A stretch of DNA of 21,447 bases from a virus (IMGVR_UViG_3300038701_002310:1-21447), one strand, 5' to 3'; counted from the stretch's first letter, positions 1 through 21,447 are shown. The notes: generated from the letters alone by a model not told the origin. Translations and numbers: made by a program.

Positions 1-178
1 GTAGCCGGGCGCAGATAGTGTCGATCAGCTCGCAGCCCTCCGGGGTCTGGGCGATGCGTTCTGTGTGAAATTCCAGCAACCCGACTTGGCGCTCGATCTC
101 ATTGAGGTAGTGAGCGACATGCGCGCGGTCCCAGGTGTCGCGGCCAACTTCGGCAAGGTCTGGCATATTCATAGGCAT
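1..178 (-). CDS. Hypothetical phage protein, partial (C-terminus off the left edge)
   Basis: The reading frame starts at an ATG on the minus strand at 178 and runs off the window after about 59 codons with no stop. Translation begins MPMNMPDLAEVGRDTWDRAH and continues as a polar, helical sequence (a YLNEIERQV stretch, then FHTERIAQTPEGCELIDTI). A GGAG Shine-Dalgarno lies about eight bases upstream and directly abuts the T-tract of the intrinsic terminator at 190-215. The gene is therefore separated from the rest of the leftward operon by that terminator and needs read-through or its own promoter. I do not recognise the family. It is smaller than or comparable to its operon neighbours so far as visible. 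Confidence 0.6.
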   Translation of the reverse strand, partial: MPMNMPDLAEVGRDTWDRAHVAHYLNEIERQVGLLEFHTERIAQTPEGCELIDTICARL

Positions 179-189
179 TGTCAGTCTCC

Positions 190-215
190 AAAAAAGTCCG
201 GGCATTCGCGCCCGG
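190..215 (-). terminator. Intrinsic terminator for leftward transcription
   Basis: On the minus strand a perfect 6-bp GC stem, CCGGGC/GCCCGG (plus-strand 198-203 and 210-215) with a 6-base loop, is followed by AC and then six T residues (plus-strand A190-195). This is a textbook rho-independent terminator. It sits between the small membrane peptide gene (230-322) and the next leftward gene (start 178). Confidence 0.75.
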
Positions 216-229
216 CAGGTGGGGAGGGG

Positions 230-322
230 TTACGTCAGCGCCAGGTATCCGGCGAATGAAACAACGGTCCCGATCATGGCAATATACAGCCATGTGCGGC
301 GGGTGTGGGATTGCTGGCTCAT
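230..322 (-). CDS. 30-residue single-pass membrane peptide
   Basis: The minus-strand ATG at 322 overlaps the stop of the upstream gene (ATGA arrangement at 319-322), which supports translational coupling. The product is 30 residues: a short basic N-terminus (MSQQSHTRRTW) followed by one hydrophobic segment (about residues 12-29, LYIAMIGTVVSFAGYLALT). This suggests a single transmembrane helix with the N-terminus inside. No signal-peptidase site is evident. No family is recognised. Its position as the last gene before the terminator at 190-215 and its coupling argue that it is a real gene despite its size. Confidence 0.55.
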   Translation of the reverse strand: MSQQSHTRRTWLYIAMIGTVVSFAGYLALT

Positions 323-672
323 GCCGGGCGATCCGGGTAATCCGTAACAGGGTGAACGCCACTCGCGATAACACGCGGGGTAAATGGCGTCACTTGGGGC
401 CGGTCAACAGCCGGGATGCCGTCAACTGCGGTCGGCTCTGTTGCGGCAAGGCGGGCTTGCTCAAGCCGGGCGGCTTCCAGGTGTATCCGCACGCTGTCAA
501 TCCGGTCCCGTGCGCGCTTCATGTGGGCGATGGCTGACGACAACTCAACGCCATTGCTCTTGGCCGGGTCAACCATTTTGGAGCTACCGATAAGGCCGAT
601 GGCGATGCCGACAGGTTCCAGGATGCCACTCGCTGCCGTGGCGGCGGTTGTAAGGCTCTTGTGATATGTCAT
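319..672 (-). CDS. Hypothetical phage protein, 117 aa
   Basis: The start is chosen at the minus-strand ATG at 672, preceded by a GGAGGC Shine-Dalgarno (about 678-683). An earlier in-frame ATG at 699 lacks one. The protein begins MTYHKSLTTAATAASGILEP and has a weakly hydrophobic Gly/Ile-rich stretch around residues 16-32. A charged helix follows (about 45-80, with MKRARDRIDSVRIHLEAARL), then a proline-rich tail. It overlaps both neighbours by four bases (ATGA junctions), typical of this operon. No family is recognised; a small membrane-associated or coiled-coil protein is possible. Confidence 0.6.
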   Translation of the reverse strand: MTYHKSLTTAATAASGILEPVGIAIGLIGSSKMVDPAKSNGVELSSAIAHMKRARDRIDSVRIHLEAARLEQARLAATEPTAVDGIPAVDRPQVTPFTPRVIASGVHPVTDYPDRPA

Positions 673-854
673 GACTCGCCTCCGTAAAAGGTCAAACAAT
701 TATCCACAATCTCGCCACGCGTAGCCCATTCGGGCATCGGCGGAAGATCGGGTCGTGTTGTTTTTGGATGGTCAAGCAGTGCTTTATAGAAGGCCGCACC
801 AAACGCGAGGTTTGGAAAATAGCCATCCAGCTTGTGGGTTTCCTTGCGGGTCAT
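669..854 (-). CDS. Hypothetical phage protein, 61 aa
   Basis: The ATG at 854 overlaps the upstream stop (851-854). The product is MTRKETHKLDGYFPNLAFGA followed by FYKALLDHPKTTRPDLPPMP and a short C-terminus ending FYGGES. It is a compact soluble polypeptide with no motif I recognise. A longer in-frame upstream extension exists but reads as arginine-rich low-quality sequence antisense-frame to the 851-1204 gene, so the coupled start is preferred. A perfect DnaA box sequence (700-708) lies inside this gene. Confidence 0.55.
   Translation of the reverse strand: MTRKETHKLDGYFPNLAFGAAFYKALLDHPKTTRPDLPPMPEWATRGEIVDNCLTFYGGES
700..708 (+). promoter_or_regulatory. Perfect DnaA-box 9-mer (TTATCCACA)
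   Basis: Bases 700-708 read TTATCCACA, the consensus DnaA-binding 9-mer. It is inside the coding sequence of a small leftward gene. By a simple 4^9 estimate about 0.16 such sites are expected in a window of this length on both strands, and a second perfect copy is present at 5260-5268. Function is inferred only from the sequence match. Confidence 0.4.
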
Positions 855-1204
855 GAGGTTTCGCCTTTCGCGCTTGCGGTGGCTTCGCTGTCGCTGCGCT
901 GCGTGTCCTCGCTCTGGCTGCGGGCCGCTGGTGGCGTGGGAAGTGGCCACCAGTCCGTGGGGCGGAACTCTGGCGCTTCGCTGTAGTAATGGCTGTCGGG
1001 GTCGTGCCACCCGTATGCCCAATAGGTGACGTGGCTTGTTCCCGTTGTAGCGTCGTGTGCGACGATTGTTGTCCCATCGCGCGGCGCAGTCTCGATTGGC
1101 TGCCATTCCCGGCCCGCAGCTTGCGAGGACACGGAGCGACCTTTGGGAGCCTCCCCATCCTTCTCAAACCAACCCTCACCATTCCTATCTGTAGACCAGC
1201 TCAT
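851..1204 (-). CDS. DUF551-like phage protein, 117 aa
   Basis: The minus-strand ATG at 1204 overlaps the upstream gene's stop at 1201-1203. Residues 34-45 read WQPIETAPRDGT and are followed by a Trp/Tyr-rich stretch and TDWWPLPTPPAA at about 83-94. This WxPIETAPxDG ... W-x-P-LP pattern is the hallmark of the small DUF551 family common in phage and prophage early regions. The function of the family is unknown. The last 25 residues are a Ser/Glu-rich disordered tail. A longer in-frame start at 1273 is rejected because the added residues are Arg/Cys-rich and lie over the neighbouring gene. Confidence 0.75.
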   Translation of the reverse strand: MSWSTDRNGEGWFEKDGEAPKGRSVSSQAAGREWQPIETAPRDGTTIVAHDATTGTSHVTYWAYGWHDPDSHYYSEAPEFRPTDWWPLPTPPAARSQSEDTQRSDSEATASAKGETS

Positions 1205-1383
1205 GACTGGCCCTCCACTTTGGCGAGTGCGGCGCGGGCGGCAATAACCTGCGGTTCTCTTTCCGCATCCCAATTGCCAGCGTCCCCGCTCTCGACCATC
1301 AGGGTGTAGTGGTCGAGTAGGGCTTTCAGCGCCTCATACAGATCAGGAGAGGCGGCAAACAGGCGGGCGTATTTTTCGGCCAT
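1201..1383 (-). CDS. Small conserved phage protein of the 'AAxPDLxEALKAL' type, 60 aa
   Basis: The ATG at 1383 is preceded by a GGAGG Shine-Dalgarno that lies in the end of the membrane-peptide gene upstream, so the two are coupled. The sequence starts MAEKYARLFAASPDLYEALK and continues to W, a short linker and ARAALAKVEG. The combination of 'A-x-PDLxEALKALL', a central Trp and a C-terminal 'IxAARAALAKxEG' is a very common small-protein pattern in phage early regions. Its function is unknown. It is probably an all-helical hairpin. Confidence 0.7.
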   Translation of the reverse strand: MAEKYARLFAASPDLYEALKALLDHYTLMVESGDAGNWDAEREPQVIAARAALAKVEGQS

Positions 1384-1384
1384 A

Positions 1385-1456
1385 TCAGCCTCCAATAAGC
1401 AGAAGTGAGAAAAGCAGGAGCCAGGATGTTGCCCCGATCCAGTCGCGGCGGGTCAT
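1385..1456 (-). CDS. 23-residue membrane micropeptide
   Basis: The minus-strand ATG at 1456 overlaps the stop of the upstream gene (1453-1456). The product is MTRRDWIGATSWLLLFSLLL followed by IGG: a basic start and one short hydrophobic helix. It fills an otherwise empty 70-base slot in a gapless operon and carries the Shine-Dalgarno of the next gene in its last codons. It may serve as a translational relay, a membrane peptide, or both. No family is recognised. Confidence 0.45.
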   Translation of the reverse strand: MTRRDWIGATSWLLLFSLLLIGG

Positions 1457-1659
1457 GCCTTGTTTGCCTCAACGCATTTGAAGTGAGCGGCAGACAGGGC
1501 GTTGATCACGTCATCCAGAGCGGTTTCCGTCAGCACCAAGTCCGTGGTCATGCCGGGTCCGATAAGTGAGAGCGTTGCTATCGTTTCGGCCGGCCCGTCC
1601 GGCTCGCGCTGGATGCGCTGTATGTGAACGCCTGCATGCGTCGCGGTTATTCGGGTCAT
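1453..1659 (-). CDS. Hypothetical phage protein, 68 aa
   Basis: The ATG at 1659 overlaps the stop of the upstream gene. The product begins MTRITATHAGVHIQRIQREP and includes GPAETIATLSLIGPGMTTDL, then a helix with FKCVEANKA at the end. An alternating beta pattern followed by one helix suggests a small alpha/beta fold. No family is recognised. The longer in-frame ATG at 1698 is rejected because the added 13 residues overlap the upstream gene and lack a ribosome site. Confidence 0.6.
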   Translation of the reverse strand: MTRITATHAGVHIQRIQREPDGPAETIATLSLIGPGMTTDLVLTETALDDVINALSAAHFKCVEANKA

Positions 1660-1946
1660 CACGCACCGCCTTTCTGGCGAGCGGAGAGCATGGCGCACCC
1701 AATCCGCCGAGCATCATCAGCAATCGGGCCTTCAATCGCTTTTCGTGTGAAAGTTACTTCCGAGCCAGAGTGGCCAAGGCCACTGGAAATCACGCGCCCA
1801 AACGGAAGCGCAATCTTCTCGACGGGGTATCCGCAACGGTAGGGATGCCCAGCCTTCGTGGCGTCCAGTCTCTCCAACCATTTGCAATCGGCGCAAGGGA
1901 CGCGGAAGCCCAATGGCAAATCGCCATCTTCGATACGATCAGCCAT
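1659..1946 (-). CDS. Small Cys-containing hypothetical protein, 95 aa
   Basis: The ATG at 1946 overlaps the upstream stop (1946-1948). The product starts MADRIEDGDLPLGFRVPCAD. It has a C-A-D-C pair near residues 18-21 and a third Cys in YRCGYP near 38, which suggests a small metal-binding knuckle, although a clean fourth ligand is not obvious. The first 22 bases of the junction, including the start codon, are an exact copy of the junction of the gene just upstream (2073-2094). The family is not recognised. Confidence 0.6.
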   Translation of the reverse strand: MADRIEDGDLPLGFRVPCADCKWLERLDATKAGHPYRCGYPVEKIALPFGRVISSGLGHSGSEVTFTRKAIEGPIADDARRIGCAMLSARQKGGA

Positions 1947-1948
1947 CA
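1927..1948. repeat. 22-bp direct repeat, copy 1 (gene start)
   Basis: Bases 1927-1948 are identical to 2073-2094. Each copy contains the start codon and the first six codons (MADRIE) of a different leftward gene plus the overlapping stop of the gene before it. The flanking bases and the rest of the two proteins differ, so similarity is restricted to the junction. Confidence 0.8.
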
Positions 1949-2092
1949 GAAACCACCTCCGAAAGAGTCGTCGTCATAGAGAGCCGGGAGGTCCGCCACC
2001 GGAGCGTCCGGGTTCTCGAACAGCAAATGCTCTTCGTCAGGCGTGAGGCTTCGGCCCAGCTCTTGTTCAATTTCTTCGATACGATCAGCCAT
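1946..2092 (-). CDS. Acidic hypothetical protein, 48 aa
   Basis: The minus-strand ATG at 2092 overlaps the stop of the upstream gene (2092-2094). The product starts MADRIEEIEQELGRSLTPDE, then EHLLFENPDAPVADLPALYD, and ends DDDSFGGGF. It is strongly acidic and short, and resembles small acidic phage proteins, but no family is recognised. Coupled junctions on both sides support it being a gene. Confidence 0.55.
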   Translation of the reverse strand: MADRIEEIEQELGRSLTPDEEHLLFENPDAPVADLPALYDDDSFGGGF

Positions 2093-2094
2093 CA
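2073..2094. repeat. 22-bp direct repeat, copy 2 (gene start)
   Basis: This is an exact copy of 1927-1948, containing the start codon and first codons of the leftward gene that begins at 2092. See copy 1. Confidence 0.8.
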
Positions 2095-2430
2095 CGCGGC
2101 CTCCTCTGTATGAGTTCTGGCAGCCTTGATAAGCGCCCCCTCAATGGCCTGATACGAGCCATACAGGGCCTTAATCGCATCCCCGTAATAGTCATCACTG
2201 CACAGCTCTTCACAGTAAGCCTCGGCAATGATTGCGAGCGAGCGCTCTGACAGGCGCAGCGGCTTGAGTGCGGCACCCACCTTGCGGGCGGCATCATGAG
2301 CCTTGCAGCGGATGTCTGCTTGCTCGCTGGCCGTCTCGCGCTCATTGGCGGCGTCTTCGCTATCCTGGCGCGGTGTGCGCTGGTCCCAGCTCATCCGGCT
2401 GAAATCCACATTGTCAGGGTAATTGCTCAT
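2092..2430 (-). CDS. First gene of the leftward operon, hypothetical 112 aa
   Basis: The start at 2430 is chosen because a GGGAGACGG Shine-Dalgarno lies just upstream; the in-frame ATG at 2541 would run through the promoter. The product begins MSNYPDNVDFSRMSWDQRTP. A Glu/Ala-rich segment follows, then a predicted helical domain (about residues 43-112) with RCKAHDAARKVGAALKPLRL and a C-terminus ending ARTHTEEAA. No family is recognised. As the promoter-proximal gene of the operon it should be among the earliest leftward products. Confidence 0.6.
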   Translation of the reverse strand: MSNYPDNVDFSRMSWDQRTPRQDSEDAANERETASEQADIRCKAHDAARKVGAALKPLRLSERSLAIIAEAYCEELCSDDYYGDAIKALYGSYQAIEGALIKAARTHTEEAA

Positions 2431-2457
2431 TAATCCGTCTCCCGTTTCGTTATCCTC

Positions 2458-2485
2458 ATTATGCATGTGGCGAGTCACACTGCAA
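2458..2485 (-). promoter_or_regulatory. Leftward sigma70-type promoter with an operator-like repeat and a GANTC site in its spacer
   Basis: Read on the minus strand, TTGCAG (plus 2480-2485) and CATAAT (plus 2458-2463) are separated by 16 bases, a good sigma70-type -35/-10 pair about 30 bases upstream of the first leftward start codon. The spacer contains a perfect inverted repeat, TGTG-N6-CACA (2466-2479). The centre of that repeat holds GAGTC (2472-2476), a GANTC methylation-type site in the context CGAGTCA. The position fits either repression or GcrA-type activation. Confidence 0.55.
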
Positions 2486-2550
2486 GCATAAAAGTGCAGC
2501 GGCACAAAAATACTTGCGCCCCATAGCGTGATGATGCACACTCCCTCATT

Positions 2551-2790
2551 ATGGCAGATAGATCAAAAAAGCGCCTTATCGAGCGCGCGCGTGCATACTG
2601 CGAAAGCAGTGGTTACGCATTCACAACGGTTTCCGTGAAGCTACTTGGCGGCGGTGCCGATCTTGGCAAAATCGAAGCGGGCAAGCGTGACATCATGGTT
2701 GCGACGCTGGACAAGGCCTTTGACCGCCTGGATCAACTGGAAGCCGACCAGAAGGCCCGTGAGCAACTCAAGGAGAAGCCTGATGCGTGA
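2551..2790 (+). CDS. Small repressor-like (possible HTH) protein, 79 aa
   Basis: This is the first rightward gene, divergent from the leftward operon. The sequence MADRSKKRLIERARAYCESS, GYAFTTVSVKLLGGGADLGK, IEAGKRDIMVATLDKAFDRL has the spacing of small phage proteins in which a helix, an 'xTTxSxKxLGxxxxLxxIxAGxR' helix-turn-helix-like core and a 'TxxKAFxxL' helix follow one another. That is the N-terminal pattern of Cro/CI-like DNA-binding proteins. A charged tail follows. No Shine-Dalgarno is visible before the ATG (upstream bases are CACTCCCTCATT). Gene order relative to the divergent promoter suits a regulator, but the fold call is tentative. Confidence 0.5.
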   Translation: MADRSKKRLIERARAYCESSGYAFTTVSVKLLGGGADLGKIEAGKRDIMVATLDKAFDRLDQLEADQKAREQLKEKPDA

Positions 2791-2875
2791 CACCCGTTCG
2801 CCGATTACTGGCCTGACCTTTGCGGTACTGACTTTCTTTGCTGTTGTCGTTTTTTTCAATCTGGGAGGTGTGTGA
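2783..2875 (+). CDS. 30-residue single-pass membrane peptide
   Basis: The ATG at 2783 lies inside the end of the preceding gene (stop 2788-2790) behind an AAGGAG ribosome site. The product, MRDTRSPITGLTFAVLTFFA then VVVFFNLGGV, is one hydrophobic helix with a short basic N-terminus. Its stop overlaps the next ATG (TGATG at 2873-2877). It is too short for the usual length cut-offs, but ribosome site and coupling on both sides support it. Confidence 0.5.
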   Translation: MRDTRSPITGLTFAVLTFFAVVVFFNLGGV

Positions 2876-3156
2876 TGTGGATGTATGTTTGGTTTGGTCT
2901 GGCGATGCTGCAGGCTGTGGTTATCTTGTGGCTGGTGGTGATGGTGCTGCGGTTGTCTGAGCGTAACGCGGAGCTTTCAGAGGCCCTTGACGGATGGATT
3001 GAGGAGGTTGATCGCCTTGATGCCCGCATCTTGGAATACGCTAGTAATCGCTTAGCGCTCCTGACCGCCCTCCGTGAAATCGCAGCCCAAGAAACCCCCG
3101 GTGCAAACGCCACTGCAAAGCGTATGGCTCGTATTGCTCGGGAGGCTTTGTCATGA
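2875..3156 (+). CDS. Membrane-anchored coiled-coil protein, 93 aa
   Basis: The start is set at the ATG at 2875 (TGATG junction) with a GGGAGG ribosome site; a GTG three bases earlier is less likely. Residues about 2-26 (MWMYVWFGLAMLQAVVILWL onward) form one transmembrane helix. A charged helical region follows (about 28-65, with LSERNAELSEALDGWIEEVD) that can form a coiled coil, and a short basic end. The layout, membrane anchor plus cytoplasmic helix, recalls spanin/Rz-like or other small phage inner-membrane proteins. Its location far from any lysis cassette argues against that role. The function is unknown. Confidence 0.55.
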   Translation: MWMYVWFGLAMLQAVVILWLVVMVLRLSERNAELSEALDGWIEEVDRLDARILEYASNRLALLTALREIAAQETPGANATAKRMARIAREALS

Positions 3157-3311
3157 ATAAGCCACCAGCAATGGACCCGGCCCGTGCCGCCGCCCGTGAG
3201 CGCTGGATATGCGCACCCAAGGGAAAGCGTGACGCCCGGCTCAAGGAGCTGAAAGACCTCACCACCGAGGCCCTTATCTGGAACCGGGAGGCGCGTAATG
3301 GCCAAGCGTAA
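3153..3311 (+). CDS. Small hypothetical protein, 52 aa
   Basis: The ATG at 3153 overlaps the previous stop (ATGA). The product is MNKPPAMDPARAAARERWIC, then APKGKRDARLKELKDLTTEA and LIWNREARNGQA. It ends at the TAA 3309-3311, overlapping the HNH gene start by 14 bases. It is basic and helical with no recognised family. It is not a shadow of a longer gene: it fills the only gap between its neighbours. Confidence 0.5.
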   Translation: MNKPPAMDPARAAARERWICAPKGKRDARLKELKDLTTEALIWNREARNGQA

Positions 3312-3690
3312 AGCCATACCCGTTGCCATCAAGCGCGCCGTGCTCGCCCGCTCTGGCGGAATGTGCGAGGCGCAAGACTGTGACCGTGTGGGCAAGGAGT
3401 TCGAGCACCGCGTCCCGGTAGCGCTGAACGGCGAGAACACAGAGGAAAACATCTGGCTTGCCTGCAAGACCTGTCACCGGAAGAAGACCAGCGAGCAGGA
3501 CTTGCCGCGCATCGCCAAAGCCAACCGCCAAGCGGGTAAGACGGGCCAGCGTGCGCGCCGTGAACGAGCCAAAGCAGCAGGAACTTATAGCGGCATTCCC
3601 TCACCAAAAGACGGCATGGGCAAGACACGCGGTTTCAGCAAGACACACAAGCGCCGTTTTGACGGCTCTGTTATTCGGAGGGATTCATGA
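3298..3690 (+). CDS. HNH endonuclease, 130 aa
   Basis: The protein carries a complete HNH/beta-beta-alpha-metal core. C23 and C28 (MCEAQDC) form the first half of a structural zinc site, E36-H37 the first catalytic His, N51 the central Asn, and C56-K-T-C59-H60 the second zinc pair with the metal-binding His. The C-terminal third is a Lys/Arg-rich tail suited to DNA contact. HNH enzymes make nicks or double-strand breaks. In phages they act in packaging when next to the terminase or as free-standing homing or recombination nucleases. Here it is in the early operon next to a VRR-NUC nuclease, so a replication, recombination or host-DNA role is more likely than packaging. Confidence 0.85.
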   Translation: MAKRKAIPVAIKRAVLARSGGMCEAQDCDRVGKEFEHRVPVALNGENTEENIWLACKTCHRKKTSEQDLPRIAKANRQAGKTGQRARRERAKAAGTYSGIPSPKDGMGKTRGFSKTHKRRFDGSVIRRDS

Positions 3691-4037
3691 AGCCGGAAGA
3701 CGCCATTCATCTCGCCATTGTGCGATATTTGAAAATGGCCCTGCCGAAGGATGCCCTGTTTTGGCACACGCCGAACACGTTCCCATCAGCCAAAATGCAA
3801 TATCACGTCAAGCTAAAGGATATGGGCCGCAGGGCGGGCATTCCCGATCTTCTGGTATTGCATGGCGCGAAGCTGATCGGACTTGAGGTGAAGGCCCCAA
3901 AGGGTCGCCAGTCGCCAGAGCAAAGGGACATCCAGGAACAGTTTGAATCCGCAGGCGGGCACTATCACCTTGTCCGCTCAATTGATGATGTGAAAGCAGT
4001 TTTGACAAGCCATGCCGTTATTCGGTCGGCTGCATAG
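3687..4037 (+). CDS. VRR-NUC domain nuclease, 116 aa
   Basis: The ATG at 3687 overlaps the HNH stop, behind a GGAGGG ribosome site. The sequence shows the small phage VRR-NUC pattern of the PD-(D/E)xK superfamily: a basic GRRAGIPDLLVL segment with D54, then E67-V-K69 and APKGRQSPEQ, and a final GGHYHLVRSIDD strand-helix. Stand-alone VRR-NUC proteins of about 100-120 residues are common in phage replication regions and have been reported to have Holliday-junction resolvase-type activity. Here the likely role is resolving branched replication intermediates before packaging. All core catalytic residues are present. Confidence 0.85.
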   Translation: MKPEDAIHLAIVRYLKMALPKDALFWHTPNTFPSAKMQYHVKLKDMGRRAGIPDLLVLHGAKLIGLEVKAPKGRQSPEQRDIQEQFESAGGHYHLVRSIDDVKAVLTSHAVIRSAA

Positions 4038-4045
4038 GAGGGGTC

Positions 4046-4546
4046 ATGACCTACAATTGGACAAAAGAATGCGAGGAGCGCTTAATTTCGCTGTGGAAGC
4101 TGGGAACAAGTGCAAGCGGTGTTGCGCAGCTGTTTGGTTGCGGCCTCACCAGAAACGCCATCCTCGGCAAGGTAGACCGCTTGCGCAAGGCGGGTATTGA
4201 TGTTGGCCCGGCCCGCACTGGTGGCGCTGCGGAGGCGGCAAGGCGGCGACCCAAGGCCCCGGTCATCAAGCACGTTGCCAAGCCGAAAGAGCTTCCACCA
4301 TGCGTGGAGCAGGACCCTACCCCGCTGCTCGATCTAAAGCCTCACCAGTGCCGTTACCCGATTGACGACATCAACGCGCCGGGCACGACTGAAACGCTTT
4401 TCTGTGGTGGCCAGAAGAAAGACGGCTCATCATACTGCGAGCATCACCACTCTGTCTGTTGCATGCCCTACAAGCGACGCAACAAGCCTCTGGACCGCTC
4501 CAAGTTTCGGGCGCAAGGCAAATTTGTTTTCGGGGTGGCAGCATGA
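4046..4546 (+). CDS. gcrA: GcrA-family cell-cycle transcription regulator, 166 aa
   Basis: The N-terminus (MTYNWTKECEERLISLWKLG, then SASGVAQLFG and TRNAILGKVDRL at residues 35-46) is the GcrA DNA-binding domain: a Trp-anchored helix bundle ending in the 'TRNAxxGKxxRL' recognition helix. A Lys/Pro-rich linker follows. The C-terminal region has C102-RYPI, C120-GG and C131-EHHH, matching the conserved 'CRWPI...FCG...SYCxxH' sigma-interacting domain of GcrA. In Caulobacter, GcrA binds RNA polymerase sigma70 and acts at promoters with methylated GANTC sites. A strong AGGAGGGG ribosome site precedes the ATG. The length is close to cellular GcrA (about 170 residues). The stop overlaps the methyltransferase start, so the two are co-translated. 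Confidence 0.88.
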   Translation: MTYNWTKECEERLISLWKLGTSASGVAQLFGCGLTRNAILGKVDRLRKAGIDVGPARTGGAAEAARRRPKAPVIKHVAKPKELPPCVEQDPTPLLDLKPHQCRYPIDDINAPGTTETLFCGGQKKDGSSYCEHHHSVCCMPYKRRNKPLDRSKFRAQGKFVFGVAA

Positions 4547-5244
4547 CCTATCAGCGCAAGGAAGTTATCGGCGAATGCACGCTGTACCAGGGCGATTGCC
4601 TTGAAGTGATGACGACGCTTGGCGAGTTCGATGCTGTGGTGACGGACCCGCCCTATGGGATGGCGTTTCGCTCCAATCACAGGTCTGTCAAACACAAAGC
4701 GATAGCCAATGACGGGGACGATTCTCTGTTGATCTGGGCCTGTGACCTGCCCGCTGCACATAGTCGCTATGTGTTCTGCAGGTGGGGTGACTTATTGAGG
4801 GTGCCGTACCCTAAAAGCTGTGTCGTTTGGGTGAAAAATAACTGGTCTATGGGTGATTTGCGGCATGAGCACGCCCGTCAATCCGAGTTGTGCCTGTTTT
4901 ATCCCGGACCGCATCACGACTTCCCCGATGGGCGGCCTAGTGACGTGGTGTTTGCGCCGCGCACCGACAACGCTCTTCACCCGACCGAAAAACCAGTTGC
5001 GTTGATGCGCCAAGTTGTCGGCTGGTCTCGCGGTCATGCCCTCGACCCCTTCATGGGCAGCGGGACCACAGGCGTTGCCAGCGTGAACCTTGGCCGCAGC
5101 TTCACCGGCATCGAGCTGGACCCCGGCTATTTCGACATCGCCTGCCGCCGGATCGAGGAGGCCTACAAGCAGCCCCGTCTGTTTGAAGAGCCTGCGCCGA
5201 AACCCGTGCAAGAGAAAATCAGCTTTGATGGAGATTCATCATGA
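4543..5244 (+). CDS. Beta-class DNA methyltransferase (N6-adenine or N4-cytosine), 233 aa
   Basis: The ATG at 4543 overlaps the GcrA stop (ATGA); a longer in-frame start at 4459 would run back into gcrA and is rejected. The catalytic motif DPPYG is at 35-39. After a variable region come HPTEKPVALM and the SAM-binding DPFMGSGTTG at 168-177, followed by GIELDPGYFDIA. Catalytic motif before SAM motif is the beta-class order shared with CcrM. At 233 residues it lacks the C-terminal extension of CcrM (about 358 residues) and resembles short phage orphan methyltransferases. No restriction enzyme is adjacent. The target sequence cannot be read from the protein, but its coupling to gcrA makes GANTC, or protection against host nucleases, the first hypotheses. 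Confidence 0.88.
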   Translation: MTYQRKEVIGECTLYQGDCLEVMTTLGEFDAVVTDPPYGMAFRSNHRSVKHKAIANDGDDSLLIWACDLPAAHSRYVFCRWGDLLRVPYPKSCVVWVKNNWSMGDLRHEHARQSELCLFYPGPHHDFPDGRPSDVVFAPRTDNALHPTEKPVALMRQVVGWSRGHALDPFMGSGTTGVASVNLGRSFTGIELDPGYFDIACRRIEEAYKQPRLFEEPAPKPVQEKISFDGDSS

Positions 5245-5621
5245 AATACGAGCGCTCATTTATCCACAATGGCTGTATTGCCGTGGTTTATAAGGAAAAA
5301 TTCGACTACCCCATGCGCAAGCCTGTAGACGTCGAGGCGATTTTGCAGGAGGTGGCAGAAGAATATGGTCTTCCTGATCGCGGAGTCACCGGTCGATGCA
5401 AAAAGCCTATATATATCGCGGCAAGGCATGATTTTTTCTATAGAGCGTTGACCGCTCTCAAGGGAACAAGTCGCGGCGCTTCGTGGATTGGTGCACGGTA
5501 CGGGTTCGATCACTCGACGGTGTTGCATGGTGCTGCGCGCCACGCTTGGAGGCATGATTTGAAAAGCCCGACAAAATACGATTTGAGCTGGCGTGTTGCA
5601 AAAGGGAAAAGCCAGGGCTAA
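5241..5621 (+). CDS. Stand-alone DnaA domain-IV (DNA-binding) protein, 126 aa
   Basis: After about 27 divergent residues, positions 28-105 align by eye with DnaA domain IV. VDVEAILQEVAEEYGLPD corresponds to the first helix, GRCKKPIYIAARHDFFYRAL to the basic loop and long helix, and SWIGARYGFDHSTVLHGAAR (81-100) to the signature helix-turn-helix. The DHSTVLH core (90-96) matches the DHTTVLH residues that read the DnaA box. The AAA+ ATPase domains are absent, so it cannot act as a full initiator. It could occupy DnaA boxes, compete with host DnaA or mark a phage origin. It overlaps the methyltransferase gene by four bases. A perfect DnaA box lies in its own codons 7-10. Confidence 0.85.
   Translation: MKYERSFIHNGCIAVVYKEKFDYPMRKPVDVEAILQEVAEEYGLPDRGVTGRCKKPIYIAARHDFFYRALTALKGTSRGASWIGARYGFDHSTVLHGAARHAWRHDLKSPTKYDLSWRVAKGKSQG
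5260..5268 (+). promoter_or_regulatory. Perfect DnaA-box 9-mer inside the DnaA-domain gene
   Basis: Bases 5260-5268 read TTATCCACA, the consensus DnaA box, 19 bases after the first base of the gene for the DnaA domain-IV protein. This allows autoregulation or host DnaA binding at the end of the gcrA-methyltransferase-dnaA-like operon. It may also be chance constrained by coding (Ile-His-Asn). Confidence 0.5.
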
Positions 5622-5629
5622 AAAGAAAT

Positions 5630-5658
5630 GGCCGGGCAGCTCGCAAAAGCCCCCGGCC
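5630..5658. terminator. GC-rich hairpin at the end of the early rightward operon
   Basis: A perfect 7-bp stem, GGCCGGG (5630-5636) and CCCGGCC (5652-5658) with a 15-base loop, begins nine bases after the stop of the DnaA-like gene. On the plus strand no T-run follows. On the minus strand the stem is followed by ATTTCTTTTT. It is therefore a better intrinsic terminator for leftward transcription, and possibly a 3' boundary hairpin for the rightward mRNA. Confidence 0.4.
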
Positions 5659-6093
5659 TCAAAGCGGTATGTTGTTTGGAGACGACGGACCCGCTTCGGA
5701 AGTTAATTGTATAGACCATTAGGTGACAGCTTCCAAGTCTGCATTCTCCAAAAAACGCTGCATCGGGCGGACGCCGGGGGTGTAGTGTATTCAAGCGCGG
5801 TACCTGGGGTTCCTGACACACCGCGCAAGCCCGCTCCTAGGGTCGGAGGGCAGTCAGCGGCGCTACCTGAGCGCCGTAAGTAGCGACCACCTCGAAGTGT
5901 GCAGGAATGCGCTGAGAGGCCCGAACGTGACGGCTGGCTCCGGTCGAGCAAGATTGCGTTGGATGGGACAGGGACGACTGTAGGCCTATTGGTCTCAGTG
6001 GTTCTTGTCCTCCTATGCCCACCGCTCAGGCATCACCAGTCGAGCAGGGATAAGAGGTAAGGTTGATATAGCTAACTACAACAGGGGTATGAA
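5659..6093. other. About 435-bp region without a gene; candidate structured RNA or regulatory region
   Basis: All short reading frames here give Ser/Arg/Pro-rich translations without ribosome sites, so I call the region non-coding. It holds several perfect stems: GCGCGGT/ACCGCGC (5795-5801 with 5820-5826), CGGCGCT/AGCGCCG (5858-5864 with 5870-5876, 5-base loop) and a bulged GCC-CTCC/GGAG-GGC stem (5829-5851). ATGCC/GGCAT occurs near 6014-6032, and a long-range CTGAGA/TCTCAG pairing is possible (about 5911-5916 with 5993-5998). GGACA near 5965 and TGTCC near 6006 could pair across that helix as a pseudoknot. No tRNA, tmRNA, iteron array or known riboswitch was recognised. The strand is undecided. 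Confidence 0.4.
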
Positions 6094-6378
6094 ATGACAG
6101 AAATCACGAAAGGCGAGTCGAAATCATGGGAACGAAGCCGTGCGCTTTTGGAGGTCACTGCGAACGCGGTCGCTGATTCAAAAATCACTATCGGCAAATT
6201 CAATCTTGCCGGATCAACGCTTTCTATCAAGCAGGCAGATCATTTTGTCGGAATGTCCGTTATTGTCGCTATTAACGACTACATGACGCAACTGGAAGAC
6301 AGCGACGATCTGACGAGTGGCGAGCTTCTCAAGGTGTTGGCTGACGTGCTTGACCCCAAACTTGTCGAGAGCGTTTAG
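6094..6378 (+). CDS. Hypothetical phage protein, 94 aa
   Basis: The ATG at 6094 follows an AGGGG ribosome site. The product (MTEITKGESKSWERSRALLE, then a mid-region FNLAGSTLSIKQADHFVGMS and a helical acidic C-terminus) has a short beta segment between helices. No family is recognised. It stands alone between two non-coding stretches, each with hairpins, so it may be its own transcription unit. CGAGTCG (6114-6120), a full match to the YGAKTCG-type GANTC context associated with GcrA promoters, lies in its first codons, but no -10/-35 pair accompanies it. Confidence 0.6.
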   Translation: MTEITKGESKSWERSRALLEVTANAVADSKITIGKFNLAGSTLSIKQADHFVGMSVIVAINDYMTQLEDSDDLTSGELLKVLADVLDPKLVESV

Positions 6379-6393
6379 TTCATGAAAAAGCCC

Positions 6394-6419
6394 CAGCGCG
6401 GATTGTGACCCCAGCGCTG
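6394..6419. terminator. Inverted repeat after the 94-aa gene
   Basis: CAGCGC (6394-6399) and GCGCTG (6414-6419) form a 6-bp stem with a 14-base loop. CCCCAGCGC also occurs twice as a direct repeat (6391-6399 and 6409-6417). An AAAAA run precedes it, so the T-tract is on the minus strand (GGGC then TTTTT). It is a weak terminator candidate in either direction. The rest of 6379-6525 shows nothing else beyond a gene remnant at 6500-6529. Confidence 0.3.
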
Positions 6420-6499
6420 TAGCATGAATCCCAATCCAGCTTGGAAGGAAATCCAATGCGCAATGTACGCTAGTTAAAATCTGATTTCAAGGCGAAGCT

Positions 6500-6529
6500 A
6501 TGGAACACCAGAGAGAGGAAAGACAATGA
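6500..6529 (+). pseudogene. Nine-codon mini-ORF, likely 3' remnant of a duplicated gene
   Basis: ATG at 6500 to TGA at 6529 encodes MEHQREERQ. Its last residues and bases (GAGGAAAGACAATGA, 6515-6529) are identical to the 3' end and junction of the next gene (6766-6780), which also ends in EERQ. It looks like the tail of a further copy of the 6526/6777 paralogue family left by recombination at the shared junction. It now functions, if at all, as a leader that couples translation to the following gene. Confidence 0.4.
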
Positions 6530-6780
6530 TATTCAGAGACGAAGACGCCAAGCCGCTTCCGATTACACCAGATGACATTGGCCGCACAGCGAGGCGTAGG
6601 GACGGAGAGTTAGTCGCTTTGGTAGAGCATGTGGTGACGCCACTCGGCGATGCATACTGGGCTAGCAACGGCGCGTCATACGCTTGCAATGGTCAGATAT
6701 TCGGGATTGACATGTCGATAGGTTTTCACGCTTTGGAAAGCTGGGCGGATGACGAAGAAAAGAGCGAGGAAAGACAATGA
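6526..6780 (+). CDS. Tandem paralogue A, small hypothetical protein, 84 aa
   Basis: The ATG at 6526 overlaps the mini-ORF stop, behind GAGGAAAG. The core (PITPDDIGRTARRRDGELVA, then AYWASNG and LESWADDEEKSEERQ) aligns with the first 70 or so residues of the next gene: 'IT-x-x-D-[IV]-GR-x-A-x-x-RDG-x-L', 'YW-x-A', 'L-x-x-WAD'. This is probably a small beta-rich domain. The family is not recognised. The stop overlaps the next start (ATGA). Confidence 0.6.
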   Translation: MIFRDEDAKPLPITPDDIGRTARRRDGELVALVEHVVTPLGDAYWASNGASYACNGQIFGIDMSIGFHALESWADDEEKSEERQ

Positions 6781-7202
6781 CATTCAAGATTACTGAAAAC
6801 GATGTAGGGCGGATGGCGGTAACGCGGGATGGCCGTCTTGCTAAGGTTTCTACGTGCCGTCCCGGAGAATCAAGACGCGTGCTTGTCGAGATGAAGGACT
6901 CGTTGTGTCGATCAGGCTATTGGGTAGCTGCAGACGGGCTAGATTCTGAAGAACGTTCTGATGATCTTGTCGCATGGGCAGACGAGCAAGATCAGGAAGA
7001 GCCCGATTCCAAAGAACAGGTGCCGCGCGGCCCCTCTGGGGCGGCCATTCGCGATTGCCCTGAGCTAATCAGCATTTCTCGCGTAGCAAATGGGTGGGTT
7101 GTCCATGCAAGCCAGGTAGACGGGCAACAGATTGGTGACCATGTCGCGCTCACGCAATCCGACCTTCTCGACGTGATCCGCAAACTGACGGGTGATGAAT
7201 GA
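6777..7202 (+). CDS. Tandem paralogue B with an extra C-terminal domain, 141 aa
   Basis: The N-terminal half (KITENDVGRMAVTRDGRLAK ... GYWVAADG ... DDLVAWADEQ) is homologous to the preceding gene. After an acidic linker (about 66-85) a second segment (about 95-141, with ISISRVANGWVVHASQVDGQ and LTQSDLLDVIRKLTGDE) is unique to this copy. Junction bases are near-identical to those before paralogue A. This indicates duplication with subsequent fusion or loss. The function is unknown. Confidence 0.6.
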   Translation: MTFKITENDVGRMAVTRDGRLAKVSTCRPGESRRVLVEMKDSLCRSGYWVAADGLDSEERSDDLVAWADEQDQEEPDSKEQVPRGPSGAAIRDCPELISISRVANGWVVHASQVDGQQIGDHVALTQSDLLDVIRKLTGDE

Positions 7203-7852
7203 CAATCACCGAGCTAATCACCTCCATGCGTGAGGCAGGCATAGCGCCCGATCAGATACTTGATGCCGTGGTGAAGCTGGAAGCCAAGAAGCCGACACGC
7301 AAAAAGGCCCCATCAAAGGCTGCAAACCCGGTATTTGAGGAGGCGTGGCAGCTCTGGCCATCCAAGGCCCGCAGGCGCTCGCCCAAGGGACAATCCCTGC
7401 AACGCTTCAATGATGCCTGCAAGGACTATGACGCTGAGGACATCAAGCGGGCCATTGTTCTTTACGTTCGCTCACCAGACGCCAAGCAGGAAGACGGGCA
7501 ATACGCCCCGACCCTGGAGCGCTGGCTTCGCAACGGGATGCATATCAATTGGCTGGATGACGCCCGACCGCGTGATGTGCGAGAGGAATTGGAAGCCATT
7601 GAGCTTGGGGACAGTGCCGAGCATCGCTTTTTGAAGCAGTGCCGTGAGGATGGTGCTAGCGAGTGGCGCATAGCGTCCTGGTCGAAGACGGGAAGGTTCG
7701 AGATACAACGCCATGACGGGAAGACATATTGCGTTGTTGATGGCCGGGACGATGAATTCAAGGTAGACTTTGGCAAGACGTTGGAGCGGTTTGAATGCAA
7801 GGTCTACACACGCGCATTCTATGACCGCTTATCGAGAGAGAGGAGAGCGTGA
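7199..7852 (+). CDS. Phage replication-associated protein (putative), 217 aa
   Basis: Residues about 44-120 read NPVFEEAWQLWPSKARRRSP, then KGQSLQRFNDACKDYDAEDI and YAPTLERWLRNGMHINWLDD. The pattern 'FExxWxxxPxKxxxxxAxxxFxxA... Ixxxxxxxx... xPtxxxWLxxxxWxD' is the C-terminal domain found in many phage replication-initiation or primosome-like proteins. The N-terminus is a short helical region plus a basic linker (KKPTRKKAPSKAA). The C-terminal 90 residues have no recognised motif. The winged-helix initiator domain seen in full-length relatives is missing, so the exact role is open. ATGA-type overlaps link it to both neighbours. Confidence 0.5.
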   Translation: MTITELITSMREAGIAPDQILDAVVKLEAKKPTRKKAPSKAANPVFEEAWQLWPSKARRRSPKGQSLQRFNDACKDYDAEDIKRAIVLYVRSPDAKQEDGQYAPTLERWLRNGMHINWLDDARPRDVREELEAIELGDSAEHRFLKQCREDGASEWRIASWSKTGRFEIQRHDGKTYCVVDGRDDEFKVDFGKTLERFECKVYTRAFYDRLSRERRA

Positions 7853-8172
7853 TGGAAGTTTTTTGGGCCATGATAGGCTCTGTGGCGATTGGCTTGGGGG
7901 CGGCATTCTCATTTTGGGCGGTTTCCAAGAATGGTAAACCGAAAGAGCTTGAGGCGTGCAGCGGCGACATGAGAGTTGTCGAAGTGCGGCTAGAGAATGG
8001 GGAGGCTTTTTATCATATCGAAGTATTCAGAGAGTACTATCCTGACGTGGGTGGGTGTTGGGTCAATTTAAATCAAAAGCGCTATGATAGCGAAGAGGAC
8101 GCGCAAGCCCGCATTGATGAAATAAAAGGACTGCGAGAGGTGTCGCGAAAAGTTATCGAGAGGGCTGCGTGA
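7852..8172 (+). CDS. Small membrane-anchored protein, 106 aa
   Basis: The start is set at the ATG at 7852, overlapping the previous stop (TGATG), with an AGAGGAGAG ribosome site. Residues about 4-24 (FWAMIGSVAIGLGAAFSFWA) are one transmembrane helix. The remaining 80 residues form a soluble alpha/beta segment (VVEVRLENGEAFYHIEVFRE, then a helix rich in Glu/Arg). This is probably an inner-membrane protein with a cytoplasmic domain. No family is recognised. Confidence 0.55.
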   Translation: MEVFWAMIGSVAIGLGAAFSFWAVSKNGKPKELEACSGDMRVVEVRLENGEAFYHIEVFREYYPDVGGCWVNLNQKRYDSEEDAQARIDEIKGLREVSRKVIERAA

Positions 8173-8369
8173 TGGATTTGTATATATTTATCGCTGGGGC
8201 GGTGTTGCTCGCACTTTTGTTTGGGGCGGTAGTTTGTGTATCCGTTCGGTGGGTCGATTTTTGCGAGGATCGGCTCCCCAAGGGATGGGCTTATGCGGTT
8301 GCACTCTCCCCTATCGTGATGCTGATTGTCGTCTTGATGATTAGTGAAGCATTGTTAGGGGCTACGTGA
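8172..8369 (+). CDS. Two-helix membrane protein, 65 aa (holin-like size and topology)
   Basis: The ATG at 8172 overlaps the upstream stop. There are two hydrophobic segments, about residues 2-24 (LYIFIAGAVLLALLFGAVVC) and 42-62 (YAVALSPIVMLIVVLMISEA), joined by a short charged loop. This is the size and topology of class II holins, but no endolysin gene is adjacent. A holin role is only a possibility, and other small early membrane proteins look the same. It overlaps the next gene by one base. Confidence 0.5.
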   Translation: MDLYIFIAGAVLLALLFGAVVCVSVRWVDFCEDRLPKGWAYAVALSPIVMLIVVLMISEALLGAT

Positions 8370-8878
8370 TGGCTAGACGAGGACGACCAAGGAAGGTCGG
8401 AGTGAAGCGAGAGAAGAACGGGCAGCCCCAGCGCGAAGGCGCGGAAGCACGCAGGCAGGCTGAGCGTGTTGACCCAACGCCAGAGATGAAGCGCAGGAAG
8501 CGAGCGCTTGACGGTGCAGAGATTGGCGATCCGGTCGCGGTTCTTGAGCTGACAAACCCGCAAAAGGAAGCGCTTGGCCGGTATTTCTCATTACGCCGGG
8601 CTGCTGGATGGGGTGTGCGGCGTATTACAGCGCAATATGATGACCCCATGTTCCTGGGTGGTGACGAGGGCACTAACCAGGAAGACAGGGAGCGAAACAT
8701 CAAGGAGTTTTACGAAGCGTGCGACAAGGCGCTCATGTCGGCTGGCTTCCCGGCTCACAGGGCGGTTGCGAACCTGTTCTCGTTTCGGATCATGACGGGC
8801 CGACTGTCTGACGTGAGGCGCGGCTCGGATGCTTTGGCGGTGTTCTTCCACATCTCGAAACAGGGCGTTGACCCGTAA
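8369..8878 (+). CDS. Basic protein in the position of a late-gene (Q-type) regulator, 169 aa
   Basis: The start is at the ATG at 8369 with an AGGGGC ribosome site. The first 25 residues (MARRGRPRKVGVKREKNGQP) are very basic and contain an AT-hook-like RGRP core. This 'RRGRxRK...RExNGxPQR' opening recurs, to my recollection, in alphaproteobacterial phage proteins just upstream of late genes. The C-terminal half (about 60-169) is a mostly helical domain with RRAAGWGVRRITAQ and YEACDKALMSAG segments. The gene ends over a strong promoter, which is followed at once by an intrinsic terminator and then the late operon. This is the arrangement of lambdoid Q genes. Homology to known Q families is not demonstrated. 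Confidence 0.5.
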   Translation: MARRGRPRKVGVKREKNGQPQREGAEARRQAERVDPTPEMKRRKRALDGAEIGDPVAVLELTNPQKEALGRYFSLRRAAGWGVRRITAQYDDPMFLGGDEGTNQEDRERNIKEFYEACDKALMSAGFPAHRAVANLFSFRIMTGRLSDVRRGSDALAVFFHISKQGVDP

Positions 8879-8895
8879 GTCAAATCAGCTAGAAT
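8868..8895 (+). promoter_or_regulatory. Late promoter (sigma70-type)
   Basis: TTGACC (8868-8873) and TAGAAT (8890-8895) are separated by 16 bases, five of six matches to consensus in each element. It overlaps the last codons of the preceding gene and is the only promoter-like sequence before the structural genes. Transcription would start near 8902, about 20 bases before the terminator hairpin. Confidence 0.65.
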
Positions 8896-8920
8896 GTGAG
8901 AAATTCAAACTGGAACTATT

Positions 8921-8957
8921 GCGGCGCGGCCTTTGTGGTTAGCGCCGCTTTCTGTTT
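8921..8957 (+). terminator. Intrinsic terminator immediately after the late promoter
   Basis: GCGGCGC (8921-8927) pairs perfectly with GCGCCGC (8942-8948) around a 14-base loop, and TTTCTGTTT follows (8949-8957). It lies between the late promoter and the first late gene. Unmodified transcripts should be about 55 bases long unless antitermination occurs. Confidence 0.7.
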
Positions 8958-9014
8958 GGGCCTCCCGCTTGTCTCCTCCCTCGCTCTGGTGGGCGGTTTG
9001 ACGGCCCAATTCAA

Positions 9015-9076
9015 TTGCGCGGCCTGGCCAACACATCATGAAGGCTTATTGCCAATCAGGACCACGAGCCGCGCAA
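9015..9076 (+). other. Structured leader before the first late gene
   Basis: TTGCGCGGC (9015-9023) is the exact reverse complement of GCCGCGCAA (9068-9076). This gives a 9-bp closing stem around 44 bases, with a possible inner TGGC/GCCA pairing (9025-9028 with 9051-9054). The stem ends six bases before the TAGGAG ribosome site of the gene starting at 9094. It could be a messenger-stability or antitermination element. Confidence 0.45.
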
Positions 9077-9093
9077 GCGTTTAGGAGTTAGTC

Positions 9094-9927
9094 ATGGGCT
9101 TTGACATCGACACAAGGCCCGCCCTTCCCTATGAGCTGTGGCATGCCCTTGATCAAATTCGTAATGATTACGGCAAGATTTGCGACATCAGCGGCAAGGC
9201 CAAGAGTCTGCGCAAGTGGGGTGAGAGCCTGACACTGGGCGCTGCCAAAGCCACGGTTGAGACGTTGCCGGGTAGTGAGACTGAGGAGACGCTATTGAGT
9301 GCCAACACGGCACTTGTCATGTCATCTTCCAGCACATCAGACACAGCCCAAACCCTAGACCTGTTTGAGGGTCACACGGTGAGCGGCACTGATCTTGTCT
9401 TCGCGGCCTCAACGGATACGGCGCTGACCCTGAATGGTCGGACTGATGTTGCCTTGACGGGCCTGGACCGTGCGCGGATCACACGCGCCAGACTGTCCGC
9501 TCCTGCTGTGGGTGACATCTATTTCCATGAGGGCGGCGCGACCACTAACGGCGTCCCGAATGACGACACAACGGTCCACGCAATCATTCCGGCCGGTGAG
9601 ATACAGACCCAAAAGGCGTCAACCTCGATATCGGCAACGGACTTCTGGATCGTGACAGAGGCAACCTTCGGCGTAACGGAAAAGTCAGCCTCCTGGGCTC
9701 AGTGCCGGGTGGAAATCAAGCCCTGGAATGAATCCGGTTGGTACCCCGTCACTCAATGGATTGAGGCAAGCGACAGCTCCGGTACGGTCAGCTTGTTTAG
9801 CGGCCTTGTCCCAATCATCATTCCTAACAACCATGATGTCCGCATGTCGGCCTTCGCTGATGGTGCATCAACAAGCGTTATCGGCGGCATGGCTGGTTTG
9901 CTTGCTAGAGTGGATCGCGACGCATGA
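9094..9927 (+). CDS. First late gene, putative virion protein, 277 aa
   Basis: A TAGGAG ribosome site precedes the ATG. The N-terminal 60 residues are helical (MGFDIDTRPALPYELWHALD, then IRNDYGKICDISGK). The rest is Thr/Ser/Gly-rich alternating sequence typical of beta-sandwich virion surface proteins (SSSSTSDTAQTLDLFEGHTV, FHEGGATTNGVPNDDTTVHA, VEIKPWNESGWYPVTQWIEA). No named family is recognised. Its position before the terminase and its composition suggest a head decoration or fibre component. Confidence 0.5.
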   Translation: MGFDIDTRPALPYELWHALDQIRNDYGKICDISGKAKSLRKWGESLTLGAAKATVETLPGSETEETLLSANTALVMSSSSTSDTAQTLDLFEGHTVSGTDLVFAASTDTALTLNGRTDVALTGLDRARITRARLSAPAVGDIYFHEGGATTNGVPNDDTTVHAIIPAGEIQTQKASTSISATDFWIVTEATFGVTEKSASWAQCRVEIKPWNESGWYPVTQWIEASDSSGTVSLFSGLVPIIIPNNHDVRMSAFADGASTSVIGGMAGLLARVDRDA

Positions 9928-10289
9928 CCGACCGCCTGGTAAAGATGCTGGAGAACAATCGCCGTGTGTGCCGGGGACTGGCAAAGCGTGCTGATGGTGT
10001 CGCCTTCCTCCTGGATGAGAATGAAACGCTAGACGTGACCGTTGACTGGACAGACTGGCTAGGCTCTTCAACCATCGCCAGCGTCACCAATGAAGCAACA
10101 GGCGTATCAGTCACCAGTGCCAACACAACCACGACAGCAACACTCACGCTAAGCGCTCCCCCTGGCATCATTCAACACCGCATTACGACAGACGGCGGAG
10201 AGGTCAAAGAGCTGCGCATTTATGTCAACAGCCCAACAGGCAATGTAAGCGATGATTACGGCCTGTGTCGGACCGGAGTCGTGTACTGA
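9924..10289 (+). CDS. Ig-like phage structural or adaptor protein, 121 aa
   Basis: The ATG at 9924 overlaps the previous stop. The core reads LDVTVDWTDWLGSSTIASVT, then TTTTATLTLSAPPGIIQHRI and GEVKELRIYV. This 'DxTxDWTxWL...ITxxxxxxxGxxxxxxxxxxTxTxxLSxGxxGxxxxxxxxITTxxGRxxxxxxxxxV' pattern belongs to the small Ig-like domain protein found near terminase or fibre genes in many podoviruses and siphoviruses. It is thought to be a fibre/tail adaptor. It is likely a virion component coupled to the gene before it and to terS after it. Confidence 0.55.
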   Translation: MTDRLVKMLENNRRVCRGLAKRADGVAFLLDENETLDVTVDWTDWLGSSTIASVTNEATGVSVTSANTTTTATLTLSAPPGIIQHRITTDGGEVKELRIYVNSPTGNVSDDYGLCRTGVVY

Positions 10290-10756
10290 TGGCCGCGCTC
10301 AAGAATGGTCGCTGGGAACGCTTCGCACAGGAGCTGGCAAAGGGCGCAACGGGTGACGCGGCCTATATCGCAGCGGGCTACAAACCAAACCGCAACAACG
10401 CTTCTCGCCTGAAAGCAAATGATATCATTCGCAATCGCATCGCAGAACTGCAAGAGAGAGCAGCCGTTCGCACCGAATTGACGGTAGCCGATGTGACGGA
10501 AAACCTGCTTCGTCTGGCCAAGCAATCAGAGGCTATGGCGAGTGAGGCGGGAGCGCAGGCAGCTCGTGCATGTTGGATGGATGCGGCCAAGCTAAACGGC
10601 CTTGTGGTCGATAAGAGCCAAGTTGCAACAGAGAATGTGAATTTCGAGGTTCGCGATGAGCCAATGACTGATGAGCAATGGGGTGAGCAATATGCGGAGG
10701 GTTCTGTGGGCACCACAACAGGGGCCGCAGACGGCGCTGATTCACTGCCCCATTAG
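10289..10756 (+). CDS. terS: Terminase small subunit, 155 aa
   Basis: The start at 10289 (TGATG junction) is preferred to a GTG at 10265. Residues 6-52 (GRWERFAQELAKGATGDAAY, IAAGYKPNRNNASRLKANDI) are the helix-turn-helix of the Terminase_2 type: 'FxxxxxxGxxxxxAYxxAGYxxxxxxASRLxxxxxxxxRIxEL'. A coiled middle follows (57-115), then an acidic tail after NFEVRDEPMTDEQW. The protein recognises the pac or cos site and recruits the large subunit, whose gene overlaps this one by at least 65 bases. Confidence 0.8.
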   Translation: MAALKNGRWERFAQELAKGATGDAAYIAAGYKPNRNNASRLKANDIIRNRIAELQERAAVRTELTVADVTENLLRLAKQSEAMASEAGAQAARACWMDAAKLNGLVVDKSQVATENVNFEVRDEPMTDEQWGEQYAEGSVGTTTGAADGADSLPH

Positions 10757-12107
10757 TGAGATACTCTTCGGTGGCGCTCGGGGTGGCGGCAAGACGGATG
10801 GTGGTTTAGGTCGGCAGTTACTGCGAGAGCGTCACTACGGATCGGGATTCAATGAGGTCTACTTCCGCCAGGAGATGCCACAGGCTGATGACCTGATCGA
10901 GCGGGCGAAAGAATTATACATCCCGACCGGCGCGGATTGGAAAGAGCAGCAAAAGAAGTTTGTGTTTCCCAGCGGCGGGACATTGCGTTTCCGGCCATTG
11001 GAAAGCACGCAGGACGCGCAGAAGTATCAGGGACAGAACCTGTCGGGCGCAACGGTTGAAGAGGCTGGCAATTATCCCTTGCCTGATCCGATTGACCGGC
11101 TGTGGGGCGCGATGCGGTCTGCAAAGGGTGTGAAGCCTCAGCTTTTGTTGACGGCCAACCCTGGTGGCCCTGGTCAAGCATGGATTAAAGAGCGGTTTGT
11201 TGATCCGTGCCCATCGGGGAACAAGATTATTAACGTGACTCTGCCGAATGGCCAGCTGCATCGGCGGGTGTTCATTCCATCCAGAGTGCAAAACAACAAG
11301 GTTCTGCTGGAGCGGGACCCGGACTATGTGAACCGGCTGTATCTGGTTGGCTCTAAGGAGCTGGTCAGGGCGTGGCTGGAGGGTGACTGGAACGCTATTG
11401 AAGGTGCGTTCTTTGACGATTGGTCGATGACCAAGCATGTAATTGAGCCATTCGAGATTCCGGCTCATTGGATGCGGTTTCGGTCTGGCGACTGGGGCAG
11501 CGCAGCGCCGTTCTCGATTGGTTGGTGGGCTGTTGCCTCTGAGGACTATAATCACGGTTCGGGTGTCATCCCGCGCGGTGCAATGGTTCGCTATCGTGAG
11601 TGGTACGGGGCAAGCGCGCCTAACAAGGGATTGAAGCTCACGGCTGAGGAAGTTGCTCGGGGCATCCGAGAGCGTGAGGAAGAGGGCGAGCCGATTACGT
11701 ACAGCGTGATGGACCCGGCGGCGTTTGCTGAGGATGGCGGGCCAAGCCTGACTGACCGGATGCGCCTTGAGGGTGTTGTATGGCGTCGCGCTGACAATCG
11801 CCGGGTTGGCGTTCGCGGCGCAATGGGCGGCTGGGATCAGATGCGCGCTCGAATGAAGGGCGTTGACGGCAGGCCCATGATTTACTGCTTCTCCACGTGT
11901 GGGGCGAGCATTCGGACTATCCCGGCGCTGCAGCATGACCCACGCAGACCGGAAGACCTGGACACTACGGCAGAGGACCACGCGGCGGACGAATGGCGTT
12001 ATGGGTGCATGTCGCGCCCCTGGACAGCTTCGCTTCCATCGCCGCCCCCGGTTCAGTTCAATGACTACGCAGCACAAGAGCAGGAGGCGTCTGACTCATG
12101 GCTATGA
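10692..12107 (+). CDS. terL: Terminase large subunit, 471 aa
   Basis: This is the packaging ATPase and nuclease. The start at 10692 is chosen because a GGGGTGAG ribosome site precedes it and the protein then opens MRRVLWAPQQGPQTALIHCP, as relatives do. An in-frame ATG at 10671 would add seven residues. The Walker A loop GGARGGGKT is at 27-35, the Walker B-like GATVEEA at 119-125 and the coupling motif LLLTANPGGPG at 151-161. Nuclease acidic residues are D267 (SGDWG), D341 (SVMDPAA) and D433 (HAADEWRYG). All essential residues are present. It overlaps terS by 65 bases and portal by 10. The order terS-terL-portal-scaffold-coat is standard. Confidence 0.93.
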   Translation: MRRVLWAPQQGPQTALIHCPISEILFGGARGGGKTDGGLGRQLLRERHYGSGFNEVYFRQEMPQADDLIERAKELYIPTGADWKEQQKKFVFPSGGTLRFRPLESTQDAQKYQGQNLSGATVEEAGNYPLPDPIDRLWGAMRSAKGVKPQLLLTANPGGPGQAWIKERFVDPCPSGNKIINVTLPNGQLHRRVFIPSRVQNNKVLLERDPDYVNRLYLVGSKELVRAWLEGDWNAIEGAFFDDWSMTKHVIEPFEIPAHWMRFRSGDWGSAAPFSIGWWAVASEDYNHGSGVIPRGAMVRYREWYGASAPNKGLKLTAEEVARGIREREEEGEPITYSVMDPAAFAEDGGPSLTDRMRLEGVVWRRADNRRVGVRGAMGGWDQMRARMKGVDGRPMIYCFSTCGASIRTIPALQHDPRRPEDLDTTAEDHAADEWRYGCMSRPWTASLPSPPPVQFNDYAAQEQEASDSWL

Positions 12108-13948
12108 CGGATGACGCGGCAATGGTTGAGGAAGAGTATCAGGGCAAGCCCCTGGACCAGCTTAAGACCATGTTCAAGTCTGCAGAGGAAACGCACCAGC
12201 CTGCCCGTGAGCTGTCGCGGCGCGATGTGGATTGGTATGACAACTTTTCGGACAGCCAATGGTCTGACGAGGAAAAGCGCGTTTTGCGTGATCGTGGTCA
12301 GCCTGTCGTCACGTCAAACCGGATCAAGCGCAAGGTCAACTTTCTGCTTGGGTATGAGCAACGTGGCCGGACGGACCCGAAAGCCTATCCGCGCAACCCG
12401 CAGGATGAGAATGCCGCGAAGGTAGCAACGGACGTTCTGGACTATATCGAGCATCAAAGCCGCTTTGACCGGGAGGCCTCGAACGCCTTCAAGGATATGT
12501 GCCTTATGGGCATTGAGGCGGCTGAGGTCGTGATTGACCCGGAAACGTCTGACATCAAGGCGCAGCGCATTGACGGGTTCAAGGTGTATTATGACCCGCG
12601 CTCTCGTGAGGGTGACTTCTCGGATGCTCGCTATATCGGGTACTCGGATTGGCATGACCTGGAAGAGGCTGTTGAGCTGTTCCCGGAAGCGCAAGAAGAG
12701 CTGGAAGCGAGCGTTGATTCCTCGGTTGCCGATGATGACTATGACGACAAGCCGGAGTCGCTGTGGTGTAGCCCTGAGCGGCAGCGCGTTCGCATCGCGG
12801 TTTGCTATTACAAGCATCAGGGCCAGTGGTGTTATGCCTATCATACCGGGTCAGCAATCCTGGAAGAGGGTGTAAGCCTTTATCTTGATGAGAAGGGCCA
12901 GCCTGCTTGTCCGATCGTTGCGCAGTCTGCGTATGTCACGCGGGACAATGAGCGCTATGGCGTTGTCCGGGACATGATCGGTCCGCAGAGCGAAACAAAC
13001 TATCGTCGCTCCATGTCGCTGTTCCTGTTGAAGAGCAAACGTATGTGGGCGCGCCAGGGCGTGTTTCAGAGCCCACAGAAGGCCAAGCAGGAGGCTGCCA
13101 AGGCTAACGGTCTGGTTATGGCTGAGGGCATCTTCGGTCAGGACTGGGGCTTTCTTGGCAACGAGGCTGAGACATCCGGCAATTTCGAGCTGTTGCAGGA
13201 AGCGAAGGCAGAGCTTGATATTCAGGGTCCGAACGCTGGTCTGCAGGGGCGCGGTGTTGAGGGTCAATCGGGCCGGGCGATTATCGCACAGCAGAACGCA
13301 GGCTTGGCGGAAGAAAACGCTTTGTTTGACGCCCATAATGATTTCAAGCTGCGTTGCTATCAGGCGATGTGGGCGCGGGCCAAGCAGTTCTGGACGGAAG
13401 AAAAATACATCCGGGTTACGGACGACGAGCAGGCGTTCCGCTTTATGCATGTGAACGTGTTTGCGGGTATTGATCCGATGACGGGTCAGCCGATTGTGCA
13501 GAACGCCCTGGCGCAGATGGATGTCGATATCATTATTGATACGGCGCCGGACACGATCAGCTTGCAGCATGAGCAGTTTGAGCAATTGAGCCAGATGGCA
13601 CAGGCCGGGCTGCCGATCCCGCCGGATATTCTGATTATGGCCAGCCAGCTGACGGACAAGCAGCAGATTCTTGAGCGCCTGCAGCAGGCTCAACAGAGCC
13701 CGATGGCGCAGGCAGAAATGCAGCTCAAGATGGCCGGTGAGCAGGCGGACGTTGAAGAGACGCAAGCCAAGACAGAGAAATACCGCGCTGAAACCGTGAA
13801 GACGAGAGCTGAGACGCTTGGAGAGGTCACGGACGCAGCGAAAAAGACGGGGGAGATTATGGAGCCGGGCGCTTCCGATCCAGGTCAACCCCTCGACCAG
13901 ATGCGGGCCAGTAATGGCCCCATGCCGCCGCCGGGCTTCGGGCGATGA
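12098..13948 (+). CDS. P22 gp1-type portal protein, 616 aa
   Basis: The protein is long, acidic and helical. Diagnostic segments include VVTSNRIKRKVNFLLGYEQR (about 70-90), CLMGIEAAEVVIDPETSDIK, GFKVYYDPRSREGDFSDARY, and IDTAPDTISLQHEQFEQLSQ near 480-500. These are features of the P22 gp1-like portal family (dodecameric ring at the packaging vertex). A Gln/Lys/Glu-rich coiled C-terminus (about 530-590, AQAEMQLKMAGEQADVEETQ) corresponds to the barrel of P22 gp1. P22 gp1 is 725 residues, so this is a shorter member. The start overlaps terL, and no frameshift is evident. Confidence 0.88.
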   Translation: MAMTDDAAMVEEEYQGKPLDQLKTMFKSAEETHQPARELSRRDVDWYDNFSDSQWSDEEKRVLRDRGQPVVTSNRIKRKVNFLLGYEQRGRTDPKAYPRNPQDENAAKVATDVLDYIEHQSRFDREASNAFKDMCLMGIEAAEVVIDPETSDIKAQRIDGFKVYYDPRSREGDFSDARYIGYSDWHDLEEAVELFPEAQEELEASVDSSVADDDYDDKPESLWCSPERQRVRIAVCYYKHQGQWCYAYHTGSAILEEGVSLYLDEKGQPACPIVAQSAYVTRDNERYGVVRDMIGPQSETNYRRSMSLFLLKSKRMWARQGVFQSPQKAKQEAAKANGLVMAEGIFGQDWGFLGNEAETSGNFELLQEAKAELDIQGPNAGLQGRGVEGQSGRAIIAQQNAGLAEENALFDAHNDFKLRCYQAMWARAKQFWTEEKYIRVTDDEQAFRFMHVNVFAGIDPMTGQPIVQNALAQMDVDIIIDTAPDTISLQHEQFEQLSQMAQAGLPIPPDILIMASQLTDKQQILERLQQAQQSPMAQAEMQLKMAGEQADVEETQAKTEKYRAETVKTRAETLGEVTDAAKKTGEIMEPGASDPGQPLDQMRASNGPMPPPGFGR

Positions 13949-13981
13949 TGGTGCCGCCGACCTATGGGCGTGGAGAAACAG

Positions 13982-14761
13982 ATGAGCACGGAAGACAACC
14001 TGGAAGACTTTTTCGACGAGGATGGTGATGCCGCTATCGAGGCGAGTGAAGCGCAACCGGAGCCGGAGACGGTAGAGGAAGCGCCGGAAGCTGAGGCAGC
14101 GGAGCCAGCCGAGACGGGCGAACAAGAGCAGGCTGAGGAGCCTGATTCCCCGCCGCCGGGGGACGATGATAAAGCCATCACGGGGCGGATTTCTGCATTG
14201 CTTGATGAGCGCGAGAAGCGACAGGCAGCCGAGCGTAAGGCCGGTGAGCTTGAGAAGCGACTCGCAGAAATGGAAAAACCTCAAGAGGCACCAAAGCCGA
14301 TTGACCCATATGAAGACCCGGAAGGGTTCCATAACCAACAGCGCGCTATGGTGGAGCAAGCCGCTCTATCGCAGCGGGTGCAGACATCCAAGATGTTTGC
14401 CGAGCAGCAGCACGGTTCTGAGGCTGTAGCGGAGGCCTATGCGGCTTTCGATGCGGCCTGTAATGCGGACCCTGCAGTTGCTGCGTTGTCTCAGTCCATT
14501 ATCCAGAATCCTCACCCTATGGGCGAGGTAGTGAAATGGCACCAGCGCCAAAAACTGCTTGATGAAATCGGTGAAGACCCTGCCGCATACCGCGAACGGA
14601 TCATTGCAGAGCATCAGGCGAGCGCCGGGCAGGTTACGGAAACCCCAATGCAGCAGCCAGCTAAGCCAAGGGTGCCTCCGGCACTGGGCAAGGGTGGCGG
14701 CGTGGTCGGAGATACGGGTCAAACGGATCAGGATGCTTTTGACGAGGTGTTCACTAGATAA
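13982..14761 (+). CDS. Scaffolding protein, 259 aa
   Basis: The start is set at the ATG at 13982 behind a GGAG ribosome site; the ATG at 13964 has none. Composition is typical of a scaffold: a Glu/Ala/Pro-rich disordered N-terminus (about 1-60), a charged coiled coil (ALLDEREKRQAAERKAGELE, about 70-90), and a helical middle with IDPYEDPEGFHNQQRAMVEQ. A short C-terminus follows with PRVPPALGKG and a final DAFDEVFTR. Its location between portal and coat is the canonical place. It would direct procapsid assembly and exit before or during packaging. Confidence 0.75.
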   Translation: MSTEDNLEDFFDEDGDAAIEASEAQPEPETVEEAPEAEAAEPAETGEQEQAEEPDSPPPGDDDKAITGRISALLDEREKRQAAERKAGELEKRLAEMEKPQEAPKPIDPYEDPEGFHNQQRAMVEQAALSQRVQTSKMFAEQQHGSEAVAEAYAAFDAACNADPAVAALSQSIIQNPHPMGEVVKWHQRQKLLDEIGEDPAAYRERIIAEHQASAGQVTETPMQQPAKPRVPPALGKGGGVVGDTGQTDQDAFDEVFTR

Positions 14762-14772
14762 CGGAGCATCAG

Positions 14773-15861
14773 ATGGCTACCACGCCCATCAATTCCGGCT
14801 CGATTGTTAAAAAGTACGAGTCGAAGTATTTCAAGGAGTTCGTTCGCGAGAGCGGCTTCAATCCCTATATGGGCACCTCGCCCATGTCGCCTTTCGTCGT
14901 CAAGCGTCAGCTTATCGACAAGGGGCAAGTCATCAACATTCCGCTTCTCTCCGCCCTGAATGGCGACGGCAAGGGAACCGGAACCCTCGTCGGCAACGAG
15001 GAATCGCTTGCCAACTACAGCTATGACATCAAGCCGTTCTGGCATCGTCACGCTATCCTTGTTGACAAGGAACAGGCTCATATCAGCTCGTTTGACGTGA
15101 AGTCTGCGGCCCGTGACAGGCTCAAGGTTTGGGATATGGATCGCATGCGTGATCAGATTATCCTTGCCCTGTCTGCCACGGCTGAAAACTCCGGCTCGTA
15201 TGACGCCCTCAACGGTCACGCCAAGCAGATCTATCTGCAAGACGCGACCACGGCGCAGAAAAACGCCTTTGCTGCTCGCGGCCAGTACCGCCTGCTGTTT
15301 GGTGCTGCGGAGTCGAACTACAGCGCCACGTGGGCAACTGCGGTGGGCAATGTCGGTTCTGGCGATGAGCTTGGCCGCGCTGAAATCAGCCTGATGAAGA
15401 AAATGGCCCGTCGCCGGGTCAAAGGCACGTATCCGTCCATCCGCCCGATCCGGGTTGCTGGCGGTCGTGAATACTTCATCTGCTTCACCGGCTCGGACAA
15501 CTTCGCCAAGCTGAAAGCGGACATGGAAACCGTCAACCTCAGCGGTCGTCCGCGTGATGTTAATTCCAACCCTGTCTTCCAAGACGGTGATCTGGAATAT
15601 GATGGCGTCATCATCCGGGAGATTCCCGAAATCCTGTCCGGCACGTCTGCTGGCCTTTCTGCCAATCAGCAAGCCGCTTACTTCTGCGGTGCGCAGGCGC
15701 TCGGTATCGCTTGGGGTCAGACCCCGCGTGCAACCGAGCGGAAGGAAGACGATTACGGCTTCCAGTACGGCAAGGGCACCGAGTCACTGTGGGCGGCTGA
15801 AAAGCTGATCTTCAATGACTTGGATCACGGTATGATTACCGGCTTCTTCTACACGGCTTAA
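14773..15861 (+). CDS. Major capsid protein, N4-gp56-like family, 362 aa
   Basis: A GGAG ribosome site precedes the ATG. Residues about 45-130 contain QVINIPLLSALNGDGKGTGT, LVGNEESLANYSYDIKPFWH, RHAILVDKEQAHISSFDVKS and ARDRLKVWDMDRMRDQIILA. These match the 'G-x-G-T-L-x-GNEExLxxYxxxVxIxxxRHAVxxxxxxxxxxxFDxxxxAxxxLxxWxxxxxDxxI' pattern of N4-gp56 family HK97-fold capsid proteins. An E-loop-like segment and a C-terminal beta region follow. At 362 residues it is complete for the family (about 340-400). Confidence 0.85.
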   Translation: MATTPINSGSIVKKYESKYFKEFVRESGFNPYMGTSPMSPFVVKRQLIDKGQVINIPLLSALNGDGKGTGTLVGNEESLANYSYDIKPFWHRHAILVDKEQAHISSFDVKSAARDRLKVWDMDRMRDQIILALSATAENSGSYDALNGHAKQIYLQDATTAQKNAFAARGQYRLLFGAAESNYSATWATAVGNVGSGDELGRAEISLMKKMARRRVKGTYPSIRPIRVAGGREYFICFTGSDNFAKLKADMETVNLSGRPRDVNSNPVFQDGDLEYDGVIIREIPEILSGTSAGLSANQQAAYFCGAQALGIAWGQTPRATERKEDDYGFQYGKGTESLWAAEKLIFNDLDHGMITGFFYTA

Positions 15862-15873
15862 GGAGTCTGACAC

Positions 15874-16266
15874 ATGACCACTCCCGCTCGTGAGTATCAC
15901 ACTCAACAGCTTCACTATCTGCGCAAGGGCATTACCTTCGCGGATATCGCTTCAACCGTAACCCTCGGCGTGCTCCCGGCAGGCGCTATCGTGGACAATG
16001 CTTATGTGATTGTCTCGACCGCGTTTGACTCGGGTTCGACCGATATCCTCGACATCGGCACCTCTGGTGACGGTGACGGGTTCGCCACTGACCTTGACTT
16101 GCAGACTGCGGGCAAGATCGCGGCTGATGAGCTGGCAACGTCCAATGACCTTGGCCCTTATTCCTCGGACACGACCTTGCAGGCCAATCTGGTTGCTACT
16201 GGTACTGCCGCCACGGCTGGTGCCGGTGAAATCGTCGTCACGTTCCTCCCGGACAATGACGGCTAA
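15874..16266 (+). CDS. Putative capsid decoration/cement protein, 130 aa
   Basis: An AAGGAG ribosome site follows the coat gene stop. The protein is a Thr/Ala/Gly-rich beta sequence: ITFADIASTVTLGVLPAGAI, VDNAYVIVSTAFDSGSTDIL, DIGTSGDGDGFATDLDL and a closing GAGEIVVTFLPDNDG. The 'GxLPAGAxVxxxxVxVxTAFxSGxTDxLDIGTxxDxDGF' pattern is common in small proteins encoded directly after the coat gene, which are believed to decorate or cement capsids. Direct proof is lacking. The next gene starts immediately after the stop codon. Confidence 0.6.
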   Translation: MTTPAREYHTQQLHYLRKGITFADIASTVTLGVLPAGAIVDNAYVIVSTAFDSGSTDILDIGTSGDGDGFATDLDLQTAGKIAADELATSNDLGPYSSDTTLQANLVATGTAATAGAGEIVVTFLPDNDG

Positions 16267-16974
16267 ATGAGGATCGCCCTGTTAACGCCCTCCCGCGATG
16301 GCAGGGCGCACCTCGACCATTGCGAGGCAGTCACGGATGCCCGGTTTGAAGCCGTGCGCCGTGGCGTGTCTCTCAAGCGATATGTGGGGAAGGGGTCTAG
16401 TAACCTTCCCCGCAATCGTAATCTTCTGGCAGCGCAGGCCCTGAAAGATGGGGCTGATGTGCTGATTTGGATTGACTGCGATATTGCATTTGATCCGGCG
16501 GATGTGTTCCGCCTGGCGGAATCCAAGGCTGATATTGTCGCAGCCCTTCCTCAAGCGCGCACGCATGTTTATGGCGAGCCCGCCAGGATTGCCGGTGTGG
16601 GTGTCGAGCGAGAGCCAGACGAGACGGGCTATCACCCGGCAAAGGCCGTCCCAACCGCGTTCATGGCCACCAAGCGCCACGTTTACGAGCGCATGATTGA
16701 GGCGGGCAAGGCCACCAATTTTACCTGCCCGGCATCAGATAAGGAGCTTTGGCCCTATCTGCACAACTGGTTTTTCTACCGCCTGCGGCCTTCCGATCAT
16801 GACCCTGAAATCATGCAGGATGATGCCGAGGACTACTATTTCTGCAATATGTGGCGTGAGATGGGCGGCAAGGTTCACGCTGCCCCTGATGTCCGGCTTC
16901 ATCATTTCGAGGGGCTGGTGCGGCATTCGCTCTGCATGGATGACCTTTGGAGGGCGCAAGATGGCTCTGACTAA
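16267..16974 (+). CDS. GT-A-type glycosyltransferase in the head module, 235 aa
   Basis: The protein opens MRIALLTPSRDGRAHLDHCE, has LPRNRNLLAAQAL (47-59) and then a strand ADVLIWIDCDIAFDP in which D70-C-D72 is the metal/nucleotide-sugar DxD motif. Later EDYYFCNMWREMGGKVHAAP supplies the acidic residues expected near the acceptor base of family 2-like enzymes, followed by RLHHFEG. It would transfer a sugar from a nucleotide-sugar to an unknown acceptor, perhaps a virion protein or host envelope glycan. It starts directly after the decoration gene and overlaps the gp4-like gene by 14 bases, so it is an integral part of the late operon. Confidence 0.75.
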   Translation: MRIALLTPSRDGRAHLDHCEAVTDARFEAVRRGVSLKRYVGKGSSNLPRNRNLLAAQALKDGADVLIWIDCDIAFDPADVFRLAESKADIVAALPQARTHVYGEPARIAGVGVEREPDETGYHPAKAVPTAFMATKRHVYERMIEAGKATNFTCPASDKELWPYLHNWFFYRLRPSDHDPEIMQDDAEDYYFCNMWREMGGKVHAAPDVRLHHFEGLVRHSLCMDDLWRAQDGSD

Positions 16975-17302
16975 AGCGCAAATGCGGGACAAGGTTCTAA
17001 GGATTCTGGGTCGCCTGCCTGAAAACCAAATCGCGCAGGCTTGGGAGTCTGACATCGTGGAGAACACGATTGATCAGGTGCAGGCCTTTCTGGAGTCCGA
17101 GGAGCTGGCCTTCTGGGAGACAAGCGCTATTCCTGACGGTGTGGCGCAGGGTTACTCCCGGTATGTCGCAGGCCAGGTTGCTCCTGAATTGATGGGGGCA
17201 GAACAGGCTGTTCAATATGTCGGCCTGTCTGATCTTGGTATGCGGGCTATTCGTCGGTTCTGCGCAACGGCTGACGGGCCGGTGAAGGCGGTTTATTACT
17301 GA
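16961..17302 (+). CDS. Head-tail connector / P22 gp4-like tail accessory protein, 113 aa
   Basis: The ATG at 16961 follows a TTTGGAGGG ribosome site within the glycosyltransferase gene's end. The sequence MALTKAQMRDKVLRILGRLP and later TIDQVQAFLESEELAFWETS and YVAGQVAPELMGAEQ is an all-helical small protein of the kind found between coat and gp10-like genes. P22 gp4 (166 residues) holds the same genomic place. The assignment is mainly by position and helical character. A longer in-frame start at 16697 is a shadow of the glycosyltransferase gene. Confidence 0.55.
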   Translation: MALTKAQMRDKVLRILGRLPENQIAQAWESDIVENTIDQVQAFLESEELAFWETSAIPDGVAQGYSRYVAGQVAPELMGAEQAVQYVGLSDLGMRAIRRFCATADGPVKAVYY

Positions 17303-18690
17303 TGGGATACCTGCCGCTCGGACTCTCGACATATCAGAGCAATGACTACGGGTTTCCGTCTGTCGAGCTTGAGAATTGGTTTGCCGAGCAAGCCCCGGAT
17401 CGCAATGACCGTCCCGCGCGCCTTTTGCCGGTGCCTGGCTTGGTTTCGTTCGCCTCCAGCCTCAACGGTGCCATCCGGGGCATGGACCAGCGTGACGGCC
17501 TTCTGAGCGACAAGATGGTAGTGTGTGCGGGTGCGCGCATCTACACGGTCACATCAGGCGGGACGGTTGTAGAGATTGGCACGGTAACGGGGACGGGCAA
17601 GGCACACTTTGCCGGATCTCAAGCTGACATGGTGGTTGCTGCCGGAGGGACGGCTTATACGGTCACCGGCTCATTGACGAGCATCACGGTCGGGGCGTCT
17701 ACAGGCAATATCATTGATGTCGCGACCTACCAGCAGCGCCATATCTTCGCGGAAGAGGACAGCGGGCGGCTTTGGTTCTCTGATCCGGGTGACCCGACCA
17801 CGGTAGCGAATACGGCTTTTGCCACATCATCTGATGAGGCTGACCCGCTTCTAGGCGTTGAGGTCTGGCAAGATACGATCTGGGCGCTGGGGACGCAGAC
17901 AATCCGGGGCTATGTCGGCACGGGTGACGTGGATGCGCCGTTTGTTCCTCGCCCTGGGGCTTTGTTCTCGACGGGCATTGTCGGCAACGCGGCTATCGTG
18001 CGGGCTGACTTTGGCCTGTATGTGGTGGGCGATGATGGGCGGGTTTATCGCGCTGCGCAGGGCATTGAGGCTATCAGCACGCCGCCGATCGAGCGCTTGA
18101 TTGAAGACGTGACGACAAAGAGCGATATTCGGTTGTCGGCGCATAACTGGGGTGGTCATCAATTCCTTGGCCTGCATCTGCCCGGTGTTGGGGATTACTT
18201 CTTTGACCAGCTGACCGGGTTTTGGCATCGCCGCAAGGAGATTGGGAACGCCCGCTATCTGGCGCATGACTTCTTGAACGCTCATGGCGTGACCTATGTT
18301 GGTGATCGGTCTACGGGCACGATCTACACGGCTGACAGGGACGTGTTCACGCATAACGGGGCTGAGGTCCGCCGCGTCGCTCAATGCCTGTTTCCTGTGG
18401 AGGATAACCGGCCCCAGATTTCCAATCTGGTGGTTGAAATGCAATCCGGTGTCGGCCTTGTGACGGGACAGGGCAGTGACCCGCAAGTAATGATGCGTCA
18501 TTCGCGCAATGGGCGGATCTGGTCGTCTGAGGTTTCGCGCTCATTCGGGAAGATTGGCGAATATAATCATCGCTGCCTGTTTGGTAGCCTTGGCCGGTTC
18601 AACCCGCCACTTGGCATGATCGAGATTGCGGTATCTGACCCGGTTCCTGCTACGGTAACGGGGCTGTATGCCAACCGGAGCCGTCCATGA
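17302..18690 (+). CDS. P22 gp10-like packaged-DNA stabilisation protein, 462 aa
   Basis: The start overlaps the previous stop. The protein opens MGYLPLGLSTYQSNDYGFPS, then ELENWFAEQAP, RLLPVPGLVSFA and NGAIRGMDQRDGLL, followed by repeated short beta blades (VVCAGARIYTVTSGGTVVEI and similar). The 'N-W-(F/Y)-x-E...PGL-x-x-F...RGM' start and beta-propeller-like repeats match the gp10 family. That family forms a hexamer under gp4 to plug the portal after packaging. P22 gp10 is 472 residues, so this is full length. Its neighbours (gp4-like before, coiled-coil needle-like after) agree. Confidence 0.75.
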   Translation: MGYLPLGLSTYQSNDYGFPSVELENWFAEQAPDRNDRPARLLPVPGLVSFASSLNGAIRGMDQRDGLLSDKMVVCAGARIYTVTSGGTVVEIGTVTGTGKAHFAGSQADMVVAAGGTAYTVTGSLTSITVGASTGNIIDVATYQQRHIFAEEDSGRLWFSDPGDPTTVANTAFATSSDEADPLLGVEVWQDTIWALGTQTIRGYVGTGDVDAPFVPRPGALFSTGIVGNAAIVRADFGLYVVGDDGRVYRAAQGIEAISTPPIERLIEDVTTKSDIRLSAHNWGGHQFLGLHLPGVGDYFFDQLTGFWHRRKEIGNARYLAHDFLNAHGVTYVGDRSTGTIYTADRDVFTHNGAEVRRVAQCLFPVEDNRPQISNLVVEMQSGVGLVTGQGSDPQVMMRHSRNGRIWSSEVSRSFGKIGEYNHRCLFGSLGRFNPPLGMIEIAVSDPVPATVTGLYANRSRP

Positions 18691-19568
18691 GGAATTACCG
18701 CTATCCGAACGCCATCCCACCGCTCGGGACTCAAATGGTTGGGGCGGACGGTAAGCTGACGGAACAGTATCGCCGCTTTCTTGAGGGCATTGTAACTCAA
18801 TTGGGTGGTCAGGGCGGGGATCAGCTGGATGATCTTCGGACCCTGGCAGAGGCAAACAATCTGCGCGAGCTGGAGGAGTTGCGGGCACTCATTGAGCAGC
18901 TGCGGGGCGATGTGAGCGACACGGCCAGTCAGCTTGAGCAGGCCAAGCAGGATGCAGAGCGTCAATTGGCGGTCTTGCAGCAGGAGATAAGCACGGCTGT
19001 TTCCCTTCGCCCGTTCGGTCCGCTGGCGGAAAAATCGACGGTAGACACGCCGGACATCACGCAAGGCGCGGTCACGAATGCCGACAGCACGGGTGCAACG
19101 GCCAGCAATGCGAGCTGGACGACAGAGGATAGCTTTTCACAGGTAGAGATTGGCAGGCATACACAAACCCTCGCCTCTGGCTCGACCGCGATACTTGATT
19201 GTCGTTTTACCAAGACGGAGATTGTAGGAAGCTCGACTTTTTATCTTTCGAGCAATGGCCTGACCATTCCATTTTCACCGACACGGGACATTCTGTTGCG
19301 CCTAGTACGCGACCCTGACGGATCGGCTGACGTTCTGCGTAGCGTGTTTGTGGCTGAGGGATGGAATGGAAACACCTCGCCCTTTGGGTCCTTCTCGGAC
19401 CTGGCGGATGCAAACTTTATTTATGAGGATGACGGCCACTCGGGGGGAGAGACGACATGGGCGCTCGACCTTGTGTCCTATAACACGGGCACCACGACAT
19501 CAAACCCGGTTAAGTACGCCCTCAACAACGTGACTCGGACAATCTACTGCCTGGAGGCAAAACGCTAA
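18687..19568 (+). CDS. Tail needle or short fibre-like protein with a coiled coil, 293 aa
   Basis: The N-terminus (MRNYRYPNAIPPLGTQMVGA, DGKLTEQYRRFLEGI) is a 'P-L-x-x-x-x-x-x-x-DGKxTxxYxRFLxxI' attachment motif seen in podoviral tail proteins. Residues about 46-103 form a heptad-rich coiled coil (LDDLRTLAEANNLRELEELR and onward). The last 180 residues are Ser/Thr/Gly-rich beta structure. This trimeric-stalk architecture and the position right after gp10 correspond to P22 gp26, the needle that plugs the tail, or to a short fibre. Sequence identity to gp26 is not apparent. Confidence 0.6.
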   Translation: MRNYRYPNAIPPLGTQMVGADGKLTEQYRRFLEGIVTQLGGQGGDQLDDLRTLAEANNLRELEELRALIEQLRGDVSDTASQLEQAKQDAERQLAVLQQEISTAVSLRPFGPLAEKSTVDTPDITQGAVTNADSTGATASNASWTTEDSFSQVEIGRHTQTLASGSTAILDCRFTKTEIVGSSTFYLSSNGLTIPFSPTRDILLRLVRDPDGSADVLRSVFVAEGWNGNTSPFGSFSDLADANFIYEDDGHSGGETTWALDLVSYNTGTTTSNPVKYALNNVTRTIYCLEAKR

Positions 19569-19900
19569 TGGCTACCCTTCCCCGCTCAACGGCAACGGCT
19601 CAATTGGGCACGTCCGCCGCCGCACTGATTACAGCGCCCTCCGGCGTGACTTATGTCGTCACGAAAATCAGCTTGCACAACTCTGACACGTCCTCGGTAA
19701 CGGGGATTGAGCTTTACAAATACGAGGACGGCGGATCGGCTGGCGCAACCAATATCATGGAAGATATCACGATGGCGGCGGGGGAGACGCGGCAGATTAC
19801 GAGCCTGACGGTCCCGCTGTATAATGGCGATATTGTTGCGGGCAAGGCCGGGACGGACGCGAAAATCAATGTCGTCATCGGCTATACGCAGCTGACATAA
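19568..19900 (+). CDS. Small beta-sandwich virion protein, 110 aa
   Basis: The start overlaps the previous stop (TAATG). The sequence ALITAPSGVTYVVTKISLHN, SDTSSVTGIELYKYEDGGSA, then MAAGETRQITSLTVPLYNGD IVAGKAG shows the 'Y-x-V-P-x-G-x-x-x-x-x-x-I-x-x-x-N ... L-x-x-GE-x ... x-x-x-GD-x-I-x-G' pattern of small phage tail or fibre-associated beta proteins. The function is unspecified; it is probably a virion component working with the needle/fibre protein upstream. Confidence 0.5.
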   Translation: MATLPRSTATAQLGTSAAALITAPSGVTYVVTKISLHNSDTSSVTGIELYKYEDGGSAGATNIMEDITMAAGETRQITSLTVPLYNGDIVAGKAGTDAKINVVIGYTQLT

Positions 19901-20325
19901 TGACGGTTCGCGAGGCCACGCCGGAAGACTTTGACGCCATCTTGGAGATTGGTGCGCGCTTCCATGAGTTTTCACCGTGGAGGGACCGTCCATTCAGCGC
20001 AGATGCAACCCGTGAAATGCTTGACCGCATGACCCAGTCAGATGATGCGGTGTTGCTCTGGAACGGATCCGGCATTCTTGGTGGTGTGGTAGCTCCGATC
20101 TATTTCGGCGGCGGCACAGTGGCGCAAGAGCTGTTTTGGTTTGCTGATGCCAATGGCCGGGAATTGCTGGATGCGTTTGAAGGCTGGGCACAGGACAAGG
20201 GTGCGGCGGGCGTCTTGATGATTTCTCTAACGATTGACGAGCGCACTGATGCGCGGATGGACAGGCTTTACACGCGCCGGGGCTATGGCCTTCGCGAACG
20301 CAACTACTACAAGGAGCTGATCTAA
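19900..20325 (+). CDS. GNAT-family N-acetyltransferase, 141 aa
   Basis: The start overlaps the previous stop (TAATG). The protein opens MTVREATPEDFDAILEIGAR, a standard GNAT first strand and helix. A central strand GILGGVVAPIYF, an acetyl-CoA-binding region ELFWFADANGRELLDAFEGW that departs from the canonical R/Q-x-x-G-x-G/A loop, and a final LYTRRGYGLRERNYYKE (motif B 'LYxxxGYxxxExxYxK') follow. Such divergent GNATs are encoded in late modules of several podoviruses. Their substrate, a virion or host protein or a small molecule, is unknown. Confidence 0.7.
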   Translation: MTVREATPEDFDAILEIGARFHEFSPWRDRPFSADATREMLDRMTQSDDAVLLWNGSGILGGVVAPIYFGGGTVAQELFWFADANGRELLDAFEGWAQDKGAAGVLMISLTIDERTDARMDRLYTRRGYGLRERNYYKELI

Positions 20326-21392
20326 TGGCTATCGGCACAACGGCGGCAATTCTGGGCAGTGCGGCTATCGGCGCGGGCGCGTCTATCGCAAGCAGCCGGG
20401 CGCAATCGAGTGCGGCACGGAATGCAGCGCAAACAGCGCAGAACGCGACGGATGCCAACAATGCAACGGCGCTGCAAATCTTCAACCAGCAGACCGCGCT
20501 GAATGAGCCATTCCGGCAGTATGAAATCCAGCAACGCAACGCGCTTGGTGAGGTGCTTGGCTTTGACCCTGTTGGCCAATCTGCGGGCGCGGGCATGCCT
20601 GCCGGTGGTCAAGTCGGATCCGGCTCGGGCGGATACGGCACGGGCGGCGTTGGTGCATCTGGCACGCAACCTTATTCGCCCTCGCTCACTATCCCCCAAG
20701 GCATCGCCGGGCAGGCCGGTGGCGCTCCCAATGATGGCAATAGCGCGGCGATGAATGCCCTTTCCTTGCGCGGACCAATGAATGCGATTGATGGAGGCGG
20801 GCGGCAGCTCGTTGGCGGGCTTCCACCGGCTGTTCAGGCGGCTCGTGCGCAATCCATGTCTGCGGGTTCCGGTCCGGGCGTGCAAGTGCAAGACACACAG
20901 GGGGTGACAAATCCTGTCGCCTCGACGGGGGACGCTACCACGACCGGGGCCACGCAAGGCCTGTTTGACAGCTCGATTGGTGGCGCGGATCGGTTCAACA
21001 ATTCGCTGTTCAACCCGCTTGCTCAAACCATGTTCAACACGGACCGCGACCGGATTGATGCGAACCTCGCCAATAGCGGCCTGTTGTATGACGGGGTGCG
21101 GCAGACGGCTGTCCAGGAAGCGGGCAACCGTTCGGCACAGAATGCGCTGTCCATGTATCTCAATACGATCATGGGCTCGCCCTCGACGCAGGCGACAAAT
21201 AACCTCACAACGGCTGCAGGCAATTACGGCTCGAACGTCATGAATAACACTACGTCCGGCGCTAACGCTCTGATGGCCGCACAGCAGGCACAGGGGCAGT
21301 CCCAAGCGGATATGTGGGGCAACCTTGCCACGGCGGGCGGATCGGCGCTGGGGGCCTTCAATTGGGGCGGTAAGTCCGGGTTTGGATTTTAG
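20325..21392 (+). CDS. DNA ejection (internal virion) protein-like, 355 aa
   Basis: The start overlaps the previous stop (TAATG). An Ala/Gly-rich hydrophobic N-terminus (MAIGTTAAILGSAAIGAGAS) leads into an Ala/Gln/Asn helix (SSAARNAAQTAQNATDANNA). A motif LNEPFRQYEIQQRNALGEVL (about 59-78), a Gly/Pro-rich linker, a helical part with NTDRDRIDANLANSGLLYDG, and an Ala/Gln/Gly C-terminus follow. This composition and the place after the tail-plug genes match P22 gp7/gp20-type ejection proteins and related internal virion proteins. These are injected with the DNA to form a conduit across the envelope. Confidence 0.65.
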   Translation: MAIGTTAAILGSAAIGAGASIASSRAQSSAARNAAQTAQNATDANNATALQIFNQQTALNEPFRQYEIQQRNALGEVLGFDPVGQSAGAGMPAGGQVGSGSGGYGTGGVGASGTQPYSPSLTIPQGIAGQAGGAPNDGNSAAMNALSLRGPMNAIDGGGRQLVGGLPPAVQAARAQSMSAGSGPGVQVQDTQGVTNPVASTGDATTTGATQGLFDSSIGGADRFNNSLFNPLAQTMFNTDRDRIDANLANSGLLYDGVRQTAVQEAGNRSAQNALSMYLNTIMGSPSTQATNNLTTAAGNYGSNVMNNTTSGANALMAAQQAQGQSQADMWGNLATAGGSALGAFNWGGKSGFGF

Positions 21393-21402
21393 GAGAGCTG
21401 AC

Positions 21403-21447
21403 ATGCCAGCAGCAAACGCACTGAATGCCTTCATGGCCTCGCAAGGC
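21403..21447 (+). CDS. Next late gene, 5' end only
   Basis: The ATG at 21403 follows a strong AGGAGAG ribosome site (21391-21397). Only 15 codons (MPAANALNAFMASQG) are in the window. The Ala-rich opening and position suggest another ejection or internal virion protein, but too little is present to assign it. Confidence 0.6.
   Translation, partial: MPAANALNAFMASQG

Follow-up and report, generated by a model that had tools for sequence, protein, structure and literature searches.

An ATGA-coupled phage operon for a GcrA homologue, a small beta-class methyltransferase and a DnaA domain-IV-only protein

Layout of the operon and its surroundings

The window analysed here is the whole of a 21,447-base virus fragment, an incomplete record. 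Between positions 4046 and 5621, reading frames for a GcrA homologue, a methyltransferase and a protein confined to DnaA domain IV (DnaA-IV) lie open on the plus strand, in the order claimed by an earlier note on this DNA. All three proteins have clear relatives, which rules out chance open reading frames. The features of the region are as follows.

3298..3690, plus strand: HNH endonuclease gene, upstream in the same coupled gene run (PF01844, E = 6e-9)
3687..4037, plus strand: VRR-NUC nuclease gene, upstream in the same coupled gene run (PF08774, E = 2e-5; phrog_824, E = 8e-23)
4046..4546, plus strand: GcrA homologue, 166 aa (PF07750, E = 9.6e-22)
4543..4546, plus strand: ATGA junction, GcrA stop and methyltransferase start (read from the sequence)
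4543..5244, plus strand: small beta-class DNA methyltransferase of orphan phage type, 233 aa (PF01555, E = 1.1e-16; phrog_67, E = 4e-49)
5241..5244, plus strand: ATGA junction, methyltransferase stop and DnaA-IV start (read from the sequence)
5241..5621, plus strand: DnaA domain-IV-only protein, 126 aa, without AAA+ domain (PF08299, E = 2.3e-6; AlphaFold2 and VIA-align)
5260..5268, plus strand: perfect DnaA box TTATCCACA, 20 bases into the DnaA-IV gene (exact match)
5621..6049, plus strand: conserved non-coding block, candidate structured RNA, directly 3' of the DnaA-IV stop (91% identity to positions 4560-4991 of the relative L123)
7199-7852: primosomal or replication-initiation-like gene, downstream

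The coupled gene run starts earlier than GcrA, with the HNH gene and then the VRR-NUC gene, these two likewise joined by an ATGA overlap. An HNH-type gene also lies 5' of GcrA in the relatives L123, L210 and L211. Downstream, PHROG matches to portal, major head protein, head closure and DNA ejection mark the head module of a P22-like podovirus, and the portal, head and head-closure matches support the earlier note's assignment to that group. GANTC occurs 43 times in the window against 85.7 expected from shuffles (a ratio of 0.49 under a dinucleotide model), and the ratio is 0.12-0.45 where the loci come from phages bearing GcrA or DnaA-IV, against 0.73 for a Frateuria locus. Under the dinucleotide model the depletion of CTNAG and AANTT is similar, so that GANTC depletion by itself points only weakly to a host; together with the presence of GcrA, the counts suggest an alphaproteobacterial host. 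Depletion was rejected as proof of a GANTC-specific enzyme, since it is equal or stronger in loci that lack the window enzyme.

The three proteins and their counterparts

The GcrA homologue consists of an N-terminal helix-turn-helix domain (residues ~3-53), a linker and a C-terminal domain of the sigma-interacting type (~89-140). It scored 78.5 bits in PF07750 against a cut-off of 26.9, covering profile positions 2-151 of 155 and hence full-length, and GcrA of C. crescentus (7ye1) matched it with an E-value of 5e-13. The predicted model aligned with 5yiv, the GcrA DNA-binding domain in complex with methylated DNA, at Z 8.0 and an rmsd of 0.9 Å, over 45 of 45 residues with 47% identity, and with the sigma-interacting domain (5yix) at Z 6.0, over 48 of 48 residues with 31% identity, model confidence being high only in the N-terminal domain and moderate in the C-terminal one. 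With the family score and both domain folds in agreement, the placing of this protein in GcrA holds. Like GcrA of Caulobacter crescentus, it has DNA-binding and sigma-interacting domains, with ~40% identity and folds that fit 5yiv and 5yix. Unlike that chromosomal sigma70 cofactor, it fails the equivalog test of NCBIfam NF050816, at 62.8 bits against 280, which rules it out as an orthologue of that cell-cycle regulator. Residues R36, G41, K42, R45, C102, C120, C131 and H134 are invariant across 12 phage GcrAs, and W5, R45, C102, C120, C131 and H134 also in a wider set that includes C. crescentus GcrA. These conserved residues would fit a protein that reads host GANTC methylation; the 5yiv match, made with a predicted model, does not prove that the window GcrA prefers methylated GANTC.

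The earlier note had placed GcrA homologues in some Caulobacter phages. They are indeed known there, as phiCbK gp222 (PMC3556154), but also well beyond, as gp5 of Agrobacterium phage Atu_ph08 (PMC6630229), ORF4/5 of brucellaphage Y17 (PMC11836647), Pam5 gp57 (PMC9382816) and homologues in phiLM21-like prophages (PMC12429752). The window protein shares with all of these the Pfam family and the two-domain layout, and the role proposed for it, steering host RNA polymerase, is that proposed for phiCbK gp222 and other phage GcrAs. Unlike them, its gene is ATGA-coupled to a methyltransferase gene and a DnaA-IV gene; the annotation of phiCbK shows neither at less than 3 kb from gp222. A tblastn search with C. 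crescentus GcrA matched 33 phage records, and a viral-contig scan with the single window GcrA protein gave no match; relatives of GcrA and DnaA-IV were reached via alignments and via the methyltransferase. In L002 (MW202785.1), a GcrA homologue at 7559-8095 was overlooked in the deposited annotation, which puts an opposite-strand gene there. Elsewhere, L019 (1260-1550) and L039 (995-1303) encode a ~100-aa GcrA DNA-binding domain alone, adjoining a methyltransferase and lacking the sigma-interacting part; it is possible that these proteins are GcrA decoys or competitors.

In the methyltransferase, DPPY (residue 35) precedes DPFMGSGTT (residue 168), which places motif IV before the SAM-binding motif I in the beta-class order. 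The nearest solved relatives by sequence are PDB enzymes named DpnA (5hek and 5hfj, E = 5e-16), relatives are present in 1152 phage records, and, judged from sequence, the family is an orphan one widespread in phages. Like CcrM, the enzyme has the beta-class motif order and a PF01555 domain; unlike CcrM (~350 aa), it has 233 residues, the shorter length that the earlier note had pointed out, and only its generic motif region could be aligned. The CcrM equivalog test gave 60.3 bits against a cut-off of 830, with the best stretch at model positions 182-253 of 350 and no match to the C-terminal part past position 253, and 6pbd (366 aa) aligned with the enzyme at 195-260 only.

The phage enzyme phiLM21_p027 has experimentally shown GANTC specificity, and GANTC-specific phage enzymes have been described as convergent and located in replication modules (PMC5537653); they are common in alphaproteobacterial phages, within such modules (PMC5537653, PMC7139368). 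The window enzyme resembles phiLM21_p027 in being a methyltransferase of an apparently alphaproteobacterial phage, and the replication module of phiLM21 also holds a DnaA-IV gene. It differs in having no sequence similarity to phiLM21_p027, which was discarded as a proxy for target specificity for that reason; no relative of proven specificity was found for the window enzyme. Enzymes 60-67% identical occur in Pelagibacterium and Pseudaminobacter genomes, and others in the genome of the gammaproteobacterium Frateuria (67%) and an Ekhidna MAG (61%). The Frateuria and Ekhidna copies argue against, without excluding, a target linked to the GANTC system of alphaproteobacteria. The earlier note had cast the enzyme as the CcrM part of the host loop and inferred a GANTC target; neither is supported, the alignment with CcrM being generic, the family a widespread orphan one and phiLM21_p027 unrelated. 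The closest parallels are the phrog_67 orphan enzymes of Sulfitobacter phage phiGT1 (gp53), Pan3 (gp55) and Rhizobium phage 16-3, which share its family, size and early-region position. Unlike the coupled genes of the window, the phiGT1 methyltransferase lies ~3 kb from the phiGT1 DnaA-IV gene, and GcrA was not detected in the phiGT1 stretch examined.

The DnaA-IV protein scored 28.0 bits in PF08299 (E = 2.3e-6), under the cut-off of 31.5, and its identity was therefore decided by structure. An AlphaFold2 model built from 13 phage sequences had a pLDDT of ~97 across residues 31-110. Aligned with VIA-align, it matched E. coli DnaA domain IV on a DnaA box (1j1v) at Z 11.9 over 77 residues and 2.1 Å. 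The M. tuberculosis DnaA-DBD (3pvp) gave Z 11.6, and in 8btg, an origin-opening complex, the DnaA chains gave Z 11.4; the top non-DnaA chain reached Z 6.0 only. The predicted fold is thus that of the DnaA DNA-binding domain, and the assignment of the 126-aa protein to domain IV is upheld by fold, though the Pfam score falls short. With this, and with the Pfam and PHROG matches and the motif order, the earlier note was right about all three identities and the ATGA-coupled operon.

The alignment of model residues 29-108 with E. coli 374-451 pairs H91 with H434, S92 with T435, R62 with R407 and K54 with R399, the pairing being deduced from the alignment ranges. In E. coli DnaA, the DnaA box is read by R399 and the helix 434-451, including H434 and T435 (PMC5742627). 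By alignment range, then, H434 and R407 are retained, T435 becomes S92 and R399 becomes K54; this last replacement could alter DnaA-box affinity. The conserved residues would fit a protein that competes at DnaA boxes. As a DnaA initiator the 126-aa protein fails: AAA+ ATPase domain III and helicase-loading domain I are both missing, so that it would be unable to act alone in that role.

Neither tblastn of the window DnaA-IV against phages nor a single-protein viral-contig scan gave a match. DnaA domain-IV-only proteins are already annotated in phages as phiGT1 gp62, phiLM21 p033 and Ssp-JY42 XAI96985, and these three, along with the relative in L123, pass the PF08299 cut-off. The window protein is like the three in its lone Bac_DnaA_C domain and its early or replication-region position, and unlike them in being directly coupled to GcrA and the methyltransferase; in Ssp-JY42 a GcrA gene lies ~3.7 kb upstream of the DnaA-IV gene. 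In L201, three DnaA-IV-type genes follow one another at 10208-11699, and the record has four PF08299 matches. The DnaA box TTATCCACA occurs in two exact copies in the window (700-708 and 5260-5268) against 0.12 expected, and the copy within the DnaA-IV gene is a possible autoregulatory site. As a general trait an autoregulatory box was rejected, since the DnaA-IV genes of relatives have no perfect box, whether inside them or alongside. The copy at 700-708 stands at the start of a leftward ORF (319-699).

Neighbourhoods in related phages and the block after DnaA-IV

Of 50 records whose methyltransferases come closest to that of the window, 12 contained GcrA and 7 a DnaA-IV match. Within ~6 kb of GcrA in 80 GcrA-bearing loci, DnaA-IV occurred in 10, a related methyltransferase in 6 and neither in 64. 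GcrA and DnaA-IV lay at most 1 kb apart in 4 of 11 cases (0.84 expected, P = 0.005), methyltransferase and DnaA-IV in 4 of 7 (0.55 expected, P = 0.0008), and methyltransferase and GcrA in 3 of 9 (0.58 expected, P = 0.016), all under a lenient null of uniform placement that makes the P values generous, because phage early genes cluster anyway. In L008-L011 an ATGA overlap couples GcrA to a methyltransferase from the window enzyme's family, and the two genes are adjacent in L175, L019, L039 and L209, the last with a more distant methyltransferase, then GcrA, then a helix-turn-helix (HTH) gene. In one other contig, L028, GcrA, methyltransferase and DnaA-IV share strand and order with other genes interposed. 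L018 and L020 seemed to have GcrA-like genes 5' of the methyltransferase, but these were dropped, as Pfam gives generic HTH domains only; L018 was for this reason not counted as a second triple.

The closest GcrA relative, in L123 (72% identity), overlaps by a stop/start ATGA with the gene for a 192-aa HTH-plus-DnaA-IV protein, and no methyltransferase lies between. Similarity between the window and L123 DNA runs through GcrA up to the ATGA, is then lost, and returns at 91% from the DnaA-IV stop, which makes the stretch between look like an exchangeable cassette; the two cassettes differ otherwise, yet both end in a DnaA-IV protein. The L123 protein (3983-4561) has an HTH_3-like N-terminus, under the Pfam cut-off, and DnaA domain IV at its C-terminus, and in L124 and L209 a short HTH gene like its N-terminal part occupies the same place. 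L124 continues from GcrA through the HTH gene to a DnaB helicase, and in L210 and L211 GcrA is ATGA-joined directly to DnaB, with no adjacent DnaA-IV (DnaB identity in these three was read from the sequence). The structural relatives hold subsets: methyltransferase and VRR-NUC in Pan3, GcrA in Pam5, and methyltransferase, VRR-NUC and DnaA-IV in phiGT1. The three-gene order is therefore not a conserved circuit; the neighbourhoods are recurrent but swappable. A dedicated three-part module, as the earlier note had it, is not supported by L123, which lacks the methyltransferase, or by L210 and L211, which lack an adjacent DnaA-IV. Each part was known before in phages, and the fully coupled triple seems to be unreported.

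In the ~430-nt block that adjoins the DnaA-IV stop, the window and L123 share 91% identity, against ~70-73% or no relation for neighbouring coding sequence. The plus strand of the block is predicted to fold more stably than shuffled sequence (z = -2.6), and its 42 substitutions break 9 predicted pairs on that strand against 17.2 by random placement (P = 0.0014); the minus strand gave no such pair-sparing signal (P = 0.14). Five gap columns in the alignment argue against a coding role. Rfam returned no family for 5621-6049 at gathering score or at E up to 1, and neither viral contigs nor phage records yielded a third copy. The block, which is probably structured, is a candidate new RNA known from two phages; its high identity could alternatively come from recent exchange between phages.

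Readings of the operon

The analysis shows the genes themselves, their coupling, the predicted folds, the retained contact residues and the neighbourhoods, whereas all biochemical activities, the co-expression and the host are inferred. On balance, the account we favour, with moderate confidence, is a variable early regulatory cassette that heads the replication genes of a P22-like podovirus, most likely one that infects an alphaproteobacterium, its parts co-expressed and modularly exchanged and not forming an obligate writer/reader pair. The GcrA homologue would probably bind host sigma70-RNA polymerase via its C-terminal domain and steer it to promoters carrying N6-methyladenine at GANTC, a mark that host CcrM would already have placed. 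DnaA-IV would probably bind DnaA boxes and be unable to hydrolyse ATP or load helicase, which would leave it to compete or repress at DnaA boxes on the host or phage genome, its own gene possibly among the sites. The methyltransferase would be an accessory orphan enzyme, most likely shielding phage DNA from restriction. The three genes would be co-expressed and have been brought together by modular exchange.

In a rather unlikely alternative, DnaA-IV serves phage replication by binding an origin on the phage DNA, which may lie within or close to 5621-6049, and GcrA drives the replication genes. The position of GcrA directly 5' of DnaB helicase in L210 and L211 is consistent with this, as are the DnaA-IV genes that follow DnaB and other replication genes in L005 and phiLM21 (p031-p033) and the presence of a conserved block directly 3' of the DnaA-IV stop. 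That block, however, contains no DnaA box, exact or with one mismatch, and its constraint is strand-specific, RNA-like rather than DNA-like.

It is unlikely, too, that three accessory genes with no functional tie were simply packed together by a gene-dense early region. ATGA packing is frequent in phage early genes, and here it takes in HNH and VRR-NUC genes as well; the sets in relatives are incomplete, with GcrA in Pam5, methyltransferase and VRR-NUC in Pan3, and methyltransferase and DnaA-IV ~3 kb apart in phiGT1. But each of the three pairings turns up within 1 kb more often than uniform placement would give, and DnaA-IV closes both the window cassette and the L123 cassette, which otherwise differ.

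We regard as distinctly improbable the circuit suggested by the earlier note, with writer and reader both from the phage: the methyltransferase would write a GANTC or other mark, GcrA would read it and DnaA-IV would block host origins, so that the operon as a unit would reset the host cell cycle. The ATGA overlaps, the recurrence of GcrA coupled or adjacent to a family methyltransferase (L008-L011; L175, L019, L039, L209) and the frequency of GANTC methyltransferases in replication modules of alphaproteobacterial phages (PMC5537653, PMC7139368) would all suit it. Set against them are an enzyme far from CcrM (60 bits against 830) and unrelated to phiLM21_p027, its 67% identical counterpart in gammaproteobacterial Frateuria, the lack of a neighbouring methyltransferase in L123, and the 64 of 80 GcrA-bearing phage loci with neither partner within ~6 kb. 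Very unlikely, in our judgement, is a self-contained takeover of the alphaproteobacterial cell cycle by the three proteins acting jointly; if it were true, DnaA-IV on host DnaA boxes would keep the chromosome from starting another round of replication, the methyltransferase would mark phage DNA, and GcrA would redirect host polymerase to the marked phage promoters.

Read as a variable regulatory cassette, the operon looks like a toolbox of host-control genes rather than a single fixed cell-cycle circuit. That the host counterparts DnaA, GcrA and CcrM form a loop need not mean that the same loop exists in the phage, and an over-reading is thereby corrected. Alphaproteobacterial phages have repeatedly acquired pieces of the DnaA-GcrA-CcrM loop, pieces so far described singly. 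The operon and its relatives with partial sets are natural constructs for the effect of each piece on host replication and transcription during infection.
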